This document shows, one piece after another, positions 1 to 37,389 of a DNA stretch of 37,389 bases. The position numbers were made by a program, and so were the translations under genes. How positions within the stretch are numbered: the first letter of the stretch is position 1; each line of letters opens with the position of its first letter. Under the pieces are notes generated by a model. That model made no database searches. It worked only from the letters and a program-made list of their open reading frames with translations, and had not been told where the DNA came from. The stretch covers positions 1 through 37,389 of the forward strand of contig JADFMY010000002.1 of assembly GCA_022563685.1 (NCBI GenBank). The letters are read 5' to 3'. This stretch comes from Pseudomonadota bacterium (lineage in GTDB: Bacteria; Pseudomonadota; Gammaproteobacteria; GCA-001735895).

Positions 1-380
1 AACTGAGAAACCTCGCCCTTCGAAAACTATTCAGCGCGCCGAGCTTCAATATTCGTGATGGGCTGGATGAATACGATGAGGATTACACCTATTTCGAAAA
101 GCTGGGTGACATCGTGACTGCCGATATGAAACATCAAATTGAATTGAAAGAAGCAGCAAAAGAAGAACAGCAAACCACTGACGAATCAGCAGATGAGTCG
201 GTCAGTGAAACTACGCCGGCTAGTGAAAAAGGTTCCGAACAGGCCGAGGCTGAGAGTGAAATGGAGATGAGCGAGAAGGAAATTTCCGAATCGGATGCGC
301 CAATATCTGACGTTGATCTCGAGCCGCAGGAACCGATCAAGCCCGATAACCCTGAAAATACGACGCAACATCATGACTGA
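1..380 (+). CDS. DUF3306 family protein, C-terminal part (start lies outside the window)
   Basis: The frame is open from base 3 of the window to the TGA ending at 380, so only the C-terminal part, about 125 residues, is present. The first visible residues carry the DUF3306 core: an LRKLF motif, then a DGLDEYDEDYTYFEKLGDIV stretch. DUF3306 proteins are small proteins of unknown function found almost only beside formate dehydrogenase genes. After the core the protein becomes a low-complexity acidic tail rich in Glu, Ser and Ala (from about base 140 to the stop), probably disordered. A GTG at 114 lies inside the conserved core and is not the true start. The end overlaps the next gene by 8 bases, so the two are probably translated together. 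Confidence 0.8.
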   Translation, partial: LRNLALRKLFSAPSFNIRDGLDEYDEDYTYFEKLGDIVTADMKHQIELKEAAKEEQQTTDESADESVSETTPASEKGSEQAEAESEMEMSEKEISESDAPISDVDLEPQEPIKPDNPENTTQHHD

Positions 381-1977
381 CAATTCCGGCGCAGCGAGAA
401 ACAAGGCACTCGCGACCATCGGAGAATTCTCCCCGCAGACTACCAGTTTAATCAGCTATCAGTCGAATGGGCGAGTTTTTATATTTGGTCCCCAAACTGC
501 GGTAGCCCGGTGTCATGATTTTGCCAGCCCGCTGACCCTCATCCGCATACCCGTGTCAGAAGCCTCCAGTGATTTTGCCGCCGGCAGGGTATTTTCGTTG
601 GATCGCCGACAGATACATATCGAGGGTTATTTGGGAAAATTTGTTGTCCAGCTCGTCGATGAACAGGACTCCAGTGAAACCCTGCAGGTCGATATCATCC
701 TGGATTTGAACCCGGAGCCCCTGATAAAGCATGAAATTCTGCCACCGGGCTACCTGCATAGAACGGTGGACGAGAAAAATATCGGCGCGCTTGAGAACGA
801 ATCGCTCGATCTGGTCGGTGAATTCGAAAAGCCGAAGTATTTCAACTACAACCCGGATATCTGTGCTCACGGGGTAAATGGGGTTACGGTCTGTACGAAT
901 TGTATCGATGCCTGTCCGGCCGGGGCGATTACCAGTCTGGTCGAAAAAATTGAGGTGATACCGTTTTTGTGCCAGGGCGGAGGGACCTGCGCCACGGTAT
1001 GCCCTTCGGGTGCTATTAAATATGCCTATCCTGGACTCGCGGATAGCGGTAATCAAATCAAAAAGATGCTGGATACCTTCCGCGACGAGGGTGGAGAACA
1101 GGCCTGTGTGGTGTTTCATACCGAGCCGACGTTCCCCGACTCGCTATTCAGTCGGCAGGAGTCTTTATTACCGGTCAGAGTAGAAGAGTTGGCCGCTGTG
1201 GGGATGGATTTATGTCTGTCTACACTCGCTTACGGAGCTGCTCAGGTAGTGCTTCTGGCCAATGACGAAATGCCTGCCCTGTCCGTGGAGCAGCTTAACC
1301 GGCAACTGGAATGGCTGCAGCCGATGTTAAGTGGGCTTGGATTCAATCCTCAGCAGGTCAGCTTTCAGGCGCAGCCCGAAGACTATGTTCCGATACCCGG
1401 TGAAACGCAAATAGAACCCGCGATTTACACTATGCCGGACGATAAGCGCCATGCCATATTCCAGGCACTGGATCACCTGTATCAGCACCTCGACAAAACC
1501 AGAGAGTTGGTTAATTTGCCGGCCGGAGCACCCTTTGGTACCGCGGTCATAGATGAAAGCAGGTGTACGCTTTGCATGGCCTGCGTTGGGGCCTGCCCGG
1601 GAAAGGCGCTACAGGATGGTTCCAATCGCGAATTGCCGGAAATATTTTTTATCGAAAGCAATTGCATCCAGTGTGGAACCTGCGTTCAAACCTGTCCCGA
1701 AACTGCCATCTCTATTTCTCCGAGAATGATTTTCGATCGGGAAAAAAGGAACAAGTCACGTGCCCTGAACCAGGATTCCCCGTTTGCCTGCATCGGTTGC
1801 GGCAAACCCTTCGCGTCAACGACGGTGATTCATAAGATTACCGACAAATTAAAAGACCACTATATGTTCCAGACCACCCGCGCGGTGGATCGCTTAAAAA
1901 TGTGCGAGGATTGCAGGGTGGTTGATATTGTCCAGGATCCAACGGCCTTAAAAGGAAGTTTTGACCCACTTCATTGA
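373..1977 (+). CDS. Formate dehydrogenase-associated multi-cluster 4Fe-4S ferredoxin
   Basis: This is a 534-residue cytoplasmic iron-sulfur protein with no signal peptide. The ATG at 373 is chosen because it overlaps the end of the DUF3306 gene. Cysteine groups are C164/C174/C177/C181 with C200/C206/C210, an unusual first pair of clusters, and two classical ferredoxin motifs at C398/C401/C404/C408 and C431/C434/C437/C441. The C-terminal part adds two CxxC pairs (C473/C476 and C511/C514) that could bind zinc or another centre. The middle (about 235-330) lacks clusters and looks like a folded spacer domain. Proteins of this kind sit in fdh loci of Shewanella, Pseudomonas and relatives, between DUF3306 and the TorD chaperone. 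The role is not established; electron transfer or assembly of the dehydrogenase is likely. Family assignment is firm, exact function is not. Confidence 0.85.
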   Translation: MTDNSGAARNKALATIGEFSPQTTSLISYQSNGRVFIFGPQTAVARCHDFASPLTLIRIPVSEASSDFAAGRVFSLDRRQIHIEGYLGKFVVQLVDEQDSSETLQVDIILDLNPEPLIKHEILPPGYLHRTVDEKNIGALENESLDLVGEFEKPKYFNYNPDICAHGVNGVTVCTNCIDACPAGAITSLVEKIEVIPFLCQGGGTCATVCPSGAIKYAYPGLADSGNQIKKMLDTFRDEGGEQACVVFHTEPTFPDSLFSRQESLLPVRVEELAAVGMDLCLSTLAYGAAQVVLLANDEMPALSVEQLNRQLEWLQPMLSGLGFNPQQVSFQAQPEDYVPIPGETQIEPAIYTMPDDKRHAIFQALDHLYQHLDKTRELVNLPAGAPFGTAVIDESRCTLCMACVGACPGKALQDGSNRELPEIFFIESNCIQCGTCVQTCPETAISISPRMIFDREKRNKSRALNQDSPFACIGCGKPFASTTVIHKITDKLKDHYMFQTTRAVDRLKMCEDCRVVDIVQDPTALKGSFDPLH

Positions 1978-1999
1978 TCTCAGGGTGGATTATTAACCT

Positions 2000-2019
2000 A
2001 ATTGGTCATAATTGGTCAT
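2000..2019. repeat. Perfect tandem 10-bp direct repeat upstream of the TorD-like gene
   Basis: AATTGGTCAT occurs twice head to tail (2000-2009 and 2010-2019) in the short AT-rich gap between the ferredoxin stop and the chaperone start. The repeat period of one helical turn is what a regulator binding side by side would need. No protein binding is shown by the sequence itself. Confidence 0.6.
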
Positions 2020-2080
2020 TATTTTCCATTTAATTTTGGAACATTAATTGCCTCCTGATAAGGGATATGGTGAATTTAAA

Positions 2081-2773
2081 ATGATAATGCAAGCCCGGGT
2101 TCAGTTTTCAAAAGAACCATTTCAGCAAAAACCGGTTTCCGAGGAAGTCTCTCAGGCCGGCGTCAATAATCCCGATCTAAGCGCACCGGATCTTGAGGAA
2201 GAACAGCAGTACCGTGCATCCGCATACGGTTTGATCGCAGCATTGCTACGAGCCAGCCCAAATCAGGCTTTACTGGACCACGTTGCTAATTTGGCAGCGG
2301 TAAGAAGAGATGACGACGACGATGACCTGCTACTCGCCATGTCATCCCTGGGCCTGTCGGCAAAGACGTTGACACCAGACAGCATCGATGACGAATTTCA
2401 TGACTTGTTTATAGGCCTGGGCAAAGGGGAAGTGGTGCCCTATGGCTCCTGGTATCTCACAGGATTTATGATGGAAAAGCCGCTCAGCGACTTACGCGAT
2501 GATCTGGCCAGACTTGGCTATGAACGAAGTGAATCGGTGCCTGAACCCGAAGACCATGCGGCAGCTCTTTGCGAAGTGGTTTCCATGATGATCAGCGAGG
2601 GCACCGAGTTGTCGATTCAAAAGAATTTTTACCAGTCGCATATGGCGACCTGGATGGGAAGATTTTTCGAGGATTTATGTGACACAAAATCTTCTGTTTT
2701 TTATAAGGCAGTAGGACGTTTTGGATCAGCTTTTATGGCCTTCGAGAACGAATATTTCTCGATGCAGACCTAG
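2081..2773 (+). CDS. TorD/DmsD-family molybdoenzyme chaperone
   Basis: A 230-residue all-helical cytoplasmic chaperone of the TorD/DmsD/NarJ superfamily. These proteins bind the Tat signal of a molybdoenzyme and hold it until the cofactor is inserted. The family hallmark is an EF-x2-LFIGLGKGEVVPYGSWY segment in the middle of the protein, followed by a helix with PLSDLRDDL and a PEPEDHAAALCEVVSMM stretch. I use ATG 2081; an in-frame TTG at 2048 or ATG at 2087 cannot be excluded because no strong ribosome binding site separates them. The N-terminal 45 residues look unstructured. Its position directly before the Tat-signal genes implies that FdhA (3068-5968) is its client. The aspartate run DDDDDD near residue 85-90 (counting from 2081) is unusual but lies in a likely loop. 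Confidence 0.88.
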   Translation: MIMQARVQFSKEPFQQKPVSEEVSQAGVNNPDLSAPDLEEEQQYRASAYGLIAALLRASPNQALLDHVANLAAVRRDDDDDDLLLAMSSLGLSAKTLTPDSIDDEFHDLFIGLGKGEVVPYGSWYLTGFMMEKPLSDLRDDLARLGYERSESVPEPEDHAAALCEVVSMMISEGTELSIQKNFYQSHMATWMGRFFEDLCDTKSSVFYKAVGRFGSAFMAFENEYFSMQT

Positions 2774-2830
2774 AGTTGAAATCAGTAAATATTGATAACG
2801 CAAGTACCCGGCAAGGGGGAGGAGTATTCG

Positions 2831-3052
2831 GTGAAGAAGATAAGAAACCCAACTGATCAAGCTAGACATCATCAGAATAGACGAGAGTTCTTAAAAAAAT
2901 CCACACTTGTTGGTGCAGGTGTAGTGGCCACCACGGCGGTTCCGGCCGCGGCACTCGCCGATGTCGCCGTTCAGGCTGCGGATACGGAGCAACAGAAAGG
3001 CTACCACGTAACGCAGCATATCATTGATTACTATAAATCAGCGGCGATTTAA
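2831..3052 (+). CDS. Small Tat-signal protein of formate dehydrogenase loci
   Basis: A 73-residue protein beginning at GTG 2831, chosen because a strong ribosome binding site (AGGGGGAGGAG, ending at 2824) sits 6 bases before it; a TTG at 2792 has none. The N-terminus has a twin-arginine signal (RREFLKKSTLVGAG) followed by an Ala/Val-rich hydrophobic stretch and a likely AxA-type cleavage region. The rest is only about 30 residues, ending HVTQHIIDYYKSAAI. It matches the short proteins annotated as formate dehydrogenase region Tat target, which lie just before fdhA in many proteobacteria. Function is unknown; a helper subunit or Tat co-passenger of the enzyme is plausible. Confidence 0.85.
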   Translation: MKKIRNPTDQARHHQNRREFLKKSTLVGAGVVATTAVPAAALADVAVQAADTEQQKGYHVTQHIIDYYKSAAI

Positions 3053-3067
3053 TTCGAGGAGATTGTG

Positions 3068-5968
3068 ATGAGCAAATTAACCAGAAAATCGAGTCAGATC
3101 ACATTTAAACCAGTCGGTGAATCTGTCGGTGATACAGGCAAAATGGTCGGCCAGGCAATCAGTCGCCGCACGTTTTTGAAAAATTCAGGGCTGGTCGCGG
3201 GAGGCGCGGCACTGGCAACAGGCGTCGCACCCGTGATGATGAAGAAGGCCGAAGCCGCTTCAACCACTACCGCCAATATCGAGAGGATAAAAACCATTTG
3301 CACCCATTGCTCGGTTGGTTGCGGCATTATCGCCGAAGTTCAAAACGGCGTATGGACCGGACAGGAGCCTGCCTTTGACCATCCATTTAACCGGGGTGCC
3401 CACTGTGCCAAGGGTGCGGCGATCAGGGAGCACGGACACGGCGAAAGGCGCCTGAAGTACCCGACCAAGCTGGTTGGCGGCAAATGGAAAAAAGTATCCT
3501 GGGAAGAAGCAATTAACGAAATAGGCGATAAATTACTCGATATCAGAAAGACATCGGGTCCGGATTCCGTTTTCTGGATGGGTTCCGCCAAGTTCAGTAA
3601 CGAGCAGGCATACCTGTTTCGCAAGATGGCTGCAATGTGGGGTACCAATAATGTCGACCACCAGGCGCGCATATGCCACTCAACCACGGTGGCCGGGGTA
3701 GCCAATACCTGGGGCTATGGCGCAATGACCAATTCCTACAACGACATTCATAATTCGAAGTCGATATTGCTCATCGGGTCAAACCCGGCTGAGGCACACC
3801 CGGTTGCGCTGCAACATATTTTCAAGGCAAAAGAAGAAAATAATGCGCCCATGATAGTGATCGACCCACGTTTTACCCGCACTGCCGCTCACGCGGATCA
3901 CTATCTCAAGATCCGTCCAGGCACCGATGTACCCATTATCTGGGGCATGATGTGGCATATTTTCGAAAACGGCTGGGAAGACAAGGAATTTATCCGTCAG
4001 CGGGTTTATGGAATGGAAGAAGTGATGCAGGAGGTTCGTAAATGGACTCCTGCCGAAGTCGAGCGAGTATCCGGTGTTCCAGAGCATAAAGTGTACGCGG
4101 CTGCTAAAGCAATGTCAGATAATCGCCCTGGTACCTTTATCTGGTGTATGGGTGGAACCCAGCACACGATAGGCAACAACAATACCCGGGCTTACTGCGC
4201 ATTCCAGCTCGCGCTCGGCAATATGGGCGTATCGGGCGGCGGCACCAACATATTCCGCGGCCACGATAACGTGCAGGGCGCCACCGACCTTGGCATACTT
4301 TCGAACACCCTGCCGGGCTACTACGGACTCAAACCGGGTTCATGGAAGCACTGGGCGAGAGTCTGGGATCTCGACTATGAATGGGTCAAGGGTCAGTTCG
4401 ACAGCGGCAGTTACGAGCAGAGCAAGGGCAAGGACGTACACGTGATGAATACCAAGGGTATTCCGCTTTCACGCTGGATCGACGGTGTGCTGGAAGATAA
4501 GGCCAATATCGCGCAAAAAGACAATATACGGGCATTGTTCTATTGGGGCCATGCGCCAAACAGCCAGACCCGTGGGGTAGAGCTGAAAAAGGCAATGGAG
4601 AAACTCGACCTGATGATCATCGTCGATCCTTATCCTACCGCTGCTGCGGTCATGCACGACCGTACCGATGGTGTGTACCTGTTACCCGCTGCTACGCAAA
4701 TGGAAACCTACGGTTCGGTGACCGCTTCTAACCGTTCGTTCCAGTGGCGCTCGAAAGTCATCGAACCGATGTTTGAGTGTTTACCCGATCATACCATCAT
4801 GTATAAGCTGGCGAAGAAACTGGGCATTGCCGACCAGATGTTCAAACATATCAAGGTGACCGATGACGAGCCCCTGGTCGAAGATGTACTGCGTGAAATA
4901 AACCGTGGTATGTGGACGATTGGTTATACCGGTCAGAGTCCGGAACGTTTGAAAAAGCATCAGGAAAACTGGGGCACTTTCGATTACACCACGCTGAAGG
5001 CTGAAGGCGGTCCCGCAGATGGAGATTTCTACGGCTTACCCTGGCCTTCCTGGGGACCACCAGAGATGAATCATCCGGGCACCCCCAATTTGTACGATAC
5101 CTCAAAATCGGTAGCCGAAGGTGGATTGACCTTCAGGGCCCGGTTCGGCGTCGAGCGAAACGGGGTCAATTTGCTGGCCGAAGGCTCGTACGGCAAAGAC
5201 TCGGAAATCAAGGATGGTTATCCCGAATTCTCCGACAAGGTGTTGAAGAAGCTGGGGTGGTGGAAAGATTTAACCCCAGACGAGCAAAAAGCCGCGGAAG
5301 GTCGAAACTGGAAAACCGACCTCTCGGGCGGCATTCAACGGGTTGCGATCAAACACGGCTGTTCGCCGTTTGGCAACGCCAAGGCGCGAGCGATGGTCTG
5401 GACCTTCCCGGATCCTGTTCCTATCCACCGCGAGCCGCTTTATACCTCGAGACGCGACCTGGTGGAGAAGTATCCCACCTACGAAGACAGGAAATCTTTC
5501 TGGAGATTACCGACGCGCTACAAATCGATTCAGGATGTCGATCATGCCAAGGATTACCCTTTAATTTTGACCTCTGGCAGGTTGGTCGAATATGAAGGTG
5601 GTGGGGATGAAACCCGATCGAATGCCTGGCTGGCGGAATTACAACAGGATATGTTTGTAGAAATACATCCCCGTGATGCCAACAACGCCGGTGTCAAGGA
5701 TGGTGACGATGTCTGGGTAGAGAGTGCAGAAAAATCCAGGCTCAAGGTTAAAGCGCTGGTGACCAGGCGGGTCGGTTCCGGGGTTGCATTCCTGCCATTC
5801 CACTTTGCCGGCGTGTTTCAGGGTAAAAACCTCAAGCATAAGTATCCCGAAGGCGCCGCCCCGTACATTCAGGGTGAGGCCGCCAATACCGCGATGACCT
5901 ATGGGTATGACTCGGTCACGCAGATGCAAGAATCCAAGTGCAGCCTTTGCCGCATTACTAAAGCTTAA
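3068..5968 (+). CDS. fdhA: Formate dehydrogenase alpha (catalytic) subunit, Cys type, Tat-exported
   Basis: A 966-residue molybdopterin oxidoreductase that oxidises formate to CO2. Start ATG 3068 follows GAGGAG with 6-base spacing. Residues 33-64 form a Tat signal (SRRTFLKNSG, then a hydrophobic Gly/Ala stretch). A [4Fe-4S] site follows with C78, C81, C85 and C113. The active-site motif is RICHSTTVAG...GAMTN at 202-222, where Cys203 (TGC at 3674) replaces the selenocysteine of E. coli FdnG, so no SECIS is needed. The next His204 is the conserved catalytic partner. The C-terminal molydopterin-dinucleotide-binding domain occupies roughly the last 150 residues. The protein ends KCSLCRITKA, a C-terminal CxxC I cannot assign. 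With FdhB and FdhC it should form a periplasm-facing respiratory complex. The metal (Mo or W) cannot be read from sequence. Confidence 0.95.
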   Translation: MSKLTRKSSQITFKPVGESVGDTGKMVGQAISRRTFLKNSGLVAGGAALATGVAPVMMKKAEAASTTTANIERIKTICTHCSVGCGIIAEVQNGVWTGQEPAFDHPFNRGAHCAKGAAIREHGHGERRLKYPTKLVGGKWKKVSWEEAINEIGDKLLDIRKTSGPDSVFWMGSAKFSNEQAYLFRKMAAMWGTNNVDHQARICHSTTVAGVANTWGYGAMTNSYNDIHNSKSILLIGSNPAEAHPVALQHIFKAKEENNAPMIVIDPRFTRTAAHADHYLKIRPGTDVPIIWGMMWHIFENGWEDKEFIRQRVYGMEEVMQEVRKWTPAEVERVSGVPEHKVYAAAKAMSDNRPGTFIWCMGGTQHTIGNNNTRAYCAFQLALGNMGVSGGGTNIFRGHDNVQGATDLGILSNTLPGYYGLKPGSWKHWARVWDLDYEWVKGQFDSGSYEQSKGKDVHVMNTKGIPLSRWIDGVLEDKANIAQKDNIRALFYWGHAPNSQTRGVELKKAMEKLDLMIIVDPYPTAAAVMHDRTDGVYLLPAATQMETYGSVTASNRSFQWRSKVIEPMFECLPDHTIMYKLAKKLGIADQMFKHIKVTDDEPLVEDVLREINRGMWTIGYTGQSPERLKKHQENWGTFDYTTLKAEGGPADGDFYGLPWPSWGPPEMNHPGTPNLYDTSKSVAEGGLTFRARFGVERNGVNLLAEGSYGKDSEIKDGYPEFSDKVLKKLGWWKDLTPDEQKAAEGRNWKTDLSGGIQRVAIKHGCSPFGNAKARAMVWTFPDPVPIHREPLYTSRRDLVEKYPTYEDRKSFWRLPTRYKSIQDVDHAKDYPLILTSGRLVEYEGGGDETRSNAWLAELQQDMFVEIHPRDANNAGVKDGDDVWVESAEKSRLKVKALVTRRVGSGVAFLPFHFAGVFQGKNLKHKYPEGAAPYIQGEAANTAMTYGYDSVTQMQESKCSLCRITKA

Positions 5969-5986
5969 CTAGAGAGGAATTTTAAA

Positions 5987-6580
5987 ATGGCTAGAATGAA
6001 ATTCTATTGTGATGCGGAACGTTGTATCGAATGTAATGCCTGCGTAACCGCGTGCAAAAACGAGCATGATATCCCCTGGGGTGTCAATCGACGCAGGGTG
6101 GTAACGATCAAAGATGGGGTGCAGGGCGAGCGCTCGATATCGGTAGCCTGTATGCACTGTTCAGATGCACCCTGTGCCGCTGTCTGTCCGGTCGATGTGT
6201 TTTACACCAGAGACGATGGCGTGGTATTGCATGACAAGGACATTTGCATAGGCTGTGGTTATTGCTTCTATGCCTGCCCATTCGGGGCACCGCAGTTTCC
6301 AGAGGCAGGGGCTTTCTCTTCTCGTGGCAAAATGGATAAATGTACCTTTTGTGCGGGTGGTCCCGAGCCGGATCATAGCTCTGATGAGTACAAAAAGTAC
6401 GGTCGTAATCGACTCGCCGAGGGTAAATTACCGCTTTGTGCAGAAATGTGTTCGACCAAGGCACTTTTGGCGGGCGATGCCAACATACTGTCCGATATCT
6501 ACAGAAAACGTGTAATTTACCGTGGAGCCAGTGTACTCGACTGGGGTGTCGCTTACGATAACGCCAAGTTAAGAACCTGA
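5987..6580 (+). CDS. fdhB: Formate dehydrogenase beta subunit, four 4Fe-4S clusters
   Basis: A 197-residue electron-transfer subunit. Sixteen cysteines are arranged as four ferredoxin-type groups: C13/C16/C19/C23, C55/C58/C63/C67, C87/C90/C93/C97, and C119/C122/C151/C155. These would carry electrons from the FdhA cofactor to the haem subunit. ATG 5987 follows AGAGAGGA with suitable spacing, 18 bases after the fdhA stop. It has no signal peptide, as expected for a subunit exported bound to its Tat-signal partner. Unlike E. coli FdnH it lacks the C-terminal membrane helix, so membrane attachment must come from FdhC alone. Confidence 0.95.
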   Translation: MARMKFYCDAERCIECNACVTACKNEHDIPWGVNRRRVVTIKDGVQGERSISVACMHCSDAPCAAVCPVDVFYTRDDGVVLHDKDICIGCGYCFYACPFGAPQFPEAGAFSSRGKMDKCTFCAGGPEPDHSSDEYKKYGRNRLAEGKLPLCAEMCSTKALLAGDANILSDIYRKRVIYRGASVLDWGVAYDNAKLRT

Positions 6581-6595
6581 TCGAAGCTCAATTTG

Positions 6596-6617
6596 GAATA
6601 TCAGGTTACTGATATTC
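6596..6617 (+). repeat. Perfect 9-bp hairpin downstream of fdhB
   Basis: GAATATCAG (6596-6604) and CTGATATTC (6609-6617) are perfect inverted repeats around a 4-base loop, 15 bases after the fdhB stop. No T-run follows, so it is not a standard intrinsic terminator. It may stabilise the fdhAB part of the mRNA or be an operator dyad. Confidence 0.7.
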
Positions 6618-6635
6618 ATCGTGTCGCTACAATAA

Positions 6636-6659
6636 TACCGATACAGGGATGTATCGGTA
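6636..6659 (+). repeat. Perfect 10-bp hairpin upstream of fdhC
   Basis: TACCGATACA (6636-6645) and TGTATCGGTA (6650-6659) pair perfectly around a GGGA loop. The centre is 41 bp, about four helical turns, from that of the hairpin at 6596-6617. No T-run follows. The arms differ in sequence from the first hairpin. Confidence 0.7.
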
Positions 6660-6701
6660 CAGGGTCGGGGATGGGTTTAATTTCCAGCAGAGGACGAATC
6701 T

Positions 6702-7772
6702 GTGATTAGTCAATTTCTTTTCAGACGAGTAGAACAAGTGTTGAAACTGGTCGTTGCTTTCATCGTGTTACTGATGGTTTCATTGCCTCAAACGGCTCTG
6801 GCGGCTGAAGAAAACAAATTTGAAGGCGTGATCGCCAAGGATCCAGGGAGTGATTTGTGGCGCAATATCAGACAGAGGGATTTCGCGATAACCGGTACCA
6901 GTCAGATGAAGGCGACCGGTGCTAATATTCTGATCAATATATCGGGTGAAGCCTGGCGGCAATACCGCATGATGAAATTGATTCCCAGGGCGGGAATCGC
7001 CATATCTCTTGCCCTGGTCGGTATGTTTCTTTTTAGAATACTGCATGGAAAATTAGTGCTTGCAGCTGGGCGCTCGGGTAAAAAGATTTTACGTTTTACG
7101 CTCAATCAACGGGTTGCTCACTGGAGCAACGCTATCCTGTTTGTGACTCTTGCTCTCACAGGGCTGATACTCATGTTTGGCCGGAGCGTGCTGATTCCTG
7201 TTTTCGGTGCAGAAGGATTCAGCAATATCGCGGTCGTCACAAGAACCCTGCACAACTACCTCGGCCCGGCGTTTGCTGTTTCCTTAGTATTTCTGTTTGC
7301 GTTATTTGTCAAAGGCAACCAGATATCGTTAAAGCGCGACCTGGAATGGATACTCAAAGGCGGGGGACTAATAGGTGCTAAACATGTAAGCGCCGATTGT
7401 TACAACGTTGGTGAGAAAGGCTGGTTCTGGATAGCGACACTGGTGGGTGGTACTATCATAGTCAGTGGCCTGATTCTGGATTTCCCCATTTTTGGCCAAA
7501 CCCGCGATACCATGGAATTTTACCACGTGATTCATAGCATAGCCGCGGTGATAATGGTTATCGCCTCGTTTGGTCACATCTATATGGGAACCATTGGGGT
7601 AGAAGCGACCTTCGAAGTGATGCAAACCGGTTATTGCGACAGTAACTGGGCAAAAGAACATCATGACCTCTGGTACGAGAAAAAGGTAAGTGCAGGCGAA
7701 GAAGTGTCGGCAGATTCTGTTCGTAGCGATACTGCAAGCCCAGTGTCCTCTACCCCCGAGCAAACCAGTTAA
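6702..7772 (+). CDS. fdhC: Formate dehydrogenase gamma subunit, membrane cytochrome b
   Basis: A 356-residue membrane protein starting at GTG 6702. It has a Sec-type signal or first helix (residues 15-35, ending ALAAEE), a periplasmic segment, then further membrane helices near 98-113, 141-160, 183-203, 241-262 and 279-297. Histidines suited to b-haem ligation are H140, H184, H275, H278 and H292. This matches the formate dehydrogenase gamma family, which anchors the enzyme and passes electrons to quinone. The segment GYCDSNWAKEHHDLWYEK after the last helix is conserved in the family. The last 30 residues are Ser/Thr rich and probably disordered. It lies 121 bases after fdhB, a gap holding two hairpins, so its expression may be uncoupled from fdhAB. 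Confidence 0.93.
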   Translation: MISQFLFRRVEQVLKLVVAFIVLLMVSLPQTALAAEENKFEGVIAKDPGSDLWRNIRQRDFAITGTSQMKATGANILINISGEAWRQYRMMKLIPRAGIAISLALVGMFLFRILHGKLVLAAGRSGKKILRFTLNQRVAHWSNAILFVTLALTGLILMFGRSVLIPVFGAEGFSNIAVVTRTLHNYLGPAFAVSLVFLFALFVKGNQISLKRDLEWILKGGGLIGAKHVSADCYNVGEKGWFWIATLVGGTIIVSGLILDFPIFGQTRDTMEFYHVIHSIAAVIMVIASFGHIYMGTIGVEATFEVMQTGYCDSNWAKEHHDLWYEKKVSAGEEVSADSVRSDTASPVSSTPEQTS

Positions 7773-7840
7773 GCATAATTAACTAGTTACTGAATCTGAG
7801 ACTTTATTAGGCAGTTTCTAACTCCTGTTGGTTGAACAAT

Positions 7841-7865
7841 CGAGGCCTGATTAATTCAGGCCTCG
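7841..7865 (+). terminator. Candidate transcription terminator after the fdh operon
   Basis: CGAGGCCTGA (7841-7850) and TCAGGCCTCG (7856-7865) form a perfect GC-rich 10-bp stem with a 5-base loop, 68 bases after fdhC. It is followed only by CGTCTT, so the U-tract is poor and the site may need Rho or act as a 3' end stabiliser. Confidence 0.5.
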
Positions 7866-7978
7866 CGTCTTCAGGTTCCTGGTTGAGGATACAGCCAGGC
7901 CGTCCATTATCTTGTGGTATATTGACAGCACTTAAACCAGGAAATCTTGATAGACAATTTTTTCATGGGGTAAAAGTA

Positions 7979-8188
7979 ATGAATGAAGACGAATTAAATA
8001 TGTCGATTCGTAAGTTTTTGAAGAAAGTGGGTATCACCTCGCAACGCGAAATAGAAAATACTATTAGAAACGCAATAGAATCCGGCCAACTCACCGATGA
8101 AAGTAGCGTCAATTTGTCAATGACGCTGAAAATAGATCACCAATCATCCGATGTTGTCATCGATGGTCAGATAAAACTTCAGCCTTAA
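7979..8188 (+). CDS. Small DUF6494-like protein
   Basis: A 69-residue protein starting at ATG 7979 after a GGGG-type ribosome binding site (7967-7970). The N-terminus, MNEDELNMSIRKFLKKVGIT followed by SQREIENTIRNA, matches what I recall of the short DUF6494 family. The second half alternates hydrophobic and polar residues and ends in a likely beta-hairpin (VVIDGQIKLQP). The frame is open upstream to 7832, but that part reads through the terminator hairpin and has no coding character. A TTGACA box at 7922-7927 may be its -35 element, with only a poor -10 about 18 bases later. Function is unknown. Family assignment is moderate. Confidence 0.7.
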   Translation: MNEDELNMSIRKFLKKVGITSQREIENTIRNAIESGQLTDESSVNLSMTLKIDHQSSDVVIDGQIKLQP

Positions 8189-8308
8189 TATTTTCTTTCT
8201 GTAATAAACCTGGAGCCTGTCGGATTTGGGAAAACGTAGCGAGCAGGGTGGCGAGCTTTCTCCTGATCATCACCAGCACTGCCAAAACATTTAACAGCGG
8301 GTATGTAA

Positions 8309-8617
8309 ATGTCTGAAAACATAATGACTGACGAAGAGCTAGACACTCATTTTCGAGAGCTGGTAGATATGTTTATCGATCAGGCCAACGAATTAGCGGA
8401 ACATAGTAATCGGGAAAATATTGGCCTGGCTCTACTGCATGCGGCGTCGCGCTACAATGCCTTCGTCGTGTCAGCGCATGCGTCGGGCCTCAGCGAGTAT
8501 GAGAAAAATATTAAAGGCGCCAGAACCTTTTTTTTATCGCAGTACGAAGAAATGCTCGATCAGAACTTTGCAGATTATAAAAAGGTATTCCAGGAGAACG
8601 GGACTAAGCCTCAATAG
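8309..8617 (+). CDS. DUF3144 family protein
   Basis: A 102-residue acidic, helical cytoplasmic protein starting at ATG 8309. The pattern FRELVDMFIDQANELA, then LALLHAASRYNAFV, then FLSQYEEMLDQNFADY fits DUF3144, a small family of unknown function common in Gammaproteobacteria. It has no signal or cysteine motif. Its last 14 bases overlap the convergent histidine kinase gene. The 120-base gap before it shows no clear promoter or terminator. Confidence 0.8.
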   Translation: MSENIMTDEELDTHFRELVDMFIDQANELAEHSNRENIGLALLHAASRYNAFVVSAHASGLSEYEKNIKGARTFFLSQYEEMLDQNFADYKKVFQENGTKPQ

Positions 8618-10703
8618 CACTGGCTTTAATTTCTTCCATTTGCTCCTGAATCATCTCTTCGTCCTCGATCATTATTGGATCACACAACAGGGTAACGGTG
8701 AATTCTGTTCCAGTTCCCAGGGTAGAGGTTACTTCTATGTTTCCACCATATCTGCGCACCAGGCCATAGCTGATAGATAAGCCCAACCCGGTGCCCTCAC
8801 CCTGCGTCTTGGTCGTATAGAACGGATTAAATACCTTGCTGATGCTCTCCTCATCCATGCCGTGACCATTATCCCTGACGATTATCTGAATACCCTTGTC
8901 CTGAAAGTCACGCGTTTGAATCGTGACACAGCCATCCTTTTCCGGTAATGCCTGAATCGCATTACTGATCAGGTTGACAAGTACCTGCTGCAAATCCGGC
9001 TGATTAATATTGATTAACAGGGTGGATTTCAATGATAAATCGAAATCGTATGCGATACGCGAACGCAAATGGTGCACCAGTTTTAATGTTTCCTTGATCA
9101 TTTGGTTGGCGTCGGTTTCATTGATGTAGCCAGCGTAAGAGTCTGGTTTGGCGTATTGCAGCAGGTTATTGGTGATATCCTTGATACGGTAGATTTGTTT
9201 TATCACCAGGTCGATTTCATCCTGCACAGGTTTGAGCTTTGATCCCATTTCGGCAATAATCACGTCCAGGTTACCCAGCATCACGGCGGTGGGGTTATTT
9301 ATTTCATGTGCTACGCCGGCGGTGAGTTCGCCGAGCGCTGCCAGTTTTTCGGCAATCACCAGTTGTTGCCTGGTCTTGCGCAAAACCCTGATGGTGTTGG
9401 TCAACTCCTTATTTTTTAACTTTAACTCAGAAGTTCTCTCTTCTACCTTTTCTTCCAGCTCGTTGGCCCAGTTTTGAATCATCACTTTGCGCTCGTTCAC
9501 AAGGTCGAGCATCACGTCAAACTCGCGAGCGAGCGAACCAATTTCGTCCTTGGATTCGATATTTCCGATCCTTTTCTCCTCACCTTCGCCTGTCGCCTGA
9601 ACCACCGAGCTCATCAATTCGATGGGTTTGAATATAGATTTGGCACCTTGCACTGCGACCAGGCCGGTTAATCCCATTAATGCGAAAAACATCAACACAA
9701 GTACGATCAGTGCATTGATCAATGACTGGCGAAAAGGTGCTTCGAGGAATCCGGCGTACAACATGCCTATGCGATTACCATCAACATCCAGAATGGGTTC
9801 GTAAGACGAGATATACCAGTCGTTGACCACGAAAGCGCGGTCGATCCAGGTATGTCCCTGATCCAGTACGTTGGTTCTCACTTCATCCGAAACACGGGTC
9901 CCGAGTGCTCTTTCTCCCGACTTGATCGGGACATTGGTGGTAATGCGTACATCGTCGAGGAATACCGTCACGGTACCTATACTGCCGCTGATCAAACTGC
10001 CCGGACCGTATACCAGGTCTCGAATGACATCGACAAAGCTAAAGTTACCATTCAAAAGAACACCCCCATCCAGAATAGCGAGTACCCTGTTGTTAGAATC
10101 AACTATCGGGTACAGGGCTCTGATCATCATGCCCCGATCTTCAGTGATTTCGTCGGTTGGGCGTGCTCTGGGTGTATCGATCAACGGGAGTCTGACCAAT
10201 GCAGCAAGATTTTCACTGGCGAGCTCAGAAGCGGAAAAAATTTCCACCCCTGATGAGGCAATTCCATTTTTAGCATTTTCGAGAGCTGAAGAAGGCCGAA
10301 TCCCGCCGTGTTTTGATTCCTCTCCCTGTTGATGAATGGGATTGCCGTGCTGGTCGGTCAGGTGAATATAGGAAAAGGAGTAATCCTGCTGGAGTTGCTC
10401 AAGTTGCTGTTGTATAGATTTTGTGTTCCCGCGTGATAATGCGGTTCGAAACGTAAATGACTCGGCGGTTTTTCCCAGCGCATTCAGGTAATCGCGCTTT
10501 ATCCTTTCGAATACATCATGCGATACCGAAAGATCGGTATTAACCTTGATGTAAAGCTGTTCATAACTGAAGGTAGCCCCCCAGTATATAGCGAGTACCA
10601 GCGCGATTGGCATCACCAGTAAGATCGGAAACAATACCAAAACCAGCACCTTATACCGGAGAGTGTGCCTGATTTTGTTGGCGATGTTGGTGATACCAAT
10701 CAT
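8604..10703 (-). CDS. Membrane sensor histidine kinase with extracytoplasmic Cache domain
   Basis: A 699-residue sensor kinase starting at ATG 10703. Membrane helix 1 is at 18-41. A periplasmic sensor of about 285 residues follows, whose second half (TVTVFLDDVRITTNV ... GERALGTRVS ... YEPILDVDGNRIGMLYAG, about 244-318) is a typical single-Cache fold. Helix 2 is at 328-351, then HAMP, and a coiled coil (about 400-450). The HisKA box GELTAGVAHEINNP has the phospho-accepting His466. The ATPase has the N box NLISNAIQAL, a DNGHGM G1 box and a GTGLGLS G2 box. Cache domains bind small organic acids or amines; the ligand here cannot be told. The gene is followed by nothing on its strand and preceded by its response regulator with a 9-base gap, so the two form one operon. 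Confidence 0.93.
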   Translation of the reverse strand: MIGITNIANKIRHTLRYKVLVLVLFPILLVMPIALVLAIYWGATFSYEQLYIKVNTDLSVSHDVFERIKRDYLNALGKTAESFTFRTALSRGNTKSIQQQLEQLQQDYSFSYIHLTDQHGNPIHQQGEESKHGGIRPSSALENAKNGIASSGVEIFSASELASENLAALVRLPLIDTPRARPTDEITEDRGMMIRALYPIVDSNNRVLAILDGGVLLNGNFSFVDVIRDLVYGPGSLISGSIGTVTVFLDDVRITTNVPIKSGERALGTRVSDEVRTNVLDQGHTWIDRAFVVNDWYISSYEPILDVDGNRIGMLYAGFLEAPFRQSLINALIVLVLMFFALMGLTGLVAVQGAKSIFKPIELMSSVVQATGEGEEKRIGNIESKDEIGSLAREFDVMLDLVNERKVMIQNWANELEEKVEERTSELKLKNKELTNTIRVLRKTRQQLVIAEKLAALGELTAGVAHEINNPTAVMLGNLDVIIAEMGSKLKPVQDEIDLVIKQIYRIKDITNNLLQYAKPDSYAGYINETDANQMIKETLKLVHHLRSRIAYDFDLSLKSTLLININQPDLQQVLVNLISNAIQALPEKDGCVTIQTRDFQDKGIQIIVRDNGHGMDEESISKVFNPFYTTKTQGEGTGLGLSISYGLVRRYGGNIEVTSTLGTGTEFTVTLLCDPIMIEDEEMIQEQMEEIKASAIEA

Positions 10704-10712
10704 GATGTTGAA

Positions 10713-12110
10713 CTACATTGCTTTAATCCAGGCTGATACTTTTCGTTCCAGGGTTTTGCGCGATACTCCCAGTAGTCTTGCGGCCGCTGACTTATTGCCT
10801 TTCTCCATTTCCAGAATTTTGAGGATGTGGTGTTTTTCAATATCCTGTAGCAGATAACTAGGGTCGGGAACCTGATTGGTGGTAATATTTTGCGCCGTAC
10901 CGGATATACATGCGCTCGCAGGGGTATTTAATAACAGGCTGCGTTCGATTACATTTTTCAATTCGCGTACGTTTCCGGGCCAATGATGTGCAGACAGAAG
11001 CGTTAATTCGGCCTCGCTGAGCCTGGTTGGTTTGATGCCGAGACTGGCAGAAATCGTATCGATAAAATGTTGCGACAGTATTTTCAGGTCTTCAATTCGA
11101 TCACGTAATGGCGGAATCTTGATGTTTAACACATTGAGTCGGAAGAATAGGTCTTCTCTGAATTCTCCCTCGTTGACCAGTTGCTCGAGGTTTCGGTTGG
11201 ATGCCGCGATAATCCTGGCATCGACCGGTGTTTCCTGGTTGGAACCGACTGGGCGGATGGTTTTTTCTTCCAGTGCCCTGAGTAGATGTGCTTGCATCGA
11301 GACGGGCATTTCACCAATTTCATCCAGAAACAGGGTGCCGCCGTTGGCGTAACTGAATAATCCCTCACGCCCCTGGTGGGCACCGGTAAATGCACCTTTC
11401 ACGTGTCCAAACAATTCGCTTTCCAGTAACTCTGCCGCCATCGCACCGCAGTTAACCGGTACAAAACTGCCGTTGCGACCGCTCAAATCATGAATACTCC
11501 TGGCTGCCAGTTCCTTGCCTGTACCGGTTTCACCTTCGATCAGAATCGTCGAAGGTGTCGAAGCCACGCGTTTGATTACCTCGTCGAGATTCTCCATCAA
11601 CAGGCAGTCACCAATCATGCTTGAACTGTCGTAAATTTTGTCCACCTGGCGTCTGAGCACGAAGTTTTCCCGCTTCATTTCCAGGCGCTCAATACAGCGA
11701 TCTATAGCCGTTAATATCTGGTCTATGCGAAAGGGTTTGATAATGAAATCGGCCGCACCAGCACGAATAGCGTCGATTGCAACGTCCAGATGAGCGTGTG
11801 CGGTGATAAAGATCACGCAGGTATTGCGACCGACGTCGCGTAATTCCTGCACCCACTCGACACCAGACTTTCCAGGGAGTTTTATATCGGCAATGATCAG
11901 GTCAAAATGACATCTTTGGCGTAATTCTTCAGCCCTGTCTATATCCTCCGCAGATTCGATCAGGCCGACGTATTTTGACAGCCCCTTGGTGAGGAAATTT
12001 CTGATGCCATGCTCGTCGTCAACCACCAGAATAGAGCGGTGTTTCAAATATTTCTTATCGGCTATTTCGTAGTTTCCGACAGACTCTTTCCGAATAGCTG
12101 CCTGGCTCAC
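10713..12110 (-). CDS. NtrC-family sigma54-dependent response regulator
   Basis: A 465-residue regulator. The receiver domain (about 25-140) has the acidic pair D31/D32, phospho-acceptor D75 and K125. The AAA+ domain (about 163-390) has Walker A GETGTGKE at 193-200, the sigma54-contact loop GAFTGA at 239-244, and Walker B GGTLFLDEIGE at 257-267. A Fis-type helix-turn-helix closes the protein (NKSAAARLLGVSRKTLERKV). It should activate promoters that use RNA polymerase with sigma54. ATG 12110 is preceded by AGGATAAC. The adjacent kinase gene is the obvious partner. No convincing -24/-12 promoter was found in this window, so the target genes are not identified; the fdh genes upstream are the nearest metabolic candidates. 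Confidence 0.94.
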   Translation of the reverse strand: MSQAAIRKESVGNYEIADKKYLKHRSILVVDDEHGIRNFLTKGLSKYVGLIESAEDIDRAEELRQRCHFDLIIADIKLPGKSGVEWVQELRDVGRNTCVIFITAHAHLDVAIDAIRAGAADFIIKPFRIDQILTAIDRCIERLEMKRENFVLRRQVDKIYDSSSMIGDCLLMENLDEVIKRVASTPSTILIEGETGTGKELAARSIHDLSGRNGSFVPVNCGAMAAELLESELFGHVKGAFTGAHQGREGLFSYANGGTLFLDEIGEMPVSMQAHLLRALEEKTIRPVGSNQETPVDARIIAASNRNLEQLVNEGEFREDLFFRLNVLNIKIPPLRDRIEDLKILSQHFIDTISASLGIKPTRLSEAELTLLSAHHWPGNVRELKNVIERSLLLNTPASACISGTAQNITTNQVPDPSYLLQDIEKHHILKILEMEKGNKSAAARLLGVSRKTLERKVSAWIKAM

Positions 12111-12137
12111 ATTGTTATCCTGTTAATCGTGATAGAT

Positions 12138-12165
12138 ATGATAAATATACTAGGCTAAGGTTCAA
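12138..12165 (-). promoter_or_regulatory. Candidate sigma70 promoter of the regulator-kinase operon
   Basis: On the minus strand TTGAAC (12165-12160) and TATCAT (12143-12138) are separated by 16 bases, with transcription predicted to begin close to 12130, about 20 bases before the regulator ATG at 12110. Confidence 0.4.
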
Positions 12166-12176
12166 TGCATCAGGGG

Positions 12177-12833
12177 CTACTCTGCGGGTTTTGCAGTGGT
12201 GAGTCCGAGAATTTCCCAGTCCTGCATGCCGCCACGGTACCATTTGATCTTGTGCGCCGGATAACCGAAATTGAGCAGGGTTTTAATATTATTCGGCGCC
12301 TGCCCGCACCACATGCCGTTGCAAAACATGACCAGGGTTTTTGCACGGCTAAAGTCCCATAGACCTTCCAAATTTTGAGCATTTAACCGCTCTTCAAGAA
12401 TTTCCCCAATCGATATGGGATCGGCACCCCTGGCAGTATTAAAACTGGTCCAGGGTATGTTAACTGCTCCTGGTATCGTACCCTTCGCGACCCAGTCGGG
12501 AGTACGAGTATCGATCACCAGGATGGATTCATCACCCTCGGCAATGCGCCTGAGATAACCAATCACCTCTAACTCGCCAATGGTTTCAACACCAGGTGCC
12601 AGCGATGAAGGCTGGATACAAAATGGCGGGCATTTTCTGGAGGTTTTGGCGAAAGCAGGATTGACTGTATTTTTCTGGTTTTGATTGCGCATGATCACTA
12701 CGTTCTTGTTGCCATGTCTGACCATTACGCTTTCGATTTCGGGGGTGATATTGACTACAGCAGCAGTCACTAGCCCACCACTGAATATCAATATAGTAGT
12801 TACGCCAGCGAGAATTGATTTCTGTAGGCTCAT
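12177..12833 (-). CDS. Exported rhodanese-domain protein
   Basis: A 218-residue protein with an N-terminal hydrophobic segment (about 8-27) that is a signal peptide or membrane anchor, so the enzyme domain faces the periplasm. The rhodanese domain runs from about 83 to 215, with VIDTRTPDWVAKGTIPGAVNIPW and the catalytic loop CNGMWCGQAP, where Cys171 would carry the persulfide. Two further cysteines (C68, C72) lie in the CPPFCIQP linker. It begins at ATG 12833 with GGAGGAAA about 7 bases upstream. The substrate is unknown. It is on the same strand as the regulator-kinase pair but separated by 66 bases with its own candidate promoter between. Rhodanese genes of this kind are often seen near molybdoenzyme loci, where sulfur transfer is needed, but a link here is inference. 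Confidence 0.85.
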   Translation of the reverse strand: MSLQKSILAGVTTILIFSGGLVTAAVVNITPEIESVMVRHGNKNVVIMRNQNQKNTVNPAFAKTSRKCPPFCIQPSSLAPGVETIGELEVIGYLRRIAEGDESILVIDTRTPDWVAKGTIPGAVNIPWTSFNTARGADPISIGEILEERLNAQNLEGLWDFSRAKTLVMFCNGMWCGQAPNNIKTLLNFGYPAHKIKWYRGGMQDWEILGLTTAKPAE

Positions 12834-12989
12834 TGGTTTGTTTTCCTCCGCTAGGTCAAATAATGTTGCTGCTTTTTATTCGGGCCACTTCAGCGAGCCT
12901 GTTTTTAACTGTCTGCCCAGGCATCGGGTCTCTTTACTGCATCGACATTCACAAAATCTGCGCGCTTGTCGTTATCTGTCAAGTCATGA

Positions 12990-13058
12990 ACCTGCCCGTA
13001 TTTGAACGGGAAAGGGTTATGCAGAGGCTCCCCGCTATTATTATAGTTCAGGGCAGGT
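12990..13058 (-). promoter_or_regulatory. Structured intergenic element (long irregular stem with an alternative hairpin)
   Basis: Outer arms ACCTGCCC (12990-12997) and GGGCAGGT (13051-13058) pair perfectly. Inside, TGAAC (13003-13007) pairs with GTTCA (13046-13050), and 13007-13012 pairs with 13029-13034. The innermost helix is complete only when read on the minus strand, where a G-U wobble replaces an A-C clash. A competing short hairpin, CCCGT (12995-12999) with ACGGG (13006-13010), would break the long stem. The element lies 11 bases after the stop of the 98-residue gene and about 160 bases before the rhodanese start. No T-run follows, so it is not a plain terminator. Confidence 0.45.
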
Positions 13059-13069
13059 CGGTAGCAGAA

Positions 13070-13366
13070 TTATTCTTTCGGCAAGATCAGTGTAGTCAAA
13101 TCGATCGTGTGTAATACCGTCTCATTTTCAAAATAAACCCTGAAACCGCTGTATATCCATGCGCTTATGGGTGGATCGCCGATTGGTTCATGACGCTGGA
13201 TAGGTTCGCCGAAATCGTCCAGCACCGCTTCCATGCTGACGCCGCGCATCGGCATGGTTTGTTTTTGCTCGCTTGGCTTATGACCGGGTATGGTCAGGGT
13301 GCCTGCGCTCAATGGTGTTAGGAACAGGCTAACGGTTAGTAAAAGAATATAAAATCCAGTACGCAT
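13070..13366 (-). CDS. Small secreted protein of unknown function
   Basis: A 98-residue protein with a clear Sec signal peptide (MRTGFYILLLTVSLFLTPLSAG, cleavage near residue 21). The mature part has a short polar region, then a compact domain of about 60 residues with MRGVSMEAVLDDFGEP, PPISAWIYSGFRVYFEN and VLHTIDL. This pattern, a helix with a D-FG-P turn followed by a W-Y-V-YFE strand, is a conserved hypothetical family of Gammaproteobacteria related in shape to small periplasmic SmpA/BamE-like folds; that comparison is only by eye. ATG 13366 follows AGGAGAAAAA. No function is assigned. Confidence 0.75.
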   Translation of the reverse strand: MRTGFYILLLTVSLFLTPLSAGTLTIPGHKPSEQKQTMPMRGVSMEAVLDDFGEPIQRHEPIGDPPISAWIYSGFRVYFENETVLHTIDLTTLILPKE

Positions 13367-13539
13367 TTTTTCTCCTGGTGAACTTCGCCGAATCCATCAT
13401 TAACAGGCGCCGGAATTACCCCTTAACAGCTTGACAACCACTATAACACGCCAAAGGATAGAGACAACAGGGTGTTACACACAAGATACATGAGATCGCA
13501 TCTGGTGGAGACCTGTATATTCGTGGTTTAATCCGCAGC

Positions 13540-14787
13540 ATGAATTTACCGCTGGAATTGTTTATCGGCCTTCGCTACACGCGGGCCAAACGACGCAATC
13601 ATTTTATTTCCTTTATTTCGCTGATTTCAATGCTTGGAATCGCGTTGGGGGTGATGGCGCTGATTGTAGTTTTATCGGTCATGAATGGATTCGAAAAGGA
13701 ACTCAGAAGTCGTATTCTGGGTATGGTATCGCATGTCACAGTAACCAGTTTCGATAATCGCCTGCAGGACTGGGAGACCCTTAATGATCAAATCATTTCG
13801 CACCCGTCGGTCATAGGTAGTGCGCCCTACGTAGAGGCCGAAGCCATGCTGTCAAACCTGTCTTCGGTGAGCGGCACTCTGGTGCGGGGTATCGATCCAG
13901 ACTATGAACCCCAGGTATCTGAAATTCACCAGAACATGACTTTCGGAAAGCTTTCCGATCTGCGCTCCGGTGATTACGGCATTATCCTGGGCACCGGTCT
14001 TGCAAACTCGCTAGATGTGGTTCCTGGTGACCGGGTGACCATGATCACGCCGCAATCTACCGCTTCCCCGATCGGATTTCTGCCACGCTTGCGTCGTTTT
14101 TTAGTAGTCGGCCTATTTGAAATAGGGGTATACGAATACGATAGAAGCACGTCGATCATCCATGTCGATGACGCGAGCCGGCTGTTCAGGCTAGACGGCG
14201 GGGTTAGTGGTCTACGGTTAAAGCTTAAGGATATGGACGATGCACCTTTGATCCGGAGCGAATTGCGAGATCGAATCGGGCTCGAATATTGGGTATCAGA
14301 CTGGACTCTGAGGCACAGTAACTATTTCAAGGCGGTACAGACCGAAAAGACCGTGATGTTTATTATACTTTCGCTAATCATTGCGGTGGCGGCCTTTAAT
14401 ATCGTATCTACGCTGGTAATGGTGGTGACCGATAAACAGTCCGATATCGCGATACTGCGTACTATCGGTGTGTCACCCACGTCAATCATGTGGGTGTTTA
14501 TGGTGCAGGGCACACTGATTGGGGCGATCGGTACGCTATTCGGGGTGGGAAGTGGTGTATTGGTGTCCTCTTACATCGACGTGATCATCCCGGCGCTGGA
14601 ACAGTTCTTTCAGACTCAGTTTTTACCTACAGGTGTTTATCCAATCACCGAGTTGCCATCGGATATGCGTCAGTCGGATGTGATCAAGATATCGGTATTA
14701 TCATTTTTCCTCTCGGTAGTTGCCACCCTGTACCCGGCCTTGAGAGCCTCGAGGATGCGTCCCGCAGAGGCCTTGAGTTATGAGTAA
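13540..14787 (+). CDS. lolC: Lipoprotein-releasing ABC transporter permease (LolC/LolE type)
   Basis: A 415-residue inner-membrane permease that, with LolD, extracts outer-membrane lipoproteins from the inner membrane and hands them to LolA. The N-terminus LELFIGLRYTRAKRRNHFIS leads to helix 1 (about 26-50, ending VVLSVMNGFEKELR, the family signature). A large periplasmic domain follows (about 52-265), then three helices near 270-300, 318-345 and 385-405 (FxxRAxRMRPAEAL-type ending). A TTGACA box at 13431-13436 is a possible -35 element, with only a weak -10. It overlaps lolD by 8 bases. No second permease gene (LolE) follows, so this may be a single-permease LolF-type system. Confidence 0.93.
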   Translation: MNLPLELFIGLRYTRAKRRNHFISFISLISMLGIALGVMALIVVLSVMNGFEKELRSRILGMVSHVTVTSFDNRLQDWETLNDQIISHPSVIGSAPYVEAEAMLSNLSSVSGTLVRGIDPDYEPQVSEIHQNMTFGKLSDLRSGDYGIILGTGLANSLDVVPGDRVTMITPQSTASPIGFLPRLRRFLVVGLFEIGVYEYDRSTSIIHVDDASRLFRLDGGVSGLRLKLKDMDDAPLIRSELRDRIGLEYWVSDWTLRHSNYFKAVQTEKTVMFIILSLIIAVAAFNIVSTLVMVVTDKQSDIAILRTIGVSPTSIMWVFMVQGTLIGAIGTLFGVGSGVLVSSYIDVIIPALEQFFQTQFLPTGVYPITELPSDMRQSDVIKISVLSFFLSVVATLYPALRASRMRPAEALSYE

Positions 14788-15463
14788 GCCGGTGATTGAA
14801 GCCATCGATATTCACAAGACGTTTCAGCAGGGCAAGCTGGATGTTGAGGTACTCAAAGGTATCAATTTTAGTGTCAGTGCAGGAGAAACCCACGCGATTA
14901 TCGGAGCATCCGGGGCTGGTAAGAGTACCTTGATGCATTTGCTCGGCGGGCTGGATCATGCCAGTGCAGGCGAAGTAAAAGTAATGGGTCAGCCGATTTC
15001 AGAATTGTCGGAAAAAAAGCTGGGTTTGTTACGTAATAGGCACCTGGGGTTCATTTATCAGTTTCACCACTTATTACCCGAGTTTAGTGCACAGGAGAAT
15101 ATTGCGATGCCGTTACTGGTACGGCGTCAAAAACGAGAATTAGCCAATGCCAGTGCACTCGGGTGGCTCGACAGAGTGGGGCTTGGACAGAGAGCTCGCC
15201 ATAAACCGGGTGAACTCTCGGGGGGTGAGCGTCAGCGTGTCGCACTGGCGAGGGCACTTGTCACTTCACCCGATTGCCTGCTTGCCGATGAGCCGACCGG
15301 TAACCTGGATTTGAAAACTGCCAGGCAAATGCTTGAGTTGATGCTGAATTTAAATCAGGTCAGGAAAATTGCGCTAGTGGTAGTGACCCACGATATGGAT
15401 ATAGCCCGGCGCATGCAATTTCGCTGGCGCATGGAAGATGGCAAGCTAAGCCGTGAATCTTGA
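14780..15463 (+). CDS. lolD: Lipoprotein-releasing ABC transporter ATPase
   Basis: A 227-residue ABC ATPase that powers lipoprotein release with the preceding permease. Walker A is GASGAGKS at 42-49, the Q-loop glutamine is Q94, the signature LSGGERQR starts at 146, and Walker B CLLADEP is at 166-172, followed by TGNLD and an H-loop in VVVTHD. Length and spacing match LolD exactly. The ATG overlaps the lolC stop by 8 bases, so translation is coupled. It converges on the DUF2062 gene with a 16-base gap. Confidence 0.95.
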   Translation: MSKPVIEAIDIHKTFQQGKLDVEVLKGINFSVSAGETHAIIGASGAGKSTLMHLLGGLDHASAGEVKVMGQPISELSEKKLGLLRNRHLGFIYQFHHLLPEFSAQENIAMPLLVRRQKRELANASALGWLDRVGLGQRARHKPGELSGGERQRVALARALVTSPDCLLADEPTGNLDLKTARQMLELMLNLNQVRKIALVVVTHDMDIARRMQFRWRMEDGKLSRES

Positions 15464-15479
15464 AGCAACCGGGGGGCTC

Positions 15480-16010
15480 CTAATGCGATTTGTTGTTAAC
15501 CTCTCGGTCCCTGCGTATTTTCAGGTGAGTCCAGATATGGTAGCGCCACATGCCTCTGACCGTCAAGAAAGATACGATAGATGCAACAACCCCGACCAGC
15601 AGGCATCCCAGCAGGAAGGGTTGCCAGATATGAATAAAGCCTGAAACCAGCCAGTCGAAGTTTAGTTCGAAGTTGAAATTATCGGCATCCGTACCCAGGA
15701 TCCATGATCCCGTCAGGTAACAAAAATAAAATATCGGTGGAATCGTTATCGGATTGCTGATCCAGACAGTGCTGACCGAGATCAGTATATTGTAGCGCAG
15801 TATTATCGCGAAAATTGCCGCGATCAACATCTGAACAGGTAGTGGGATAAAAGCGCAAAAAACTCCCAGGGCTATAGCGCCAGAACAGGATTTCCGATTG
15901 ATATGCCAGAGGCTCGGATCATGTAATCGGTGTCCGAGAAGTCCAGTCCATCGATTTCTCGTTATTGTATCCGGGTGGGGCAGGTATTTCTTAAACAGTT
16001 TTCTTGGCAT
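15480..16010 (-). CDS. DUF2062 family membrane protein
   Basis: A 176-residue protein with at least three hydrophobic segments, at about 43-71 (GAIALGVFCAFIPLPVQMLIA), 77-103 and 128-150. The GVFCAFIPLPVQM and WISNPITIPPIFYFCYLTG motifs identify DUF2062, a membrane family of unknown function widespread in Proteobacteria and often found next to lol or comEC genes. ATG 16010. It is divergent from comEC with a 135-base gap that must hold promoters for both, though none stands out. Confidence 0.88.
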   Translation of the reverse strand: MPRKLFKKYLPHPDTITRNRWTGLLGHRLHDPSLWHINRKSCSGAIALGVFCAFIPLPVQMLIAAIFAIILRYNILISVSTVWISNPITIPPIFYFCYLTGSWILGTDADNFNFELNFDWLVSGFIHIWQPFLLGCLLVGVVASIVSFLTVRGMWRYHIWTHLKIRRDREVNNKSH

Positions 16011-16145
16011 GTGATTGTATTATAGATGCTATTAGCCTAATGTGTAATGCGATAGCCCGGATATCAAGCAGAGAACTATCAAACCTCTGTTGTTAGATAT
16101 GCGGAATACAGGGAAGTTCGAGTTTATACACTGCACAGGGACGGC

Positions 16146-18431
16146 ATGGTCAGTAACGCGTTAGCGATAGCATTGGGTTCGATGCTCGCTTTTTATGGCA
16201 GCGATATTCCAGATCGTTTCTGGATTTCATATCTGCCAGTGTTGCTGATTTTCGCCTGTTTTAACCCGCGATACCGGTTTTTCATATTGACAGGCACGGC
16301 CTATCTCTGGACCTGTCTGCATTTACTACACGCACTGGAATCGAGACTTTCGCCCGATTTTAATAATCGAATAGTTCAACTGACCGGTGTGATCGCCAGT
16401 ATACCAGAAACCCGGTCACAATCGATTCGTTTTATACTCAAGCCTGAAATCATAACAGGGTATCCCCATACTCTACCCGGGCAAATTCGCCTGAGCTGGT
16501 ATCGAACCGAGCAATTACCTGTCGCCGGGGAACGCTGGCAATTATTGGTCAAGTTGAAAACGCCGGTTGGATTTCAAAATCCGGGTGGGTTCGATTACGA
16601 ACGCTGGCTGTTTGTTAAGGGTATCGGCGCCACCGGTTATGTCCGAATATCAAATCTGAATCAAAGGCTCGATCAGTCACCTCCCTGGCATATCGATCGC
16701 TGGAGAACTCGAATACTGAAAGGGATCAATCACTATTGTACCTCCTGCGATAATGCCGGCTTGATCAAGGCACTCGCGATTGGGTATCGCGGCGATATCC
16801 AGTCGCGCCATCGAGAGATATTGCAGGACACCGGCACCGCTCATCTATTGGCCATTTCGGGCTTGCATATCGGCATGGTTGCCGCCTTGTTCTTCGCCCT
16901 GGGACGCTGGATTTGGCAAATCTGGTTTTTTCGGTTAATCCAGAACCGAATATTATTCTCGGCTTCGCTGGCTTTTTCAGGGGGGCTGATATACGCGGCC
17001 CTGGCGGGATTCAGCCTTCCGACCGTACGCGCACTGGTTATGCTAGCGGTCATATTTCTTGCCCTGCAATTCAGATCCGGAATCAATTTGCTCAACAGTG
17101 TCGCAATCGCAATTGTACTGATCCTGATTGTCGATCCGCTCGCGATCGGATCTTCTTCATTCTGGCTGAGCATTGGAGCCTTGCTGGTCATTGCCTTTGC
17201 ACAATTTCTACTTCCAGGGTCTTTGAACCGCTGGAAACAGATGCTAGGTATCCAGCTAATGTTTTCCATCATGTTTATTCCGGTCAGTATTATTTTATTC
17301 GATCAAATTAACCCGGCCAGTTTTCTTGCCAATATCCTGGCGATACCACTCGTCAGCCTGGTGATTGTGCCGCTTGGTCTGATGGGCAGTTTCCTGGGTA
17401 GCTTTGATATCGGGGTATCGGAGTGGTTATTTATCGCGAGTGATAGTCTCCTGACCTGGTTATTAGCTTATCTGAATTTATTGCTGAATCTGGGTCTTGG
17501 CGCCTATCGGGGCGGTGGGGTCCCCTATACCATTATTTGTCTTTCGGCTATTGGATTGATCGTCCTGTTGCTACCCGCTGGAGGTATCGCCAGGAAACCC
17601 GCTTGCCTGTTACTGGTGTTGCCGTTGTTTTGGCATCGGCCTGCACTGGAATTCGGTGCTTATAAATTGACCCTGCTCGATGTAGGCATGGGAACTTCTG
17701 TAGTGATACAGACCAGAAATCATAGTCTGGTCTACGATTTTGGCCCAGGTAATGATCAGGGGTACGGTGCCGGGCTTTGGGTGCTCAAACCTTTCCTGCA
17801 ACACCAGGTTATAGCAGCACCAGATTTGATGATCCTCAGCCACGTAGACAGGGATCATAGCGGTGGTTTCCATAGCTTTAGGTATAGCTACGACCCTGCA
17901 CGGCTGGTCTCTGGTACACCGAAGGAGGTGCGAGAAACATTCGATTTGCAATTACCGGTTCGATCCTGCCATAGCTATCCCTCCTGGCGATGGGACGGAG
18001 TAGATTTCGAATTTTTAACGACCCCTGGAACCGAGGCTTTTAGCAGCCGCAATAATCGCTCCTGTGTCCTCAAGATCAGTGGATTTCAGGATACCCTGCT
18101 CGCTGGTGATATTGAGTCAGAGCAGGAATTAAGGCTGGTCAATACCTGGCCGGATCGTCTTTCGGCCACCATACTGCTGGCGCCACATCACGGTAGTACC
18201 ACCTCGTCGACACCGGCCTTCGTGCGTCGCGTCAATCCAGATATCGCTTTATTCACCGTTGGGAAGAGTAATCGCTGGGGTTTTCCCAGGCCCGAGGTGC
18301 TGGAAGTCTATCGCAGTGTCGGCAGCAAAATACTTCGTACCGATCAACAGGGGGCAATCACGGTTTATAGTGAAAGAAATGGCGTCAGGCTGGAAAAACA
18401 CCGAACACGAAACCCGAAACTCTGGTACTGA
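16146..18431 (+). CDS. comEC: ComEC/Rec2 DNA-uptake channel protein
   Basis: A 761-residue membrane protein for passage of single-stranded DNA across the inner membrane in natural transformation. Residues 1-210 are the N-terminal membrane and DUF4131 part. The competence domain (about 220-500) begins with the hallmark GTAHLLAISGLHIGMVA near 229-245 and has many helices. The C-terminal metallo-beta-lactamase-like domain (about 510-750) has LDVGMGTSVVI, LSHVDRDHSGG near 563-573 with metal-binding His and Asp, and LAPHHGS near 678. The length is usual for the family. ATG 16146. Its presence implies possible competence, though no other competence gene is in view. The lol-comEC-exb-msbA order is conserved in Pseudomonas. 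Confidence 0.94.
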   Translation: MVSNALAIALGSMLAFYGSDIPDRFWISYLPVLLIFACFNPRYRFFILTGTAYLWTCLHLLHALESRLSPDFNNRIVQLTGVIASIPETRSQSIRFILKPEIITGYPHTLPGQIRLSWYRTEQLPVAGERWQLLVKLKTPVGFQNPGGFDYERWLFVKGIGATGYVRISNLNQRLDQSPPWHIDRWRTRILKGINHYCTSCDNAGLIKALAIGYRGDIQSRHREILQDTGTAHLLAISGLHIGMVAALFFALGRWIWQIWFFRLIQNRILFSASLAFSGGLIYAALAGFSLPTVRALVMLAVIFLALQFRSGINLLNSVAIAIVLILIVDPLAIGSSSFWLSIGALLVIAFAQFLLPGSLNRWKQMLGIQLMFSIMFIPVSIILFDQINPASFLANILAIPLVSLVIVPLGLMGSFLGSFDIGVSEWLFIASDSLLTWLLAYLNLLLNLGLGAYRGGGVPYTIICLSAIGLIVLLLPAGGIARKPACLLLVLPLFWHRPALEFGAYKLTLLDVGMGTSVVIQTRNHSLVYDFGPGNDQGYGAGLWVLKPFLQHQVIAAPDLMILSHVDRDHSGGFHSFRYSYDPARLVSGTPKEVRETFDLQLPVRSCHSYPSWRWDGVDFEFLTTPGTEAFSSRNNRSCVLKISGFQDTLLAGDIESEQELRLVNTWPDRLSATILLAPHHGSTTSSTPAFVRRVNPDIALFTVGKSNRWGFPRPEVLEVYRSVGSKILRTDQQGAITVYSERNGVRLEKHRTRNPKLWY

Positions 18432-18574
18432 TTCTGCCTATGCCCTTGCGAGTTAGGCTGATTTACGAGAGCATCGATAAACCGGTACCTATGCGGCGTT
18501 TTCTTAACGGCAATCGTTTCATCGCCGACTCGATTACAGTATTATGTGCGGCATTCAAATTGGAGGTAAAAAGC

Positions 18575-19192
18575 GTGCTGGAACTGGTTCAGGCAGGAGG
18601 CTGGCTGATGCTGCCTATATTGCTGTGTTCGATAATCGCGGTAGCCATAATTACCGAACGATTGTGGACCCTAAGACACAAAAAAGTGCTCCCGGAAAAG
18701 CTACTCGGCGGTATCTGGAAGCTGATGAATAAAAATGCGCTGACCGACGAACACATCGTCGAAATAGAAAATGGTTCGATGCTCGGTAAAGTGCTTGCTG
18801 CTGGATTGATCAGTCGTCATTTACCTCGCAGTCTGATTCGTGAAAGTATCGAGGAGACGGGTCGCCATGTGGTGCACGAAATGGAGCGGTTTATGAATAC
18901 CCTGGGTACCATTTCGACTATCACCCCCCTGTTAGGACTACTGGGTACGGTAATCGGCATGATCAAAGTATTTACCGTGATAACAACGATTGGAGTCGGT
19001 GATCCCGCACAACTGGCGGGCGGTATATCCGAAGCCTTAATCACCACTGCAGCCGGATTAACCATCGCCATTCCCAGCCTGATTTTTCACCGGCACTTAA
19101 AACGAAAAATCGATGAACTCGTGGTCGGCATGGAGCAGGAAGCGATGAAACTGGTTGAGTTCCTGCTCGGCGATCGTAAAAAGCTATCCTGA
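18575..19192 (+). CDS. exbB: ExbB/TolQ-family proton-channel protein
   Basis: A 205-residue inner-membrane protein of the MotA/TolQ/ExbB family. The start is set at GTG 18575 because GGAGG (18562-18566) lies 8 bases upstream and the protein then begins VLELVQAGGWLMLPILLC, as relatives do; the frame is open further upstream without coding character. Helices are at about 10-30, 107-135 and 150-175, with the conserved TITPLLGLLGTVIGMIKVF motif. It energises outer-membrane transport together with ExbD and a TonB protein. The ExbD gene begins one base after its stop. This exbB-exbD pair before msbA is the gammaproteobacterial arrangement; its exact cargo is not known. Confidence 0.92.
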   Translation: MLELVQAGGWLMLPILLCSIIAVAIITERLWTLRHKKVLPEKLLGGIWKLMNKNALTDEHIVEIENGSMLGKVLAAGLISRHLPRSLIRESIEETGRHVVHEMERFMNTLGTISTITPLLGLLGTVIGMIKVFTVITTIGVGDPAQLAGGISEALITTAAGLTIAIPSLIFHRHLKRKIDELVVGMEQEAMKLVEFLLGDRKKLS

Positions 19193-19193
19193 A

Positions 19194-19610
19194 ATGAAAT
19201 TTATCAGCACTACACCGGTAGAAGAAGTCAGTATCAACCTGACGCCACTGATTGATGTGGTTTTTTTATTACTGATATTTTTCATGGTATCGACTACCTT
19301 CGATACGACCTCCCAACTTAAAATAACTTTGCCCGAAGCCAGCGATCGGCAAACTACCAAAGTGTCTGAGAAACTCAGTATAGTGATTGACTCCGAAGGG
19401 CGTTTTTATCTCAACTCTCGCGAATTATCGAGTAACAAGAGCGCGGCATTGATGGCCGCAGTAGAGCGTGCGCTAAATGGTGCGGATATTCCGATTGTGA
19501 TCCAGTCGGATGCAGCGTCGCCGGTGCAATCGCTGGTGACTGCTATGGATGTGATCGGCAAACTCGGGCTGAGCCAGGTTTCTATCGCTACTACACGGCC
19601 GCTAGAGTAG
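19194..19610 (+). CDS. exbD: ExbD/TolR-family protein
   Basis: A 138-residue partner of ExbB. It has a short cytoplasmic start, one membrane helix (about 18-40) with the proton-carrying aspartate in NLTPLIDVVFLLLIFFMVST, and a periplasmic domain (about 45-138). ATG 19194 follows directly on the exbB stop (TGA, one base between), indicating translational coupling. A longer in-frame start inside exbB is unlikely. Confidence 0.93.
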   Translation: MKFISTTPVEEVSINLTPLIDVVFLLLIFFMVSTTFDTTSQLKITLPEASDRQTTKVSEKLSIVIDSEGRFYLNSRELSSNKSAALMAAVERALNGADIPIVIQSDAASPVQSLVTAMDVIGKLGLSQVSIATTRPLE

Positions 19611-19657
19611 GCGATACCCTCATGCAATATACGAACTACTATATGATCAGGTTTTAG

Positions 19658-22480
19658 ATGCAATCTATTTCTGGTAATCCAACGGGTGTATCTGCCTACC
19701 GGGCGCTGTTAGCGCTGGCATTTGAACACAAGGCTTATTTTTCGCTCGCTATCCTGGGAATGATCGTGTTCGCCGTATCCGATGCAGCATTTGCTTACAT
19801 GATGAAGCCGATGCTGGACGATGGTTTTATCGACCGTGATCCGTTCATCATCAGTTTAATTCCGATAGCGATAATTTTGATTTTCGTGGTGAGAATGGTT
19901 GCTGTATTCTTGCGTACCTATTGTATGGATTATATAGGCCGCAAAGTCATCAACTCATTGCGCAAGCAGATGTTTGACAAACTGATGACCATGACCAGTG
20001 AAGAATACGACCAGTCGTCGTCTGGCTCGATCATCACGCGTTTTTCATACGATGTTGAGCAGGTTGCGGGCTCGGTATCATCGTCACTCACTGCCTTCAT
20101 CCAGGACAGTTTGCGCATTATAGTACTGCTCGCATATATGTTTTGGCTCAACTGGCAATTGACCCTGATTTTTCTGCTCGCTGGCCCCATTGTTTTCCTG
20201 ATAGTGGTTCGAATTTCAGGTCGTTTTCGCACTATCAGCAAGAGAATACAAACTTCGATGGGCGATGTTTCACAAATTGCCCAGGAAGTGATCGATGCTA
20301 ACCGAGTGGTAAAAATTTTTGGCGGTGAAGACTACGAGCGCAACAGATTTGAACGGTTCAATCAGCACAATTTAAGACTTAACCTGAAAATGTCGGTTGC
20401 AAAGGCGGTTAGTATGCCGCTTATCCAGCTCATCGTGGCGGTCGCTTTCGCGTCGATTGTCGCCTTTGCAACCTCGGAATCGATGCGCGGAATTATTACC
20501 ACGGGTGATTTCGTTTCATTCATATTTGCGATGACTATGTTGCTCTCGCCTATGCGTGTGTTGTCGTCTATTAATGCGAGTATTCAAAGGGGTATCGCTG
20601 CGGGAGAAGCCATTTTTGAATTTATCGCACGACTGAGTGAAAAGGATGAAGGCCAACAGGAGTTGCCACACCGGGCCCAGGGACATCTATCATTCAAACA
20701 GGTTGCGTTGCGCTACCAGGGAAACGAGCAACTGGTTCTTAAAGATATCAATTTTGAGGTCAAACCCAACCAGACTATTGCAATCGTGGGACGTTCGGGC
20801 AGTGGAAAATCAAGCCTGGTCAACCTGATACCCCGCTTATACGAAAACGATAGTGGTGAAATCCTGTTGGATAGCATACGAATTCAGGACTATAGACTCG
20901 CGGATCTACGCCGGCAAATTGCCTATGTCGGTCAGGACGTGCGTCTGTTCAACGATACGGTTCGCAATAATATTGCCTACGGTATCGGACACGAAGTGGA
21001 CGATGAAAAAGTTATCGAAGCCGCGAAGCAGGCCTATGCCTGGGAGTTTATCGAGAAGATGCCTGACCAGCTCGATACTGAAGTTGGCGAACGCGGGGTG
21101 CTTTTATCAGGCGGGCAAAGGCAACGCATTGCGATTGCACGGGCGTTGCTCAAGGATGCACCAATCCTGATTCTTGATGAGGCAACCTCGGCGCTGGATA
21201 CCGAGTCCGAACGCCATATACAGCACGCTATCGAAAATTTGATGAGCAATCGTACGACCCTGGTGATCGCGCACCGGCTTTCAACCATCGAGCATGCAGA
21301 TTACATTCTGGTTCTGGATCAGGGAAAACTGATCGAACAGGGTAATCACGCCAGCCTGTTGAAGGAGGCAGGAATCTACGCAAAATTGCACGGAATGCAG
21401 TTCCGCGATAATGGTGCAGGCATCCAGACCCTGGCTGATCCGAGTAAGGCCCCAGATCGGTCTATTGCACTCGATAAATCGGAATTGGGTCACTGGATGA
21501 GTGCATCGAGCCAAAAGCGGCAGGGTTGGTGGCTGTGGTCGATGAATCCGTTAGCGATTCTATTGATGCCTTTATCGCTGCTGTTTTATATCGCTTCTGG
21601 CATTCGACGTTTTTGTTACCGTAGCGGCCTGTTACGATCGGCTCGTTTGCCGATAACCACTATTGTCGTTGGGAATATTACCCTGGGGGGTAATGGTAAA
21701 ACGCCGGTCGTGGTTGCACTGTATCAACTCTTAACCGCAAAAGGCTTTCACCCGGCTATCGTGACTCGCGGTTATAAGAGCGGGCATGAAAAGAAAATTC
21801 AAATACTGGCCGGGGGTAAAACCGATCATCGGGCCGGTGATGAAGCGAATATGATGTCTGAGATATGCCAGTGCCCGGTCGGTGTTGGCGCCAATCGAGT
21901 CTCGGCTGCTCGAGAAATTCTGGAAAAATATCCTCAAGTTGACATTATTTTATGCGACGATGGACTGCAGCATTATGCCCTGCAACGGGATATTGAAATC
22001 GCTGTATGCCGTTACGTTGCGTTCGGTAATGGTTTGTTGATTCCGGCTGGTCCGATGCGTGAGTCACGCGAGCGCCTGCGGCAAGTGGATATCACAATTA
22101 ACCGCGACAGCCCCCAGGTGATTGAATCTCTCGGTCAGGTCTGGAACCTGGCAAACCCCGAACAGCGACAGCATATATCGGAATTTAAAGGCCAGCAGGT
22201 TCATGCGCTTGCCGGGATCGGGTTTCCAGAATTTTTCTTCGCCAGTTTAAGGCAAATGGGCATAGACCCAATCGAACACGAATTTCCCGATCATCATGAA
22301 TTTACCCAACAGGATCTTGATTTGAAACCCGAGTTACCGATACTGGTGACGCACAAGGATGCAGTGAAATTAAAAGGCATGTCGATACACAATGTCTGGG
22401 TAGTATCGCTGACGATTGAGCTGTCACAGGAAGTACAGGATAAATTTTTACACCTACTGGAGACCAGGCACCATGGATAA
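19658..22480 (+). CDS. msbA-lpxK: MsbA-LpxK fusion: lipid A flippase joined to lipid A 4'-kinase
   Basis: A single 940-residue reading frame. Residues 1-584 are a full-length MsbA-type ABC exporter: about six membrane helices, Walker A GRSGSGKS at 378-385, signature LSGGQ at 483-487, Walker B ILILDE at 503-508, H-loop H539, and the usual MsbA ending KLHGMQFRD. Residues 585-625 are a polar linker. Residues 626-940 are a full-length tetraacyldisaccharide 4'-kinase (LpxK): hydrophobic helix [15 protein letters not shown]-loop [12 protein letters not shown] at 672-683, CDDGLQH at 766-772, and a FPDHHEF motif near the end. LpxK phosphorylates the lipid A precursor and MsbA flips the finished lipid, so both work on the cytoplasmic side. 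In most bacteria these are separate adjacent genes. An internal ATG at 21497 could allow a free LpxK. Confidence 0.93.
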
Positions 22481-22661
22481 ACATCTGCTCGATATCCTGG
22501 TGGATCCAATCACCAAGGGTCCACTGATCTACGATAAGAAACAGCAGGAATTGCTGTCCAGGACATCACGCCTGGCTTACCCGATCAGGGACGGCATCCC
22601 TGTCATGCTACCCGAAGAGGCGCGTGAACTCAGCAGTGAAGAGATAGAAAACCTGGGATAG
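22473..22661 (+). CDS. Trm112/YcaR-family small protein
   Basis: A 62-residue protein with the Trm112 family pattern [14 protein letters not shown], then [25 protein letters not shown] 22473 overlaps the end of the msbA-lpxK frame by 8 bases. The E. coli relative YcaR has zinc-type cysteines in ACPVCNG and LIC; here these positions are Asp, Thr and Ser (VDPITKG, LLS), so no zinc site remains. Pseudomonas homologues have lost some of them too. The role is probably structural; in related species the gene lies between lpxK and kdsB. Confidence 0.88.
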
Positions 22662-22690
22662 CAATTCAATGTGCGAAGATACTGGGCCAG

Positions 22691-22813
22691 GTGTCGATAC
22701 CGGGGTCGACCTTCACGGAGGAAATCAAGGATATCTGTGTCGAGGCGATCGACGCTACCCGATACGACCGTATAGGGCAGCGCAATCCATATTCTTTAAG
22801 GAGAAGAAATTAA
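22691..22813 (+). other. Short coding-like frame of 40 residues, unrecognised
   Basis: From GTG 22691 to TAA 22813 a frame reads VSIPGSTFTEEIKDICVEAI and then DATRYDRIGQRNPYSLRRRN. Its first 30 codons end mostly in G or C, like real genes here, and it could be a small protein or the tail of a decayed gene. No good ribosome binding site precedes the GTG. In another frame, from 22669, the residues CEDTGPGVDTGVDL resemble the C-terminus of KdsB (CMP-KDO synthetase), the gene expected here in related genomes. Both readings are tentative. Confidence 0.25.
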
Positions 22814-23331
22814 TTCGGCGTCGAGTTCGGAGAGAAAAAACTACCTATCAACAACACCAGACTGATGACCAAAAGCATGACCGACATGACCATTAATATT
22901 TCGGCCATGCTGAAGTTCAAGGCTATGAGCGGGGTGTAGCCGCAGGCGGTTTGTACTTCGAACATCATGGGAAACCAGCTATCCAGAGCGAACCAGGGAG
23001 GGAGGCCGGCATCCATAACGCAATCGCCGAATACCCAGCCGCGTTCAACCGCCAGCACTTGCCAGCTACGTTCGACGAAGCCCATCATTACGACGCTGTT
23101 GAGCAGGTGGAGTGTTCGATTGATCAGGCTGTATCCACCCAAAAACACCCCAAAAATAGCGACCAGGATAAAACCGAGGACCCAAATACGTATGTGGATA
23201 CACAAAACGCAGGGCCACTCGTCGAGCATGTACTGATAGTACAGCGCGACTCCTTCGAGCGTAATACCGAGAAGCAAAAGGAACACCCAGTAAATGCGGT
23301 GTTGGCTAAATCGAATGGCTGCATTCATCAT
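22810..23331 (-). CDS. dsbB: Disulfide bond formation protein DsbB
   Basis: A 173-residue inner-membrane protein with four helices, which reoxidises DsbA and passes electrons to quinone. With ATG 23331 as start the four essential cysteines fall at C41, C44 (PCVLC), C104 and C130, the same numbers as in E. coli DsbB. That start also has an AGGAGA ribosome binding site, whereas the upstream GTG at 23397 has none and would add 22 polar residues. Periplasmic loop 2 is GDCVMDAGLPPWFALDSWFP...TACGY. The quinone-site arginine candidate is in CIHIRIW. The gene follows the ammonia-lyase gene on the same strand by 62 bases. Confidence 0.94.
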   Translation of the reverse strand: MMNAAIRFSQHRIYWVFLLLLGITLEGVALYYQYMLDEWPCVLCIHIRIWVLGFILVAIFGVFLGGYSLINRTLHLLNSVVMMGFVERSWQVLAVERGWVFGDCVMDAGLPPWFALDSWFPMMFEVQTACGYTPLIALNFSMAEILMVMSVMLLVISLVLLIGSFFSPNSTPN

Positions 23332-23393
23332 GAGCGTGGGTTCTCCTGTAGTCGGGATTCGAGCCTGAGATCGAGATGGTTCATTAAAATTCC

Positions 23394-24605
23394 TCACGCC
23401 GAAAGCTGACCATCGGAACCAACCAGCTTCGCATACAATTCTGGGTCGGTCGCACCCTCGGTACCAATAATATAAACGCGACTCGATTCAACCAGACCCA
23501 GTCGCTGCGAATCTTCCCGGCTATGGCGTGCAGTAATCAGTGCCGCCAGACCGGCAACGGCCGATTCGCCCGCTTCAATTTGTGGGTCGCCATTAAACCC
23601 CCGCGCCAAAAGCTGCATGGTTAGGGGTACACAAGCCTCGTTCACGGTGATGAAATCATTCGCACCGATACTCAGAAATTCCCAGGCCAGGGCAGAGACT
23701 TCTCCGCAGGCGAGACCCGCCATCAAGGTATCAAGGTCGCCTTCAACCACCACCGGCGACCCCTGCCGGGCGCTTTCCTGAAGACAATTGGCATTCTCTG
23801 GTTCGACCACGATAAATCGGGGTCGCTGCTCGCCCCATAGTTCCCAGAAATAGGCACAGACTGCCGAGGCAAGGCCACCGACGCCCCCCTGGATGAAAAC
23901 ATGGGTGGGAATATCCCCATTCATTTGCTCGATTGATTCAGCCAGTAACACAGTATAGCCCAGCGCCACGTCACCTGGGATATCCATATAACCCTCGTAG
24001 CTGGTGTCGGACACAATGGTGCGGCCGAATTGTCTGGCATCGGCGTCGGCCTGTTTCACCGAGTCGTCGTAGTTGCCGCTAGTGCGAATCACCTCGGCGC
24101 CGAAAGCCTCTATTGCCTGTTGACGCCCCTGTGAAACATCGCGGTGGATATAAATCACACAGGGGCAATCGAACATCTGGCAACCCCAGGAAACCGAGCG
24201 TCCATGATTGCCATCGGTCGCACAACTGATCGTGGCCTGACGCACGATATCGTCGAATTTTTTGTCGAGTAAGTCCTGCACACTCGGTTCCACACCGGTT
24301 GCTTTTTCAACCTGTGCCTGTAACTCACGGGCAACTGCATAAGCGCCACCCAGGGCCTTGAAACTCTTCAGGTGAAACCGATGCGACTCGTCTTTATACC
24401 AAATTTTTGCGACCCCGATATCCCTGGCCAGGTGATCCAGTGCATGCAGTGGTGTGGTGCAATATCCTGGCCATTGAGAAATCACGTCGATGGCTAAGCG
24501 AGACCTTTCCAGGTTGGCAATATTTTTTAGATGATCAGGATACCGGCCTCGAGTTTCAGCGGCTGGATTATTAAAGTGACTGAGGTACCCGTTAACTGAA
24601 AGCAT
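23394..24605 (-). CDS. dpaL: Diaminopropionate ammonia-lyase-like PLP enzyme
   Basis: A 403-residue fold-type II PLP enzyme. The start is ATG 24605; a TTG at 24617 would add four residues. The motif YKDESHRFHLKSFKALGGAYA carries the PLP lysine K83. The SCATDGNHGRSVSWG motif binds the cofactor phosphate region and includes D131, which fits the aspartate used by the E. coli enzyme (YgeX/DpaL) on the D-isomer. GGVGGLA is the glycine loop. The family splits 2,3-diaminopropionate (both D and L) into pyruvate and two ammonia. Length matches E. coli DpaL (about 400). Related lyases for D-serine or hydroxyaspartate-like compounds cannot be excluded. It begins a short minus-strand unit with dsbB. Confidence 0.85.
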   Translation of the reverse strand: MLSVNGYLSHFNNPAAETRGRYPDHLKNIANLERSRLAIDVISQWPGYCTTPLHALDHLARDIGVAKIWYKDESHRFHLKSFKALGGAYAVARELQAQVEKATGVEPSVQDLLDKKFDDIVRQATISCATDGNHGRSVSWGCQMFDCPCVIYIHRDVSQGRQQAIEAFGAEVIRTSGNYDDSVKQADADARQFGRTIVSDTSYEGYMDIPGDVALGYTVLLAESIEQMNGDIPTHVFIQGGVGGLASAVCAYFWELWGEQRPRFIVVEPENANCLQESARQGSPVVVEGDLDTLMAGLACGEVSALAWEFLSIGANDFITVNEACVPLTMQLLARGFNGDPQIEAGESAVAGLAALITARHSREDSQRLGLVESSRVYIIGTEGATDPELYAKLVGSDGQLSA

Positions 24606-24701
24606 CGTGATCGGCAAGCGTAAAACAAAGGCGTCAGTCTACCTGAGAGTTCGAAGGAATAAAGGCCAATTCACCCGTGCCGGCCTTAATTACCCATCGT
24701 C

Positions 24702-24733
24702 ATTCCGGACGCAGCGCCGCTGCGATCCGGAAT
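24702..24733. repeat. REP-like palindromic element
   Basis: ATTCCGGA (24702-24709) pairs with TCCGGAAT (24726-24733), and CGCAGC (24710-24715) with GCTGCG (24719-24724), leaving one unpaired A and a 3-base loop. The sequence type (CATTCCGGA-CGCAGCG...CCGGAATC) resembles dispersed intergenic palindromes of Proteobacteria. It lies in the 296-base gap between divergent genes at 24605 and 24902; apart from this and a nearby AAGGCC/GGCCTT pair the gap shows nothing else clear. Confidence 0.6.
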
Positions 24734-24901
24734 CTATTACTACGGTATTTTGGTCATATCCTGGGGAGTCAAGCCCGACACTATCTATTTTAGACCCTCA
24801 AATTTCGAATAAATTCCACCCAATTCAGGTGAATTTAGCACCCCATGCCATGTCTAAAACAATAGAGAAAACAACCACCTACAGAGGTACTGAGGTGTAT
24901 C

Positions 24902-25498
24902 ATGAAGCGCATAATATTGTTTGTCGCCGCTTTGTTGTTTCTAGACCTTGTGGCGGCCAAATCTGTACAGAGTAATCTGAACGATAACCTTGTCCTGATC
25001 TACAGCCAGGGTCAATCCCACGATTTAGGCAGGCAGGGTGTCTACAACTATTCTACCCTTAGCAAGGTACAGTCAATCGGATTTATGCAAAACATACCGC
25101 TGACACCCACCATCAACGTCGGCCTTGGCCTGATGTTTGGTGGCATCGAGATAGAAATTGAAACGCAGTCATCGATGGTTCGGTTTCGAGATGCCGATAT
25201 CGATATCGATGGATTGCTCAGAGTCAATGCGAAAATCGAATTTGCCGATATCATCCCCTACGTGAATCTGGGTTATCACCTTGAAGACCGTAAACAACGC
25301 TTAAGTTTTTCGGCCAATGCCGGTATCAAGTTGTTACAGTTATCGAGTGTATCGGTCACTCTCGACGGCGAGGTCGGCGATCTGCTCGAACATCAAACAG
25401 GCGTCGTATCCAGATTACAGGATGCAATCAGGCAGGATCTCGATGCATATTACCTGGAACCTGTAATAAGTATGCACATGAACTACCTGTTCAACTAG
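24902..25498 (+). CDS. Small outer-membrane beta-barrel-like protein
   Basis: A 198-residue protein with a Sec signal peptide (MKRIILFVAALLFLDLVAA, residues 1-19). The mature part has alternating hydrophobic/polar strands (GFMQNIPLTPTINVGLGLMFGG, IIPYVNLGYHLED, LSFSANAGIKLLQL, LEPVISMHMNYLFN) and ends with a terminal phenylalanine-asparagine after an aromatic strand, as many small OmpW/OmpA-like barrels do. GAGGTG sits five bases before ATG 24902. I recognise no named family. It is divergent from the ammonia-lyase gene and converges on the flavoprotein gene. Confidence 0.7.
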   Translation: MKRIILFVAALLFLDLVAAKSVQSNLNDNLVLIYSQGQSHDLGRQGVYNYSTLSKVQSIGFMQNIPLTPTINVGLGLMFGGIEIEIETQSSMVRFRDADIDIDGLLRVNAKIEFADIIPYVNLGYHLEDRKQRLSFSANAGIKLLQLSSVSVTLDGEVGDLLEHQTGVVSRLQDAIRQDLDAYYLEPVISMHMNYLFN

Positions 25499-25549
25499 GC
25501 TAAATTAGCCAGTTCCATATCGGGCAGCCTGTTCAGGGTCGTCGAGCTT

Positions 25550-27967
25550 TTAACTGCGCAATTTCTCATTCGCCGGATCGTAGGCAGCCTCCATTTCTAT
25601 ATGCGCTACGCGTGTGCCTGTGGAGGTATCGATGGTCACTTCCAGGCCCTGCGCTATCAGCTCCGGTTTTAAATAAGCGAAGGCCAGACTTTTGCCGATT
25701 CGATGGCCAAAGGCGCCGCTGGTGGTCAGGCCGATCAGGTCACCCTTGTGGTAAACCGCTTCGTTGCCGTAGCATTCGCAGGGGATATCGTCGTCGAACA
25801 CCAGGTACGCGAGCTGGATGCTAAAGTCTCCGATGGCCCGATCCTTCAGGTTTTCGCAACCGATAAAATCTCGACTGGTATCGATGAAGCGATCCATGCC
25901 CGCCTCGAGTCCGCTGATCTCTTCGGTAAATTCACTGCCGTAGGCCCGGTACATTTTTTCCATGCGCATCGAATTAAACGCATAACCGCCAAAGTTTCGC
26001 AGGCCACAGTCTTCGCCGACGCGGCAAATCGAATCGTAAATCGACAGTAATTGATAAGACGGCATGTGCAACTCGTAACCGAGTTCGCCCGCGTAGGAAA
26101 CCCGTATAACCCGCACCGCGGCACTGTCGATCTTGACTTCTCTGGCGTGCAGCCAGGGAAACGCACCGTTCGACAGATCTTCCTCGGTCATTTGTTGCAG
26201 AATTTCGCGCGCGCGTGGACCGGTCAGCAACATCGAACTGATTTCCTCGGTGACGTTTTTAATTTCGACTTCGAATTCATCGGCGTTTAGTTGCATCCAG
26301 TGCAGGTCTTTGTGCTCGGAACCGATCGCCGAGACCAGGTAAAAATGATCATCGGCGAGGCGCGTAATCGACACTTCGCACATGATGCCGCCGTTTGGCA
26401 GGTGGAACAGGCTTAGACCAATACGGCCATTCTTGCCTGGTATGCGGTTACACGACAGGTGATCGAGAAAGGCAAAGGCATCCTTACCTGTCACTTCGTA
26501 CTTGGCCGAACCGGATAAATCGATGATACCGGCTGCATCGCGCACTGCGCTGCATTCCTCGCCAACTACCTCGTGCGCCTCGCTGTGCGCCCAGGTCAGG
26601 TTCTCGCGACGGACATCGTCGGTGGTGAACCAGAGTGCCTTTTCATAACCCTGGACCACACCGTGAATGCAGCCTTTTTCGAGTAAACGCGCGTATAGAG
26701 GACTGGTGCGCATCGGGCGGCCATGGGGGCGGTTTTCGTTGGGCGCGGCAACCTGGTACATCAATTCGTAGGACTCGATGGCCTTGATAATGCAGTATTT
26801 CTTATCTGGCCAGTCACCAAAGCGACGGCTGTCCAGGGGCGCCATATTGATTTCGGTCTGTCCGTGCACCATCCATTGCGCCATGTATTTACCGATGCCA
26901 CCCTGGGCGATACCGATACTCGCACCGCAAAGGTTCCAGAAGTTACGCAAACCGGCCTGTGGGCCAGCGAGTATATTGTCGTCCGGTGTATGCGTGATCG
27001 GGCCATTGACGACGGTTTTGATCCCGACTTCTTCGAATTTGGGTGTTAGCTCGAAGCAGCGCTGCAGAAAAGGCATCAGGCGGTCGACATCGGGCTCGAA
27101 TAATTCTCGGTCAAAACCCCAGTCCATGCCGTTCAGTGCCCAGGGCTTGGAGCCCCACATTTCATAAGGGCCGACCAGGAAGCCGAACCCTTCCTGCCGA
27201 ATATAAGCCGAGCTGTAAGAGCTGCGACACACGGGCAATTCCCAGCCCAGAGCCTCGATATCCGGGTGGGTTTCGGTCACCAGGTATTGATGTTCGAGGT
27301 TGATTAATGGTACCTGCACGCCAACCATGGCGCCGACTTCCGGGGCGAAGCAACCGGCTGCATTGACCACGTGCTCGGCGATGATGGTGCCCTTGTCGGT
27401 TACCACTTCCCATTCGCCTGAGGGCAGGGCATTGATGCCGGAAACACAGGTGAAGCGATAGACTTCTGCGCCCTTGTCGCGCGCCAGTTTTGATAAGGGC
27501 ATCACCACCGAAGTGGGGTCGACGTGACCATCGTTTGGCGTGCTGACGATGACGCGCGCCTGGTCGAAATTCATGAACGGGTTGCGTTCACGCGCCTCTT
27601 CCTTGCTGATGATATTGAATTCAAAACCGACGCTTTTCGCACGGCTCTCGAGGTTACGGAACCACTCTTCTTCGACTTTGGTATAACCGACGCGAATACT
27701 TCCGGTCTGATGAAAGCTCGACGCCTGGCCGGTTTCCCGCGGCAAAATTTCGTTGTACAGTTTGATCGTGTAATTGTGAATTTGCGCCACGGTCATATTA
27801 CCGATGAAATTGGAACACAACCCCGCTGCGTGCCAGGTGGAGCCGCTGGTGAGTTCGCCTTTCTCCACCAGAGCGATATCGGTCCAGCCTTCCCTGGTCA
27901 GATGATAGAGCAGGTTAACGCCAAGTACCCCACCGCCGATGATCACTACTCTTGCATGACTTTTCAT
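25550..27967 (-). CDS. Dimethylglycine/sarcosine dehydrogenase-like flavoprotein
   Basis: An 805-residue two-part enzyme. Residues 1-390 are a DAO-type FAD domain with VVIIGGGVLGVNLLYHL at the nucleotide-binding start and STWHAAGL, where His46 matches the covalently flavinylated histidine of DMGDH and sarcosine dehydrogenase. A middle domain (about 390-450) joins it to a C-terminal GcvT-like folate domain (about 455-800; RDAAGIIDLSGSAKYEV, SYAGELGYELHMP, FGGYAFNSMRMEK). Enzymes of this build oxidise an N-methyl group and give the formaldehyde equivalent to tetrahydrofolate as 5,10-methylene-THF. The substrate here cannot be told from sequence. It follows the MttB-family gene by 54 bases on the same strand, so the two are likely cotranscribed. 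Confidence 0.92.
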   Translation of the reverse strand: MKSHARVVIIGGGVLGVNLLYHLTREGWTDIALVEKGELTSGSTWHAAGLCSNFIGNMTVAQIHNYTIKLYNEILPRETGQASSFHQTGSIRVGYTKVEEEWFRNLESRAKSVGFEFNIISKEEARERNPFMNFDQARVIVSTPNDGHVDPTSVVMPLSKLARDKGAEVYRFTCVSGINALPSGEWEVVTDKGTIIAEHVVNAAGCFAPEVGAMVGVQVPLINLEHQYLVTETHPDIEALGWELPVCRSSYSSAYIRQEGFGFLVGPYEMWGSKPWALNGMDWGFDRELFEPDVDRLMPFLQRCFELTPKFEEVGIKTVVNGPITHTPDDNILAGPQAGLRNFWNLCGASIGIAQGGIGKYMAQWMVHGQTEINMAPLDSRRFGDWPDKKYCIIKAIESYELMYQVAAPNENRPHGRPMRTSPLYARLLEKGCIHGVVQGYEKALWFTTDDVRRENLTWAHSEAHEVVGEECSAVRDAAGIIDLSGSAKYEVTGKDAFAFLDHLSCNRIPGKNGRIGLSLFHLPNGGIMCEVSITRLADDHFYLVSAIGSEHKDLHWMQLNADEFEVEIKNVTEEISSMLLTGPRAREILQQMTEEDLSNGAFPWLHAREVKIDSAAVRVIRVSYAGELGYELHMPSYQLLSIYDSICRVGEDCGLRNFGGYAFNSMRMEKMYRAYGSEFTEEISGLEAGMDRFIDTSRDFIGCENLKDRAIGDFSIQLAYLVFDDDIPCECYGNEAVYHKGDLIGLTTSGAFGHRIGKSLAFAYLKPELIAQGLEVTIDTSTGTRVAHIEMEAAYDPANEKLRS

Positions 27968-28021
27968 AGGTTTACCTGGTTCTTGTTAATGTTGGTAAAA
28001 TAAATACTGGATATTATGTGA

Positions 28022-29566
28022 TTAACTGCTACGCCCATAGGCTTCGCGTGGTAAAAATATAGGAAATTGTTCGCGTATTTTAAGATCGATTTCATCGCTG
28101 ATATGGGTCGGGTGGTAAGTGCTTAAGATTTCTTTTTTCCTGGCGATCGCCTTTTCCAGTATCACCGGCTTGTTTTGCTCGGCCCATTCGTTAGGGCTTA
28201 AGCGATTGCTAAATTCAGGGTAAATATATTCGGTCTGCATCACTTCGAGTGTTTGTTCGGTTCCGAGATAGTGGCCCTTGTTACCGAGACACACGTCTTT
28301 TAACACTTCGAAACTCAAGGTATATTCGTTGACTTCGATGCCGCGGGTAATGCGCATAGCGGCGCCGAGGATATCGTTATCGAGCAATAGCGACTCGGGA
28401 CAGGCACCGAGCAGGCTGGCGTACATGCCTGCCGATTCGTAGATTATATTGGCCCCGGAGATTGCTGCGCAAGCGGTGGTGTAGGCGCGTTCGGCGCCAC
28501 CCTGAAAATCCGGGAATTTCGAATCGGTCATGCCGCAGGCGGTACCGGTCGGCAGGTTATAAAAGTGGCCCATTTGCGCGCAGGCAGACGACAGGATAGC
28601 CTGCTCGGGCGAACCCCCGCTCATCGCCCCGGTTCGCAGATCCGATACCAGCGGCCAGGTGCCGAGAATCGCCGGTGCACCGGGTTTGATTGCGTTGATA
28701 TACACCAGACCACCCAGGCATTCGGCCCAGGCCTGGGCGACTGCACCCGCCAGGCAGGCGGGCGATGTGGCGCCCGACTGGCCGGCGGACACCAGCAATA
28801 CCGGCATGCCGCCTTCGACAGCGGTTTTCATACAGCCGAGGGCTTCTTCGGTAAATTTCATTGGTGGTACCACGTGGCAGCAGGAAATGCTGACAAATGG
28901 TCGTTCGCGCCATTTATCCTCGCCGCCTGCAATGATATGCAGCATCTTCAGACTATCTTCGAGATGGTGAACTTCGGTCCAGCTTGCGCCCACGTGCTTG
29001 CTGGTGCCGAGCACCGAGTTATAGGTGGTATTGATATCCATCGCATAGTTATCGGTGACATCGCGCAGTACGCAGGTGCGTTGGAACATGTGGATGTGTT
29101 CGCATAGATCCGTGATGCGCGCCATGTCGTACAGATCCTGCGCAGTGGATTCGCGGTATTCGTTATTTTCCGGGTCCGCGATCAAGACCGCCGCGCCAGC
29201 GGTTGAAAAGTGCACCCTTTGACCGCTGAGATCCAGATCGTGTTTCGGATCCTGGCCATGTAAAACCAGGTCGCGACAGCTTTTTTCCATCGCTTCTTCG
29301 ACTACCTGGCGTGGAAATTTAAGGCGCTCATCTTCATAGGTAGCACCGATCGCGGTACAAGTTTCGATGCAATGCGGCGTAGCCTGGGCAAATCCAACTT
29401 GTTCCAGAATTTTGAATATGGTCTCGTTGATGGCTTCGATATCAACATCTTTGAGGGGCCTGTAGTGCCCGCCGGTTTCGCCGGCATGGACCGGTTTCAG
29501 TTCTTCTGCAAGTGCCGCCTTGCGTAAGGCTATTTTGGCCTGTCTGCCGCCGGATCGTCTTCCCAT
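28022..29566 (-). CDS. MttB-family (trimethylamine methyltransferase-like) protein, no pyrrolysine
   Basis: A 514-residue TIM-barrel protein of the trimethylamine methyltransferase MttB superfamily: LEQVGFAQATPHC, PRQVVEEAMEK, HFSTAGAAVLIADPEN, HVGASWTEVHHLEDSLKM, and the late LLGACPESLLLDNDILGAAMRITRGIEVNE. The archaeal enzyme needs pyrrolysine (an in-frame TAG); this frame has none, placing it among the non-Pyl MttB proteins, some of which demethylate glycine betaine or other quaternary amines. Those normally pass the methyl to a corrinoid protein (MttC type), but none is encoded nearby. GAGGTAA precedes ATG 29566. Its partner is the DMGDH-like flavoprotein downstream. The substrate is unproven. 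Confidence 0.9.
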   Translation of the reverse strand: MGRRSGGRQAKIALRKAALAEELKPVHAGETGGHYRPLKDVDIEAINETIFKILEQVGFAQATPHCIETCTAIGATYEDERLKFPRQVVEEAMEKSCRDLVLHGQDPKHDLDLSGQRVHFSTAGAAVLIADPENNEYRESTAQDLYDMARITDLCEHIHMFQRTCVLRDVTDNYAMDINTTYNSVLGTSKHVGASWTEVHHLEDSLKMLHIIAGGEDKWRERPFVSISCCHVVPPMKFTEEALGCMKTAVEGGMPVLLVSAGQSGATSPACLAGAVAQAWAECLGGLVYINAIKPGAPAILGTWPLVSDLRTGAMSGGSPEQAILSSACAQMGHFYNLPTGTACGMTDSKFPDFQGGAERAYTTACAAISGANIIYESAGMYASLLGACPESLLLDNDILGAAMRITRGIEVNEYTLSFEVLKDVCLGNKGHYLGTEQTLEVMQTEYIYPEFSNRLSPNEWAEQNKPVILEKAIARKKEILSTYHPTHISDEIDLKIREQFPIFLPREAYGRSS

Positions 29567-29721
29567 ATTTGCTTACCTCAAGTCTGGTCGATTACCCTGA
29601 ATTATATTCCTGCCGGGCATTGTGGCGATACTAAAGCATGGATTCAAACAATTATTTTTTATAGTATGCATTGGAATTTATAATCTAGCGTGAATTCAAT
29701 TGTAAGTGCTATTTTGAAGGC

Positions 29722-29749
29722 TTGGCTTAAGGGCAAGATGCGGTAGTAT
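29722..29749 (+). promoter_or_regulatory. Candidate sigma70 promoter of the fau gene
   Basis: TTGGCT (29722-29727) and TAGTAT (29744-29749) are 16 bases apart, with transcription predicted near 29756, shortly before the start at 29781. The divergent methyltransferase gene must have its promoter in the same 214-base gap, which holds no other clear element. Confidence 0.35.
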
Positions 29750-29780
29750 TCGCAGCCTTTATTAACCGATTGCCACCGTA

Positions 29781-30356
29781 ATGGATAATTCCATCGACCA
29801 GTTACGAAAACGTCATCGCGACCTTCGTGCAGGCTTGAGTTCAAGCGCACAGGAGCAGGCCGGGAAGTCATTGTGCGAGCGTCTTACTTCTTTGCCCGAA
29901 TATCAGCAATCCGAACGCATCGCTGCTTATTTTGCGGTCAATGGCGAAATTAGTCTCGAACCGCTGATCGACCATGCATGGTGCCAGGGGAAGTCAATTT
30001 TCCTGCCCAATCTGGACCGGCAATCGTTGCGATTCTCGCCGTATTTTCTTCAGCAAAAAATGCGTATCAATCGCTACCGATTGCCCGAACCGGATGTTTC
30101 CGACGATGAGATGCTAGCACCCGAAGCGCTCGACCTGGTCCTCGCTCCGCTGGTGGTATTTGACGCCGGGCGCAATCGTATAGGCATGGGCGGGGGGTTC
30201 TACGATCGCAGTTTTGCGTTTCGCAAGGATTTGAATCAACCCCGACCTGCATTGATCGGGGTTGCACACGAATTACAAAAGGTCGTCCGGTTAGAACCGC
30301 AAGACTGGGATATTCAGCTCGATATGGTGGTCACCGACCAGGCGATTTATCGGTAG
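29781..30356 (+). CDS. fau: 5-formyltetrahydrofolate cyclo-ligase
   Basis: A 191-residue ATP-dependent enzyme that turns 5-formyl-THF into 5,10-methenyl-THF and so returns a stored C1 unit to the folate pool. It has the family's LRKRHRDLRAGLS start, the AAYFAVNGEISLEPLI segment, and the hallmark DLVLAPLVVFDAGRNRIGMGGGFYDRSF loop near 118-145 that binds ATP phosphate. ATG 29781. In Gammaproteobacteria this gene usually follows zapA and 6S RNA; neither is here. Instead it is divergent from the MttB-family gene and converges on the transaminase gene with a 12-base gap, placing it beside other folate-linked functions. Confidence 0.93.
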   Translation: MDNSIDQLRKRHRDLRAGLSSSAQEQAGKSLCERLTSLPEYQQSERIAAYFAVNGEISLEPLIDHAWCQGKSIFLPNLDRQSLRFSPYFLQQKMRINRYRLPEPDVSDDEMLAPEALDLVLAPLVVFDAGRNRIGMGGGFYDRSFAFRKDLNQPRPALIGVAHELQKVVRLEPQDWDIQLDMVVTDQAIYR

Positions 30357-30368
30357 ATTCTCCCCAGG

Positions 30369-31238
30369 TTAGACAGGCTCCCAGGAGTCGAATTTAGCCG
30401 CCTGATAAATCTTTGCGGCTTTTTCCCAGACGGGCCCAACCTTACCATCACCGACGGGTTTACCATCCAGTTTTACTACGGGTGCGATTTCCTTGCTTGA
30501 ACTGGAAATCCAGACTTCGTCCGCGTCCCAGACTTCATCCATCGTGATCACCCGCTCTTCGACCGGAATAGTCCCCTCATCGCGTAGCGCCTTGAGTGCC
30601 AGCTGACGGGTAATACCGGCCAGGATTTGATCATCGAGCGGTGGTGTTGCTACCACGCCATTCTTGACGATATAGGCATTGCAGGCCCCGCACTCGGTCA
30701 ATTCATTATTGGCGTTATGAAGCAAAATTTCACCGTCGCCTTTTTCGTGCCCCTGCTGGAAATGCATCACATTGCCGAGCAGCGAAATCGATTTGATATT
30801 GCAGCGATCCCAGCGCAGGTCAAGGCCTGTCGAACAGGTATAGGAGTTGGCGGTATTGCGATCCGGCGGCGGCGGTTCGGGTATATCGAAAGTAAAGGCA
30901 AATACGGTCGGTTCGATACCTTCGGGGTAAGCGTGATGGCGTTTGATATCGGCACCGCGGGTAACATGCAGGTAAATGCCAAGATTTCCGTTACCGTTCT
31001 TTTGACAAATTGTTTCGCACAACTCGCGCCATTGATTTTCACTCCACCCGAGCCTGATTTTGATCGCGTTAAGGCCATCGTTCATGCGCGCGATATGCGG
31101 GCCGAAACCGACCATTTTTCCACAGTAAGAGGGGATCACTTCATAGATGCCGTCGCCGAATAAAAAACCACGATCAAGTGGCGAAATTCTAGCCTCTTCA
31201 ATCGGCATATAAGAACCATTTAAAAATGCAATGCTCAT
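30369..31238 (-). CDS. dat: D-amino-acid transaminase
   Basis: A 289-residue fold-type IV PLP transaminase. The PLP lysine is K149 in RWDRCNIKSISLLGNVM. The GIYLHVTRGADIKRHHAYP motif holds the Arg/His cluster that in Bacillus Dat grips the substrate carboxylate and marks D-amino-acid specificity; branched-chain L-transaminases and aminodeoxychorismate lyases differ there. FLFGDGIYEVIP is the usual N-terminal signature. The enzyme exchanges amino groups among D-alanine, D-glutamate, D-aspartate and their keto acids. It is the last gene of the six-gene minus-strand operon, 67 bases after the DUF4392 gene, fitting a role in making or using D-glutamate. Confidence 0.9.
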   Translation of the reverse strand: MSIAFLNGSYMPIEEARISPLDRGFLFGDGIYEVIPSYCGKMVGFGPHIARMNDGLNAIKIRLGWSENQWRELCETICQKNGNGNLGIYLHVTRGADIKRHHAYPEGIEPTVFAFTFDIPEPPPPDRNTANSYTCSTGLDLRWDRCNIKSISLLGNVMHFQQGHEKGDGEILLHNANNELTECGACNAYIVKNGVVATPPLDDQILAGITRQLALKALRDEGTIPVEERVITMDEVWDADEVWISSSSKEIAPVVKLDGKPVGDGKVGPVWEKAAKIYQAAKFDSWEPV

Positions 31239-31305
31239 AGTGCGGTCTCAATAAAAAAAGTTGTCAGGAGGTCAAAAATCGTGATTTCAATCAGTCCTGT
31301 ATCAG

Positions 31306-32157
31306 TTATACGCTAAATCCACAGGCTTCTCGTAACTCGCGCAGAATCGATTCACCCTCGCTCGCCGGTAAACTATCCTCGGTCAATTCATTAATCCGCG
31401 TCACCCCATCGACGCTGCCGAGTTCGGAAATATATTCGAGGATACCGAGTGGGTTAATTTCCTTGAGCAGGTCGCTACCGTGCCAGATTGAGAGAAACGA
31501 AATAATTCCATAAGCACCCCAGTTTGAGACGTCGGTGACGATCAATTCATCGCAGCTGGTCACTGCTGGCACTATATTCAGGTCCTTGAGCGCCTCGCTG
31601 ACTTTACCCATGCCGATTTCATTGCCGCCATCGCCTATCGCGATGGTGGGGCAGTCGCTCAAATTCATAAAGGAATCGAAACAGGCGGTGCTGGGGCTGA
31701 TGTTTTCTCCTCGCATATTGTAGTAACCGCCATCGGCGGCCTGTCCCGGTCGCTCTATCGAGACGATTGCCTGGGGCTGATATTTTTCCATGGCTTCGAT
31801 TGCTTCCTGCTCTCGCTGGTCATGATCGCCGACCCGAATCTCGTGTACCCGATATTGCGCAGCCAATGCCTCGGAAAGGGGTCTGCCACAGACGATGGTT
31901 GGAGTCACGCCCAGGGTTTCGAGCGCATTGTAAAGCGCGATGGTGCCGACCGGGCCATCGGTCTCGAAAGTATCCACTACCGGAAATCCAGTACCGATTA
32001 ATACCTGCCCCCGGCACTCACGCAGGATTTGGGCGGCGCGCAGGCAATATCCTGGTTGTAAATGAGACTGTACGGTCTTCATGCCGCGCAAATTACGCGC
32101 GACCAGAATATCTTCAATTTTCTGGCTCAGAGCCAGTTCCGAGGTTCGGTTATTCAT
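31306..32157 (-). CDS. DUF4392 protein, D-glutamate cyclase C-terminal-domain homologue
   Basis: A 283-residue cytoplasmic protein. The start is ATG 32157, which overlaps the pxpC stop as ATGA; an ATG at 32163 is the alternative. The family motifs are VLIGTGFPV, ETDGPVGTIALYNALETLG, SIERPGQAADGGYYNMRG and AIGDGGNEIGMGKV. This is the DUF4392 domain found at the C-terminus of mammalian mitochondrial D-glutamate cyclase (DGLUCY), which turns D-glutamate into 5-oxo-D-proline. In that protein the N-terminus is a DUF1445 domain, which here is a separate gene at 34510-35298. It could catalyse the cyclisation alone or with the DUF1445 protein. Biochemical proof for bacterial stand-alone versions is not known to me. 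Confidence 0.87.
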   Translation of the reverse strand: MNNRTSELALSQKIEDILVARNLRGMKTVQSHLQPGYCLRAAQILRECRGQVLIGTGFPVVDTFETDGPVGTIALYNALETLGVTPTIVCGRPLSEALAAQYRVHEIRVGDHDQREQEAIEAMEKYQPQAIVSIERPGQAADGGYYNMRGENISPSTACFDSFMNLSDCPTIAIGDGGNEIGMGKVSEALKDLNIVPAVTSCDELIVTDVSNWGAYGIISFLSIWHGSDLLKEINPLGILEYISELGSVDGVTRINELTEDSLPASEGESILRELREACGFSV

Positions 32158-33092
32158 CGACATTTCTCTAGCTGGGTGCGTTCGAATCGTGACTTTTCCA
32201 GCCAGTACAAGTTGTGGGCATGTTCCAGACTGATTGCCTCGAAGTGGACTGTCGAACCCGGACCTAGCTGCGCCAGGCGAGCGGTGTCGATCGGGATCAC
32301 CGAGCCTATCTTGGGGTAGCCTCCGATGGTTTGCCGGTCGTTCATTAAAACGATAGGTTGACCGTCTGCCGGGATTTGAATCGCACCGTGACATATACCC
32401 TCGGAGAGCATCCCTGTTATTGTTGATATGATCGTTTCGCCTTGAAGCCGGAACCCCATGCGATCGCTACGTTCGGTCACCTGGTATTCAGAGTTAAAAA
32501 ATCGCCAGTGCTGGGTCGGGTCGAAAGCCTGCTGCTGATAACCTGGAACAACGCGCAGGATAGCGCTGCTACTGTATTGCGGCCGGTGATGTTCGGCGAG
32601 TAGCCGGTGAGAAGCGATCGATAGTGGCTGACAGGCCAGGTGATCGCCGGGCTGCAATTTATCACCATGGATACCACCGATTTTTTCGCGCACCACGGTC
32701 GAACTACTGCCAAAACTGTGAGGAACGTCGAAACCACCGGCGACTGAAAGGTAAGCGCGAGTGCCCGAAACCGTATATCCCAACTCGAGTTTGTTACCTT
32801 TTTTAATTGAATGCGTTTGCCATTGAGCGATGCAGGAGCCATCGATGGTACAGGGCAGTTCAGCCCCGGTAATCACAAACGCGGTATCGACTTCAGCTTC
32901 CAGAGCCAGCCCACCGAAGCTGATCTCAAGGCAACTGGCATTCTTGTCATTACCCATCAGACGATTGGCCCAGTCGTAGGCCGGCCTGTCCAGTGGGCCG
33001 CCGTGGGTCAGGCCCAGGTTGTGGGCCCCGAAGCGGCCGAGATCCTGAATCAGGCTCAGCATGCCCGGCTGAATGACCTTAAACCCGCTCAC
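32154..33092 (-). CDS. pxpC: 5-oxoprolinase subunit C (KipA-type)
   Basis: A 312-residue protein of the biotin-dependent carboxyltransferase-like/KipA family: FKVIQPGMLSLIQDLGRFGA, GLTHGGPLDRPAYDWANRLMGN, LEISFGGLALEAEVDTAFVITGAE, and RAYLSVAGGFDVP. With PxpA and PxpB it forms the prokaryotic ATP-dependent 5-oxoprolinase that opens 5-oxoproline to glutamate. It starts at GTG 33092, overlapping the pxpB stop by 4 bases (GTGA), and its own stop overlaps the next gene as ATGA. In E. coli the same family member is YbgK. Confidence 0.93.
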   Translation of the reverse strand: MSGFKVIQPGMLSLIQDLGRFGAHNLGLTHGGPLDRPAYDWANRLMGNDKNASCLEISFGGLALEAEVDTAFVITGAELPCTIDGSCIAQWQTHSIKKGNKLELGYTVSGTRAYLSVAGGFDVPHSFGSSSTVVREKIGGIHGDKLQPGDHLACQPLSIASHRLLAEHHRPQYSSSAILRVVPGYQQQAFDPTQHWRFFNSEYQVTERSDRMGFRLQGETIISTITGMLSEGICHGAIQIPADGQPIVLMNDRQTIGGYPKIGSVIPIDTARLAQLGPGSTVHFEAISLEHAHNLYWLEKSRFERTQLEKCR

Positions 33093-33766
33093 AGGGTTCC
33101 ACCCAGAGAAAGGTATTCGTCGCGGTCGATGCCCCTGAATTTAACCCGATCACCTACCTTGACCGGCATGGTGGGTTCTTTGGACGGATCGAACATGCGC
33201 GTTGGGCAAAGGCCGATCAGGTTCCATCCGCCAGGCGATTGCGCCGGGTAGACGGCGGTTTGCCGATCTGCGATTGCGACTGCCCCACGCGGTACCTTTT
33301 GACGGGGGGTTGCGAGTCGTGGCGCTGCGATACGTTCATCGACTTCACCCAGGTAAGCGAAGCCCGGTGCAAAACCGATTGCGTATACTCGATATTCTCC
33401 CTGCTGGTGAATTTCGATGACATCGTCGACGCTGATGTTGCCGCGTGCTGCGACGATCTCAAGGTCGGGACCCGATTCGAGACTGTAGTACACCGGCAGG
33501 GTGACCAGTTCGCCACCGTCCGACTCTTCTGCTTTGAGGTTTTTAAGTGCTTCGCGCAAGCGCCTTCTGGCCTCGAAGTGGTCGCACTCGTCGATATCGT
33601 AAATGACCAGCAACGAAGCATAAGAAGGCACCAGGTCGACGACGATATCCGACATTTGCGATCGAATATTAGCTACCGCGCACTGAATATCGGCCGATAC
33701 TGACGCGCTGGTCTGATCGGCAAAATAGACGATGAAAGCGTCCTGCCCGGCGACCTCGATTCTCAT
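33089..33766 (-). CDS. pxpB: 5-oxoprolinase subunit B (KipI-type)
   Basis: A 225-residue protein of the KipI/PxpB family. ATG 33766 is chosen because it overlaps the pxpA stop as ATGA and gives the usual start MRIEVAGQDAFIVYF; the frame runs on upstream but in a shadow of pxpA. The second half holds the hallmark YAIGFAPGFAYLGEVDERIAAPR-type segment (near 140-160), then VPRGAVAIADRQTAVYP and SPGGWNLIG. It works as the partner of PxpC. Four-base overlaps on both sides show tight translational coupling. Confidence 0.93.
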   Translation of the reverse strand: MRIEVAGQDAFIVYFADQTSASVSADIQCAVANIRSQMSDIVVDLVPSYASLLVIYDIDECDHFEARRRLREALKNLKAEESDGGELVTLPVYYSLESGPDLEIVAARGNISVDDVIEIHQQGEYRVYAIGFAPGFAYLGEVDERIAAPRLATPRQKVPRGAVAIADRQTAVYPAQSPGGWNLIGLCPTRMFDPSKEPTMPVKVGDRVKFRGIDRDEYLSLGGTL

Positions 33767-34494
33767 TGGTGAATGATATTGCGGATCTCGACTATCGCCG
33801 CGACACCCGCTTCGTTGTCGCCGTGAACGCAGAGGGTATCCGGAGCCAGGTTCAGGGTGTGACCGCTGATCGAGGTAACCGTGCCCTGTTGGCAAATTTG
33901 CCGCACCTGGTCGAGCATTTTTTCGCTTGTATGGACTGCGTCAGGTTTAGAGCGCGCGAGCAATTTACCGTCGTCGTCGTAACAACGGTCGGCAAACGCT
34001 TCGAACCAGAGTTCGATACCGAGCTCATCGGCTTCTTCACGGTGCTGATTGGCCTCGGGTGTCGCCTGCAGCATCAGCCGCAATGGGCGGTGATACTCGG
34101 ATAACGCCTGCATGATCGCGGCGCGTACCGGCTGTTTCGCCATCATATCGTTATAGAGTGCGCCGTGTGGCTTGACGTAAGCCAGGTCGATATCCTGGAT
34201 TTTCGCCATGCCATCGATTGCAGAGACCTGGTAATTCACCATTGCTATGATTTCATCGGCAGAGCAGTCCATCGAGCGCCGGCCAAACCCGACCAGGTCG
34301 GGATAGCCCGGGTGAGCGCCGACCATAACACCGTGCTGTTTCGCCAGCGCAAGCGTGTTTTTCATCACCAGTGGGTCGCCACCATGAAAACCACAGGCGA
34401 TATTGGCCTGATCGATGTGCGGCATGGCCTGGGCATCGCTGCCCATTTTCCACGAGCCATAGCTTTCGCCCAGATCACAATTGAGTAGTAACAT
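33763..34494 (-). CDS. pxpA: 5-oxoprolinase subunit A (LamB/YcsF family)
   Basis: A 243-residue LamB/YcsF-family protein: LLNCDLGESYGSWKMG, then ANIACGFHGGDP, GAHPGYPDLVGFGRR, VKPHGALYNDM and HGDNEAGVAA, all in the usual order of this TIM-barrel-like family. In E. coli (YbgL) it is the 5-oxoprolinase subunit that acts with PxpB and PxpC. ATG 34494 follows AAGAAG and is 15 bases after the DUF1445 gene. Confidence 0.94.
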   Translation of the reverse strand: MLLLNCDLGESYGSWKMGSDAQAMPHIDQANIACGFHGGDPLVMKNTLALAKQHGVMVGAHPGYPDLVGFGRRSMDCSADEIIAMVNYQVSAIDGMAKIQDIDLAYVKPHGALYNDMMAKQPVRAAIMQALSEYHRPLRLMLQATPEANQHREEADELGIELWFEAFADRCYDDDGKLLARSKPDAVHTSEKMLDQVRQICQQGTVTSISGHTLNLAPDTLCVHGDNEAGVAAIVEIRNIIHQ

Positions 34495-34509
34495 CGTCTT
34501 CTTTCTCGC

Positions 34510-35298
34510 TTACATCACGGCCAGTTGGCTGTTGGGCATATCGGTCACCAGCATACAGCCTGGAGAATGGGTGATACAAAAGGGTGGTTTGGCCTGTTCC
34601 ACCGCAACCTGTGGGGTGACGCCACAGGCCCAGAATACCGGCACCTCGTTTTCCCTGATCGTCACCGCATCGCCAAATTCGGGATTATTGATATCGGCAA
34701 TTCCAATCAAATCCGGGTCGCCGAAGTGAATCGGTGCGCCGTGTACCGCCGGAAAGCGCGTACATATCTGAATCGCGCGGATCGCATCGGCCGGGACCAT
34801 GGGGCGCATGCTCACCACCATCTTGCTACTGAATCGACCGGCGCTCGCGCAATTGATACTGGTTCGATACATCGGTACATTGACGCCTTCGGATACATTG
34901 CGAATATCCAGGCCATCGGCAAGCAAAGCCTCCTCGAACGAAAACGAACAGCCCAGTACAAAAGAGACCAGGTCATCGCGCCAGTGATTGGTGATATCGG
35001 TGACTTCTTCCTGTAGTTCACCGTTTTCGAAAACCTTGTAACTGGGGATATCGGTGCGAATGTCGAGGTCGTCACCCAGCGCTCGTATATGGTATTCGCC
35101 CGGTGCCGAAGCCATCCCGATCAATGGACAGGGCTTGGGGTTAAACTGGCAAAATTGCAGAAATTCACTCGCCCAGTCGGCCGGCAGAATACACAGATTA
35201 CCCTGCACATAGCCCTTCGAATAACCCGAGGTATTGCCTGTAAAGTCTCCCGCGCGAATTTGATGGCGCAGATCGATGGGTGAGATATCCTGATTCAT
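34510..35298 (-). CDS. DUF1445 (YcsI-like) protein, D-glutamate cyclase N-terminal-domain homologue
   Basis: A 262-residue protein of the DUF1445 family, annotated variously as putative hydro-lyase or D-glutamate cyclase family. Motifs: [46 protein letters not shown], and [12 protein letters not shown] followed by [10 protein letters not shown] near the C-terminus. In Bacillus subtilis the relative YcsI lies in the kip operon beside ycsF, kipI and kipA, which are the pxpABC homologues. In mammals this domain is fused in front of DUF4392 in D-glutamate cyclase. Here it opens the operon and has its own strong promoter. Whether it is catalytic is not visible from sequence, but conserved Cys and His in the C-terminal motifs are candidates. 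Confidence 0.88.
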
Positions 35299-35338
35299 TA
35301 TTTAGCGTGAAGCCGTCATCATTAAGGGGAATACAAAT

Positions 35339-35366
35339 ATTATATGGCTAGGGTCGGTTATTACAA
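35339..35366 (-). promoter_or_regulatory. Sigma70 promoter of the D-glutamate/5-oxoproline operon
   Basis: On the minus strand TTGTAA (35366-35361) and a perfect TATAAT (35344-35339) are separated by 16 bases. Transcription would begin near 35332, about 34 bases before the DUF1445 start at 35298. A TTGACA box further upstream (35393-35388) lacks a matching -10. This is the best promoter in the window. Confidence 0.6.
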
Positions 35367-35413
35367 TCCACTCAGAGCCGGCAATAGTGTCAATAACCGC
35401 GACATGGAATAAA

Positions 35414-35456
35414 GGTGACAGTTAACATAATTGAAATAGATAAGTTAACTGTCACC
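35414..35456. repeat. Perfect 13-bp inverted repeat, possible MITE/REP remnant or terminator
   Basis: GGTGACAGTTAAC (35414-35426) and GTTAACTGTCACC (35444-35456) match perfectly around a 17-base AT-rich spacer. It begins 7 bases after the end of the acyl-CoA ligase gene. Read on the minus strand it is followed by TTTATT, so it could end that operon's transcript. The arm sequence recalls palindromes linked to REP-associated transposases, from memory only. Confidence 0.65.
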
Positions 35457-35462
35457 ATAATT

Positions 35463-37094
35463 CTATAATTCCTTCGCCCGATCCCGCAGCAGATTCTTTT
35501 GAATCTTTCCGGTAGCCGTTTTTGGCAGTTCGCCGAACACGACTTTTTTCGGGCGTTTGAAGCGCGCCATGTTTTCGGCACAGAAATCGATCAATTCAGT
35601 CTCGGTTGCTTCTGCGTCTGCCTTGAGTTCGACGAAGGCGCAGGGAACCTCGCCCCATTTTTCGTCGGCCATCGCGACTACCGCGGCGTCGCCGACCGAT
35701 GGGTGTTTGTAGAGCACACTTTCGATTTCGATCGATGAAATATTCTCACCGCCGGAAATGATGATGTCCTTGGCTCGATCCTTGACCTGGATGTAGCCAT
35801 CTTCGTGAACCACCGCCAGGTCGCCGCTGTAAAACCAGTTTTTCTGGAATGCTTTCGCAGTCGCCTCTGGATCTTTCAAATAGCCCTTCATCGTAGTGTT
35901 GCCCCGAATCACGATTTCACCGATGGTTTCCGAGTCCCAGGGAACCGGTTCTCCGGTTTCGGAGCTAATCACGTCTACCGCCTCGGTCATCGCGAAGCGA
36001 ATGCCCTGGCGCGATTTTAACTCGGCCTGCGCCGCGATGCTTTGTTGGGCCCAGCTATCCTGCGGTGCGGCCTGCAATATGTGTCCGTAGGTTTCGGTGA
36101 GGCCATAGACGTGCATTACTTCGAAACCGAACTGGTTCATGCTTTCGAGTACCTTCGCCGGTGGAGGAGCGCCTGCGGTCATCACGTGGATGGTTCGATC
36201 GAAGCGTTTTTGATCTGACTCGGGTGCATTCGCGAGCATATTGAGGATGACTGGCGCGCCGCCAAAATGGGTGATCCGATGCTTTTCGACCAGGTCGAAT
36301 AACAGTTTCGGTGTGAAGGCGCGCATGCACACGATCGTTCCGGCGACCGCGGTCATGGTCCAGGCATGCCCCCAGCCGTTACAGTGGAACATTGGCACGG
36401 TATACAGGTAGCGCGGGTGTTGAGGCAGGGCCCAGGAAATCACCGTGCCCATGGTCATCAGGTAGGAACCCCGGTGGTGATACACCACGCCCTTGGGTTT
36501 TCCGGTGGTACCCGAGGTGTAATTGAGAGAGAGTGCCTGCCATTCGTTTTCGGGTGCACGCCAGGTGAAAGTTTCATCGCCGCGTTCCACCAGGTCTTCG
36601 TAAAACCGGTACTCGATGTCTTCAGGTAAACCGGGTTTATCGGTGGCGTCGGCATCATCGATGATGATGATCTCGGGTTTCAACTCGGTGGTTTCGAGCG
36701 CCTGTCGCAGCACCGGCCAGAGCTGACGATCGACGATGAATAGCTTCGATTCGCCGTGATCGATGATATAGGCGACAGTGGCAGCGTCGAGCCGGGTATT
36801 GATGGTATTCAGTACCGCACCCGCCATCGGGATGGCAAAATGGCATTCGAACATTTCCGGGGTATTGAACGCGAACACCGATACCGTGTCGTTTTTTCCA
36901 AGCCCGCGTGCCGCCAGGCTTGAGGCTATGCGGGTACAGCGAGCGCGGGTTTGTGCCCAGGTGTAGCGACGCTGGTTGTAAATCAGCGATTCGCGTTGCG
37001 GATAAATATCGGCGGTGCGTTGCAGAAACGACAGCGGGGTCAACGCAACGAAGTTGGCATCACCCGGTGGTAGTTGATCGTATTCGACTGTCAT
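35463..37094 (-). CDS. AMP-dependent acyl-CoA ligase (medium-chain / DmdB-like)
   Basis: A 543-residue member of the AMP-binding ligase family that activates a carboxylic acid to its CoA thioester through an acyl-AMP. It has the P-loop YTSGTTGKPKGVVYHH near 190-205, the HVYGLTETYGH core, GDLAVVHEDGYIQVKDRAKDIIISGGENIS as the hinge region, and the C-terminal catalytic lysine in KTATGKIQKNLLR. By overall pattern it resembles the ligases acting on medium-chain fatty acids or 3-methylmercaptopropionate (DmdB). The substrate cannot be set from sequence. ATG 37094 has GGAG 7 bases upstream and lies 13 bases after the 3-hydroxyacyl-CoA dehydrogenase gene, so both belong to one beta-oxidation-type operon. 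Confidence 0.9.
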   Translation of the reverse strand: MTVEYDQLPPGDANFVALTPLSFLQRTADIYPQRESLIYNQRRYTWAQTRARCTRIASSLAARGLGKNDTVSVFAFNTPEMFECHFAIPMAGAVLNTINTRLDAATVAYIIDHGESKLFIVDRQLWPVLRQALETTELKPEIIIIDDADATDKPGLPEDIEYRFYEDLVERGDETFTWRAPENEWQALSLNYTSGTTGKPKGVVYHHRGSYLMTMGTVISWALPQHPRYLYTVPMFHCNGWGHAWTMTAVAGTIVCMRAFTPKLLFDLVEKHRITHFGGAPVILNMLANAPESDQKRFDRTIHVMTAGAPPPAKVLESMNQFGFEVMHVYGLTETYGHILQAAPQDSWAQQSIAAQAELKSRQGIRFAMTEAVDVISSETGEPVPWDSETIGEIVIRGNTTMKGYLKDPEATAKAFQKNWFYSGDLAVVHEDGYIQVKDRAKDIIISGGENISSIEIESVLYKHPSVGDAAVVAMADEKWGEVPCAFVELKADAEATETELIDFCAENMARFKRPKKVVFGELPKTATGKIQKNLLRDRAKEL

Positions 37095-37107
37095 GAGGAT
37101 TCTCCGA

Positions 37108-37389
37108 TTAATTTCTCACGGGCGAGCCATTATCCAGCATCGTGTTGATCCGTTCTCGCGTTGCGGCGGTCGATACCAGGCTTAAAAAAGATCGGCGCTC
37201 TGCATCGTACAAATCCTGTTCGCTCCAGCGTGTGCCCGGTTTGATATCGCCACCGGTGACGATACGCGCCATCTCGGTGCCGACGACAACATCCTGTGGC
37301 GTCAATATCCCCTTTTTCTGCGATTGAATCAACCAGTCGCGCATTTCGGTAAAATGGGCTATCGCGAGGACGGCCAAGGCGTCGGTATT
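37108..37389 (-). CDS. 3-hydroxyacyl-CoA dehydrogenase (FadB/FadJ type), C-terminal 93 residues
   Basis: The frame is open to the right edge of the window, so only the end of the gene is seen. The residues ILTPQDVVVGTEMARIVTGG, then DLYDAERRSFLSLVST and TMLDNGSPVRN, match the end of the enoyl-CoA hydratase/3-hydroxyacyl-CoA dehydrogenase proteins of beta-oxidation. The rest of the gene, including the NAD domain, is outside. The call is by the C-terminal pattern and by the acyl-CoA ligase downstream. Confidence 0.75.
   Translation of the reverse strand, partial: NTDALAVLAIAHFTEMRDWLIQSQKKGILTPQDVVVGTEMARIVTGGDIKPGTRWSEQDLYDAERRSFLSLVSTAATRERINTMLDNGSPVRN

Follow-up and report, generated by a model that had tools for sequence, protein, structure and literature searches.

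What would a bacterium do with both domains of the animal D-glutamate cyclase, encoded separately on either side of a 5-oxoprolinase? The question is raised by a gene cluster of a marine bacterium located on the minus strand (35298-30369) of the window, by which we mean the whole 37,389-nt stretch of DNA analysed. The open reading frames and Pfam matches gave the order DUF1445-pxpA-pxpB-pxpC-DUF4392-dat. DUF1445 (PF07286; 34510-35298; 262 residues; E 1.2e-66) is followed by the genes for 5-oxoprolinase subunits A (pxpA; 33763-34494; 243 residues; PF03746, E 7.2e-89), B (pxpB; 33089-33766; 225 residues; PF02682, E 2.7e-69) and C (pxpC; 32154-33092; 312 residues from a GTG start; PF02626, E 1.1e-88), then by DUF4392 (PF14336; 31306-32157; 283 residues; E 8.4e-71) and by dat, a class IV aminotransferase gene of the D-amino-acid transaminase type (30369-31238; 289 residues; PF01063, E 1.2e-43). 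Overlaps of 4 nt were found at pxpA/pxpB (ATGA), pxpB/pxpC (GTGA) and pxpC/DUF4392 (ATGA), and gaps of 15 and 67 nt separate DUF1445 from pxpA and DUF4392 from dat. Because the starts chosen for pxpB and DUF4392 are internal ATGs within longer reading frames, the first and third overlaps depend on that choice. The reading frames, Pfam matches and joints thus bear out the first-pass annotation, which had described six same-strand genes with three 4-base overlaps. It had also seen one good promoter, and the site concerned, TTGTAA-16-TATAAT (35339-35366, minus strand), is indeed well placed, preceding the start of DUF1445 by ~40 nt, but such sites were no commoner in our scan than in shuffled sequences (9 versus 6.1±2.6). 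Between the stop codon of an acyl-CoA synthetase gene and the operon lies a 13-bp perfect inverted repeat, GGTGACAGTTAAC ... GTTAACTGTCACC (35414-35456, minus strand), within a stretch (35405-35465) with a fold of -22.9 kcal/mol (z -7.05). This hairpin probably terminates the transcription unit lying upstream, or else serves as an operator, and its location just after the preceding gene is compatible with a transcription boundary.

We propose that the six genes form a salvage module, in which a coupled D-glutamate cyclase pair would feed 5-oxoprolinase in D-amino-acid salvage, and we give this prediction roughly an even chance (about 0.5). Judging by its family and residues, Dat would shuttle amino groups between D-amino acids (chiefly D-alanine) and 2-oxoglutarate, making or using D-glutamate. 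DUF4392, with an Mn/Mg site of six carboxylates, and DUF1445 would then cyclise D-glutamate to 5-oxoproline, as their homology to the fused animal protein suggests, and PxpABC would open 5-oxoproline with ATP to yield glutamate, a reaction known for the L form.

The identities of the proteins are consistent with these roles. The first-pass annotation had recognized that mammalian D-glutamate cyclase is made up of DUF1445 and DUF4392, and published work agrees (PMC5339696, PMC5132392). By sequence homology, the window DUF1445 corresponds to the N-terminal domain of this animal enzyme, and the window DUF4392 both to its C-terminal domain and to the archaeal protein TON_0340. DUF1445 matched the NCBIfam model PRK05463 ('putative hydro-lyase') with 414 bits (cut-off 324), has solved relatives (2pif and 3db9) and gave a predicted model with a pLDDT of 92.0. 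An NCBIfam search with DUF4392 gave no match; the protein matched the TON_0340 structures at E ~1e-30, and the metal site of the latter (Glu59, Asp61, Glu115, Asp157, Glu161 and Asp246) aligned with Glu65, Asp67, Glu135, Asp176, Glu180 and Asp261, all six being kept in 116/116 aligned rows. All three Pxp subunits are present, each above a family cut-off: pxpA with 346.7 bits (PRK05406.1-5, cut-off 213), pxpB with 168.3 (TIGR00370, cut-off 145.55) and pxpC with 279.8 for the domain model TIGR00724 (cut-off 230.2); pxpC scored below the PxpC equivalog NF045499 (243.7 versus 500). Dat also scored below equivalog cut-offs, both for its best model TIGR01121 (236.9 versus 277.45) and for NF005209 (229 versus 320). 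Its residues Tyr32, Arg100 and His102, invariant in 90/90 rows, align with Tyr31/Arg98/His100, the D-specific α-carboxylate trap of D-amino-acid transaminase (PMC3907554), which upholds the earlier assignment of a D-amino-acid-type transaminase to the operon.

The arrangement is strongly conserved. Among the 80 nearest loci (kept of 125), DUF1445, pxpA, pxpB and pxpC were each found upstream of DUF4392 in all 66 evaluable loci (at least 4.5 kb of upstream sequence), and the arrangement is therefore not due to chance. Downstream, dat was present in 62 of the 67 loci with at least 6 kb and missing in five, and an alanine racemase gene was present in 11/67 (assignment checked on one representative with Pfam and NCBIfam). 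The relatives carrying the cluster include the cultured marine genera Neptuniibacter, Marinobacterium, Amphritea and Oceanospirillum. Thus the expectation that DUF1445 and DUF4392 would cluster with pxp genes in other genomes held, and the opposite outcome was not encountered. DUF4392 itself is rare, occurring in 3/369 genomes of a sample of the class, all from the genus of the window. Elsewhere its setting can be another one: plasmid-borne DUF4392 has quite different neighbours, and Psychromonas has DUF4392 alone (L007). Looser independent instances are a genome with pxpABC ~8 kb downstream of DUF4392 (G043) and the Sinorhizobium plasmid S. meliloti pRM41A, with the hydro-lyase, DUF4392 and PxpA inside 17 kb.

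A second family of the same class (147 genomes) allowed the co-inheritance of the pair to be counted; linkage of the two DUFs was thus found in two groups of the class and co-inheritance counted in one. Both DUFs were present in 28 genomes, DUF4392 only in one, DUF1445 only in three and neither in 115 (Fisher p 1.3e-25, uncorrected for kinship). In the DUF4392-only genome (G751) the contig ends soon after pxpA; among the DUF1445-only genomes, one has a remnant below the cut-off, and G740 and G768 have a full-length DUF1445 with changed conserved cysteines. The DUFs were concordant in eight of the nine genera where DUF4392 varies; in the ninth, G778 has lost DUF4392 and retains only a 31-residue stretch of DUF1445 beside pxpABC. 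Since pxpC-type genes occur in 136/147 of these genomes, co-occurrence with pxp alone says little. Four second-family loci (L123, L129, L130 and L132) keep DUF1445 and DUF4392 adjacent with pxpABC elsewhere, one locus (L112) has the reversed order with DUF4392 first, and dat is missing in 10/26. The genes might be grouped by shared regulation only, each being connected with nitrogen or glutamate metabolism without belonging to a common pathway. The module flanks do vary between groups, and pxp and dat can part from the DUF pair; however, the invariant order upstream of DUF4392 in the nearest loci and the adjacency retained without pxpABC make this very improbable.

The first-pass annotation had gone further and taken the two domains as candidates for one enzyme. 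Read strictly, this would be an obligate heteromer equivalent to the animal D-glutamate cyclase, in which neither protein works alone. Tight linkage, concordant presence, the joint decay in G778, the adjacency without pxpABC and the vertebrate fusion of the same domains, with DUF4392 C-terminal as in the bacterial gene order (PMC5132392), all speak for such a split enzyme. However, each protein also occurs alone: in a sample of 299 Pseudomonadota genomes, DUF4392 was missing from 38 of the 43 with DUF1445, and DUF1445 from two of the seven with DUF4392 (G057 and G108, which also lack pxpA). In the DUF1445 tree (55 rows, midpoint root, modest support), forms paired with DUF4392 are placed among unpaired ones. 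Orphan DUF4392 proteins retain the six metal ligands, five joints read in relatives showed no gene fusion, the order is reversed in L112, and G740 and G768 keep DUF1445 without its partner, although with the cysteine changes noted above. Furthermore, archaea are described as having DUF4392 and no DUF1445, and fungi the reverse (PMC5132392). The coupling of the two proteins, backed by gene neighbourhoods and co-inheritance, thus stands, and an obligate single enzyme is doubtful; the pair would more likely be sequential or loosely associated enzymes, with DUF4392 possibly carrying the metal-dependent cyclisation and DUF1445 acting as a partner that handles 5-oxoproline.

Where might the D-glutamate come from? 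In the second family, NamZ lies within 20 kb of DUF4392 in 12/27 genomes and 8/13 genera (expected 0.28 genomes), a limit fixed after the distances were seen; its presence in three of these 12 genomes had prompted the choice of NamZ, and leaving those out the count is 9/24. In the other 15/27 it is more than 20 kb away or on another contig. The same stretches also hold an NagZ-like GH3 gene, a kinase-MurQ gene, an RpiR-type regulator and an Na+ symporter. The presence of peptidoglycan-recycling genes near the DUF pair is a new observation, and these neighbours suggest that, in the second family only, D-glutamate and D-alanine would probably come from peptidoglycan. By tblastn, peptidoglycan genes were found near 0/80 of the nearest loci, and the 15-kb stretch around the window operon contained no muropeptide genes.

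The proposed salvage module has to account for stereochemistry. The product of the animal fusion enzyme is 5-oxo-D-proline (PMC5339696). The substrate described for PxpABC, however, is 5-oxo-L-proline (PMC13274462, whose main text contains neither '5-oxo-D-proline' nor 'stereo'), and linking the two would require either an inversion from D to L or relaxed specificity. A cyclase and an oxoprolinase would form a futile cycle if there were no inversion. The first-pass annotation, supported in part, inferred a compact route to glutamate that passes over this step.

DUF1445 genes were also examined where DUF4392 is absent. Of 20 such loci, 12 have an oxoprolinase gene nearby, of one of two unrelated types (PxpA in seven, a hydantoinase/oxoprolinase-type gene in five, never both), and in eight neither type is within the stretch examined. 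The TRAP uptake gene DctM is present in 11/20, eight of these with an oxoprolinase type, as expected for 5-oxoproline import. The module might run in the opposite sense and consume both hands of 5-oxoproline, the DUF pair hydrolysing 5-oxo-D-proline to D-glutamate and PxpABC opening the L form with ATP. No additional D-to-L step would be required, and Dat would be accounted for, as transamination of D-glutamate to 2-oxoglutarate would pull the reaction. However, neutral pH favours the lactam, and the peptidoglycan neighbours in the second family suggest D-glutamate as the input. The animal enzyme was also measured in the direction of 5-oxo-D-proline (PMC5339696). We consider this alternative rather unlikely.

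Inversion could otherwise be provided by DUF1445 itself. Its cysteines Cys57 (125/125 rows), Cys117 (122/125) and Cys225 (123/125) are highly conserved, and we considered a cofactor-independent two-cysteine racemase, an enzyme in which two invariant active-site cysteines would face each other; no racemase was among the 50 Foldseek PDB matches listed for DUF1445. Conceivably, though this is unlikely, DUF4392 acts as the D-glutamate cyclase and DUF1445 epimerises 5-oxoproline, making the operon an ATP-driven one-way converter of D-glutamate to L-glutamate. The steps would equally tentatively be D-glutamate to 5-oxo-D-proline (DUF4392), to 5-oxo-L-proline (DUF1445) and to L-glutamate (PxpABC), with D-glutamate conceivably supplied by D-amino acids or cell-wall debris. 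An epimerase would explain why DUF1445 occurs alone beside two unrelated oxoprolinase types and uptake systems, its later joining by DUF4392, and its conserved cysteines. If true, D-glutamate could be used with glutamate racemase bypassed.

Finally, DUF4392 might be a phosphatase or repair enzyme for (D-)γ-glutamyl phosphate arising from PxpABC side reactions, leaving the cyclase to DUF1445. TON_0340, which has a two-metal site, was reported as an Mn-dependent phosphatase (PMC5132392), PxpABC is assumed to proceed via γ-glutamyl phosphate (PMC13274462), and DUF1445 is commonly found without DUF4392. Against this, the TON_0340 tests described used general phospho-substrates such as AMP (PMC5132392), which may limit their relevance, and some DUF4392 stretches lack pxp genes. 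Such a role appears quite improbable.

In the literature we found no assayed role for DUF1445 and DUF4392 as a bacterial pair. With the salvage module proposed here they gain a common substrate pair that can be tested directly, and in marine genera that are in culture. If the proposal is true, bacteria recover D-glutamate, a cell-wall D-amino acid, via the 5-oxoproline lactam; it would also show the role of each animal-enzyme domain and whether DUF4392 truly works as the phosphatase it has been reported to be.

Compared with known systems, the window Dat shares the class IV family and the carboxylate trap with the D-amino-acid transaminase of Bacillus sp. YM-1, but has one extra trap-loop residue and scores below the equivalog cut-off. 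TON_0340 of Thermococcus shares the six metal carboxylates with the window DUF4392, and differs in being described as an Mn-dependent phosphatase, from archaea without DUF1445 homologues (PMC5132392). The three PxpABC subunits keep their known order, but are here set between two cyclase-type genes, together with dat. The genome of B. subtilis has a PF07286 match, and we take its ycsI to be the DUF1445 gene. ycsI shares the operon pxpA-ycsG-ycsI-pxpBC-kipR with pxpABC (PMC10448178, PMC3412718); this operon is without DUF4392 (PF14336 matched 0/14 control genomes) and has the Mn importer YcsG and KipR. In the mammalian enzyme DGLUCY (9030617O03Rik/C14orf159), the two domains form one polypeptide, whereas the window has two reading frames, with pxpABC between them and a D-amino-acid-type transaminase beside them, and a predicted activity; both the window frames and the five joints in relatives showed separate genes. 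Common to DGLUCY and the window is DUF1445 followed by DUF4392, and in the window both domains are present and linked, as judged by curated cut-offs, conserved linkage and co-occurrence.

The operon comprises six genes on the minus strand, running from 35298 to 30369, which open reading frames and Pfam matches assign as DUF1445 (PF07286), pxpA, pxpB, pxpC, DUF4392 (PF14336) and a class IV aminotransferase (dat). Neighbouring genes overlapped by 4 nt at three joints (ATGA at pxpA/pxpB, GTGA at pxpB/pxpC and ATGA at pxpC/DUF4392), and the remaining joints were gaps of 15 and 67 nt. Gene order, Pfam families and the three 4-nt overlaps were thus as described in the first-pass annotation. Upstream, an acyl-CoA synthetase gene ends at 35463, and right after its stop lies a 13-bp perfect inverted repeat (35456–35414; z of −7.05 as RNA for that stretch), a hairpin compatible with a transcription-unit boundary, as either a terminator or an operator. 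A promoter-like site was located between the hairpin and DUF1445 (35366–35339). The number of such sites was not above that in shuffled sequences, and the 'one good promoter' claimed earlier was dropped as evidence for a single transcription unit. Also beside the operon are a GcvT/FAD-type gene (25550–27967), an MTTB-family methyltransferase (28022–29566; below the cut-off of the pyrrolysine-type model) and, on the other strand, a 5-formyltetrahydrofolate cyclo-ligase (29781–30356), which possibly indicate a one-carbon or methylamine link; 16 of the 80 relatives likewise have the MTTB gene after the operon. Each DUF family had a single match in the window's genome, both inside the operon (assembly 92% complete, 201 contigs, 6% contamination).

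The DUF4392 protein was scanned against named genomes, yielding 125 relatives, near relatives by design, of which the best 80 were kept. These best 80 of 125 loci came mostly from Gammaproteobacteria or its subgroups (Oceanospirillaceae, Amphritea, Neptuniibacter, Marinobacterium, Colwellia and others). Among them, DUF1445, pxpA, pxpB and pxpC lay upstream of DUF4392 on the same strand in all 66 loci with at least 4.5 kb of upstream sequence, showing that the clustering of both DUFs with pxp genes extends to other genomes. Fourteen loci had short upstream flanks and were left out of this count; one of them, from Psychromonas (L007), clearly departs from the pattern, as the gene upstream of its DUF4392 is unrelated. 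The lone DUF4392 of Psychromonas sp. MB-3u-54 (L007:1553–2434) is 82% identical to that of the window, has unrelated neighbours and was possibly acquired by transfer. In the same set of 80, dat was found downstream of DUF4392 in 62 of 67 loci with at least 6 kb of downstream sequence (missing in L005, L007, L025, L026 and L040), alanine racemase in 11 of the 67 (one representative checked), and a LysR gene cluster was present in 43 loci, mostly positioned between DUF4392 and dat. An even sample of the class contained DUF4392 in 3 of 369 genomes, all from the window's genus; the module is therefore patchy.

We analysed a second family of the same class, that of genome G126 (f3; 147 genomes), which is more varied than the near relatives. 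DUF4392 was detected in 29 genomes and DUF1445 in 31 (30 above cut-off); both were present in 28, DUF4392 alone in one, DUF1445 alone in three and neither in 115 (Fisher p 1.3e-25, uncorrected for kinship). DUF4392 varied within nine genera, and DUF1445 followed it in eight. The ninth includes G778, where DUF1445 is down to 31 C-terminal residues beside pxpABC; no DUF4392 was detected in a search of this genome and no dat in the stretch with the remnant. Two further genera, outside the nine, were discordant: g421, with DUF1445 but no DUF4392 in two of four genomes, and g444, in which G751 showed the reverse on a contig that ends shortly past pxpA. A link to pxp from mere co-occurrence in f3 was dropped, as a pxpC-type gene (PF02626) was found in 136 of the 147 genomes regardless of the DUFs; a few of these matches, located in long open frames, are possibly of urea-carboxylase type.

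Within 6.5 kb upstream of DUF4392, in the 28 f3 loci with enough upstream sequence, DUF1445 was found in 24, pxpA in 22, and pxpB and pxpC in 23 each; dat lay downstream in 16 of 26. In the other four loci DUF1445 was adjacent on the other side (L112, where all six genes are present with DUF4392 first), approximately 8 kb off (L125) or approximately 61 kb away by coordinates (L106 and L109). The module also occurred in reduced forms: pxpB and pxpC retained without pxpA in L128 (from G126), pxpA retained in the operon without pxpB and pxpC in L089 (a Pseudoalteromonas record), and DUF1445 directly adjoining DUF4392 with pxpABC elsewhere in the genome in L123, L129, L130 and L132. In one genome (G710) the module is split into two halves, DUF1445-DUF4392 at L129 and a separate pxpA-pxpB-pxpC-dat-alanine racemase locus at L159.

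Genome counts were made in Pseudomonadota, with Bacillota represented by one Lactiplantibacillus plasmid stretch, match listings and a B. subtilis control. Among 299 genomes of the phylum, DUF1445 was present in 43, DUF4392 in seven and both in five (Fisher p 8e-4), and the pair was closely linked in three of the five, one being the window's own genome. The two genomes with DUF4392 alone had no pxpA; in 17 of the 43 with DUF1445, no more than 10 kb separated that gene from pxpA. We fetched 20 of the 38 cases of DUF1445 without DUF4392: pxpA was found in seven of these loci, a hydantoinase A/B (oxoprolinase-type) gene in five others, both in none and neither in eight; a TRAP DctM gene was present in 11 of the 20. 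The hydantoinase A/B protein of L142 has 1240 residues with Hydantoinase_A and _B domains and is the only copy so tested with Pfam. Used as a tblastn query, it picked up the other four, that of L135 being partial, at the stretch edge and approximately 4 kb from DUF1445. Passages of PMC8453981 describe oxoprolinase as a fused single chain to which PxpABC is dissimilar. No curated NCBIfam oxoprolinase model supported this function for the L142-type protein; the models listed for it were only those of caprolactamase and carboxylase, far below their cut-offs. A search for pxpA found no match anywhere in four of the five genomes with a hydantoinase A/B gene near DUF1445. The presence of pxpA or hydantoinase A/B genes at DUF1445-only loci thus appears, on gene content, to tie DUF1445 to 5-oxoproline independently of DUF4392. 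In a quick tree of 55 proteins selected from 125 aligned rows, paired DUF1445 proteins fell among unpaired ones (3 state changes compared with a shuffled mean of 17.8). With a midpoint root and modest support, this makes it likely at most that DUF1445 came first and DUF4392 joined later.

DUF4392 was likewise found apart from DUF1445. Plasmid matches from rhizobia and others (about 27–33% identity) had varied neighbours: alanine racemase with RidA near, threonine/serine dehydratase with RidA, sugar-type or other ABC genes, a TRAP transporter with arylmalonate decarboxylase, or sensory genes. On Bradyrhizobium and Roseinatronobacter plasmids (L168 and L169) two DUF4392 genes lie close together, adjoining amino-acid (ABC) or tricarboxylate transporter genes. 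Looser instances of the association were pxpABC approximately 8 kb downstream of DUF4392 in G043 (L099) and, on S. meliloti pRM41A, a stretch of approximately 17 kb that holds a 'putative hydro-lyase' (the name borne by many DUF1445 matches in listings), DUF4392, PxpA and a 'urea amidolyase family' protein; in Rhizobium N324 a hydro-lyase lies approximately 14 kb from DUF4392. We found no fused bacterial DUF1445-DUF4392 gene at the five joints read. Each DUF occurring without the other, the lack of fusion at these joints and DUF1445's own tie to 5-oxoproline weaken the earlier proposal that the pair is one enzyme.

Alignment placed the metal carboxylates of the Thermococcus DUF4392 protein TON_0340 (E59, D61, E115, D157, E161 and D246) at E65, D67, E135, D176, E180 and D261 of the window protein. 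None of the 116 rows, which include orphans, had lost any of the six ligands (116 of 121 found, incomplete genes and odd lengths having been removed beforehand). In DUF1445, C57, E122, R165 and H186 were invariant (125/125 rows), and C117 and C225 were kept in 122 and 123 rows respectively; the exceptions (L151, L156 and L157) all lack DUF4392 in the stretch. In two of these, DUF1445 sits between GH3 and pxpA (L156:6150–6950 and L157:6481–7278) with C117 replaced in both, and C225 and H244 replaced in L156; judged from these residues, its function is possibly relaxed or changed. Comparison of paired (101) with unpaired (24) DUF1445 rows revealed no position at least 80% fixed in both for different letters. 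The AlphaFold models were confident (pLDDT 92.0 and 91.9), and among the PDB matches listed DUF1445 had no good match outside its own family; an NrpR-like protein (3nek; E 8.8e-7) was set aside as too weak a clue to the fold (TM 0.41, rmsd 10.7). The transaminase scored below the curated NCBIfam cut-off, and its Y32, R100 and H102, present in 90 of 90 rows, correspond to the carboxylate-binding trap Y31/R98/H100 described for Bacillus D-amino-acid transaminase in passages of PMC3907554 and PMC4255305.

As far as sequence goes, we see the operon, its conservation, co-occurrence of the DUF pair, an intact metal site and a D-type transaminase trap. In the proposed route, Dat would supply or drain D-glutamate, DUF1445 and DUF4392 would interconvert D-glutamate and 5-oxoproline, and PxpABC would open the 5-oxoproline ring. 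The pathway suggested by the first-pass annotation, between D-amino acids, D-glutamate, 5-oxoproline and glutamate, is well supported by genomic context. The fused animal protein is described in PMC5339696, with both 5-oxoproline enantiomers as standards, as converting D-glutamate into 5-oxo-D-proline, and a passage of PMC13274462 reports PxpABC as required for growth on 5-oxo-L-proline. To bridge the D and L forms, either PxpABC accepts the D form, or the DUF pair runs backwards on 5-oxo-D-proline, or 5-oxoproline is epimerized. DUF1445 is a natural candidate for such an epimerase because it accompanies both oxoprolinase types without DUF4392, but the reported product of the animal enzyme, the D form, argues against this role.

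The neighbours in f3 pointed to a source of D-glutamate. Muropeptide-type genes (NagZ-like GH3, Na+ symporter, BcrAD-type kinase, NamZ and RpiR-type regulator) occurred at 10 of 29 fetched loci, in three as GH3 alone. In L097 the kinase protein has N-acetylmuramic acid 6-phosphate etherase as its fusion partner (TIGR00274, 420 bits; NCBIfam cut-off 302), and the L096 GH3 was just below the NCBIfam beta-N-acetylhexosaminidase cut-off (202.7 compared with 207). GH3 was also directly upstream of DUF1445 in L089, L156 and L157. NamZ was present genome-wide in 27 of the 29 f3 DUF4392 genomes and within 20 kb of DUF4392, a limit chosen after the distances were known, in 12 of these 27 (8 of 13 genera; 0.28 genomes expected); NamZ itself was chosen after sightings in G126, G234 and G682, without which the count is 9 of 24. 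In the other 15 genomes it lay on a different contig (10) or 27 to 178 kb from DUF4392 (5). With tblastn (E < 1e-20; queries from f3 and Pseudoalteromonas), no muropeptide-type genes were detected in either comparison set: the best 80 of 125 near-relative loci and the 20 DUF1445-only loci, the latter with somewhat shorter stretches. Peptidoglycan recycling as a source in the window's own lineage is thus unsupported (0/80). These neighbours in f3, together with their absence from both comparison sets, make peptidoglycan a likely origin of D-glutamate, but in f3 only.

Both DUFs are named together in PMC5132392 and PMC5339696. A table in PMC11580864 lists human D-glutamate cyclase with counts of 0 and 6; going by the paper's title, we read these as the numbers of full-length and of split homologues in gut bacteria. 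Split bacterial homologues were therefore probably noted there already. In a Lactiplantibacillus plasmid stretch (L095:1498–7772), pxpB, a pxpC-like gene, biotin carrier, biotin carboxylase, DUF1445, pxpA and an NRAMP metal transporter form a single run, resembling the B. subtilis operon, which also includes a Mn importer (PMC10448178). No description of the six-gene arrangement, the DUF co-occurrence, the peptidoglycan neighbourhood or the second oxoprolinase type was found in the titles, abstract openings and some passages of the literature consulted. Judged from these partial sources, the ycsI-pxp link in B. subtilis, the DUF1445-DUF4392 fusion in vertebrates and, seemingly, the split bacterial homologues are already known.
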